In this document: piece after piece, positions 1 through 37,885 of the stretch
How positions within the stretch are numbered: position 1 is the stretch's first letter
Layout: each line of letters opens with the position of its first letter
Source: a virus
Virus record (IMG/VR): IMGVR_UViG_3300021170_000041
Span: 1 to 37,885 of that record
Reading direction: 5' to 3' (one strand)
Length of the DNA stretch: 37,885 bases
The notes under the pieces: generated by a model
What the model was told of the DNA's origin: nothing
Seen by the model: the letters and a program-made list of their open reading frames with translations, nothing else
Database searches by the model: none
Program-made: the position numbers and the translations under genes

Positions 1-420
1 GGCGCTGGGGGCGGCTCTGGTGGCGGCCCTGGTGGCGGCCCTGGTGGCGGCCCCGGTGGCGGTCCAGGTGGCGGCCCCGGTGGCGGCCCCGGTGGCGGCC
101 CTGGGGGCGTCACTGGTGGCGGCCCAGGTGGCGGCCTCGGTGGCGGCCCTGGTGGTGGCCGCTGTGGCGTCCCAGGTGGCTACCTCGGTGGCGGCCTCGG
201 TGGTGGCCCTGGTGGCGTACCAGGTGGCTACCTCGGTGGCGGCCCCGGTGGCGGCATATGTGGCGGCATATGTGGCGGCATATGTGGCGGCCCTGGTGGC
301 GTCCCAGGTGGCTACCTCGGTGGCGTCCCCGGTGGCTACCTCGGTGGCGGCCCTGGTGGCAGCCCAGGTGACGGCCCTGGGGGCAGCCTCGTCGTGGGCC
401 CCGGTGGCAGCCCTGGTGGC
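1..420 (-). repeat. 12-bp tandem array A (35 modules in this part)
   Basis: This is a head-to-tail array of 12-bp units, GGCnnnGGTGGC on the plus strand, equal to GCC-ACC-xxx-GCC on the coding strand. It is far richer in G+C than the flanks. The variable triplet is almost always one of AGG, GAG, TGG, GGG, TAT or AGT. The array continues at 37784-37885 if the genome is circular. Confidence 0.9.
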
Positions 421-447
421 AGCAATATGAGTAAAGTTTTTATTCAT
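1..447 (-). CDS. ATxA tetrapeptide-repeat protein A, N-terminal part (continues across the contig ends)
   Basis: The gene starts at ATG 447-445, two bases after the TAA of the upstream gene, and stays open to base 1. After a 9-residue leader (MNKNFTHIA) the protein is 35 tetrapeptides of form A-T-x-A. The third residue is R, E, W, G, Y, S or rarely A, and the fourth is A, D, V, T or Y. Joining base 1 to base 37885 continues the same frame and the same four-residue register, giving a 195-residue protein that stops at 37745. No catalytic motif, signal peptide or membrane segment is visible. From memory, similar A-T-x-A or D-A-T-x runs occur inside phage proteins with a DUF6745 domain, and such a gene lies in this operon. 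The function is unknown. The array length may be affected by assembly because the contig breaks inside it. Confidence 0.75.
   Translation of the reverse strand, partial: MNKNFTHIAATRAATGAHDEAAPRAVTWAATRAATEVATGDATEVATWDATRAATYAATYAATYAATGAATEVATWYATRATTEAATEVATWDATAATTRAATEAATWAATSDAPRAATGAATGAATWTATGAATRAATRAATRAAPSA
43..135. repeat. 93-bp block shared with array B (copy in array A)
   Basis: Aligned by eye to 1012-1104 with offset 969, this block has 92 of 93 identical bases. The only difference I find is G at 105 versus T at 1074, which makes a Pro codon in place of Thr. The order of about eight variable modules is identical, so this is more than shared unit sequence. Confidence 0.8.
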
Positions 448-449
448 AT

Positions 450-743
450 TTAATCCAATACTTTAGATACAAGTTTAGTAAAAGGGTCTTTTTGTCGCAC
501 TATACGAACTTCATAGTCGCCCTCTTCTATAACAATTGTACTGTGTTCTTCATGTCCAATGCTAGTTCCCTTGGCTGCCTTAACAAATAATTTATCTCCA
601 TCCTTAAACACTTTACCGTATGAGTTAAGTCGGTGCGCATGTCCAGTGTGCTCCCCCTCTTGCACTACTTTAGTGTCTTGAGCTTTGCCGGACACTTGGT
701 TTACTTTAATTAACACTACATCACCTTGTTGGTAATACTTCAT
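450..743 (-). CDS. Small conserved phage protein (QGDV...EEH type)
   Basis: This 97-residue protein has AAGGAG eight bases before ATG 743, and its start overlaps the stop of the preceding gene (ATGA). The sequence opens MKYYQQGDVVLIKV and contains GEHTGHAHR (about residues 31-39) and GHEEHSTIVIEEGDYEV (about 63-79). I recognise the pattern QGDV(L/V), TGHAH, HEEH, GxYxV from a family of short hypothetical proteins in phages and bacteria, often found near DUF6745-type genes. This is from memory, not a search. The His-rich conserved sites could bind a metal, but no function is known to me. It lies between the two tetrapeptide-repeat genes. Confidence 0.8.
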   Translation of the reverse strand: MKYYQQGDVVLIKVNQVSGKAQDTKVVQEGEHTGHAHRLNSYGKVFKDGDKLFVKAAKGTSIGHEEHSTIVIEEGDYEVRIVRQKDPFTKLVSKVLD

Positions 744-931
744 TTATTATCTCCTTGGTTATTGGTTACTATGGTTAAAAACTTATTATTCTTCTCAATA
801 CTATTTTTTTTATATATCATATCATTAATTTCTGATAAGAGCAGCATATACATATTTACATCACTTTCAGCTTGTTTAAGCTTTCCCTCTAAGAATCCAA
901 TTATAAGAAACTCTTCTCTATCATCTTTCAT
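740..931 (-). CDS. Small hypothetical protein, 63 residues
   Basis: ATG at 931 overlaps the stop of repeat protein B by four bases (ATGA), and AGGAG lies seven bases upstream. The next gene starts inside its stop codon in the same way. The protein is charged and probably helical, with a likely coiled-coil stretch around residues 12-45. I do not recognise a family. Its place between two tightly coupled genes argues that it is real and co-translated. Confidence 0.65.
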   Translation of the reverse strand: MKDDREEFLIIGFLEGKLKQAESDVNMYMLLLSEINDMIYKKNSIEKNNKFLTIVTNNQGDNK

Positions 932-1428
932 AGCACTACTCCTATCTTTTTTATAAAAGAAACAACGGTATCACTGGTGGCAGCCTCGGCGTGGGCCTCG
1001 GTGGCGTCACTGGTGGCGGCCCCGGTGGCGGTCCAGGTGGCGGCCCCGGTGGCGGCCCCGGTGGCGGCCCTGGTGGCGTCACTGGTGGCGGCCCAGGTGG
1101 CGGCCCCGGTGGCGGCCCAGGTGGCGTCACTGGTGGCGGCCCCGGTGGCGGTCCAGGTGGCGTCACTGGTGGCGGCCCTGGTGGCGGCCTCGGTGGCGGC
1201 CCTGGTGGCGGCCTCGGTGGCGGCCCTGGTGGCGGCCCAGGTGGCGGCCCCGGTGGCGGCATATGTGGCGGACTCGGTGGCGGCCCCGGTGGCGGCCCTG
1301 GTGGCGGCCTCGGTGGCGTCACTGGTGGCGGCCCTGGTGGCGGCCCTGGTGGCGGTCCAGGTGGCGTCACTGGTGGCGGCCTCGGTGGCGGCCCTGGTGG
1401 CGTAATTAAATAAATCAACTATTTTCAT
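928..1428 (-). CDS. ATxA tetrapeptide-repeat protein B
   Basis: A complete 166-residue paralogue of repeat protein A: leader MKIVDLFNY, 36 tetrapeptides, and tail TVVSFIKKIGVVL. The third module position is R (8), G (7), S (7), E (6), W (6) or Y (1), plus one degenerate HAEA module. All seven Ser modules have Asp in the fourth position. The ATG overlaps the stop of the DUF6745-type gene (ATGA at 1428-1425), and its own stop overlaps the next start, so this is the coding frame although other frames through the array are also open. No catalytic motif is visible. A regular four-residue repeat could form a helical or solenoid-like surface with one exposed variable residue per module; that is inference. 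Confidence 0.8.
   Translation of the reverse strand: MKIVDLFNYATRAATEAATSDATWTATRAATRAATSDATEAATRAATGAATESATYAATGAATWAATRAATEAATRAATEAATRAATSDATWTATGAATSDATWAATGAATWAATSDATRAATGAATGAATWTATGAATSDATEAHAEAATSDTVVSFIKKIGVVL
970..1401 (-). repeat. 12-bp tandem array B (36 modules)
   Basis: 432 bases of uninterrupted 12-bp units inside repeat protein B, same unit and orientation as array A. A 36-bp block at 1006-1041 recurs at 1126-1161, showing internal duplication. Confidence 0.92.
1012..1104. repeat. 93-bp block shared with array A (copy in array B)
   Basis: Partner of 43-135. Identity stops at a module edge on both sides, as expected if whole 12-bp modules are exchanged. Confidence 0.8.
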
Positions 1429-2477
1429 GATAAACTTTCTGGCTTATAATACTTATCAAACCCATTTCTCCATGCAAGCGCCTGTTTAACCGTATTGCAC
1501 TCAGTCTCCTCAACTCCTTCCACATGCACTGCATTAACGCTAGGGTTATCCATTTTTAATACACGAGCTGTAATATCATCGCCCAGACTAATGTCAAGCA
1601 ACTGATATAATATAGATTTACCATTATGATTAACAACCAATCGATCAATTTCTTTAGCATCGGTCTGTTTTAAAAACCGCTCTAAACCCATTTTCCTCAA
1701 AGCTTCACGTCTGGCGTCTACATTCTGTATTTTCATTATAGCATCTGCCTTAAGTTCTTCTGCGGGGATATCACAAACCCACATTGGAACTCTAATTCCA
1801 TTAATACTATATAATTTACTGCCGTCAGCCCATTCACAAAAGGGACCGGAGGGATTGTGGGGCCTATTGCGTGAATCTATCAGAAGCTTTATTGGTCTAT
1901 CGGATATAATACAAAAATCTTTGTGTATAAAGCGAGGCCCACCATGCAGTGCTAATGTCTCCCAATGTATATATTTTGAATAGTCCAGAGACAACTTAAC
2001 TACATCTTTAAAGAAGGATAAAAAGCATTCCCAAGAAGACCATTGATTACCTCCCTGATATAAACTATCGCTACGATACATACAATCGACACCGAATTTA
2101 CCCACTCCAGCGGCGGAGCTTATCTTAGCCATATCGTATGGGAAGTAAAACCAATCATTAGAAGAATTCTCGGAGGGCTTTAACTCTACTGGAGCCAAAT
2201 TAATCTCATTCGCTTTATCCTTATTGTCTGATAAATACCAAATAGCGGAGGCCAGGCCGGCAACTATTCTAGCCTGCATTGGCGAGGACACAAATACTAT
2301 ACGACTATCTGGCGGAGGGGTTAATCCAGACACCGTGTAAAGTGCTTTTACAGCCTCTATACACTTAATCTTATCATCCTCATCCATAGGTTTTGTGGAC
2401 AAGGCATTATCAATCCAACGTTTAGTATAAGATTCAAACTGTGCTTTATGCTCTTCTTTTAGCTTATACTTCTTCAT
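1425..2477 (-). CDS. DUF6745-type protein
   Basis: A 350-residue protein. I place the start at ATG 2477, preceded by AAGGAG nine bases upstream and two bases after the previous TAA; an in-frame ATG at 2495 is possible. The region with NDWFYFPYDM, YQGGNQWSSWECFLSFF, HGGPRFIHKDFCIISDRP and GPFCEWADGSKLYSINGIRVPMWV matches my memory of phage proteins assigned to DUF6745. A C-terminal half follows with NVDARREALRKMG and a final TVKQALAWRNGF. Relatives I recall have an A-T-x-A or D-A-V-x-type repeat tract before the NDWF region. Here that place holds a non-repetitive linker, and the repeats are encoded by the next gene instead. Biochemical function is unknown. Confidence 0.75.
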   Translation of the reverse strand: MKKYKLKEEHKAQFESYTKRWIDNALSTKPMDEDDKIKCIEAVKALYTVSGLTPPPDSRIVFVSSPMQARIVAGLASAIWYLSDNKDKANEINLAPVELKPSENSSNDWFYFPYDMAKISSAAGVGKFGVDCMYRSDSLYQGGNQWSSWECFLSFFKDVVKLSLDYSKYIHWETLALHGGPRFIHKDFCIISDRPIKLLIDSRNRPHNPSGPFCEWADGSKLYSINGIRVPMWVCDIPAEELKADAIMKIQNVDARREALRKMGLERFLKQTDAKEIDRLVVNHNGKSILYQLLDISLGDDITARVLKMDNPSVNAVHVEGVEETECNTVKQALAWRNGFDKYYKPESLS

Positions 2478-2478
2478 A

Positions 2479-2664
2479 TTATCGATCTCCTTCATAATAG
2501 TCTAAGTCAAATCCACCGTCGGTGCAGTCGTGCCCACAATCGAGGCAAATGCCATGGTCTCGGTCATGATGCTCACAATCCAGGCTACTATCCTGTGAAT
2601 CGGATGATTCCACAAACAATCTGTGCAAACACACATCACATTTACAGTCCAATGAATGTAACAT
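2479..2664 (-). CDS. Small Cys/His-rich putative zinc-binding protein
   Basis: A 61-residue protein from ATG 2664, chosen because GGGAGG lies four bases upstream; an in-frame ATG at 2676 lacks such a site. Cysteines come as CKCDVC near the N-terminus, then CEHHDRDHGICLDCGHDC, which looks like a zinc ribbon or knuckle. Similar HDRDHGICLDCG stretches occur in small phage proteins that I recall but cannot name. It is the first gene of the operon that contains the DUF6745-type and repeat genes. Confidence 0.65.
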   Translation of the reverse strand: MLHSLDCKCDVCLHRLFVESSDSQDSSLDCEHHDRDHGICLDCGHDCTDGGFDLDYYEGDR

Positions 2665-2726
2665 ACTGCCTCCCATAAAGCAATATTACACATTCACTGT
2701 GATTTAATTATGTGGGAATTGTGAAG

Positions 2727-2752
2727 AGATTATGTTAATGTAAACATAATCT
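2727..2752. promoter_or_regulatory. 26-bp perfect inverted repeat upstream of the repeat-protein operon
   Basis: AGATTATGTT and AACATAATCT are perfect 10-base arms around a 6-base centre. It lies 63 bases upstream of the first gene of the minus-strand operon and could be an operator or an RNA hairpin. No run of T follows it on either strand, so a simple terminator is unlikely. Confidence 0.55.
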
Positions 2753-2771
2753 TGTGGAAGGGCTTATAATT

Positions 2772-2792
2772 GTAGGAGATGGACAATCCTAC
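2772..2792. repeat. Inverted repeat, 6-base arms
   Basis: GTAGGA and TCCTAC separated by nine bases, in the non-coding stretch 2665-2858. A TATAAT sequence lies just beside it at 2765-2770 on the plus strand, but I find no matching -35. Confidence 0.35.
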
Positions 2793-2810
2793 GAAAAAGC
2801 TTCACTAGGG

Positions 2811-2824
2811 TATTTTATAAAATA
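2811..2824. repeat. 14-bp AT palindrome
   Basis: TATTTTATAAAATA is its own reverse complement. It lies in the same non-coding stretch as two other inverted repeats. Short AT palindromes arise easily by chance. Confidence 0.3.
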
Positions 2825-2858
2825 GGTTTAGGTGATTTGGGAGGACCCGAAATCAATA

Positions 2859-3383
2859 TTAATGAACAGTTTCTTTTATCTTCACCTTGGCTTTAATCAA
2901 GCCCTCTTCTTCATCATTTGATTTATTTGAATCTGGAGGCAGCTCAGCATGCTTAATCTCTAGTTGCCTCATGTAATCTGTTCTAGGCTTACCAGCAAAT
3001 CTACCCAATATACGTTTAAAAAGCTTATCCTTTTGCTTATTCTTCTCTAACCACTCTTTAATCTTAAACTGAGCAAGCTCTTCGGGGGACATAAGCATTA
3101 TATCAATGGCCTTTTCGCGCAGGAGAGCATGTCTAGCCTTCCGTTTAGCATCTACAGCCGCTATGGCCCTTAGCATGCTGGCTTTATCTGCATGCACTGT
3201 AGCAATCATCTCCCCAACTCGATAAGATTCGCCTGGCTTGAAGTCTGTGCGCTTATCAAGCTGATATTGGGAGGCGATCAATACATTGCCGTCCTTATCG
3301 CCCAGCTTTACTTTTGGCTGAGACCTCTGTGGGCGGATTTTCTTTGGAAATACTAGGCCCTTTAGCCACTTTAATAGCTTCAT
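2859..3383 (-). CDS. Hypothetical protein, 174 residues
   Basis: Start ATG 3383 is supported by GGAGAAG about six bases upstream; an upstream TTG at 3401 is less likely. The protein is very rich in Lys, with basic stretches KKIRPQRSQPKVKLGDKDG near residue 15 and a long helical charged middle, so nucleic-acid binding is possible. I do not recognise a family. It is the last gene of the minus-strand block that begins at 5093. Confidence 0.6.
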   Translation of the reverse strand: MKLLKWLKGLVFPKKIRPQRSQPKVKLGDKDGNVLIASQYQLDKRTDFKPGESYRVGEMIATVHADKASMLRAIAAVDAKRKARHALLREKAIDIMLMSPEELAQFKIKEWLEKNKQKDKLFKRILGRFAGKPRTDYMRQLEIKHAELPPDSNKSNDEEEGLIKAKVKIKETVH

Positions 3384-3600
3384 CTGACTTCTCCATAACA
3401 ATGCCCCGGATCATAACCCAGGGGATTAAGATATCTTCACCTTTAATCTGACACCAAACTCCATACGGGTGTAGATGCATTTCAATACCGGGCGCACTTT
3501 GTTTATCAACCGTCTTCAAGTTTACTTGAAGATATCCTGGTATATCCATTCGGTCATGTGTGCGCACAGATCTTACTGTCTTATACTTAGTCACTTCCAT
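3295..3600 (-). CDS. Hypothetical protein, 101 residues
   Basis: ATG 3600 follows AAAGGAG by eight bases. The 3' end overlaps the next gene by 89 bases in another frame. The middle (IPGYLQVNLKTVD to GVWCQIKGEDILIPWVMIRGIVME) looks like a small beta-rich domain. No family recognised. Confidence 0.6.
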   Translation of the reverse strand: MEVTKYKTVRSVRTHDRMDIPGYLQVNLKTVDKQSAPGIEMHLHPYGVWCQIKGEDILIPWVMIRGIVMEKSDEAIKVAKGPSISKENPPTEVSAKSKAGR

Positions 3601-3910
3601 TTAACAGCTCCTTTGTAATCCTATCTTTAATACCAAGCCCGCCCGCCCTATATGGCAGCTTTACGTAAATATAGGGGCCATCTTGGTCTACAAACCCATA
3701 CCCCAATAATGTGTCGCTATCTTCGTCCAGGCAGGCCATTACCACCCGTTTAGAGGCAAACACCTTCTCAAGCCGTTTGTGTTGAATGGCAGACCACGTA
3801 GACCGCTTTAAAGTGGTTTTATTGGTCTTATCGAACCATCTATTTCTAAGGTAGGTGGCAAACACAAAGTTTTGATCCCCCTCCTGCATATTACGAAGCA
3901 ATACCTTCAA
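3587..3910 (-). CDS. GNAT-like (acetyltransferase fold) small phage protein
   Basis: A 107-residue protein that I place from TTG 3910, preceded by AGAGG five bases upstream and overlapping the previous stop. The opening (MQEGDQNFVFATYLRN) and the region LLGYGFVDQDGPYIYVKLPYRAGGLG resemble short GNAT-like proteins of phages. A full GNAT domain is about 140-160 residues, and the acetyl-CoA loop is not clear here, so catalytic activity is doubtful. The start could also be the in-frame ATG at residue 8. Confidence 0.55.
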   Translation of the reverse strand: MKVLLRNMQEGDQNFVFATYLRNRWFDKTNKTTLKRSTWSAIQHKRLEKVFASKRVVMACLDEDSDTLLGYGFVDQDGPYIYVKLPYRAGGLGIKDRITKELLNGSD

Positions 3911-4302
3911 TCACACCTCTTATCCTTACCGGGCCCAAAAAACCTTATCCGCAATCTCTCTACTATGGTTCTGGCCTCTCTTTTAGTCACGCCGGCCCTT
4001 TTACCCGCCTCCTCATTAGTCTTACCTTCTGAGTGGGCTTGCCATACCAACCTATCTTCCACTGTATCAAACCTACTATGACTAAACTGGGCAGCCATTC
4101 TGTAATACTCAGCCTGAGAGTCCTTCCAGAGTCTGCTTCTATACTTAGTGGAATGGGTGCGTTGCTCATAATACTGCTCATCTAGGCTAGTATTCTTATC
4201 AGAGGCCTTAAGATAGTCGCCCTGCTCAATATCCTCAAAGCCGCTAGCCCTAAGTTTATTATACCACTTCTTTTGAAGCTTCTTGAAGCTGCTTTGATTC
4301 AT
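3907..4302 (-). CDS. Putative helix-turn-helix protein
   Basis: A 131-residue protein. Residues about 78-122 (FDTVEDRLVWQAHSEGKTNEE, then AGKRAGVTKREARTIVERLR) read as a helix-turn-helix of the sigma-region-4 or HTH-29 type. The N-terminal part KKWYNKLRASGFEDIEQ is typical of a family of phage DNA-binding proteins I recall near early genes. It could be a transcription regulator. A small-terminase role is possible, but another candidate sits next to the large terminase. Confidence 0.6.
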   Translation of the reverse strand: MNQSSFKKLQKKWYNKLRASGFEDIEQGDYLKASDKNTSLDEQYYEQRTHSTKYRSRLWKDSQAEYYRMAAQFSHSRFDTVEDRLVWQAHSEGKTNEEAGKRAGVTKREARTIVERLRIRFFGPGKDKRCD

Positions 4303-4558
4303 CTTGTAACTTAATAACCTCTGCTGCCACTTGATTGGCAGCCGCCTTAATTAAGGCATTAGAGATTTTACGAATGGATAAATACCCTAGGCCCGGAGGG
4401 AGCATTGTAATAAAACCAGCTGCCACTCGTCTAGTTGAGGCGTTGTCAGGCAACCCAGACAGTCGGATAATATCCTTAAGCCAACAATTAAACTCAGTTA
4501 TTCCACAAGGAAGTTTACGTGGAAAAAAGCTTCTTAGAAAGAATAGTAAATCAAGCAC
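4259..4558 (-). CDS. Conserved-type small phage protein (GITEFNxW type)
   Basis: I place the start at GTG 4558, which overlaps the previous stop by eight bases and has GAGGAA about eight bases upstream, giving 99 residues. The frame is open further upstream to 4651, but that part overlaps the preceding gene. The pattern GITEFNCWLKDIIRLSGLPDN followed by AAANQVAAEVIKLQ near the C-terminus matches small phage proteins I recall from replication or early regions. Function unknown. Confidence 0.65.
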   Translation of the reverse strand: MLDLLFFLRSFFPRKLPCGITEFNCWLKDIIRLSGLPDNASTRRVAAGFITMLPPGLGYLSIRKISNALIKAAANQVAAEVIKLQDESKQLQEASKEVV

Positions 4559-4841
4559 TGGTCGGTTCCTCGGTCGCTGGAGGTTGCTCGGCAGACTTAA
4601 CTGTATCCTGCATTTCTTTTTGGATACGACCTCTAGCAGAGCTAGCATCAAGGCCTAACTTATCTGCCTTCTTTGTAAGCTCCTCAGCCTCTTTGCTTAT
4701 TTTCACTAGCTCCCGATCTAACATCGTACGACGATAGTTTAGATTGCCAATCTGATACATAGTCATGTTAAACTCTTGTTGAATCTCCTGCAATGTTTCA
4801 GTTGGGGGGGTTTTAGGCTTCTTCTTAAAGGGATTATTCAT
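4551..4841 (-). CDS. Coiled-coil hypothetical protein, 96 residues
   Basis: ATG 4841 follows the upstream TAA directly, with GAGGA a few bases before it. After a basic, Pro-rich N-terminus, residues about 16-82 are strongly helical and probably coiled coil; the end is acidic and disordered. A small structural or chaperone-like role is possible. No family named with confidence. Confidence 0.6.
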   Translation of the reverse strand: MNNPFKKKPKTPPTETLQEIQQEFNMTMYQIGNLNYRRTMLDRELVKISKEAEELTKKADKLGLDASSARGRIQKEMQDTVKSAEQPPATEEPTSA

Positions 4842-5093
4842 TTAGTCCTCTATTTTATGTTTATCTTTACGACCTTGAACAGTTTTAGGCAAGTCTTGTG
4901 CCCTACCAAATTCTAATATAGTTTGTAGGTATATAGACTTTTGTTTATCCATTCTAATCTCTATGGCATCCTGCCAAGAGTTTATAAGACCCTGAGAGGC
5001 AAGTGATACCAGTGCATCAATATACTTGGCCCCCACTGCCTGTATAAGCTCTTTCTTGGTTATTAGAAATGAAATCTCATCCTCGCTGTCCAT
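4842..5093 (-). CDS. Hypothetical protein, 83 residues (first gene of minus-strand block)
   Basis: ATG 5093 is the first start downstream of the divergent promoter region. The protein is acidic at the N-terminus and basic at the C-terminus (RKDKHK). No family recognised. A TATAAT on the minus strand at 5138-5133 lies 40 bases upstream, a fitting place for its promoter. Confidence 0.6.
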   Translation of the reverse strand: MDSEDEISFLITKKELIQAVGAKYIDALVSLASQGLINSWQDAIEIRMDKQKSIYLQTILEFGRAQDLPKTVQGRKDKHKIED

Positions 5094-5132
5094 ATAACTA
5101 CTATAGCACAGGGACCATCAAGATGCAATACT

Positions 5133-5138
5133 ATTATA
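5133..5138 (-). promoter_or_regulatory. Candidate -10 element for the 5093-2859 block
   Basis: A perfect TATAAT on the minus strand, 40 bases before ATG 5093. The bases at the expected -35 position (CGCAAA) do not match TTGACA, so an activator or another element would be needed. Confidence 0.35.
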
Positions 5139-5271
5139 TACTGTTAGAGATGTTATTTGCGGGGTGTATATATATAGCTACTCCCCCCGCAATAAACTTC
5201 TTATCACTTCTTGTTACTGTATCGCTGCTAGTCCAGGCGCCGTAATGTCCAGGCTATCACATTAAGTCAAT

Positions 5272-5290
5272 ACTACTGTATATTAGTAGT
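5272..5290. promoter_or_regulatory. Inverted repeat upstream of the early promoter
   Basis: ACTACT and AGTAGT, perfect 6-base arms around seven bases, immediately upstream of the -35 element at 5292. Candidate operator or activator site. Confidence 0.45.
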
Positions 5291-5291
5291 C

Positions 5292-5321
5292 TTGTCAATA
5301 CATAGTATTGTCTTTTATACT
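5292..5321 (+). promoter_or_regulatory. Candidate sigma-70-type promoter of the replication operon
   Basis: TTGTCA (5292-5297), 18-base spacer, TATACT (5316-5321), 25 bases before the first ATG of the operon at 5346. That gene has no visible ribosome binding site, so its leader would be very short. Confidence 0.5.
5296..5310. promoter_or_regulatory. Operator-like inverted repeat inside the early promoter
   Basis: CAATAC-ATA-GTATTG is a perfect inverted repeat that overlaps the end of the -35 and fills most of the spacer. A protein bound here would block RNA polymerase. No repressor gene is recognised in the window; the HTH protein at 3907-4302 is a candidate only by type. Confidence 0.5.
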
Positions 5322-5345
5322 ATTATATGCTAGTATGTATAAATA

Positions 5346-6236
5346 ATGAGAGTAACCAATAAATTAGGCCTACCCGGGCCGGTGGTTAGGGCTATTGAGA
5401 AAGACCCGTATAGTAATAGCGGGTCTGACTATACCGCCACTAGCCTTTTAGAGCCCCCTAGGGCTGCCATACTGTCTAAAGATTTGACAGTAGATGCTTC
5501 GGATTGTATAGATTCTTTAGAGGGGCAATCATTGCATTCCATTTTAGAGCGCTCTGGAAAAGAGCTGGCAGAAGAGGGCTATATTGTAGAAAAGCGATTA
5601 TTTGCCATGATAGCAGTAGGCAACAAACTTTATAAGATATCTGCTCAAGTAGATTTATTTGACCCGGCCAAAGGCCTCTTATCCGATTATAAACGAACAT
5701 CAGTTAGTAGTGCTAAAAGGGCCCCAAAGGCAGAACATACTTTACAACTTAGTGTTCAAGCTGAACTATTAAGAAGAAATGGCTTCCATGTAGCATTAGC
5801 ACAGGTAGTGTTGTTTTTAAGGGATCATACAAAGATGAAGTTGGGGATTGACGGATATCCCAAATGTGGTATTATGTGTGTAGCTGTTCCTCTTATTGGA
5901 AGCGATGAGATCAATAAATGGATTGTAGAACGTATTAAGGCCCATGAGGCGGCTAAAAAAGAGTTACCCCTTTGTTCCCCAGAAGAAAGGTGGAGTCGCC
6001 CCACCTTTGCAGTTATGAAGGCCGTTACTGATAAAAAGGCCATTCGAGTATTCGAGAGTCATCAGTTGGCAGCGGCCTTCATTGCGGAAAAGGAGTTGAC
6101 AGCAGTGATCATAGAAAGACCCGGGGAAAGTATTAACTGTAATCGTTACTGCCCGGCTAGATTTGTTTGTGAGCAAGGAAAGAAAGAGACCCAAGTTATC
6201 AGTGTGAAGGATGCTGATGGCTTTATTAAACTATAA
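5346..6236 (+). CDS. PD-(D/E)XK superfamily nuclease (RecB/Cas4-like)
   Basis: A 296-residue protein with nuclease motifs in order: G60-x3-H64, an acidic residue near 82, D103 in QVDLF, and D114-Y-K116 in LLSDYK, followed by a QLSVQAELL helix (about 134-142) where RecB-type nucleases have QxxxY. Four cysteines (C54, then C265, C269 and C275 in CNRYCPARFVC) are placed like the Fe-S cluster cysteines of Cas4 and AddB nucleases. It probably acts as a DNA exonuclease in replication or recombination with the SSB-like protein and DNA polymerase that follow. ATG 5346 has no clear Shine-Dalgarno site. I see no neighbouring cas genes or CRISPR array. Confidence 0.75.
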   Translation: MRVTNKLGLPGPVVRAIEKDPYSNSGSDYTATSLLEPPRAAILSKDLTVDASDCIDSLEGQSLHSILERSGKELAEEGYIVEKRLFAMIAVGNKLYKISAQVDLFDPAKGLLSDYKRTSVSSAKRAPKAEHTLQLSVQAELLRRNGFHVALAQVVLFLRDHTKMKLGIDGYPKCGIMCVAVPLIGSDEINKWIVERIKAHEAAKKELPLCSPEERWSRPTFAVMKAVTDKKAIRVFESHQLAAAFIAEKELTAVIIERPGESINCNRYCPARFVCEQGKKETQVISVKDADGFIKL

Positions 6237-6247
6237 GGAGACCTAGA

Positions 6248-6736
6248 ATGAGTAGTAATGGAAAAGGCAATACAGCTAAGACATATGCAGAGGCTGGATT
6301 GGAAGAAACTAATCAATATTCTGCAGAAGCAGAGGCTTCAATTGCCCCCGCCAATGGTAATGCGGAGCAAGATCAGGGAGAGTTTGTTCAGGTGGCCGGC
6401 ACTGAGCCGGTAGCCTACTATTTCCGGCATACTGCCCCCAAGAAGACCCCCAAAAACCCCTTTAAGATTCTTGAGAAGGGTCAAACCCTGCAGGGAGTGT
6501 ATGTTCGTTCTTATAGTACCGGCAAGTTTAATAATCCTACCCATCTAGTTCGTCTCTCTACTGGAGAGCTGGTTGGAGTGCCGGGATCGGGTAGTCTGAA
6601 TAAGGCTATCAATCGCCTTGCCGAAGGATCTGAAGTTAAGATCACTTATAACGGTATGACCCCTATCAAGGGCGGGGAGTTTGAAGGCACAGACGCCCAT
6701 AACTACACTGTCTTTGGTCGTAAACTTAAAGCTTAA
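6248..6736 (+). CDS. Putative single-stranded DNA-binding protein (OB-fold-like)
   Basis: A 162-residue protein with AAGGAGA six bases before ATG 6248. The first 60 residues are acidic and low in complexity. Residues about 75-160 (GQTLQGVYVRSYSTGKFNNPTHLVRL, GELVGVPGSGSLNKAI, GSEVKITYNG, then GTDAHNYTVFGRK) look like a small beta-barrel of OB type, as in single-stranded DNA-binding proteins of phages. Its place between a nuclease and the DNA polymerase fits. The domain call is from pattern and context, not a search. Confidence 0.6.
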   Translation: MSSNGKGNTAKTYAEAGLEETNQYSAEAEASIAPANGNAEQDQGEFVQVAGTEPVAYYFRHTAPKKTPKNPFKILEKGQTLQGVYVRSYSTGKFNNPTHLVRLSTGELVGVPGSGSLNKAINRLAEGSEVKITYNGMTPIKGGEFEGTDAHNYTVFGRKLKA

Positions 6737-6760
6737 TCTACCACCCCCAACCATACGCGG

Positions 6761-6782
6761 GCCCCGACGTAAATATCGGGGC
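6761..6782 (+). promoter_or_regulatory. Stable hairpin just before the DNA polymerase start
   Basis: GCCCCGA and TCGGGGC are 7-base arms around an 8-base loop, followed by ATTTCTAT and then ATG 6791. The hairpin ends eight bases before the start codon, where a ribosome binding site should be, and none is visible. It may act as an attenuator or limit translation of the polymerase. Confidence 0.55.
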
Positions 6783-6790
6783 ATTTCTAT

Positions 6791-8761
6791 ATGAACAATT
6801 ATCTTGTAGCGGATGTTGAGACATATGGTACAGACCCCACAAATGGTAAATTGTTGGGAGTTGCATTATACCATCTTGATGGGTCTCCAGCCTTTTTTAT
6901 ATGGCTGCAATGGTATGATTTTAAAACTTCTTCATGGGTTATGCATCCAAAGTATAATAGTCAATTGGCTACTATACGGTCTAATATTGCCGGAAGACAA
7001 TTAATTGGCCATAACTATTCATATGATAAGCTTTGGTTGGATCATATACTAGGCATTGATACCATATGGCATGCGTGTACTAGACTTATGTGGCATATGG
7101 CCTCTTCTCCCTCAGGCCCCCGGCCTTACGGACTAAAAGATGCGCAAGTAGAGGCGCTAGGATGGACTAAAAAGGGTAATACTGAGATTGACGAGCAGAT
7201 AAAGGCTAGGGGGGGAAAGCCAGGTGAGGGCATTTATTTAGCCGATAAAGAGGTAATTGCCCGATATGCCTGTATGGATGCGATTTCTACGGCAGAGTTA
7301 TATAGTAAGTTGTTTCCTTTTTTTGATAAATACGATTATTGGTGGATGCTGGAAAAGATGGTAAAGTATAGCTGGTTATTACAACTCAATACTAATGCCG
7401 GAATTAGGGTAGACGTAGATGCCCTAGAGAAATGTATAGAAACACTGGATATTACTAAGAACGCCAACTCATCTAAGTTTATGGAACTAGCGGCCCCGTA
7501 TATTGACCGACTGGAGCGCATGTGGAGGGACGATAGGGCAGCCAGATACACATTACAGCCTGCTAAGGAGAGGTTTTTATCTAATTGGGGTATGCAGAAG
7601 AAGTTTAATCTAGCAAGTGATAAGGATAAACGAGAGTTATTTTATGAATCAATGAAGCTTCCAATTGTAATGGAGACCGAAGGCGGCAAAGGAGCTACGG
7701 GCGTGGATGCTATTAAGCTGGCAATGCGTGGTAGAGACGATCTTAAAGAATTAATTGAGGTGTATGAGGAGTATGAGTCAGCTGAAACCATTATTAATAG
7801 CTTTGGTATACCTTGGTTGGCTAGCGTTTATAATGATCGCCTACACCCTAGGTTTAACCCCTGCGGCACCGTTTCTTATCGCTTGTCGGGCTTTAAGCCA
7901 TATTTACTTAATGCGCCTTTTGATGAGAAAGAATTAATGTCATGCTTTAAGTGTGATGAAGGATGGGAGGGCATTCATGCAGACTTTAATAGCGTTGAGC
8001 CTTGTGTCACGGCCCATTACAGTCAAGACCCAAATCTGCTTAAAGTGTTCAGAGAGGGCTTGGGCGATGTATACCTTGACCTTGCACTTACACTTTTTCC
8101 CAACGACCTCCAACTTCAGATGGGGTACGATCCGAAGATTCCTATTACTCAAGAGATTAAGGAGCAGTTTAAGAAGCAGCGCAAGATTGCAAAGGTCATT
8201 CAGCTAGCGGTACAATATACAGGCACCAAATATACTGTTCATAAAAACCTCACCCAGTCTGGCATAGAAATCTCTTTATCTGAAGCCGGGGAACTCGTAG
8301 AGGCCTATCATCGTCATTTCCACAAGGTCAGGATTATGGACGAGGTGCTGTTTATGCGATTCGCCAAGCATGGCCACCTTCGCAATGTAGTGGGGCGTAT
8401 TATCAGGGTGCCCACACATGTAAACATAACTAAGAGAGATGGAACTGTATGGGAGAAGCCTCTGGGACGGTATAAAGACTTGCCCAATAGGTTTATACAG
8501 TCCTCCGCACACGATCTGTTGAGCTTCTGGGTTATGAAGATTTATGATTATTGCCAGACCCGCAATATACATGCTAAGCCGGTTATTATTGATTGTCATG
8601 ATTCTACCAGCTGGCAATGCCCCAAGGAGCAGGTGGGGCAGTTAGAGCAGGTGTTTAAAGATGCATTGACAGATCTAAATAAAGAAGTTAGAATGACTGT
8701 AGAGATAAAGATGGAAATGAAGAGATTTATTACTTTAGCTGGCCTGAAGGGGGATGAATAG
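6791..8761 (+). CDS. Family A DNA polymerase with 3'-5' exonuclease domain
   Basis: A 656-residue replicative polymerase of the T7/Pol I family. The N-terminal DEDDy exonuclease has D8-x-E10, the IGHNYSYD motif with D79, and Y159-x3-D163. The polymerase domain has motif A at DFNSVEP (D398), motif B as R464-x3-K468-x7-Y476, and motif C at H603-D604-S605. In most family members motif C reads HDE; Ser here replaces Glu. Motif A has NSVEP where SQIEL is common. Both catalytic aspartates are present, so the enzyme should be active. The stop overlaps the primase start by eight bases. Confidence 0.93.
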   Translation: MNNYLVADVETYGTDPTNGKLLGVALYHLDGSPAFFIWLQWYDFKTSSWVMHPKYNSQLATIRSNIAGRQLIGHNYSYDKLWLDHILGIDTIWHACTRLMWHMASSPSGPRPYGLKDAQVEALGWTKKGNTEIDEQIKARGGKPGEGIYLADKEVIARYACMDAISTAELYSKLFPFFDKYDYWWMLEKMVKYSWLLQLNTNAGIRVDVDALEKCIETLDITKNANSSKFMELAAPYIDRLERMWRDDRAARYTLQPAKERFLSNWGMQKKFNLASDKDKRELFYESMKLPIVMETEGGKGATGVDAIKLAMRGRDDLKELIEVYEEYESAETIINSFGIPWLASVYNDRLHPRFNPCGTVSYRLSGFKPYLLNAPFDEKELMSCFKCDEGWEGIHADFNSVEPCVTAHYSQDPNLLKVFREGLGDVYLDLALTLFPNDLQLQMGYDPKIPITQEIKEQFKKQRKIAKVIQLAVQYTGTKYTVHKNLTQSGIEISLSEAGELVEAYHRHFHKVRIMDEVLFMRFAKHGHLRNVVGRIIRVPTHVNITKRDGTVWEKPLGRYKDLPNRFIQSSAHDLLSFWVMKIYDYCQTRNIHAKPVIIDCHDSTSWQCPKEQVGQLEQVFKDALTDLNKEVRMTVEIKMEMKRFITLAGLKGDE

Positions 8762-9548
8762 TGGCATGGATAATTATATATACCGCCTCGTTAGTGATAC
8801 TAATCATATTAGCAAGCCTCCTATTTTTCAACCTAGTTATAGAATTGCTTATAGCACTGCTTTATTTGCCTCGGTTTACGCGGTCACGGCTGAAACAGCC
8901 GGAAGAATTACGGAAGCAGGAACGGCAGCGGGCTTTAAAGGTGTTGTCTGGAGTCAAAGACTCTGGATCGACATCGACGATAATCAAAGGGCCTTGGAAG
9001 CCCAAGAATGGCTAAAGAAAGAGGGATATGACCATGTTGTTTATACGACCGGAGGGCGAGGATGCCATATTGGTGTGGCTCGTAGCGCTAGTCCTTCTCA
9101 TTTGCTTCCACAGCAGGACAAGCTATGGGTCTCAACAAACTTGCCGGGAGCTGACCTATCTCTTTACTGGCACCTGCACCTTATCAGACTCCCCGGTACA
9201 CTGCACTCCTCTACAGGGCTTCCCAAGCGGATACTATATTCACAAGAAGGACGGTCGATTGATCTTCCACCCTTTGAATCGACTTCCCCGGCAACCAATC
9301 AGATCAATTACAAAGCCTCGGAGGCCAGACAGCCCTTTTTCAAAGTGTGGTCGGTTGTGCAACAGTTAACCCCCTCGGAGGGCCAAAGTAGGCACAAACA
9401 GCTTCTACAGCTTTCTATGGCCCTACGAAATGATGCCGGAGCTAGCCCTGAAGAGAATATGTGGATGCTTCAAGAGGTTAACAGAGGATTTGATTGTCCT
9501 AAATTCCAACAAGAACTAGATAACATAGTTAGGTGGGTTTATGCCTAA
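8754..9548 (+). CDS. Archaeo-eukaryotic-type primase (PrimPol-like)
   Basis: A 264-residue protein. WIDIDD holds the metal-binding D73-x-D75. TTGGRGCHI (98-106) is the nucleotide-binding sxH-type motif with H105. HLIRLPGTLHSSTG (about 142-155) fits motif III. The last 55 residues (SEGQSRHKQLLQLSMALRND to IVRWVY) resemble a PriCT-type helical domain. It should synthesise primers for the polymerase encoded just upstream. No helicase is fused, and none is recognised elsewhere. ATG 8754 overlaps the polymerase stop; ATG 8766 is an alternative start. Confidence 0.85.
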   Translation: MNSGMDNYIYRLVSDTNHISKPPIFQPSYRIAYSTALFASVYAVTAETAGRITEAGTAAGFKGVVWSQRLWIDIDDNQRALEAQEWLKKEGYDHVVYTTGGRGCHIGVARSASPSHLLPQQDKLWVSTNLPGADLSLYWHLHLIRLPGTLHSSTGLPKRILYSQEGRSIDLPPFESTSPATNQINYKASEARQPFFKVWSVVQQLTPSEGQSRHKQLLQLSMALRNDAGASPEENMWMLQEVNRGFDCPKFQQELDNIVRWVYA

Positions 9549-9954
9549 AAAGCCTATTACGGATCTTAATAAGTTTAGAGATCAGTTTGTACGTTGGACC
9601 TTGAGACGAGCTAGCTTTCGGTGGCCTCCTCGCGGGGAAGCACTGAAGGCAGCTAGATTTGACAGAGGGCTATATAGATGCGCTGTGTGTGCTAAAGTGT
9701 ACGCCACAAAGGAAGTGAGGATAGATCATGTCCACCCAGTCGTCCCTGTCCCCCAGATTGTGTATGACATGCGGGGGGCCATTGTATCGGCCAGCGCAGG
9801 TGATGTCAGTTTGGGACAATACGTGCTTAGATTGTTTACAGAAGCAGGAGGGCTCCAAGTTCTCTGCCAGTCCTGCCATAAGCTTAAAACAGATGGAGAG
9901 AATAATGTCAGAAAAGAATACCGAAGGTGGCTTAAAGGAAGGAATAAAATATGA
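9541..9954 (+). CDS. HNH endonuclease-like protein
   Basis: A 137-residue protein with C47-x2-C50, D62-H63 in IDHVHPVV, and C109-x2-C112-H113 in LQVLCQSCH. This is the treble-clef zinc site and His-metal finger of small phage HNH proteins. The start overlaps the primase stop by eight bases, and the 3' end overlaps the next gene by 50 bases. It lies within the replication operon rather than beside the terminase, so either a replication/recombination role or a free-standing homing-type nuclease is possible. Confidence 0.8.
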   Translation: MPKKPITDLNKFRDQFVRWTLRRASFRWPPRGEALKAARFDRGLYRCAVCAKVYATKEVRIDHVHPVVPVPQIVYDMRGAIVSASAGDVSLGQYVLRLFTEAGGLQVLCQSCHKLKTDGENNVRKEYRRWLKGRNKI

Positions 9955-10246
9955 TGACGGAAAGGTTAGACTTGAACTCCTTAGTAGACACGCTATTGAG
10001 AAATTGGGACAAGTACTTACTTTTGGAGCTAAAAAGTATGAAGATAACAACTGGAGACGGGGTCTTTTATACACTAGAGTTATTGGAGCGCTACTTAGAC
10101 ATACGTTTGCGTATCTTAGCGGCGAAACAACGGATAAAGAGTCAGGGTTGAGTCACATGGCTCATGCTATGTGTTGCGCAATGTTTCTATTGGAGTATGA
10201 AGTATCTCACCCAGAGTTGGATGACCGCTACAAAGGAGATAAGTAA
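9905..10246 (+). CDS. dATP/dGTP diphosphohydrolase-like protein
   Basis: I place the start at ATG 9905, which has GGAGAG five bases upstream, giving 113 residues; the frame is open further upstream but overlaps the HNH gene. The pattern KYDDGKVRLELL, LTFGAKKYEDNNW, GALLRHTFAYLSGE, ESGLSHMAHAMCCAMFLLEYE is that of the small phage dATP/dGTP diphosphohydrolase family (dGTP_diPhyd_N type). It should hydrolyse dNTPs to dNMPs and adjust the pool used by the phage polymerase. Related enzymes act in 2-aminoadenine (Z) DNA pathways, but I find no PurZ-like gene here. Confidence 0.82.
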   Translation: MSEKNTEGGLKEGIKYDDGKVRLELLSRHAIEKLGQVLTFGAKKYEDNNWRRGLLYTRVIGALLRHTFAYLSGETTDKESGLSHMAHAMCCAMFLLEYEVSHPELDDRYKGDK

Positions 10247-10716
10247 TGGTAGTGATAATTGATATTGACGGGACTATTTGTAATGCTAAAAGGCGGTTTG
10301 AGAAGGCAGGCCCAGAGCCTATTAGAGACAATGTTGAGGCCTACAACCATTGGGTTAAAACAGTGAACGAGGGCTGCGAGCATGATGAACCTGTGCCCGG
10401 TATGTCAGAGATTTGTTGGGCTATGAAATATTCTATTAGTCGGGTAGTTTATCTTACTTCTCGTACCGAGAGCCTACGCAAGAAGACAGAGGAATGGCTG
10501 TCTAATCATAACTTCCCAGACCTCAAAGTGAAGATGCGTCCAGAAGATAACTTCCAGGAGACGTGGAAGTTTAAGCTTGAGGCCATTAAAAGACTTCGTC
10601 GTCATGCAAAGGAGCAGGTGCTTGTAATTGATGATGATGAGCATGGCACTATTGAGAATATGTGTAAGCTTAATGGCTTCACCTTCTTAAAGGCAAGAAG
10701 TGGTGGGCAGAAATGA
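10246..10716 (+). CDS. HAD-superfamily phosphatase
   Basis: A 156-residue protein with HAD motif I at DIDGT (D6, D8), motif II at LTSR (T71), a Lys around 108-110 and motif IV DDDE (129-132). This is the arrangement of the phosphatase domain of polynucleotide kinases and of phage nucleotide phosphatases. No kinase domain is fused. Substrate unknown; a 5'-nucleotidase or 3'-DNA phosphatase role would fit the operon. ATG overlaps the previous TAA, with GGAGA six bases upstream. Confidence 0.85.
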   Translation: MVVIIDIDGTICNAKRRFEKAGPEPIRDNVEAYNHWVKTVNEGCEHDEPVPGMSEICWAMKYSISRVVYLTSRTESLRKKTEEWLSNHNFPDLKVKMRPEDNFQETWKFKLEAIKRLRRHAKEQVLVIDDDEHGTIENMCKLNGFTFLKARSGGQK

Positions 10717-11429
10717 AGAAGCCTAAAATCTTATTATATGATATTGAAACTTCTCCTAATTTGGCCTATGTATGGGGCAAATACCAACAGGATGTAGTAG
10801 CTTATAAAAATGAACGTAGGATACTGTCAGTAGCGTATAGATGGCTGGGAGATAGAAAAATAGAGGTAATATCTACTAAAGGTGTTGATAATGATTATAA
10901 ACTTGTGTCGCTGTTTGCTACTATACTCAATGAAGCAGACATATGCATAGCACATAATGGTGACCACTTTGACCGTACTATTGTAAAGACCCGAATGCTT
11001 TATCATGGTATGAAGCCTCTTAAGATTAATTGCAGTGTAGACACCCTTAAGGTTGTTAAAACTTACTTTAACTTTAATGGAAATAGTTTGGCCGATGTAT
11101 GCCACTATCTTAAGATAGGCAAGAAGACAAAGCACCCTGGAATTGATATGTGGATGGGTTGCCTAGCTAATGATGCTAGAAGTTGGGCACAAATGGTCAA
11201 ATACAACAAACAAGACGTAGTATTGCTTACAAAGCTATATAATAGATTGCGACCCTGGATTGAAAATCATCCGAATGTAGCAAGATTATTGGGGCAATGC
11301 GGGTGTCCTTCCTGCGCAAATACGCAGACCAGTAAATATGGTATTAGGCCTACTGCCCGAGGTTTACAGCAAAGGTGGCTTTGCAGGAGCTGTGGGAGGC
11401 ATTGGACTACGCCTATGGGTGCTAAATGA
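10713..11429 (+). CDS. DEDD-family 3'-5' exonuclease with C-terminal zinc ribbon
   Basis: A 238-residue protein with exonuclease motifs D10-x-E12 in YDIETS, IAHNGDHFD (about 79-87) and Y164-x3-D168 in YNKQD. This is an RNase H-like exonuclease of the YprB type found in phages. After the domain come CGCPSC (196-201) and CRSC (224-227), a zinc ribbon probably binding nucleic acid. It is distinct from the proofreading domain of the polymerase. Start overlaps the previous stop (ATGA). Confidence 0.85.
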   Translation: MKKPKILLYDIETSPNLAYVWGKYQQDVVAYKNERRILSVAYRWLGDRKIEVISTKGVDNDYKLVSLFATILNEADICIAHNGDHFDRTIVKTRMLYHGMKPLKINCSVDTLKVVKTYFNFNGNSLADVCHYLKIGKKTKHPGIDMWMGCLANDARSWAQMVKYNKQDVVLLTKLYNRLRPWIENHPNVARLLGQCGCPSCANTQTSKYGIRPTARGLQQRWLCRSCGRHWTTPMGAK

Positions 11430-11719
11430 AAGTAAACCGTAATTATAAGTTTGAGTATATTCATGAAGGTGTTATGTGTTTATCCTGCGGAACAGTGTTA
11501 ATTAGCTACCACAGGCATGACTATAAGACTTGCCCTTGCGATCAAGCCACTATGATTGATGGTGGGCAGATTGACTATGTAAGATTTGGTGGGATGGATT
11601 TATCTCTTGTAATGCCTGTTATGGTTGTCCCTACATCGAGGACTAAAACAGGAAAGTTGTCCAAGAAGAAGATAAAGACTTATAGAGAAGTATTTAGTAG
11701 GAGCAGGAGGGCTAAATGA
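11426..11719 (+). CDS. Small Cys-rich phage protein, 97 residues
   Basis: ATGA overlap with the exonuclease stop. The segment VMCLSCGTVLISYHRHDYKTCPC is a likely zinc-binding knuckle, followed by DGGQIDYVRFGG. I recall small phage proteins with CLSCGTxLxSxxxHDYKxCxC followed by DGGxDYxRxGG, of unknown function. The C-terminus is basic. Confidence 0.75.
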   Translation: MKVNRNYKFEYIHEGVMCLSCGTVLISYHRHDYKTCPCDQATMIDGGQIDYVRFGGMDLSLVMPVMVVPTSRTKTGKLSKKKIKTYREVFSRSRRAK

Positions 11720-11940
11720 AGTTAGGTGATGAGATTAAACTTACTATATGGGATCATTGTAAAGGTCCCGGGACTATTAAGGTTCCTATAGAGTTTAATG
11801 TATATGGCAAAGTTGTTGCTATAGATGCCAATAGCATAATATTGGCTTCTTGGATTGACCCTGATGGCACAGTGGATGATAATACAGAAGTATTTGCTAT
11901 AGTTAGATCGGCCATTAGAAAAGTAAAGGTGTTAAAATGA
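11716..11940 (+). CDS. Hypothetical protein, 74 residues
   Basis: ATGA overlap with the previous gene. The alternating pattern suggests a small beta-barrel. No family recognised. Coupling on both sides supports it as a real gene. Confidence 0.6.
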   Translation: MKLGDEIKLTIWDHCKGPGTIKVPIEFNVYGKVVAIDANSIILASWIDPDGTVDDNTEVFAIVRSAIRKVKVLK

Positions 11941-12200
11941 TTGATATTGTACAAAAAGTATGGAGATTGGCTAATTCCATTCAGCTTAATCTTACCCAAT
12001 GGCTCTTGTTGGGTATGGCAACGGCAATAGGGGGTCTTACGGTAGCCTTAAAATTACAAGGTTCTAGGCTACATGCTCTTCAGGTGCAATTACTGGAGAA
12101 AAACATTCAAATTACTATTAGTTCAGATGATAATGCCGTTAAGATGGCTAGAGATAAGTTTAATGAGGCTTATGAGGCTTATCTAAGGAATAGATCATGA
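11937..12200 (+). CDS. Small membrane protein with helical tail, possible i-spanin
   Basis: An 87-residue protein. One membrane segment spans about residues 20-40 (WLLLGMATAIGGLTVAL), followed by a charged helical region probably forming a coiled coil. That is the topology of an inner-membrane spanin. The next gene also encodes a small membrane protein, so the two may be a lysis pair, but the second has no lipobox. The main lysis genes lie convergent on the other strand. Confidence 0.45.
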   Translation: MIDIVQKVWRLANSIQLNLTQWLLLGMATAIGGLTVALKLQGSRLHALQVQLLEKNIQITISSDDNAVKMARDKFNEAYEAYLRNRS

Positions 12201-12460
12201 AACTACTAATTATAGTCTTTTTAGTAGCAAATCTAAGCCTAGGAAACGATTCAAAAACTCCATCTGCCTGTGATCTAGCTTTAGATGCCTGCCAGCAGGT
12301 CATAAAGGCTGAGGACATAGAGAATACGCACCTAAAGGCCGATATAAAGGCCTTAGAGGACAAAGTGGTGTCGGAAGAGGGCTCTTCAGCCCTCCCCTGG
12401 TGGGGCTATGTGTTGCTAGGCTTGGCTGGCGGCTTGGTGGTGGGGATTTCGGTTCGGTAA
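12197..12460 (+). CDS. Small secreted or membrane protein with signal peptide and C-terminal membrane segment
   Basis: An 87-residue protein: N-terminal signal-like segment (MKLLIIVFLVANLSLG), two cysteines in CDLALDAC, a helical middle, and a membrane segment around 68-86 (WWGYVLLGLAGGLVVGI). It could be a unimolecular-spanin-like or other lysis-related protein. It is the last gene of the plus-strand operon and overlaps the 3' end of the convergent rhomboid gene by 55 bases. Confidence 0.5.
   Translation: MKLLIIVFLVANLSLGNDSKTPSACDLALDACQQVIKAEDIENTHLKADIKALEDKVVSEEGSSALPWWGYVLLGLAGGLVVGISVR
12377..12394 (-). terminator. Hairpin downstream of the lysis cassette
   Basis: GAGGGCT and AGCCCTC are 7-base arms with a 4-base loop (GAAG on the minus strand), 12 bases beyond the rhomboid stop. 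Only a weak T run (CTTCC) follows, and it lies inside a plus-strand gene, so termination is uncertain. Confidence 0.35.
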
Positions 12461-12990
12461 AGCCTTTTAACCAGCATTAAACCCGTCAGGATGCCTCCTA
12501 TATGGCCGAACACGGCAATCCCCATGAGGAGGGCTAGGGGGGCCATCAAGATCTGCTGTATAAGCCTTATAGCGATAAATAGCATGCCTAGGCAATGATC
12601 TAAAGCAGTGTTCCCATAAACCATACAAGCTCCTGCCGTGGCCCCGAATATGGCCGAGCTGGACCCAATACAGCCTCCCCCCACCACTATCATGTGTAAA
12701 AGTAGGCCTCCCAGGCCACATAGCATATAAAACTCTAAAAACCTCTTGGATCCCAGTTTATTCTCTAAATATACCATAAACGGCAGCCCAAACAGGAAAT
12801 TCCCCATTAAGTGTTCCCAGCTGGCGTGGGCCAGTATGTGGGTGATGATTTGGAATATGGATATGTGGGCGGCAGGGTCATAAGCTAGTTTATCCACTAA
12901 AGTGGGGTCTATACTGCACAAGCACTGCAGCATAACTGCTATAGACAGAAGCAGCAGGGTGGACGGGGACGTGGTGATTATACGCTTCAA
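12406..12990 (-). CDS. Rhomboid-family intramembrane serine protease
   Basis: A 194-residue protein, about six membrane segments. Motifs in order: HASWEHLMGNFLFG (55-68, the H-x4-H-x2-N element of transmembrane helix 2), G109-S-S111-S in IGSSSAIFGATAG as the GxSx serine motif, and H163 in FGHIGGILTG. The catalytic Ser-His dyad is intact. I take TTG 12990 as start because AAGGAG lies about six bases upstream and it overlaps the endolysin stop. A role in lysis, in processing host membrane proteins or in superinfection exclusion is possible; all are inference. Confidence 0.88.
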   Translation of the reverse strand: MKRIITTSPSTLLLLSIAVMLQCLCSIDPTLVDKLAYDPAAHISIFQIITHILAHASWEHLMGNFLFGLPFMVYLENKLGSKRFLEFYMLCGLGGLLLHMIVVGGGCIGSSSAIFGATAGACMVYGNTALDHCLGMLFIAIRLIQQILMAPLALLMGIAVFGHIGGILTGLMLVKRLYRTEIPTTKPPAKPSNT

Positions 12991-13430
12991 GTGGTCTCCT
13001 TAAGGAATAGGGCTTTTTCTTCTTCTCTCCTGGCCAATAGGCCCGAGGACTTATATAACCCTATATAACACCAGAGCGGGAATTGATCCGCTGCCTTAGC
13101 ATATTGTGATAGGTTTATAAACTTTAATAGCCCACTTCTAGCAAGATTGCCTGCGCCTAAATTGTATGTAAAGTCAATGAGGGCTGCGAGTTGATTAGTA
13201 TTGATAGGAGCTTTAACTAACTGCAATATGCGGGGGGGAAGAGTTTCTACGGCCTCTTGTAGTATTTCGTCTGCTTGTTGCTGGCTCCATTCAGTGCCCA
13301 GCTGTATGCTGCCTGTTGAGCCCCATCCTATGGTAACACGGCCGCCCTGGTCCGTGTATGCTTTAAGTCGGCAGCCCTCATACTTCTTAATGAGGCTGGT
13401 TGCTATCTGTATCGCTAGAGTTTGATCCAT
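12987..13430 (-). CDS. GH24 endolysin (T4-lysozyme type muramidase)
   Basis: A 147-residue protein. E18, D27 and T33 in KKYEGCRLKAYTDQG and RVTIGWG have the same spacing (9 and 6) as the catalytic E11, D20 and T26 of T4 lysozyme. It cleaves the glycan strand of peptidoglycan. No signal-anchor segment is seen, so release should depend on the holin encoded just upstream. The start is placed at ATG 13430; a TTG at 13445 is the alternative. The gene overlaps the holin end by 44 bases. Confidence 0.92.
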   Translation of the reverse strand: MDQTLAIQIATSLIKKYEGCRLKAYTDQGGRVTIGWGSTGSIQLGTEWSQQQADEILQEAVETLPPRILQLVKAPINTNQLAALIDFTYNLGAGNLARSGLLKFINLSQYAKAADQFPLWCYIGLYKSSGLLARREEEKALFLKETT

Positions 13431-13797
13431 CCTGCACTTTAACAATTTGGTTGATAAGGGCCTTCAATATGGGGGCTCCAGTGATGCTTTCCATATTCTC
13501 CATACAGCTCTTTAGCTCAGTAATACCGATATACCCAGATAATATCTTAACAATAGGGAATATGTCCCCAGTCAGATATTGCTCTGTTAAGTAGGCAAGC
13601 AATACTACTGACTCGTAGACCAATATCTTTACTACAGTGCGCTTAAGACCACTAGAGGTTATTGCCTCTCCTCTTTTAGCAGCCGCCCACACCCCGCAAA
13701 TAAGATCCACTACAGTCAATACCATTACTACAATTAATACTGGTCTTACTGGCAGGAATAGTAATAATACGGCTAGGAGTAGTGCCCTATAGTTCAT
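13387..13797 (-). CDS. Phage holin (Phage_holin_4_1-like)
   Basis: A 136-residue protein with an N-terminal hydrophobic stretch (residues 5-34), then VVDLICGVWAAAKRGEAITSSG and a further hydrophobic segment (about 57-70). This pattern is typical of the Phage_holin_4 family, where a G-x-x-x-A-x-K-x-G-E motif and an S-S-G-L-x-R-T loop recur. It should form membrane lesions that release the endolysin. Start ATG 13797 overlaps the upstream gene by 11 bases. Confidence 0.82.
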   Translation of the reverse strand: MNYRALLLAVLLLFLPVRPVLIVVMVLTVVDLICGVWAAAKRGEAITSSGLKRTVVKILVYESVVLLAYLTEQYLTGDIFPIVKILSGYIGITELKSCMENMESITGAPILKALINQIVKVQDGSNSSDTDSNQPH

Positions 13798-14287
13798 ATT
13801 CTACCATCTCAAATGACACTTTATCCCCGTCCGAGGCCGCCTGGGCAGTAACAAGTAGAGTTTGGCCTGGATCAAGTATAACCATGCTGGAGGAGTCAAT
13901 AGAGTACCCTCCGTTTACAATAACTACTGATAGCAATGTACCGGTTGAAGACACCGTGGGGGATACATAGCAGACTGAGATGCTGGAGTTGGTACAGGCT
14001 GGCCGCATATTTCTAACAGCAGTAGAAGTGCCAGGGGCAGACACTGTGGGGCCTAGGTAGAGTCTAAAGAAGGTTGTATCATTGCCAGCATACTTCTTAG
14101 ACACTATGAACATAGTCTTTCCGCTTCCTGCGGGGTTAGTTATGTATGCTAGGGGCGTTTCTGAGGTGGAAGCTATAGTAGTTACATTAATTGGCAGTAC
14201 AAACTGCTGGCCAAGATAGGCCTGCCTATTAAACGTATCTAATATAGATTGATCCGGCACTTGAATTGGGGTTAGTGGGGTTGACAT
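13787..14287 (-). CDS. Hypothetical virion-associated protein, 166 residues
   Basis: Ser/Thr-rich and beta-rich throughout, like virion decoration or fibre accessory proteins. It lies between the large fibre gene and the holin. A C-terminal beta domain (about 95-166) includes a TLLVTAQAAS segment. No family recognised. Confidence 0.6.
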   Translation of the reverse strand: MSTPLTPIQVPDQSILDTFNRQAYLGQQFVLPINVTTIASTSETPLAYITNPAGSGKTMFIVSKKYAGNDTTFFRLYLGPTVSAPGTSTAVRNMRPACTNSSISVCYVSPTVSSTGTLLSVVIVNGGYSIDSSSMVILDPGQTLLVTAQAASDGDKVSFEMVEYEL

Positions 14288-14290
14288 GGG

Positions 14291-16216
14291 CTAGTGACCT
14301 ACCTTTACAATAGATAAATATGTTTCTTTATTGCTATCAGCAAATATGGTTGTAGACCCGAATCCAGAGGAGGCATAGTAATATAATGCCACTGTTTCTG
14401 ATCCACTTCCTGTGAACTTATACGGGATGCTAAAACTTGCTGAGGCTATGTTCCCCCCTCCAGGGTTTACGCATGCTGCCACAGAATACTGAGATCCGTT
14501 TATAAACAACACTGCCTGGTACTCTGCAGCGGCTACTGGGTTATTAAGCGCTACTGCTGCACTTATCAGGTATATGCCGCCTTTGCCAGATGGAACGGTA
14601 TATTGATTATTGGTATTGCTCCATCCAGAGTCAGTGTCAAAGCTCTGGTTCTGCATGATGGTGATCTTAGTGGCAGCGCCAGTCACTATAGTTTGTGAAG
14701 AGGTGGCATATGTAAAGACTCCCACTGCTGCGTGATATCCCAAGGTTCCAGCGGAGTTGGTGCTATATACTGCATCATTTGCTGGAGATCCAGAGTCATT
14801 TACAAGTGTAACCGTTCCAGAACTATTTACGAGGGAGTCTGCGAAAGTGTATGTAGCTGAATGCGTATCTACATAGTGTTTAGTGGCAGCATCTTGAGCC
14901 GATGTGGGGTCTGTTACGCTGGTGATCTTATTTGAGCCCATGTCAAGTGTAGCATTCATAGTGAATGCATTGGCCAACAGGGCTAAGGTAGACTTGGCCT
15001 GTATGCTTCCTGCGCCAGGGGTGGGTAGAGCATCACTCGTAAGGTATCCAAGCCTGAGAGCCAACTGCGCCGTGACATTTTGTGATAGGTATAGGTTCTC
15101 CGGCCTCTGGCCGGTTGGAAGGCCAATATCTCCGCCCCCATCAGTATTCCATAGGATACTTCCTAAATCATCATCAGTTCCATAGAAGATAATTCTAGTA
15201 CGGAAAGTACCCTGATCTGCCATTAGCAAGTTACCGTTTAACGTTAGTGTGCTATTTCCAGTAGTTGGAGGAGGCGGAGTGTCGGTAGTGAAGTCGCCCG
15301 AGACTAGGTTATGTCCAGTGGCGTTGTTGGTTCCAGTTCTATCAATTACAGTGGTGGCAGAATCCGGAGACTCCCCCATTCTCCACCACGACGTTACGCC
15401 AGGAAAGCTTGTCAAATCGGCTGGATAGCCATTATTATAAAGAGTGGTGACCTGAGCTTGCGACCACTCGGTTGTCGTTGAGATCGCCACTTCATCTATC
15501 TCACCGGGCCAGAATAGATTGGGAGAGCCATTATGGAAAATAGCTCCAATTAGTAGATCAATTCCTGTAGTATTAAAAAACGAGCTTTCCGCTGCTACTT
15601 CAGTCTCTTTAACTGAGTCAACATAAACTCTCGCATACGTTGCTCCATTGGTGAAACAAATATGATGCCAGGTTCCATCTAATGGAGATGAGGTGGTTCC
15701 GACGGTAACGTTATTGGTACTACCGTTACCAGAAAAAAGGCCGGTGATATTGCCGTTCATTGGGCTAACATCAAGGAACCAAGAACGCTGGTTGGTACCG
15801 TAATCTGCCTTACTAATAATGACCGCTTCACTTGACGGTGCAGTTCCTTTAACCCAAAAAGAGATACTAAGTGTGGCCGACGGCCTGAGATTAGCTGCGT
15901 CTGCGACCTCTAAGTATCTACTAATTCCATCTAACGTTAATGATTCAGTACTAAATCTTGTAATAGTCCCATTTGGCCCCAGGGCATTTATATTAGTAGC
16001 CCCGGATCCTGGGAGTAGGTTATTTAATAGAAGAGCATGGGTGGCCGGCAGATACTCAAAATTAATAGTATCCTGGCCTAAATTGCCACTAGCATCGATA
16101 AATAACACCGACCCAGGAGTGCCGCCTATAACAGGTTGGCCGATGGTTCCTCCGCCCCCGCCTCCACCACCTCCTCCGCCTATTGATCCACCAATTCTAT
16201 AGTATGTAGAAGACAT
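14291..16216 (-). CDS. Tail fibre protein with LamG-like and C1q-like domains
   Basis: A 641-residue protein with AAGGA six bases before ATG 16216. Residues 13-23 are eleven consecutive glycines. About 89-262 form a concanavalin/LamG-like domain (YLEVADAANLRPSATLSISFW, WHHICFTNG, then EIDEVAIS). Near 440 is DAATKHYVD, a motif common before fibre C-terminal regions. The last 135 residues resemble a C1q/TNF-like jelly roll (YTVPSGKGGIYLISAAVAL, then AVLFINGSQY). It probably binds host-surface glycans. Confidence 0.78.
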   Translation of the reverse strand: MSSTYYRIGGSIGGGGGGGGGGGTIGQPVIGGTPGSVLFIDASGNLGQDTINFEYLPATHALLLNNLLPGSGATNINALGPNGTITRFSTESLTLDGISRYLEVADAANLRPSATLSISFWVKGTAPSSEAVIISKADYGTNQRSWFLDVSPMNGNITGLFSGNGSTNNVTVGTTSSPLDGTWHHICFTNGATYARVYVDSVKETEVAAESSFFNTTGIDLLIGAIFHNGSPNLFWPGEIDEVAISTTTEWSQAQVTTLYNNGYPADLTSFPGVTSWWRMGESPDSATTVIDRTGTNNATGHNLVSGDFTTDTPPPPTTGNSTLTLNGNLLMADQGTFRTRIIFYGTDDDLGSILWNTDGGGDIGLPTGQRPENLYLSQNVTAQLALRLGYLTSDALPTPGAGSIQAKSTLALLANAFTMNATLDMGSNKITSVTDPTSAQDAATKHYVDTHSATYTFADSLVNSSGTVTLVNDSGSPANDAVYSTNSAGTLGYHAAVGVFTYATSSQTIVTGAATKITIMQNQSFDTDSGWSNTNNQYTVPSGKGGIYLISAAVALNNPVAAAEYQAVLFINGSQYSVAACVNPGGGNIASASFSIPYKFTGSGSETVALYYYASSGFGSTTIFADSNKETYLSIVKVGH

Positions 16217-16219
16217 AAC

Positions 16220-16579
16220 CTATCCTTGTAATCCTTTAAAGGAGACCATGGCCGTAAGGCTCCCAACACTCCCACCCGCTGTAGTATAGTTCACTCTCAT
16301 GTGCGGGGCCGTGGTTTGAGTAACGTCGACATAAGCATTTCCAGCACTGCCTCCGGGGCTGATAACTAAGTCAGTGCCGGGCATTGTTTGCAGGCTAATC
16401 CACGTTACCTGGTCCATGCTGACCTGTATTCTGATGGACCCTCCGGGGGAGGCCCCAGACCAGACTAATTGTATGCCCAGATTGTCCACATATTGAGTGG
16501 GAAAACTGGCCGATACCTGATTAGATGCCATGGATACGGCATTTAGTGCTATTTGTGGTATTAATACTTGTTTACTCAT
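16220..16579 (-). CDS. Hypothetical beta-rich virion protein, 119 residues
   Basis: AAGGAA precedes ATG 16579. The sequence is a beta-sandwich-like protein (VWSGASPGGSIRIQVSMDQVTW, then MRVNYTTAGGSVGSL) of a type common next to phage fibre genes. Likely a small tail or fibre-associated protein. Confidence 0.6.
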   Translation of the reverse strand: MSKQVLIPQIALNAVSMASNQVSASFPTQYVDNLGIQLVWSGASPGGSIRIQVSMDQVTWISLQTMPGTDLVISPGGSAGNAYVDVTQTTAPHMRVNYTTAGGSVGSLTAMVSFKGLQG

Positions 16580-16589
16580 AAGTTCCTTA

Positions 16590-18941
16590 TTATGCCTTCT
16601 GTAATGCCTTTGTACGGGCCTCTACGGGCGTCTGTGCTGTTTCTACTTGTTTTCCTAGCTTACTGGTACCTTTTTTAACCTGTTGCTTGCCTTGAGGCAT
16701 TACAGGGGGTGTGGCGGGCACAAAGGTTTGCTGCGCTGCCATAATGGCCGGCTGGGTAAAGCTACTGTCAACAGGCTGCCCCATGAGCAGGCTAAGTCCA
16801 GCCCTCATTTTAAATGGCACCTGATTGCCCTTTGCCACATGATCTATCATACTACTGTTAATCTTTTGTACAATTCGAGGGGCTAAGGCCGGATACATGG
16901 TGTTTAAGTCCTGTACATCCTTTGGCTGTAGGGAGCCTCTTGACAGGTGCTTCAACACTACAAGCGGCTGGTTTGCTATTTGCAATGTGCGATTATAATT
17001 TGCATTCTGCGATGAGCTGGGCGCTTGTTCCCTACCCAACATTCCTGCCCTGGTTGGAAGGGGTTTTTGGGCATTCAAATAGTCTAGGGTAGTTTGAGCT
17101 GCCTGGGCCATTGCTGTGGCATGTCCTGGCATATAGTGGGCCAGCTTGCCACCCATTCCCAGCATTTGACTGGGATCTTGCTGAAGCTCGGTCAATCTAT
17201 CTTTAAGCCTATCTATTTTATCTTTAGGAGTATCAAGACTGTCTAAAACCTTTTGCCCGCCCACCTGAAATAAAGCTTTGGCTGCTGAGTTGGCTAATGC
17301 CTCCCCCCGCATAATGGCATTCACCCCGCGAAGAGCGGCTTCAAGGCCCCCTCCTGAAGTGGCAGTGCGCAGAAGAGGATTTATGATGCTAGGCATCACT
17401 GTCTTTAGTAGGGGCTTAGCTGCGAATCTAGACAGCAAGGCACCCATAGGCCCCCCGGCCGCGTATCCTGCTGTAAGGCTTCCACCCTCTGCTGCCAGGT
17501 TAACGGCTTGCCCGTGCATCCACATAGCTAGTTTCATAGATGGGGTGATATCTTTTAAGATTTGTCTAGTGTTTGTCAAGTCTGGACGAATATAGGGATT
17601 GTCTAGCCCAAAGTCATTATGTATGTTTTCTAGCTGATCATACATATGTGTGTTGGACTCAAGATAGCCTGCTAGACGCTCTAGCCTCACCGCAGAGCCC
17701 GGTTCTCCAAGCTTATTCATCAACGTAGTCACTTTTGTGGGGCTGACCATACGACTGCCGTCGCTAGCAAGTTCAGTGAAACTGTTTCTAAAGGCTTTTT
17801 GAGCAGGAATGGCCTCAGATATGGCTTTATTGATGGCTGCCTGGGCTTCTCCAGCTTCTCCCCATACGCTTGAGTCCTCCAGGGCTTCTTTTACCGTATT
17901 ATAAAGCTTCTTAAGCGCTGATTGGCCTTCCGTACTAGGACCATTCCAGTCCACTAAGGTGCCTATGCCCCTCTTAAACTGATCCAATGCCTGAAAGGAC
18001 TGCGCTGGGGTTATGCTAGGATTGGCAGCTGCTAGGTTTAATCTCTTCTGATATTCTGCCACAGCCCCAACATTGATATCACTGTGGATCTGAGGCTCTT
18101 CTGCCACCTTACTTAACAAACTATCTGTAACTTCAGCTATCTTTTGACCTTGGGCTGCTATTTGCGGGGTAGCCTCCTCTGGCACTAGCTTCTGTATGTC
18201 CTGGGCCTTGAGCCCTGCATCTCCATTCAGATCTCGGCTGGCGGCCTCTGCTGCCCTGTACTCGTTAGTAAGCTCGGCACTGACATTTTCCACTGTTGGC
18301 AATGTATCGTTGGAGATGGCCTTAGTGGTGTCTACAAACTCTTTGATGCCTTGATCTAATCCAGGCCCTGCACCTTCTGTCCAGGCGCTACTAATAGTGC
18401 CTAGCCCCGCCCCCGCAGCAAGGCCAATTAGGCCACTGAGGCCCACATGCATGGCCGCAGATTGTATTGAATCGGGAGAGCCATTTATATACTTAGAAGT
18501 TTCATCTGCAGCCCCTAGTAGAGCGCTTTCAGTGCCCAGCTTGGCTGCCACCCCCAGCGCACCCTCGGCCCCCAGGGCCCCGGCCACGCCCTTGCCTGCT
18601 ACCCCCAACACCTTACCAAAAGGCCCCGCGCCCAGCCCCAAAGCCTCTCCGGCCATACTAGACACTGGGTTGGCCTTCTCTAGGCCCTCCTTGGCCTCCT
18701 GTGGCACTCCTACAGCATTTTCTACTAGGTCGGCCACTGGGCGACTAAGGGCTCCCCTAAGTAGGCCCTGGGCACCTGCTTGTAGTTGTTGGGTCGGAGA
18801 CCCATACTGTTCCTGTAGCTGTTGCTCCTGGTAGTCCTTTGTGACTTGATCGTCCGGAGTGAAGGCGATGGGGGCTCCAGACGTAACCGCGGCCTGCGGG
18901 ACCTCATCTGGCACAAAGTTAATTGTAGAATTGATAGGCAT
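16590..18941 (-). CDS. Large putative internal virion (ejection) protein, 783 residues
   Basis: Start ATG 18941 overlaps the upstream TAA (TAATG). An acidic, Gln-rich N-terminus is followed by a long Ala/Gly-rich hydrophobic stretch (about 85-200) with amphipathic helices, then helical domains. Size, composition and place between the tail-type genes and fibres resemble ejection proteins of P22-like and T7-like phages. No lytic transglycosylase motif is visible to me. Assigned mainly by context. Confidence 0.6.
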   Translation of the reverse strand: MPINSTINFVPDEVPQAAVTSGAPIAFTPDDQVTKDYQEQQLQEQYGSPTQQLQAGAQGLLRGALSRPVADLVENAVGVPQEAKEGLEKANPVSSMAGEALGLGAGPFGKVLGVAGKGVAGALGAEGALGVAAKLGTESALLGAADETSKYINGSPDSIQSAAMHVGLSGLIGLAAGAGLGTISSAWTEGAGPGLDQGIKEFVDTTKAISNDTLPTVENVSAELTNEYRAAEAASRDLNGDAGLKAQDIQKLVPEEATPQIAAQGQKIAEVTDSLLSKVAEEPQIHSDINVGAVAEYQKRLNLAAANPSITPAQSFQALDQFKRGIGTLVDWNGPSTEGQSALKKLYNTVKEALEDSSVWGEAGEAQAAINKAISEAIPAQKAFRNSFTELASDGSRMVSPTKVTTLMNKLGEPGSAVRLERLAGYLESNTHMYDQLENIHNDFGLDNPYIRPDLTNTRQILKDITPSMKLAMWMHGQAVNLAAEGGSLTAGYAAGGPMGALLSRFAAKPLLKTVMPSIINPLLRTATSGGGLEAALRGVNAIMRGEALANSAAKALFQVGGQKVLDSLDTPKDKIDRLKDRLTELQQDPSQMLGMGGKLAHYMPGHATAMAQAAQTTLDYLNAQKPLPTRAGMLGREQAPSSSQNANYNRTLQIANQPLVVLKHLSRGSLQPKDVQDLNTMYPALAPRIVQKINSSMIDHVAKGNQVPFKMRAGLSLLMGQPVDSSFTQPAIMAAQQTFVPATPPVMPQGKQQVKKGTSKLGKQVETAQTPVEARTKALQKA

Positions 18942-20506
18942 TATTGTACTAACTTAAATCCTTGCTTTAAAGCATCTTGCAGCTGTACCTTGGGGATCTT
19001 ACCGCCCCTACCGTCGGGATGTGCTACTTTTACCATTGGAGTATATTGTGGTTTCTGCACCCCATACATACGGGCCAGGCCGTCCAGTACCGGAGTGGGA
19101 TCGGCATTGGTAGAGATTACATTGTGCAGACCGTCTCTCATAGTTTCAGAAGTGCCGCTGTTACTGGTGATGCCCGGCAGGAAAGGCTCTACGAGCTTTT
19201 GAGAAGCTTCTGGGGTTAGCCTCTTGGAAGGGGCTGAGTTCATAACCGGACCATATAGCTTCGCTTGCTCCACGGCAATACGTTGACCGCTCTGTATAGG
19301 ACTCATCACTCTATTCTTAAGACCCTGCATTGGAACTGTTTGGTCAATCACCTCATCAGCGGTGTCATGCGCTGCCTTGGTGGCCTCCGCAGTCTTAAGC
19401 TCGGCATTAGCCTTATCAAAGGTATCTTTGTCAATTATGCCGGCCCTATGCATTAATTGTAGTTTGGTGGCTGTATCCATTTGAGCCTGTGGCTGCCCTG
19501 GCTGTGCTCCAGGAGCATTGGCCTTAAGTTGATTAAGCGCCCCTTGTTGAATCAGGGCGGGTATATACTGTTGCTTCAACTGACCTGCCATTTGCTGGGC
19601 ATTAGCTTTAGCTAATTGGCTGTTTGTGGCATTACCAGCCGCTGCTATTTGATTAGCCAGTATATTGGCATTAGTGGCCCTAGTCATGTTCTCTGCCAGG
19701 TTCATATCACCAAACTGTTGGTTATATGCTTCAAGCAATGTCTTTTTATTCCCAAGATTGGCCTTCTGTGCTTCAATATTGCGATCTATCTGACTTTGCA
19801 GATACTGAAAGGCATAATTGGGAGCACCCGTTTTAGCCGAACCAAAAGCCCCCAAAGCTAATCCAATTCCAGTGGTAACCCTATTTAGGGCATCCTTTGA
19901 CTCCATATAAGCCTCAGGATTGATATGGCCCTGCTCAATATCTTTGGTGGTGGCAGCAATATGTTGTGTGAGATCGGCCACCTTGGCCGCATACTGGGCC
20001 TGCTGGTCTTGTAGCTGCTTTGCAGCTGCATTTTGTAACTTAGCCTGAGCACTGGCACCTTGCGCCTCTGCCTTGCCCTTCATGGCTGCGGCATTGGCTT
20101 GTTCCGTATACCCAGGAATGGCAGCTAATTGTTGGTCTTGTTCTGCATTAGGGGGAAGAAACTGCGGACTTGTGGGCACTTGAGCCGTTTGCTGCGGGGG
20201 GGCCTGGGGTGTTTGAGACAAGTCGGGCTTAGGCGTTGGAAGAGGATCTGGCTCGGGAGTCATTGGGTTTGGGTCTTGCATCGGCAAGGTTTTGCCCCCC
20301 TCAGCTGCATCCACTCGCTGTCCAACAGTAGGATCCTCTACCACACTATCTGGGCTGGCCTGGTATAGGGGCAATTTGTCTAGTTGAGTGCGTAGGGGCT
20401 TAGACAGGGCGCTCTTTACAATATTGATCCTATGCCCTTTCTCATGCTGCAATACCGCTGTATTGCCATCATCTGACACCTTACGAAAGGTCTTCATATC
20501 TAACAT
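18941..20506 (-). CDS. Putative internal virion (ejection) protein, 521 residues
   Basis: The N-terminal 60 residues include HEKGHRINIVKSAL. A Pro-rich linker (about 70-115) follows, then a long Ala/Gln-rich helical region (about 120-350) likely to be coiled coil. Together with the next gene and the previous one it forms a set of three large Ala/Gln-rich proteins, as in the ejectosome of short-tailed phages. Function inferred from composition and context. Confidence 0.6.
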   Translation of the reverse strand: MLDMKTFRKVSDDGNTAVLQHEKGHRINIVKSALSKPLRTQLDKLPLYQASPDSVVEDPTVGQRVDAAEGGKTLPMQDPNPMTPEPDPLPTPKPDLSQTPQAPPQQTAQVPTSPQFLPPNAEQDQQLAAIPGYTEQANAAAMKGKAEAQGASAQAKLQNAAAKQLQDQQAQYAAKVADLTQHIAATTKDIEQGHINPEAYMESKDALNRVTTGIGLALGAFGSAKTGAPNYAFQYLQSQIDRNIEAQKANLGNKKTLLEAYNQQFGDMNLAENMTRATNANILANQIAAAGNATNSQLAKANAQQMAGQLKQQYIPALIQQGALNQLKANAPGAQPGQPQAQMDTATKLQLMHRAGIIDKDTFDKANAELKTAEATKAAHDTADEVIDQTVPMQGLKNRVMSPIQSGQRIAVEQAKLYGPVMNSAPSKRLTPEASQKLVEPFLPGITSNSGTSETMRDGLHNVISTNADPTPVLDGLARMYGVQKPQYTPMVKVAHPDGRGGKIPKVQLQDALKQGFKLVQ

Positions 20507-20509
20507 AAA

Positions 20510-21940
20510 CTATCGTCCTCTCGCCTTACTCTTAGCCAGTACTTGTTGAACGAACCTGGCAGCATTTGTGGCGGCGTTGGGCCCCTGGGCAATGCTTCTG
20601 GGAATAACTATCTCCCCAGGACTTAGCATTGCTGGTACGTGGTCATTCTTTAAACTGTCGCCCTTTACCTTAGCCTTGCCGGGCACCATTTTGCCCTTTG
20701 CAGCCAACACCTCGCCCTTAACTGGTTTAACATCTCCGCCCTTATTTAGGGCCAGGGCTGCTATAGTGGCCATGGTGGTTAACGTGGCTCCTAGGCCGCT
20801 GTCAGCACTTCCGCCTCCAGCACCGCCAGCATTGATAATAGGAGCATTTCCATTAGAGGTGATGCCATTATTGGTGGAAGACTGGGCCGATTGCCCTGTT
20901 GGGGCCGGGGCATTTAGATACTTGCCTGCAAAGCTGATTGGACCAATTCCCTCGGTATTTAGTGCTGGAGTTGGGGCCATTGGACGTGGTTGGGGCTGGA
21001 CATCAGAGACCTCTCCCCCATCAGCATAGCTTCCAAAGGCGGGCATCGTATAGCTAGATGCACTTGGCACGCTGGAGATGCCTGTAGTGGCGGGAGTGCT
21101 GCTTAAATTACCGGCCAGGGCCGTACCCGCTGCGCCCACACCACTGGCAATTCCTCCAATAGTGGCATTGCCTGCCGCAGCATTCTGTCCGGCAATGCCG
21201 GCATTAATCTGTTGAGCTTGGCCATAGTTTTGTACCAGATTGGCATTCTGAGCCGTATTGCCCTGAATAGAGCTATTGTATAATTGCCCGGCTTGCTGGC
21301 CAACATTGCCCTGCAATGCCAGCTCACCTTGTTGAGCTGCAAGCTGCTGCTGGGCCTGTAGGGTGGCGGACTGGCCAACCGCTTGTTGTTGGGTCTGGGC
21401 CCCTTGCTGGGCCGCCTGGCGTTCCAATAGTCCTACATTGGAAGATGCTCCTCGTTGGCTAGCAGCCAAGGCAGCCTGATTAGCCACATTTGCCCCAGTG
21501 CTTTGGTTAAGGGCTGCCTGGGCTGGATTAGGCCCCTGTCCAACAGCTTGCTGGGCTAACTGCTGTTGAAGAGCCTGCTCATTAGCTAGATTGCCCTCAG
21601 TGCCCGTTAGACCTGCGTTAATTGCGGGGTTATAGTTAAGATTCGTGGTGGGGGCCAATGCAGCATTAGCTGTATTCTCTACCGTAAGCCCTGATGCCAG
21701 GTTAGACACTAGATTGTTTGAAATATTCGGTATACCGAACGCTTGATCAATATTGGCAGTGGGGTTTATCGTTATGCCGGGCTGTAAAGATAGCCCTGTG
21801 TTAGAAATGGGGCTAACATGGGTGGTGGGAGTTAGAGATGGGGAGCCCCCCAAGTCCATAAACTTCACCCCTCCATGGGCCCGCATAGCATCTACAAACT
21901 TCTTATAATGTTTACTGGTCTTTTTCTTATTACTACTCAT
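20510..21940 (-). CDS. Putative internal virion (ejection) protein with SPGEIVIP motif
   Basis: A 476-residue protein from ATG 21940; a TTG at 21952 is also possible. Residues about 95-300 are extremely rich in Ala, Gln and Asn. Near 310 is YADGGEVSD, and near the end DHVPAMLSPGEIVIP, a motif I recall from the ends of many phage virion proteins. First of the three putative ejection proteins in transcription order. The start overlaps the end of the upstream gene or lies a few bases from it. Confidence 0.6.
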   Translation of the reverse strand: MSSNKKKTSKHYKKFVDAMRAHGGVKFMDLGGSPSLTPTTHVSPISNTGLSLQPGITINPTANIDQAFGIPNISNNLVSNLASGLTVENTANAALAPTTNLNYNPAINAGLTGTEGNLANEQALQQQLAQQAVGQGPNPAQAALNQSTGANVANQAALAASQRGASSNVGLLERQAAQQGAQTQQQAVGQSATLQAQQQLAAQQGELALQGNVGQQAGQLYNSSIQGNTAQNANLVQNYGQAQQINAGIAGQNAAAGNATIGGIASGVGAAGTALAGNLSSTPATTGISSVPSASSYTMPAFGSYADGGEVSDVQPQPRPMAPTPALNTEGIGPISFAGKYLNAPAPTGQSAQSSTNNGITSNGNAPIINAGGAGGGSADSGLGATLTTMATIAALALNKGGDVKPVKGEVLAAKGKMVPGKAKVKGDSLKNDHVPAMLSPGEIVIPRSIAQGPNAATNAARFVQQVLAKSKARGR

Positions 21941-21944
21941 ATTA

Positions 21945-24900
21945 CTAGCCAACCTGCTGATTCTGATTTATGGGGGCGTATGCCTTCTTCAATCCTACAA
22001 TACAATTTAAGCCGCTTAAAGTAAGCCCCGGCCCCGCCACAGTACCAAACTGAGGGTCAAACACCTCTTGCATGGTGATCTGAAAGCTCTTACACCGTTG
22101 TCTGTCTAAAAACACTCTCCAATTATATAAAGAGCCTTGGCCACCAAAACTACCAGACCCAGTCCCGCCGTAATAGGGGTCTGTGCCAAATGGCCCACTA
22201 TAGTTTAATGGAGCTATAAGATTGCCCTGGCTGCTAGATAGATCATAGTCGTACGCTATGTTGATCTGCATCTTGTGGGGGCTTAGATACGTGCCAAGAA
22301 AGTAAAACCAATAGGCCCGAAGATAGCCCCTCAATCCGGCTATATTTAGCCAAGATGTTTGAAAGGACATTAATACAGGATTAGAGCCGTCTAGATATAC
22401 TCCAGCCGCCTCCTGCCATACCTCCCCATGCGGGGTGGCAATCGTATGCAGTTTATTGTATAAGGTGCTGCTGACCGAGGGTATTCCCTCAAACTCTCCC
22501 CATTGATGTACGAAATAGTCATACATAAGGGTGAGACCATTGCTTAGGGCAAACCTAACCTCATTAGTATTGGGAATGGCCGCTGCTGAGGTAACTGTAA
22601 AACTATTAAAATCCTCTACGTCTGCCCCGATATACCGCGTAGACAGGTCTCTGCCCAATAGCCATATTCCTTTACTGCTCTGAAACATAAGCCCGTCTGG
22701 CATCAACACAATCGACTTAGGATTCGAACATCCAACTGAAGCAGTGATAAAAATAGGTTGGCTATAGGTACTATTGGCTCCCGTATTATCTGGTCCCGTG
22801 CCATTTATGTAATATATGGCACTTTCTTTAAATATAATCTGCTTATCATCCATCGGATAAAGGGCAGTTATTTTACCCGTAGAACCCTCGGCCCCGGTGG
22901 AAGGAGCTACATAAACTGTAAATAGATCAGACATCTCTACTGGAGTGGCCTCGATAACTTGTTTACTAAACCACAATAAATTGGGGTCCTCGGCATCTAC
23001 TAACCACAGCCTGTCATCAAATAGATCCATTATGCTGCTGGACGGGGCCGATATGTCTTCCACAACCCCACCAGTCGTATATAACAAATTATTGCCCAGT
23101 ATGGTGGCATCTGCCAGTGTGTCCACAAAAGCAATCGAATCAGATGTTAAAGAGTTTAGTTGCGGGGCAGATATTGAGGTTACCTGGTAGTATGACTGCT
23201 GTGCCACTGACCAGCGATATATGCTGATCTTTACGGGATTGGCAGTTTTATAGGTCAATCTTAGAGTAGGGACATTAACAGTAATGCTACCACTAGTGCC
23301 GCTACCGGTGGTGGTAACAGCCACAGGTATACTAGGAGCGCTGCGAAAAGCATTGCCCTGATTATCGGTCCATTCATAAGTCACTTGATAGTAATAGGCG
23401 TTGGTATTGGTGGAGCCGTCTGGCTGGGCATGGATACTGCCTCCGCTTGTAGACCAGGTTGCCTCTACAGAATCTGGCCATACAAAGAAGCTATGCTCCA
23501 CCGGAAGATAGCCGTCATACATCCACAGAAAGCCTCCCGTTAGATGCAGGTCTTGACCAATCTCAACAGAAGTAAGACCATCTGTATTAATGGCAAAGTT
23601 TACTAGATTTACTCCTGTTTGACTATAAATCCCGTTAACCTGACTGCCAGTGGGAACATTGGTGTTTTTGTTCACAGAGGCAATCAGGTCTTTAAATAGG
23701 TAAGAGGTGGACGGGCTGCCGAGGGGGTTTATATATAGATTGGGTAGGCCAGTTGTGACATACCCGCCCCCATTGGAATAAGCCAACTTGGCCACTATAA
23801 TGGGGTTAGCTTGCACACTAGTTGATCCATTTATCAAAAAATAAGTGGGCTGATATAGAGAACTATATGCCGCTAGAAAGTATATCACCCCGGCTAGGAT
23901 TACAGCCTTGCTTGCTAACCCCACAGACCTAACAGCGGTATAGGCAGTCCCAACTGTGCCAGCTTGGGTTATAGTATTAGACTCAATGTAATTAGAATGT
24001 ATAGAAGAGTCATAGCTGTAAGTATTAGATACTTCATAAAATACCTGATTTACACCATTCTCTGCTGCTGATGTGATATTTAGCACCGTACCAGAGGAAA
24101 TAATCTGTGTGGGGCCCAACACTGTATTTAGATTAATATCCCTCGCAAAGGTGTATCCAGTCGACGACCCAGAATTATAGTATGACACCCATACCGTTGG
24201 GAGAGCCTGGGTGACGTCCACTGTCACACTCATAATAGTGGCCTGGTGAGAGGCATCGGGATTAACTACAGAAGAAACTGTAAGGCTGTTGGATACGAAG
24301 GCCAAATTAATACCAGATGCACTGGCCCCATTCCATGCTACATATAGGTTATTATTGGCCACTGCAGCATCATACGCCAATGTAGTGGAATTGGTAAATG
24401 AAGTGGATATGTCAGTGTTGGTCTTGATTATTTGTCCAGTAAAGGAAGATATAGCTATGAACTGTAAGTGCTGGGTTGAGACAAATAAGTTCTCAAATAG
24501 AATAATAAAGTTATTCCCCAGAAGAAACACTCTAGGGGCGTTAGTAACCGTTCCCCCGGCGGCAGGGATAAGCGTGGGCGCTACTATATTTTGGCCCGTA
24601 ATGCTGTCTGCCAGGGCGTACTTGTAGGAAGTAGATGACGCTGTCTCTGTGTATACTGTGCATATAACCCCATTCGCAGCTATAGCTGTATCCGATTGTG
24701 TCTGATTAGTGGAATTGCGTATTAAAGGCAGTGTATCAAGGCTAAGAGGGTATGTAGATCCTTTATTAATCCAAGCATCCTGCCCAGAAGATAGAGATAA
24801 TAATTGTGGGCCTAGGGCCTGAAGATCATCATTAAATGTGGTGAGATAGGATGTAGTGGTATTGGGCAGGGGAAGAAGCTTTGGGAATCCGTTCCTCTTA

Positions 24901-25037
24901 GTGAGTCTTCCAACCTTATTAAATACACTATTAACTAGAGATAGAAAGTTACCCGGAGACACCTGAAACGGGTCCACCTTAAGGTTTAGACCTTTACTAA
25001 AGTCTATGTTGATAGGCTGTTTAACTGGTTGGGGCAT
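21945..25037 (-). CDS. Tail/stabilisation protein (P22 gp10 or T7 gp12-like role), 1030 residues
   Basis: The N-terminus (INIDFSKGLNLKVDPFQVSPGNF, then NSVFNKVGRLTKRNGF) is the classic opening of phage tail hub or stabilisation proteins that take DNA-tail-tube roles in podoviruses. Most of the rest is beta-rich and propeller-like. A segment near 690-710 (SSIMDLFDDRLWLVDAEDPNLLWFS) is typical of the family. It should plug the connector below the portal. Start overlaps the upstream TAA (TAATG). Confidence 0.75.
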   Translation of the reverse strand: MPQPVKQPINIDFSKGLNLKVDPFQVSPGNFLSLVNSVFNKVGRLTKRNGFPKLLPLPNTTTSYLTTFNDDLQALGPQLLSLSSGQDAWINKGSTYPLSLDTLPLIRNSTNQTQSDTAIAANGVICTVYTETASSTSYKYALADSITGQNIVAPTLIPAAGGTVTNAPRVFLLGNNFIILFENLFVSTQHLQFIAISSFTGQIIKTNTDISTSFTNSTTLAYDAAVANNNLYVAWNGASASGINLAFVSNSLTVSSVVNPDASHQATIMSVTVDVTQALPTVWVSYYNSGSSTGYTFARDINLNTVLGPTQIISSGTVLNITSAAENGVNQVFYEVSNTYSYDSSIHSNYIESNTITQAGTVGTAYTAVRSVGLASKAVILAGVIYFLAAYSSLYQPTYFLINGSTSVQANPIIVAKLAYSNGGGYVTTGLPNLYINPLGSPSTSYLFKDLIASVNKNTNVPTGSQVNGIYSQTGVNLVNFAINTDGLTSVEIGQDLHLTGGFLWMYDGYLPVEHSFFVWPDSVEATWSTSGGSIHAQPDGSTNTNAYYYQVTYEWTDNQGNAFRSAPSIPVAVTTTGSGTSGSITVNVPTLRLTYKTANPVKISIYRWSVAQQSYYQVTSISAPQLNSLTSDSIAFVDTLADATILGNNLLYTTGGVVEDISAPSSSIMDLFDDRLWLVDAEDPNLLWFSKQVIEATPVEMSDLFTVYVAPSTGAEGSTGKITALYPMDDKQIIFKESAIYYINGTGPDNTGANSTYSQPIFITASVGCSNPKSIVLMPDGLMFQSSKGIWLLGRDLSTRYIGADVEDFNSFTVTSAAAIPNTNEVRFALSNGLTLMYDYFVHQWGEFEGIPSVSSTLYNKLHTIATPHGEVWQEAAGVYLDGSNPVLMSFQTSWLNIAGLRGYLRAYWFYFLGTYLSPHKMQINIAYDYDLSSSQGNLIAPLNYSGPFGTDPYYGGTGSGSFGGQGSLYNWRVFLDRQRCKSFQITMQEVFDPQFGTVAGPGLTLSGLNCIVGLKKAYAPINQNQQVG

Positions 25038-26134
25038 TAAAGTTCTCTTGCCACTAATTTACAAAATGCAACGTGCACAGGATTGGCACCCGTAGAGTAT
25101 ACCTGCACAGTGTAGGTATGGCTGCCCACAGTTGGGGAATACTCTTCATGACAAATAGAAGAGGCAGGCCAATCTAAGATGTTGCCGGTGGCCGAGGTCT
25201 GCACTTCCATCACTTGATTTGATATGGTGCCCCCGTCCTCAAGAATGGCAATAACCATCTGTAGTGTAGTAGAAGACCCACTAACTCCTACAAAAGCCGG
25301 ACTTCCACTACCATCCGCCACTAGAGCAATTCTCACTGGACGGCCCACAGTAGTTATAGTTGCACTTAGATTAGTAACATTGGTTGGAGTGCTGGTAGTT
25401 ACACTAAAGTTGCCACAGCTAGAACTAATAGCATAGTTTACTGGAGCAAGATTGCTATTAGTAATGCCCCCGGAGATATTGGGACCTGCTACTAAAGCTC
25501 CTGTGGTATTAAACTGTAAGAAGACGTTGTTTGCGGGGGGTGCTACTGGGAGTGTGAGAGCATACCCTGAAGAGATGGTTGATGGGACTTCTAAACTAAT
25601 CCAATTGCTGCCGGATGGAGAGGGGTAGCCTACAGTGCCATTATATCTCAAAATAGGCGTGGCCATGTCCATATTGGCCGGCAGGCCTGCGCCAGACTGC
25701 CAAACAAAGGTTCGGTTAGCAGACACATACGATGCAGAGGCGGGCGAGGACAGTCCGGATATAGATCCCTGGCTCCCAGCAACTCCACCATTTGCGGTAA
25801 TTTGGATTTGATTGCCATTCTCATCTACATAATATAAATCAACACCGCTAACCACTATACAGCCAACATCGGCCCCGGTGAGGGTGCCGAGCGAAATGGG
25901 TATATACCTGGTGGACCTAAGATTAGTGGCATTATTACTTAGGAACGATAAATCACTAGAAATGTTGAGGCCTGCGGGAGTAATGGGCACCCCTTGGCCT
26001 GGGGTATGATTATGGGAGTCTAGGGTTTGACTGTTTATATTAAGATCAGTGGCCCATGTTGGGGAGGGAGTGCCGTTGGGGCCTACGACTGGCTGTATAA
26101 GTCCCATGTTGGGGGTTGTGGGGGGATTAGGCAT
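25037..26134 (-). CDS. Tail fibre or tail-needle type protein, 365 residues
   Basis: The N-terminus (NMGLIQPVVG, then WATDLNINSQTLDSHNHTPGQGVPI) is typical of phage tail proteins that attach to the tail hub and carry a variable C-terminal part. The remainder is beta-rich and Ser/Thr-rich. The C-terminal domain (about 235-365) may be a receptor-binding jelly roll. The specific role is not established. Confidence 0.65.
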   Translation of the reverse strand: MPNPPTTPNMGLIQPVVGPNGTPSPTWATDLNINSQTLDSHNHTPGQGVPITPAGLNISSDLSFLSNNATNLRSTRYIPISLGTLTGADVGCIVVSGVDLYYVDENGNQIQITANGGVAGSQGSISGLSSPASASYVSANRTFVWQSGAGLPANMDMATPILRYNGTVGYPSPSGSNWISLEVPSTISSGYALTLPVAPPANNVFLQFNTTGALVAGPNISGGITNSNLAPVNYAISSSCGNFSVTTSTPTNVTNLSATITTVGRPVRIALVADGSGSPAFVGVSGSSTTLQMVIAILEDGGTISNQVMEVQTSATGNILDWPASSICHEEYSPTVGSHTYTVQVYSTGANPVHVAFCKLVAREL

Positions 26135-26161
26135 GATTTTACTCTTTAAAGATTATATTAC

Positions 26162-26458
26162 TTAAAATACCCATATATTTACTGTACATACAGCATTTGA
26201 GATAAGAGATAGTGTTAATTGTGGGGTTTGGTTAGAGGCTTGATTATCATAAATTGTAGCAGCTTTATTAATACCCACAATAAACCAACCTTGAAGATTA
26301 CGCTGTAGACCATGATTCACCGAAGTAGTTCCATTGATAAGAATAACATTCTCTAACATCTGACCATTAACTATAGGATTAGCCAATATAGGATTTATTT
26401 GGCTTGGCCATATGGTCTGGGCTAGGGGCCAGGGAAGCTTTGTAGAGAGCTGTTTCAT
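26162..26458 (-). CDS. Small conserved-type virion protein, 98 residues
   Basis: The segment NPIVNGQMLENVILINGTTSVNHGLQRNLQGWFIVGIN is typical of small phage structural proteins encoded between connector and tail genes. Probably a beta-barrel virion component. Confidence 0.65.
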   Translation of the reverse strand: MKQLSTKLPWPLAQTIWPSQINPILANPIVNGQMLENVILINGTTSVNHGLQRNLQGWFIVGINKAATIYDNQASNQTPQLTLSLISNAVCTVNIWVF

Positions 26459-26466
26459 TAAGTAAT

Positions 26467-26490
26467 GTAATTAACTTAATTGTTAATTAC
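26467..26490. repeat. 24-bp perfect palindrome after the connector gene
   Basis: GTAATTAAC and GTTAATTAC are 9-base arms around TTAATT, covering the stop codon of the connector gene. The AT-rich stem is weak for termination; it may be an RNA-processing or stability hairpin. Confidence 0.5.
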
Positions 26491-27731
26491 CATCCGTATC
26501 CCTGGGGGCCACCCCATCCTCCTCCAGAGGACCCGTCTGGGCCATATCCCTGGGCACTCCGGGCATCACTAATAGTGTCGGCCTGGCCCTCATCTCTGTT
26601 GGGGGCACTGTCCTCTATCCGCTTCTTAAGGAACAGTAATTCACTATCCAATTTAGAGGTATCCGACTCTTCCTTATCGAGAGCATATTTGGCCGCCCTA
26701 ACGATAACATATCTGATCCACCCGTTATAGCCTTCACTGATGTCAGTATCTTGCAAAAGTTGGACACGTCTTGGGATGTACCAGAGACCAATAGGCTGGT
26801 TAGATGAGGGTAGGGGGATGAATCTAATCGTATTGTTAAGGAACCTATATTGAAGCCCGAAGACCCCATATATTGTGCTAGCGGTATTAGGGAAGACGTA
26901 TCTATTTCTATCGATAAAGTTGTATTTACTGACTGTGACAAATCCGTTGGGGGCATTATTAAGTCCTAGGTCTACTCCAGACAGTTTATATATAGGAGGG
27001 GGGGTTATGGTATTTCCTGCAGCATCAACAAAGGTAGATATACCATCTGGCATGGGAAATGCCGCAGAGCTGGTATTAATGGCTACAGTGCCGGTGCCGG
27101 GTATATCCCCGCTGAGAGAGCATGCGAAAGTCTGTCCCACAACAGGGGCGCCGCTGGAGCCTAATGCATTCCACTGTGCCTGAGTTGTAGTGCCTACTGA
27201 CAGGATTGTGTAGATCACCCCGGCCGTAACAGCTGTACGGGTAATTCCAGAGCCCGTTGTGAAATAAACCGGAGGGGCCATCTGGTAGTCTTCATACACT
27301 GTAGTCACTAGATCATAAAGCTCATCTGCTGCCAGGTTAATAAAGCTATTCCACTCTGGCATGCTTACAAAGTTAGAGTTAACCCTATCACAGGTTTGTT
27401 GCGATAGAAGTCTAATTTTATACAGACTGAGCTGTCCAGATGGGCTTGGGATCTCCATTGCGGGGAGGCCATTAGCCTGTGTATTGTTGTATACAGAGGT
27501 GCCAGCTGTATTGACCGCGGCCACTTGATAATAGTAGGCCGTGCCAATCAATACAGAGGAGTCAAGATATGTCGGGAGGGTTGGAGTGGCGAGAGTGGTG
27601 TAATTGATCCCGTCCGTAGACCGCTGCACTGAGTAACTAGTGGCACCGGGGACAACATTCCAGGTTAAAAGAATATTGGCATTGCCCATATGAACGTAGA
27701 GATTTCCTGGAGTTGACGGGATGTTTGCCAT
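26487..27731 (-). CDS. Head-tail connector protein with N-terminal FN3 domain and an inserted domain
   Basis: A 414-residue protein with three parts. Residues about 5-90 are a fibronectin type III domain (ILLTWNVVPGATSYSVQRSTDG, then YYYQVAAVNTAG). The connector core follows (IRLLSQQTCDRVNSNFVSMPEWN at about 106-128, YNFIDRNRY, FIPLPSSNQPIGLWYIPR, then WIRYVIVRAAKYALDKEESD), matching podovirus connector proteins of the P22 gp4 or T7 gp11 role. A domain at about 164-218 interrupts the core and resembles one in the next upstream gene. The C-terminal tail is Gly-rich. It should bind the portal ring. Confidence 0.8.
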   Translation of the reverse strand: MANIPSTPGNLYVHMGNANILLTWNVVPGATSYSVQRSTDGINYTTLATPTLPTYLDSSVLIGTAYYYQVAAVNTAGTSVYNNTQANGLPAMEIPSPSGQLSLYKIRLLSQQTCDRVNSNFVSMPEWNSFINLAADELYDLVTTVYEDYQMAPPVYFTTGSGITRTAVTAGVIYTILSVGTTTQAQWNALGSSGAPVVGQTFACSLSGDIPGTGTVAINTSSAAFPMPDGISTFVDAAGNTITPPPIYKLSGVDLGLNNAPNGFVTVSKYNFIDRNRYVFPNTASTIYGVFGLQYRFLNNTIRFIPLPSSNQPIGLWYIPRRVQLLQDTDISEGYNGWIRYVIVRAAKYALDKEESDTSKLDSELLFLKKRIEDSAPNRDEGQADTISDARSAQGYGPDGSSGGGWGGPQGYGW

Positions 27732-27745
27732 ACCTACCTAAGAGA

Positions 27746-27776
27746 AGGGCGATTGACGTTTTAAGCCAACCGCCCT
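27746..27776. repeat. Inverted repeat between two structural genes
   Basis: AGGGCG and CGCCCT, with TTG/CAA pairing further in, 19 bases apart. It lies just upstream of the connector start. Possible RNA hairpin. Confidence 0.4.
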
Positions 27777-27780
27777 GAAT

Positions 27781-27803
27781 GAGACCTAGTTTGAATAGGT
27801 CTC
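27781..27803. repeat. Inverted repeat after the 238-residue structural gene
   Basis: GAGACCTA and TAGGTCTC, perfect 8-base arms around seven bases, immediately downstream (minus strand) of the stop at 27811. No T run follows, so processing or mRNA stability is more likely than termination. Confidence 0.5.
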
Positions 27804-27810
27804 GAAGTTG

Positions 27811-28527
27811 CTACTGACCACTGACTACAATCGAGCTGTTGGACAAATAGAAGTTTAAGCCAATGACGCTGTTATTTGAGGGAGCGGTGAGCACTGGAGT
27901 AGTGACACTGGAGCTAGTTGGGGCAAGACATTGTAAAACAATATGTGCTCCACCTCGGTTATAAATATCACTGCTTTGCATAGTTTGATTAGGATCACCG
28001 ACTACTTCAATAGAGCCAATATTCGATACACCCGCCACCTGTACAGTGCCGGTGCCGCCAATAGAGCTTGTCTCAATGGCAATGAAGGCAGCTCCTACTG
28101 CTGGGGTGAACTTGGAGGAAAGTCCAGCAGCCGCCCATTGAGCCGGGGTAGTGGTGCCGAGACTTGTAATAACATAGGCCGTGCCAGCAGTGACTGAAGT
28201 GAGGGCACTTCCAGTGAGGGGGGACACTGCACCGTTAAAGCCTGATAGATACCGGTTAAACTGGTTTTCAAACACTACAAGAATGTTACCTGGAGCCGGG
28301 TTTGGGTTAAGCGCGCCGTAATTACCATTGCCAGGAGTGGCCGACGTATGCATAAACACGTTGGCAATGCCCGAGCCCTTAAGACTTCGAATGCCCAGGC
28401 CATTTCCGTTAGTGCTGTCTACAACAAAGTTACAGCTCAGGAGAATGGGGTAAGCTTCGTATTGATAGAGCTTATTGCTGGGGTAATTAAAGATGGGTTG
28501 GTAGGGGGGAGTTGTGGGGAGAGCCAT
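27811..28527 (-). CDS. Structural protein with shared inserted domain, 238 residues
   Basis: AAGGA lies seven bases before ATG 28527. Residues 1-105 are beta-rich. Residues about 109-166 (TAGTAYVITSLGTTTPAQW, then VGAAFIA and GGTGTV) closely parallel residues 164-218 of the connector encoded downstream. The C-terminal part ends in a beta segment. Placed directly after the capsid gene, it may be a head decoration protein. Assignment is by context. Confidence 0.6.
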   Translation of the reverse strand: MALPTTPPYQPIFNYPSNKLYQYEAYPILLSCNFVVDSTNGNGLGIRSLKGSGIANVFMHTSATPGNGNYGALNPNPAPGNILVVFENQFNRYLSGFNGAVSPLTGSALTSVTAGTAYVITSLGTTTPAQWAAAGLSSKFTPAVGAAFIAIETSSIGGTGTVQVAGVSNIGSIEVVGDPNQTMQSSDIYNRGGAHIVLQCLAPTSSSVTTPVLTAPSNNSVIGLNFYLSNSSIVVSGQ

Positions 28528-28651
28528 TTTATGTCCTTATACCCGCTTTTTATAGCCCAGCAATAGGATAACGGGCCAACCTAGCGGGAGGACGTCTTGC
28601 CTGTCCAGGACTTCCAAAACGGGCTAGGCATCCACATTAGGGGAGGGGGGC

Positions 28652-28685
28652 TAAAAGAAAAGCCCCTTAGAGTAGTCTAAGGGGC
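28652..28685 (-). terminator. Rho-independent terminator after the capsid gene
   Basis: On the minus strand GCCCCTTAGA, a 4-base loop CTAC and TCTAAGGGGC form a perfect 10-base stem, followed by TTTTCTTTTA. It lies about 25 bases beyond the capsid stop. It would reduce transcription of connector, tail and lysis genes relative to capsid, as at similar places in other phages. Confidence 0.9.
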
Positions 28686-28709
28686 CGTTCAGTTTTAGTA
28701 AAGTATTGA

Positions 28710-30029
28710 TTACGCTGACAATTGGATACGGAGGTTCCAGCCTGGCGCGTTGTTGGTATAGTTATAGTAACTACCAACTCGCACTTCCAAGGCATCGCTG
28801 TTGCCAACTCGTAAGCCTTCCAAGCCCTCTAACCCGTAGGTGAGGATATGGGGGGCCTTATCGAGCGAGCGTAGCTTCCAGGTATCCATAGTGAGGCAGA
28901 GGCCCTGCTGCGCAGTCGCATTGCGATCTGCATAAACAGTCAAGTACCCATACGCACTGTGGAATCTGATGCCCTCAAAGGCAATGTCCGCCTCTTGATG
29001 CTTAATGTCAACATACTGTACCTTAGCGCCTAGAGCGTTCTCAAGGGCAGTATAGCTGTTGAAGTTTAACACCATGACATCCGGATCAGCACCTTCTCGG
29101 TTAGCAAATCCAAGAGCATTGACAACGCCTTCTTCAATCGTGTAGGCAGACGCATTATAGCGTAAGCCGGCCAATCGAGTGGGGTCTGCCGAGCGGTTAA
29201 CACCCCAGTAGGAGTCGTTATTTGCGGGGGTGGTAGCCGGAATCCAGGCCAAGAATCCCGAGGCCGCTAAGTACGAGCCGGTCTGTCCGATGGGGCCAAA
29301 GCCCGATCCACCAGCCGGGGGGATATCGCCCTGTACAGTAATAGCGTTAGTATTGGCCCAATCCGTATGCGGGGCTCCCTGAGCTTCCGTAAACTGAATA
29401 ATGCCCGTATCACGCTGCACAGAAACAATGGTACCGAGGTCCGGAACCGTTGGGGTGCCGGTCGGGATGACTGCTCCGCCGTCCGTGGCCGATGCCTGAA
29501 TCGTCATGCCCACTTCAAAGTTAACCACGTTCTGTGGGTTACTAAGAGTGAATTGATAGATCGAGCCAGTGGGGTTGGTGATAGCCGAGCCGATAAATCC
29601 ACGGGTAGCTGTTCCAGAGCCAAACTGCTCAAATGCCATGTTATTGGACAGGTTTTTGATGCCCCCATCCATTTCACGCTTCATTTCATCAACAAAGCTT
29701 CCAGCATTACTGCGAGTTTGTTCAATCAACAGGTTAGTGATAGTGACCAATTGATAGTCTTGAATGATATAAACAAAGAAGCTATCGTATTGGTTGGGAG
29801 TCTGGTTGCCCTGGGCATTCAGAAATGTATGAGAACGTCCTTGCGGATCTCCAAACTGAATTGGGCAGGGGATGTATTTACCAGCCAAGCCATCGACCGA
29901 TTCATCTTTAGGAATGAGGGCCATGCTCGGATTCTTGGCATACACCAAGTCTTTCATGAATGATTGGTCATCCACGTACAGTTCCTTTAGAACCGATACA
30001 GCAGATGCGGATGTGGCAAAGTTAGCCAT
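28710..30029 (-). CDS. Major capsid protein (HK97 fold likely)
   Basis: A 439-residue protein just downstream of the scaffold and upstream of a strong terminator. The N-terminal part (LKELYVDDQSFMKDLVYAKNPSMALIPKDE), the long helix with EMKREMDGGIKNLSNNMAFEQF, and the C-terminal GLEGLRVGNSDALEVRVGSYYNY resemble capsid proteins of environmental podoviruses that I recall. It should assemble the icosahedral shell around the scaffold. A GGA-containing site precedes ATG 30029. Confidence 0.88.
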   Translation of the reverse strand: MANFATSASAVSVLKELYVDDQSFMKDLVYAKNPSMALIPKDESVDGLAGKYIPCPIQFGDPQGRSHTFLNAQGNQTPNQYDSFFVYIIQDYQLVTITNLLIEQTRSNAGSFVDEMKREMDGGIKNLSNNMAFEQFGSGTATRGFIGSAITNPTGSIYQFTLSNPQNVVNFEVGMTIQASATDGGAVIPTGTPTVPDLGTIVSVQRDTGIIQFTEAQGAPHTDWANTNAITVQGDIPPAGGSGFGPIGQTGSYLAASGFLAWIPATTPANNDSYWGVNRSADPTRLAGLRYNASAYTIEEGVVNALGFANREGADPDVMVLNFNSYTALENALGAKVQYVDIKHQEADIAFEGIRFHSAYGYLTVYADRNATAQQGLCLTMDTWKLRSLDKAPHILTYGLEGLEGLRVGNSDALEVRVGSYYNYTNNAPGWNLRIQLSA

Positions 30030-30035
30030 ATAGTA

Positions 30036-31175
30036 TTATCTTCCTTTTAGCGCATCAAGCCGTTCCTGAACTTTCAGGACGGCCTTATCGCGGGCTGATA
30101 GCGGGCGCTGTGAAGCACCCGCGTTAGTTAAAGTGTTTATCAAAGGTCTGTTTGATTGAGGTTGCTGCTCGTTATTTGCTTCTGGCTGCTCTGCGGCCTT
30201 CCCAAGCTTAGCTTTAATCTTCTCATACTTACTAATACGTTCATATTGCTGTATGAGCTTACTTACCAGCTTATCTTCTACAAGTTGGGCAGCTTCTTCT
30301 ACATCAAGAATAATGTCCTCTTGTTCGAAAACTCCGGTGATTAAGTCAACCACATCCTTGGTGTTACCTTCAGATTTGATTGTCCCGAATCTTGGGTCGG
30401 AATCGACCAAAAGCTGAACATCCTTCCCGATCTGAGACACTACGCCTTCATACGCCTGTTTGTCACGTTGTGCGAGGGTGCCATTCTCAGGATCAGTGAG
30501 ATCCTTAAGTTGTTTCTCTAAGTTGCCTATTTTGTCAATGAGAGCTTGATTGGGATCTTGAGAGGAGGCTTGGTTGATCTGTAGTTCAACCAACTTGTCG
30601 GGGGTGATGCCAGCTTCAGCTAGAACCTTTAGCGTTTCGGAAGTGAGACGGTTCTTGGGGATATAATTGGCTTGATCTTGCTTCCAAGCATCCTGAGCGG
30701 CCTTAAATTCTTGCTGGGCTTTCCGTAATTGACGCTCTTTGCGGGCTAGAGCGACATATTGAGGGCTGAGCGGCTCGCTATTAGCTTCAGGAGCTTTTTC
30801 AGGGGTCTCAACAGTATTGGGGGATGGGGCGGCCTCGTGGCCTGAAGCCAGTCCTGACGGGGGCGGAGCAATCTTATTAAAATCAACATCTTCCTGTCTG
30901 GCAGAAGTTTTGCCAGGCTGTGCTGGCTGTGTAGTGATTTTTGATTGAGTGGTAAACTTATTAAGCTTCGACATCTCTTCCCGGCGGGCAGTGGAGCCAG
31001 CAGGTCTAGGGGCAACAGGTTGTGTGGGCTCTTTGCCGCTAAGTCGGTTCTTAAGGGCCGTTACTCGCGCGCTGGATGGGGATGGTTGACCCATCTTGAC
31101 TTCTTGACGGGTAATCACTCTCGAGGGGGTGTTAGAATTGACGGAGCTTGATTTAGTTGTTACGTTTAGGGGCAT
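30036..31175 (-). CDS. Scaffolding protein
   Basis: A 379-residue protein with AAGGAGA six bases before ATG 31175. The N-terminus is basic, Pro/Ser-rich and disordered. Residues about 135-260 are strongly helical and charged, and the C-terminus is basic. Composition and position between portal and capsid are typical of phage scaffolds. No protease domain is seen. Confidence 0.8.
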   Translation of the reverse strand: MPLNVTTKSSSVNSNTPSRVITRQEVKMGQPSPSSARVTALKNRLSGKEPTQPVAPRPAGSTARREEMSKLNKFTTQSKITTQPAQPGKTSARQEDVDFNKIAPPPSGLASGHEAAPSPNTVETPEKAPEANSEPLSPQYVALARKERQLRKAQQEFKAAQDAWKQDQANYIPKNRLTSETLKVLAEAGITPDKLVELQINQASSQDPNQALIDKIGNLEKQLKDLTDPENGTLAQRDKQAYEGVVSQIGKDVQLLVDSDPRFGTIKSEGNTKDVVDLITGVFEQEDIILDVEEAAQLVEDKLVSKLIQQYERISKYEKIKAKLGKAAEQPEANNEQQPQSNRPLINTLTNAGASQRPLSARDKAVLKVQERLDALKGR

Positions 31176-31224
31176 GAGGGTCTCCTTGGTGTAGCTGCAC
31201 CTTAGTTATGCGTTGCTGCGCGGG

Positions 31225-33153
31225 TTAGGCATTGCCTGCGGTAACTGGGGCCGAGGCTGCATTTGGAATAAGATTAGATGTGGGCGTTGGCATGGGCTGG
31301 GCTGTGGGAGCCGTCGGCTGGACCATTGGTGGTGGCATAGCCGCTTGCTTTAATGCCTCGCAAGCACTAAACCAATCTCTTAACATTTGAAGTTTATGCT
31401 CTTCTAGTTTACATGTTGAGTAGAGGTTGATATACTGCACCACGCTCTGTTCGGCTTTTGGGATTGGAAGAAACTGGTCGGGGGCTTCCCATTTACCTTT
31501 CTCTACAATCTCATCTAAGATCATATAGATTCGTTCGGTAGCTGCATTCGCAAGGGTTTCATGTTGGCCCAGATCAGGAAAATCAAGCAGCCGCATCCCT
31601 TCCTGGATGTCAACATAGCCTGACTGAATCCACTCTGTGACGGTAGATAGCCTTCCCGCAGGATCTTTCGGTAAAGATGACTCTGTATAGCATTGAATGA
31701 CAAAGGTGTCTTCAAGCATTTTAATGTTATCGAGTGCAATCTCTTTTCGGCCCTTCTTGCGATCCACGAAAACAGTGTCATACTTGCCATCTCGTTCGAT
31801 AATATCTTTTACCAAGTCCATGACTTGATATGCTAGATCTACATAAAAGTTACTATAACGTTTCTCAAGAGCTGTAAATCTTTGACTATTAATATCCTCG
31901 TAAACTCGTTGCGCTTCTCCGGAATCCAATCCTTCTGGTTTTTCGGACGTAGCGGACAGTTGACTGGCCCCCTCAGAATTATACATACGCTGGATAATGG
32001 AATCTCTTTCTGCATACATCTCAGCAGGTACGCATTGGGAGACCTCATATGAGGGCTTAGCACCAGTGTAGGGTATGAGTAGTCCGATTTTATTTGCGAA
32101 AGCAGCTTTATTGACTTTTGATCCCTGCTCATAGAATACTCTGGGTACTCCGGTCAGTTTAATTGATTTGGAGATAGTGTCAAGCAAACTATTTAGTTCA
32201 AGTTGGCTGCCCATCTGTGCTTCTGCCACGCTCATGGACCAAAATCCAAGGGCTTTCTTGTGATGATGTAGAAATACAAACGGGAAAGTGGACTTTTCCC
32301 ACTTTTCTGAGAACAACTCCCCCGAAGAACAGGCAATACTGTGCATGCCGTCATCAACATCGGGCCCAGAAGGCAGAGACCAGCCCTCTACAATCATAAT
32401 TAAGTCAGAAACGGTCTTGGCAGACTGTGAAGACTTATCCACCACAGCCTTTTCGGCCTTTTCGAGGATCTTTTTGTATTTTGGGAACATTGCCATGGCC
32501 ACTTCACGATCATAAAGGGCCATTTCGTATAAGCGACGGGGATTTCCAAATGCAGATTCCTGTAAATCAACGAACAGAGAAGTGATCAGCTTGCGTTCTA
32601 TGCAAACTTTCTTGTCCATTCCTTCGTATACCTTAAGACAGCCGGTTCCGGCCCAACCTAGGGCATCCTGGAGCACCATAGTGCCCTCGTCGTAGGCCTT
32701 CATACGAAAGAATTCACCAAGAATGAAGCTATTAAGCTTCTTGGCAAGATTTCGTTGCTTATAATCACCATTGTCTGTTAAAAACTTAGGAGCCGGTCTA
32801 TTTTGAACCAGTCTCGACACCAAGGTATCTGTAATAGACTTAATGGCATTGTAAACAGGGCGATTTGGCGCCAACGGACTATACTGGTCCATTAGGGACA
32901 TGTTGGCGCCGACAAAGGAGAAAAGAGACTGTCCACTATATAGGCGGGCACATACTGCTGCTTGCCGCAAACGAGCTGACTGCCCTTGCTTTAAATAAGC
33001 TACTGTGGAACAAAGCTGCGAAGCTCTGGTCTGTTCATCCGTAGCCTCCCACCATCTGTAACCTTGATTGGCCTGATTCATGGTGGAGCTGGACGTCTTA
33101 AAGACATGTTCTACACGTTCAGGCTTAGATTTTGGGCTGACTTTATAAGACAT
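31225..33153 (-). CDS. Portal protein
   Basis: A 642-residue protein with the pattern of podovirus portals: RPVYNAIKSITDTLVSRLVQNRPAPKFLTDNGDYKQRNLAKKLN near residues 95-140, MVLQDALGWAGTGCLKVYEG, and FVDLQESAFGNPRRLYEM. The C-terminal 50 residues are Pro/Ala-rich. It forms the dodecameric ring through which DNA is packaged by the terminase and below which the connector binds. Confidence 0.88.
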   Translation of the reverse strand: MSYKVSPKSKPERVEHVFKTSSSTMNQANQGYRWWEATDEQTRASQLCSTVAYLKQGQSARLRQAAVCARLYSGQSLFSFVGANMSLMDQYSPLAPNRPVYNAIKSITDTLVSRLVQNRPAPKFLTDNGDYKQRNLAKKLNSFILGEFFRMKAYDEGTMVLQDALGWAGTGCLKVYEGMDKKVCIERKLITSLFVDLQESAFGNPRRLYEMALYDREVAMAMFPKYKKILEKAEKAVVDKSSQSAKTVSDLIMIVEGWSLPSGPDVDDGMHSIACSSGELFSEKWEKSTFPFVFLHHHKKALGFWSMSVAEAQMGSQLELNSLLDTISKSIKLTGVPRVFYEQGSKVNKAAFANKIGLLIPYTGAKPSYEVSQCVPAEMYAERDSIIQRMYNSEGASQLSATSEKPEGLDSGEAQRVYEDINSQRFTALEKRYSNFYVDLAYQVMDLVKDIIERDGKYDTVFVDRKKGRKEIALDNIKMLEDTFVIQCYTESSLPKDPAGRLSTVTEWIQSGYVDIQEGMRLLDFPDLGQHETLANAATERIYMILDEIVEKGKWEAPDQFLPIPKAEQSVVQYINLYSTCKLEEHKLQMLRDWFSACEALKQAAMPPPMVQPTAPTAQPMPTPTSNLIPNAASAPVTAGNA

Positions 33154-33162
33154 GGGTGTTTA

Positions 33163-33408
33163 TTACTCAGAAACGGGATCTAGGGGGGACATAGAGCTAT
33201 AGTTGATCAGGCGGTCCAGCTCTTCCTGGGTCATTTCCTCTACATCCTCCGAAGTCATAATTTCTTCGGCCTTGGATTTAGTGGACGTGGGGGGTGTGAA
33301 GTTTTCAGATAGGACAAGCTGTAGGTCTGTTGAATTATAGTTGGTTACACCATTAGCGCGTAATACCTTTAGCAATTCCTTAAGCTCTTTAATACTAGGA
33401 AGAATCAT
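33163..33408 (-). CDS. Hypothetical protein, 81 residues
   Basis: The start overlaps the previous TAA (TAATG). Helical first half (IKELKELLKVLRANGV), acidic second half. No family recognised. Co-transcribed with portal. Confidence 0.6.
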   Translation of the reverse strand: MILPSIKELKELLKVLRANGVTNYNSTDLQLVLSENFTPPTSTKSKAEEIMTSEDVEEMTQEELDRLINYSSMSPLDPVSE

Positions 33409-34199
33409 TACACCTTCCGTCGTAGCTTGCGTTCCCGTAAGATTTGTTCTACTAAACTGGCATCCCCGGCATTATGATCATCGGCCATCAGGGGGGCTGC
33501 TGAACCGCTTCGACCTCTCTGCCAACGTCCATCCGCGGTAGGAGCATCTAATTCATCCGAATCGTTGTCTAAATCTGACATCGTAGGCTCCTCCACGCCC
33601 TGGTGAAGATCTCCAACTAGGCTAGAACTACCCATAGAGCTGACATACCCTCCCTTGGACATTCTAAGCCTTTTTCGGTCTTGCATAATCTCAGCTGCGA
33701 GACTGAGGCTTTCAGCCACTCTGGGGAGGTCCTCCTGTAGGTCTGAGTCCTCTTCTTGACTAAGACCTGGGTCAATATTGGAATTACGACCTGATTCCAT
33801 GCTAGGATGGAGTTTTTCATTCTCATCCTCTTCTGCCTCCGCATGAAGGGGGCGCATATCGTCCACAGCCCCGCCCTCGGCCATCTGAGCTGGCCTCTCC
33901 CCGTCCATCCACTCGTCTTCTCGCATATGTGGGCGTAATTCCTTGCCCTTTTCGTCTTCGGGCGCTTCTCTACGAGCTTTACGGCCCGCAGGGCCATCTA
34001 AGGGGAGCATATCGTTCACTTCGCCCCCCTCAGCCATCATAGAGCCCCCCTCACACATGGATTGGGGCTTCTTTTTACGATTACCGCGCTTTGTGCTATA
34101 TGCAATGGCTAATGATTGTTTCATGGGCTTCCCTGCTGCTAGTTCTGTTTCTAAATTCTGTTTAAAGGCCTTGTTGGAGGAGGATTTGACCAATGGCAT
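33408..34199 (-). CDS. Acidic virion-region protein with GGxV motifs, 263 residues
   Basis: The N-terminus SSSNKAFKQNLETELAAGKPMKQSLAIAYSTKR matches a motif I recall at the start of many phage head-region proteins. The rest is very acidic and low in complexity. A 10-residue motif occurs three times: MAEGGEVNDM (55-64), MAEGGAVDDM (106-115) and MSKGGYVSSM (180-189). A similar YADGGEVSD occurs in the protein encoded at 20510-21940. Function unknown. Confidence 0.65.
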   Translation of the reverse strand: MPLVKSSSNKAFKQNLETELAAGKPMKQSLAIAYSTKRGNRKKKPQSMCEGGSMMAEGGEVNDMLPLDGPAGRKARREAPEDEKGKELRPHMREDEWMDGERPAQMAEGGAVDDMRPLHAEAEEDENEKLHPSMESGRNSNIDPGLSQEEDSDLQEDLPRVAESLSLAAEIMQDRKRLRMSKGGYVSSMGSSSLVGDLHQGVEEPTMSDLDNDSDELDAPTADGRWQRGRSGSAAPLMADDHNAGDASLVEQILRERKLRRKV

Positions 34200-34212
34200 T
34201 GTTTGTTACCAA

Positions 34213-34416
34213 CTATTCAATGGCGGGGCTTTTAGAGAAGTTGGCACGCACGGAATTATGATCTGTAGACCAACCTAAGCTTTTCTTACTGATGTATCTG
34301 ATGCCGTGATCTCTGAAAAACATTTCTAGTCCAGCCCCCAAGTCATGCACCACTGTGCCATAGACTAGATACACCTGATTTCCAATCCGTAAAGTGACCT
34401 TGCGACTTCTACTCAT
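34213..34416 (-). CDS. Hypothetical protein, 67 residues
   Basis: ATG 34416 has GAGGG about six bases upstream and overlaps the preceding stop by eight bases. The frame is open upstream to 34461, but the internal ATG is better supported. Beta-rich; no family recognised. Confidence 0.55.
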   Translation of the reverse strand: MSRSRKVTLRIGNQVYLVYGTVVHDLGAGLEMFFRDHGIRYISKKSLGWSTDHNSVRANFSKSPAIE

Positions 34417-34615
34417 GCTCGCCCTCTTCATGGGGCATAGAATCTGCCAATTCACAGGCATTCTTTAGAGCTAGGCCTACAGCCTTGGCATTACCAGATT
34501 TAATGGCATCTAGGAGATCTTGACCGCAGGCAGTCATACCATGGTCTTCGCCCATCACTTCGGTAACGGAGCCTGGCTGCTTCTTTTCATCAAACATGGG
34601 GAGGGGGATTGGCAT
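34409..34615 (-). CDS. Hypothetical protein, 68 residues (first gene of the late operon)
   Basis: Contains DLLDAIKSGNAKAVGLALKNACEL, a segment typical of small phage proteins at the head of structural operons. Two possible starts (34615, 34597) both lack a clear ribosome binding site. About 200 bases separate it from the candidate promoter. Confidence 0.55.
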   Translation of the reverse strand: MPIPLPMFDEKKQPGSVTEVMGEDHGMTACGQDLLDAIKSGNAKAVGLALKNACELADSMPHEEGEHE

Positions 34616-34722
34616 ATATCAGTATAGGGGCCGAGGGCATAGGTATAGCTAATTGCGTGGAAGCTACTGGTGGCATACTCAGCGGGGTGTATACTTCCTA
34701 TACAGTTGTTTTGGCTTAGTTG

Positions 34723-34751
34723 GGTATAAGGCTCCTTACTGCCTTAATACC
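34723..34751. repeat. Hairpin in the late-operon leader
   Basis: GGTATAAGGC pairs with GCCTTAATACC, a 10-base stem with one bulged base and an 8-base loop. It lies in the untranslated leader between the candidate promoter and the first gene. Confidence 0.45.
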
Positions 34752-34783
34752 TCTTACATCTCTATATACTGCCTATACAACTT

Positions 34784-34805
34784 ATATAGTCGACATCTAC
34801 TATAT
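34784..34805. promoter_or_regulatory. Operator-like inverted repeat downstream of the late promoter
   Basis: ATATAGT and ACTATAT, perfect 7-base arms around eight bases, about 10-30 bases beyond the expected start point of the minus-strand promoter at 34849-34821. A candidate repressor site. Confidence 0.45.
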
Positions 34806-34820
34806 GTCTTCTATTTTAGC

Positions 34821-34849
34821 AGATTACTCCAAATATATGGCTTTGTCAA
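34821..34849 (-). promoter_or_regulatory. Candidate promoter of the structural operon
   Basis: On the minus strand, consensus TTGACA (34849-34844), 17-base spacer, TAATCT (34826-34821), which keeps the key T, A and final T of the -10. It points toward portal, capsid and tail genes. Confidence 0.55.
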
Positions 34850-34903
34850 CACTTATTATTATAATAGTTGCTTTTATTTTATAGCTATGATATAGTTAGT
34901 AAT

Positions 34904-35113
34904 ATGAATGACTTAGTGACGTGTAAGAAGTGTAGTGGGGCCAAGGAAATGGATAATTATTACTATAGGGGTGAATATTTAATTAATATATGTGGGAGCT
35001 GTAGAAAAACTCCCAATAGAAGCTTTGAAGAGCTTGAGATGCGGCGAAAGGCCTTTAGGAAGCTATCCTATTCGTATATTGTGCCCGGACTTACTAAACT
35101 CGCTGGCCATTAG
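34904..35113 (+). CDS. Isolated plus-strand zinc-ribbon protein
   Basis: A 69-residue protein from ATG 34904 (MNDLVTCKKCSGAKEMDNYYYRG, then CGSCRK). Two CxxC pairs about 22 residues apart indicate a zinc ribbon. The frame is open upstream, but those residues look non-coding. No ribosome binding site is obvious. It is flanked on both sides by minus-strand genes and overlaps the terminase 3' end by four bases. It may be a small regulator expressed apart from the late genes. Confidence 0.6.
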   Translation: MNDLVTCKKCSGAKEMDNYYYRGEYLINICGSCRKTPNRSFEELEMRRKAFRKLSYSYIVPGLTKLAGH

Positions 35114-36639
35114 GTCTTTATTCTATTATCAAACTTGCCCTGGTATCTAAGCCTTGGCCTATCCAGCTCTTGGTGGTCTTCTGGATTAAATTCAACTGAC
35201 CGTTCTTCCATTGGCCCGTTCAACTCTCTAAGCTCTTCTAGCCTATCAATTTCATTTTGTAGCATGGCTGCCTCCTGGTGTGTTCCCCAGGCCTCGGTTT
35301 GGTATATGGGCTTCTCTGCCTCAGGTACATTGGTATAACTGTATGACTCCCTCCAGGCATACAACACAGCCTCACAGATGTCTGAGTGGAACCTCTTAGA
35401 GATAATCTTCTTATCTGGGGTGGACTTGTCGTGGTCCCATTCAACCTTAGCGGCGTCCTCAGCAAATTGGCTGGTAGACCTAATCTTAAGCCTGCCTGTG
35501 CGTAAATCATCATTCATCAGCTCTATATACTCAACCTTCCTAGTCTTTTCGGCCGCCACCATAGGTATGCTATATCTCTTGCTAATCTCCTCTGTTATCT
35601 TTTTGCCCAGTCCACCCGTGTCCACCACTATCTTGTCAAAGTCATACTTAAGCTTTAGCTTATCTATCTGTTGACATAGGGCTGTGAGGTCTTGATGTCT
35701 GGTAATGCTCTCTTCAAGCAGGTAGGTCTCTCTATGCCCCTCCCGGTAGGCCAACACAGCCAGGGCATCTGCATCCTCGAATCCAAGGTCAATGCCCAGT
35801 AGGTAGGTCCATTGCCCTTCTGGAAGCCTGCCATAGTCATTCTTATTGGCATCGTAGTGATAGACTAGGCTATTCTCGTCTAATATCCACCTACCAAACC
35901 ACTCACGCTGGATAGACGGGTGGGCTGTGGTCACGCCCCGTCTAATCAACTCCCTATTAAGCATGTCTTGGTGGGTCTTACCTTGGGATAGGGCGGGGAG
36001 CTTTGGGTTGTCAAAGAAGCTCCAGTGATGGTGGGACCAGTTGGCATTCTTAGTTAGCTCGAAGAAGTAGCCGTTGGGGATAGGGCCTGGCGTCCCTATC
36101 AGGATAAGCTGACCGTCATGGTCCATCAATGCCGGGCCTATTACATCATCTATGAGGGGCTCGATATAGGACGGGAAGGACTGAGCCTCGTCAATATACA
36201 CCTTTTTAATAGCAAGGCCTCGGAAGTCAGCTATGCTGTCCTTATCATTGGCCCCAAGCAGGTATATAACAGACCTATTGGGGAAGCTCATTGATAGGTC
36301 AGATTCATTGGGATTGCCTGCCAAGCTAAACTTACTGTTAAGCCTCTTAAACTCTGGCCACACAAGCCTCTTAGCATTCTTACGACTTAAGGTGATATAA
36401 AGACACACCACGGCAGCATTGGTGGTGGCTGTATGAAGCAAATCAGCCACACAGCTGACACTCTTACCGGCCCTGCGGGTTGTCACAGCGGCCTTAAACG
36501 GACTTAGGTCCCTCACAAAGGCCAGCTGCTTGTCAAACAGGTAGTCCTCTAGCCTAAACTGGCCCAGGGGGACGACAAGCCCTTTCCTGCGGGCCAGCTC
36601 AGCCTCTAATAGATGCTTTGGGATGTGCAATGTGGGCAT
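35110..36639 (-). CDS. terL: Terminase large subunit
   Basis: A 509-residue packaging motor. The ATPase has Walker A TTRRAGKS (53-60) and Walker B VYIDEA (D150-E151). The nuclease domain has D284 in LGIDLGFEDAD, D340 in VVDTGG and D420 in HSDICEAVLYAW. This is the complete ATPase-nuclease set. It cuts concatemeric DNA and drives it into the prohead through the portal. AAAGGG precedes ATG 36639. It lies downstream of a small-terminase candidate. Confidence 0.95.
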   Translation of the reverse strand: MPTLHIPKHLLEAELARRKGLVVPLGQFRLEDYLFDKQLAFVRDLSPFKAAVTTRRAGKSVSCVADLLHTATTNAAVVCLYITLSRKNAKRLVWPEFKRLNSKFSLAGNPNESDLSMSFPNRSVIYLLGANDKDSIADFRGLAIKKVYIDEAQSFPSYIEPLIDDVIGPALMDHDGQLILIGTPGPIPNGYFFELTKNANWSHHHWSFFDNPKLPALSQGKTHQDMLNRELIRRGVTTAHPSIQREWFGRWILDENSLVYHYDANKNDYGRLPEGQWTYLLGIDLGFEDADALAVLAYREGHRETYLLEESITRHQDLTALCQQIDKLKLKYDFDKIVVDTGGLGKKITEEISKRYSIPMVAAEKTRKVEYIELMNDDLRTGRLKIRSTSQFAEDAAKVEWDHDKSTPDKKIISKRFHSDICEAVLYAWRESYSYTNVPEAEKPIYQTEAWGTHQEAAMLQNEIDRLEELRELNGPMEERSVEFNPEDHQELDRPRLRYQGKFDNRIKT

Positions 36640-36709
36640 AGACGCCCTTTCGGTTGGTTATGGGTGAGAATGTGGATGAGGGGTAAATCCCCCCACAAAT
36701 AAACAATCC

Positions 36710-37015
36710 CTACGTCTTCGTTACAGTCAGTCTAACTAGCTCATCGTCAGGCAAGCTCTTGGCAGCTGCCTCCGCCCGCTTAGCCCGCTCACTGGCAATA
36801 GCCTGCTGGGCCTCTTTCATACTCTCTAGCAGCTTTAGATACTGCACCAGGTCCTGACCATTGGCATGGCTAAGCTTCCCAGCTATAGACAGCTCGGCCA
36901 GTCTATTCACTTCACGGCTCAATACTAATAAGCCTCTGTTATAGATACGATTTACTTGGGTTACACCGTCGGTTTTGTTAGAAGGCATGCAAGGTGGGGG
37001 GGAGGGGCGGGCCAT
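36710..37015 (-). CDS. Hypothetical protein, candidate small terminase, 101 residues
   Basis: Mostly helical (NRIYNRGLLVLSREVNRLAELS, then HANGQDLVQYLKLLESMKEAQQAIASERAKRAE). It lies directly upstream of the large terminase in the same direction, where the small subunit is usual. No clear HTH is visible, so the call rests on position. Starts at 37015 and 36988 both lack a ribosome binding site. Confidence 0.5.
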   Translation of the reverse strand: MARPSPPPCMPSNKTDGVTQVNRIYNRGLLVLSREVNRLAELSIAGKLSHANGQDLVQYLKLLESMKEAQQAIASERAKRAEAAAKSLPDDELVRLTVTKT

Positions 37016-37021
37016 TAAGGA

Positions 37022-37073
37022 GATGTTAACAAATTGTAAACAAGCCCAAACATCTTAACATCAGCTCAACATC
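37022..37073. repeat. AACATC iterons upstream of the terminase genes
   Basis: AACATC occurs at 37049, 37057 and 37068, and inverted (GATGTT) at 37022. The last two copies extend to AACATCAGC and are exactly 11 bases apart, about one helical turn. This is a plausible protein-binding site, for example a packaging (pac) site for the small terminase. Confidence 0.45.
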
Positions 37074-37088
37074 AGCCCGCCCCACTTA

Positions 37089-37107
37089 AGCCCACGAGGA
37101 ATGGGCT
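37089..37107. repeat. Short hairpin after the micropeptide genes
   Basis: AGCCCA and TGGGCT, perfect 6-base arms around seven bases, in the 106-base non-coding stretch that also holds the AACATC repeats. No T run follows. Confidence 0.35.
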
Positions 37108-37121
37108 ATTAAGGAGGAGAT

Positions 37122-37205
37122 TTACAACATAATGACATAAATAGCAGTAATTGCAGCCCAACCGAGTAATGCACACATAATAAACAGTTCATCAAACGTA
37201 AACAT
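37122..37205 (-). CDS. 27-residue single-membrane-segment peptide
   Basis: Begins MFTFDELFIMCALLGW and is almost wholly hydrophobic. AAAGGAG lies seven bases before ATG 37205; four bases separate this ATG from the stop of the previous gene. A phage micropeptide inserted in the membrane is likely. Function unknown. Confidence 0.55.
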   Translation of the reverse strand: MFTFDELFIMCALLGWAAITAIYVIML

Positions 37206-37208
37206 ACA

Positions 37209-37319
37209 TTAGCTCCTTTGTTCCATCATTACAGCCAGTATACATAATAGAATAGTTGGTGTCAACCCCCAGCCAGACAGCATACAACATATCACTAAAC
37301 CCGCAATAAACAGCTTCAT
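37209..37319 (-). CDS. 36-residue membrane peptide
   Basis: Begins MKLFIAGLVICCMLSGWGL, hydrophobic until the charged end MEQRS. GGAGG lies about six bases before ATG 37319, and the start overlaps the previous stop (ATGA). Possibly a holin-like or membrane-disturbing peptide; inference only. Confidence 0.55.
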   Translation of the reverse strand: MKLFIAGLVICCMLSGWGLTPTILLCILAVMMEQRS

Positions 37320-37492
37320 ATTGCCTCCTCACGTATCACAGCGCTTACATCGTCACAAGCAACCCTAAGGGCTTCCAATGTAGTGTAATAGCCAATAATA
37401 TGCCCATTGTATGTTAGGGCATAGAATGCCGGCACCTCTCTAACATTGCCCAGCCTTTCCCCATTCTTCTTAAAACTTATAAGACCTAACAT
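37316..37492 (-). CDS. Small hypothetical protein, 58 residues
   Basis: Begins MLGLISFKKNGERLGNVREV and contains YNGHIIGYYTTLEALRVACDD, which reads as a small folded domain of strand-turn-strand-helix type. GGAGG lies five to six bases before ATG 37492. It is coupled to the next gene by ATGA. Confidence 0.6.
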   Translation of the reverse strand: MLGLISFKKNGERLGNVREVPAFYALTYNGHIIGYYTTLEALRVACDDVSAVIREEAI

Positions 37493-37551
37493 ATTGCCTC
37501 CAACTAGATGTCAGTATGTACTATTGTTATGTAGCCATTGTTGATTAATTA

Positions 37552-37755
37552 TCAATAAATCACCACTATTGGCAAAATCATTGCCTTGTTAGCTCGTTGT
37601 ATGATTTGTCTAGCTTTTGTCACACTAAATCCATTGTCTTTTAATAAAAAGAATAGATTGAAAGTGTGAATATCGCTTAATTGTGATAGTGCTGGTGTTA
37701 TAGTAACATGGCCGGGCTTTACAGATGCTTTTAAGTATATGGTATTATACTTCAT
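37552..37755 (-). CDS. Hypothetical protein, 67 residues
   Basis: AAAGGA lies eight bases before ATG 37755, and the start overlaps the end of repeat protein A by 11 bases. Middle segment LLKDNGFSVTKARQIIQRANKA is helical. No family recognised. A 59-base gap follows before the next small gene. Confidence 0.55.
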   Translation of the reverse strand: MKYNTIYLKASVKPGHVTITPALSQLSDIHTFNLFFLLKDNGFSVTKARQIIQRANKAMILPIVVIY

Positions 37756-37885
37756 TTTTTATATCCTTTCTTGTTAATAATTGGGTGGCGGCATATGTGG
37801 CGGCCTCGGTGGCGGCATATGTGGCGGCATATGTGGCGGCCCTGGTGGCGTCCCCGGGGGCTACCTCGGTGGCGGCCCCGGTGGC
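37745..37885 (-). CDS. ATxA tetrapeptide-repeat protein A, C-terminal part
   Basis: This is the end of the gene that begins at 447, read across the circular junction. It contributes eight more modules (ATGA, ATEV, APGD, ATRA, ATYA, ATYA, ATEA, ATYA) and a unique tail ATQLLTRKDIKNEV, ending at TAA 37747-37745. Its last 11 bases overlap the start of the downstream 67-residue gene (ATG at 37755), typical of translational coupling. Modules with Tyr always use the Thr codon ACA just before the TAT codon, unlike all other modules, where Thr is ACC. Confidence 0.7.
   Translation of the reverse strand, partial: ATGAATEVAPGDATRAATYAATYAATEAATYAATQLLTRKDIKNEV
37784..37885 (-). repeat. 12-bp tandem array A (remaining modules at the right end)
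   Basis: Eight further 12-bp modules plus two codons of the same array that opens the window. Three of the eight are the Tyr type with CATATG in the plus strand, as in the three consecutive Tyr modules at 253-288. Confidence 0.9.

Follow-up and report, generated by a model that had tools for sequence, protein, structure and literature searches.

What does a rhomboid intramembrane protease do in a phage lysis operon? Known lysis pathways rely on holins, endolysins, and spanins or disruptins, and we know of no protease that is an accepted lysis component. The question is raised by a gene in the window analyzed here, an entire IMG/VR record (IMGVR_UViG_3300021170_000041; 37,885 bp) that also carries genes for DNA polymerase A, an exonuclease, a terminase, and tail proteins.

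A rhomboid gene at the end of a lysis operon

The end of a minus-strand late operon consists of genes for a tail fiber, an unknown protein, a holin, a GH24 endolysin, and the rhomboid (Table 1). The original prediction placed the rhomboid directly after the holin and endolysin in an overlapping operon, and this arrangement was borne out. The holin and endolysin genes are adjacent and overlapping on the same strand, both match their Pfam families (PF05105 and PF00959) above the cut-offs, and a 4-bp overlap joins the rhomboid start to the endolysin stop codon. The open reading frame is real; the sole correction is its strand, minus, which had not been given. Judged by eye, the endolysin lacks an N-terminal hydrophobic anchor and is not of the SAR type, and release of a SAR-type endolysin by the rhomboid was therefore rejected. 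Separately, the record opens with a run of GGTGGCGGCCC-type repeats (positions 1-100), either Gly/Pro-rich coding sequence or a low-complexity end.

Table 1. Features of the window, layouts of rhomboid-containing lysis cassettes, and records with a metzincin motif.
Feature	Position or records	Strand	Remarks
SPA, small protein with one N-terminal TM helix	11937-12200	+	i-spanin-like topology; converges on lysis operon
SPB, signal peptide, two conserved cysteines, helical region, C-terminal TM (type I)	12197-12460	+	conserved SPA partner
Rhomboid intramembrane serine protease (predicted)	12406-12990	-	194 aa, six-TM GlpG-type core, TTG start; PF01694, AF2 model, Foldseek/VIA
Catalytic His163 codon (H-I-G-G)	12502-12504	-	His in 14/14 non-truncated lysis-cassette rhomboids
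Catalytic Ser111 codon (G109-S-S*-S)	12658-12660	-	Ser in 15/15 lysis-cassette rhomboids
GH24 phage lysozyme (endolysin)	12987-13445	-	PF00959 E=4.6e-34; likely ATG start 13430
Rhomboid Shine-Dalgarno AAGGAG	12996-13001	-	within 3´ end of endolysin gene; read directly from sequence
Holin (Phage_holin_4_1)	13387-13797	-	PF05105 E=3.8e-10; PHROG 199 holin
Tail-fiber-like protein, upstream of lysis cassette	14291-16216	-	PHROG tail-fiber matches
Type A, holin4-GH24-rhomboid	window, 3300014499_000012		2 records
Type B, holin4-rhomboid-GH24	3300032893_001086, 3300015171_000015, 3300037096_000014		3 records
Type C, holin4-rhomboid-M15 peptidase	3300043540_000524		1 record
Type D, lysin, often short TM protein, XhlA-like protein, then rhomboid			9 records
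Metzincin records	L054-L060, L063, L065, L066, L070, L075, L076, L078, L087 (e.g. L057:6153-6650)

Family, fold, and active site

The gene product matches PF01694 with E=1.2e-18 (68.1 bits; cut-off 22.6). An AlphaFold2 model built on a 20-sequence alignment reached a pLDDT of 89.8 and a pTM of 0.84, and its top matches in Foldseek and VIA-align were GlpG crystal structures (TM-score ~0.72, Z 20, rmsd 2.7 over 169 residues). A profile search of PDB sequences again returned GlpG. The original prediction had described intact rhomboid motifs, and all are present: G109-S-S111-S and H163-I-G-G, which supply the Ser-His dyad, together with His60 and Asn64 of helix 2. The dyad and the helix-2 His/Asn are conserved across the lysis-cassette relatives that span each site; the catalytic Ser is followed by Ser in the window rhomboid and by Gly in most relatives. 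For the two closest rhomboids, G029 and G036, dN/dS is about 0.18-0.23, with dS near saturation, a ratio indicative of purifying selection. With this selection and the predicted GlpG fold, the rhomboid identity is well beyond chance.

The protein resembles the GlpG proteins of E. coli and H. influenzae (PDB 6pj5 and 2nr9) in its six-TM core, Ser-His dyad, and helix-2 His/Asn. Unlike them, it is encoded by a phage within a lysis operon, lacks the N-terminal cytoplasmic domain, and is ~19-20% identical in sequence. As a GlpG orthologue it was rejected, at 28 bits against the TIGR04239 equivalog cut-off of 250. Rhombosortases (TIGR03902) belong to the same superfamily and are also minimal rhomboids, and the relatives score somewhat above GlpG on that model, but the window (20.8 bits) and even the best relative (36.1 bits) fall well short of the equivalog cut-off of 84. 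Since it lies below both cut-offs, we regard the window protein as a distinct rhomboid. The expectation that rhomboids are unusual in phages also held: they are rare in described phages, and tblastn with the window rhomboid gave no match in 50,697 GenBank phage records. A sequence search of 72,556 plasmids likewise gave no match.

Rhomboids in the lysis cassettes of related phages

We sought relatives in IMG/VR with terminase, holin, and rhomboid profiles. All are metagenomic contigs, in which the absence of a gene from a fragment is uninformative. A rhomboid lies inside the lysis cassette of 15 distinct phage records, the window included, in four layouts (Table 1). The predicted association with lysis genes thus stands, whereas the exact order holin-endolysin-rhomboid recurs in only one other record; more often, the rhomboid comes before the endolysin or after a holin-like protein of another kind. 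As for the possibility, raised with the original prediction, that close relatives might all lack the gene, it is present in these 15 records, yet its distribution is patchy, and many relatives with normal-looking lysis genes do not carry it.

Four classes of endolysin are found beside the rhomboid: GH24, Amidase_2, glucosaminidase, and M15. Among type D phages, the lysin is an Amidase_2 above the cut-off in L130/L151, L155, and L160, a homologue of the L130 Amidase_2 that scores below the cut-off in L128/L153, and a glucosaminidase in L152 and L154. No endolysin domain was recognized beside the rhomboid in three of the nine type D records (L126/L158, L156, and G054), which counts against a lysis role; in G054, the neighboring gene is interrupted by the contig end. 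The XhlA-like protein of this group is a coiled-coil/TM protein of ~73 aa, so labeled for its topology only, and a Pfam search gave no match. A conserved hydrophobic protein of 51-54 aa (IGALKVIARYTPWKWDD) is encoded between the lysin and XhlA-like genes in L152 (5623-5778), L154 (5626-5790), and L156 (5625-5786), and is a possible holin of this second phage group.

Because the ends of late operons are a frequent entry point for morons, operon position alone can mislead. The rhomboid could be such a moron, inserted at a tolerant site and modifying or degrading a host inner-membrane protein for takeover or superinfection exclusion, a reading we consider possible, if unlikely. The patchy distribution would fit, and it also counts against a lysis role, the gene being dispensable at the family level. 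Rhomboids of other phages point the same way, as they sit among unrelated genes. The Stenotrophomonas phages DLP3 (gp93) and DLP5 (DLP05_096) resemble the window in encoding a rhomboid, but theirs lies outside a recognized lysis context, among hypothetical, sugar, and methyltransferase genes ~8 kb before terL, with no annotated holin or endolysin beside it (PMC7326821). Against a moron, four records (types B and C) place the rhomboid between holin and endolysin, so that it is not confined to the operon end, and its linkage to the cassette has been kept over deep divergence and across swapped endolysin classes. Since the gene was kept next to exchanged endolysins, and at either of two sites within the cassette, a role at the lysis stage is likelier than a chance moron. 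The lysis role is also favored by a survey of 21 other rhomboid-bearing viral records for GH24 and amidase genes, which found neither near the rhomboid (0/21), the four matches being about 18 kb or more away; a profile search found no holin-4 or lysozyme within 5 kb of the rhomboid in other rhomboid-bearing records.

The phylogenies bear on the age of this linkage. In the rhomboid tree, the 15 lysis-cassette rhomboids split, with support of 97/87, from those of other phages (10 sequences) and of Omnitrophota (16), a separation that does not prove a single origin because one bacterial phylum was sampled. In the terminase tree, rhomboid carriers are divided between the window clade (100/99) and a separate lineage, G029/G030; a rhomboid-less clade of phages with a metzincin (see below) stands apart from both. 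The linkage of rhomboid and lysis genes is therefore either old or repeatedly selected. Co-inheritance of rhomboid and holin was not supported: the closest holin to that of the window is in G036 (64%), and the closest rhomboid, by score and tree, is in G006. A terminase search of GTDB contigs returned one distantly related phage-like contig (L095, PLNN01000002.1; 40% identity), binned in a fen Candidatus Omnitrophota MAG. A profile search found no rhomboid match in that MAG, and the terminase match is too weak a hint for naming a host.

Convergent small proteins and envelope proteases

In most holin-4 phages, whether the rhomboid is present or absent, the genes for two small proteins, SPA and SPB, converge on the lysis operon; in the window, the 3´ ends of the SPB and rhomboid genes overlap by 55 bp. 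SPA is predicted to have one N-terminal TM helix and a polar tail. Like Rz/Rz1 and unimolecular spanins, SPA and SPB are small membrane proteins converging on lysis genes, and SPA is i-spanin-like in its predicted topology. Unlike them, SPB has no lipobox ([LVI][ASTVI][GAS]C was absent from the signal-peptide end in 14 homologues) and has two conserved cysteines, of which there are none in the periplasmic part of surveyed u-spanins. We found no credible lipoprotein ORF within the window. SPA and SPB are a possible non-canonical spanin pair; a spanin survey has suggested that type I inner-membrane proteins might act as spanins (PMC6139136).

Next to SPB, other phages carry a different protease. 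In 15 rhomboid-less records (several near-identical), the gene directly adjacent to that of SPB encodes a putative lipoprotein. It carries a metzincin motif, which in most of these records reads HExxHxxGxxH, and its Pfam M10/M57 matches are weak. It is possible that this protein is a phage-encoded outer-membrane metalloprotease near the lysis genes. Among phages with SPA and SPB, five have the rhomboid without the metzincin, 15 have the metzincin without the rhomboid, and two (L080 and L082) have neither. Strict mutual exclusion or substitution was rejected, as three type D phages (L126/L158, L156, and G054) carry both proteases; with these three and the two that have neither, a rhomboid/metzincin swap is a lead and not a rule. 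In one further phage, L083, the gene directly after the holin, where an endolysin or rhomboid would otherwise lie, encodes a ClpP-like protease (5389-6012; PF00574, E 1.1e-7) that has a signal peptide.

SPB is a possible substrate of the rhomboid. The protease might cut the C-terminal TM of SPB and free its periplasmic domain, which with SPA would form a non-canonical spanin, the metzincin doing the same from the outer membrane elsewhere. We think this improbable. The type I topology of SPB is typical of rhomboid substrates, no credible lipoprotein ORF was seen in the window, and the five rhomboid-only and 15 metzincin-only phages would fit. However, L080 and L082 have SPA and SPB with neither protease, the three phages with both gave no SPB match in the sequence examined, and those metzincin phages that were placed on the terminase tree form one clade, so that the split between rhomboid and metzincin may reflect common descent. 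Neither SPA nor SPB turned up in the XhlA-like group, and SPB as an obligate rhomboid partner was rejected, since each occurs without the other.

A putative role in lysis

We favor the explanation that this GlpG-type rhomboid is an accessory lysis factor that cuts a membrane protein, with a probability of roughly 0.58. The protease, predicted to be catalytically competent, would be made late from the lysis operon, together with the holin and endolysin, would reside in the host inner membrane, and would make its cut near the periplasmic side of a single-pass membrane protein. Most likely, this would help to time or complete envelope breakdown. Protease activity, late expression, and a lysis role are what we infer for this protein, and the putative lysis function seems likely. 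The original prediction suggested a membrane lysis regulator, a host membrane protein, or a surface receptor as possible targets. Candidate substrates would include adjacent single-TM phage proteins (SPB for the holin-4 phages and the XhlA-like protein for type D), as well as the holin and host envelope proteins. No candidate common to all 15 phages is visible, and this points to a host substrate, or else to a different neighboring phage protein in each group. Bacterial rhomboids are described as processing TatA (PMC3712462) and as clearing orphan membrane proteins (PMC7232013); thus, the phage enzyme could plausibly either activate a membrane protein specifically or remove it.

A stronger version, in which intramembrane proteolysis is a dedicated lysis step, the rhomboid cut triggers or completes envelope disruption, and a metzincin or a secreted ClpP-like protease plays a similar role in relatives, is one we hold only tentatively. 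A role outside lysis is also conceivable. Many defense effectors are membrane proteins, and a membrane protease would suit such targets; the rhomboid could inactivate membrane-anchored abortive-infection effectors, delaying premature lysis or membrane collapse. The late position in a lysis operon fits counter-defense poorly, and there was no PADLOC match, itself weak evidence since PADLOC lists defense and not counter-defense genes. We consider an anti-defense role very improbable.

A search of open-access literature found no report linking rhomboids to phage lysis. The protease family itself is known; its setting in the lysis cassette is real and new. As the rhomboid has stayed through rearrangements and changes of lysis enzyme, cleavage of membrane proteins may be part of lysis, and thus an unrecognized part of how these phages exit the host. 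The cassette rhomboid offers a concrete gene, mutable at one catalytic Ser, for asking whether proteolysis joins lysis. The natural substrates of bacterial-type rhomboids are poorly known, and lysis-cassette rhomboids would give them a defined, phage-encoded setting.

Finally, the rhomboids of the window and of several relatives (L051, L086, and L091) match PHROG 16931 (E 2e-5 to 3e-9), a phage family of unknown function. It differs from the rhomboids described here in that it is not named as a rhomboid and has no recorded lysis context, but from these sequence matches PHROG 16931 appears to be a phage rhomboid family.
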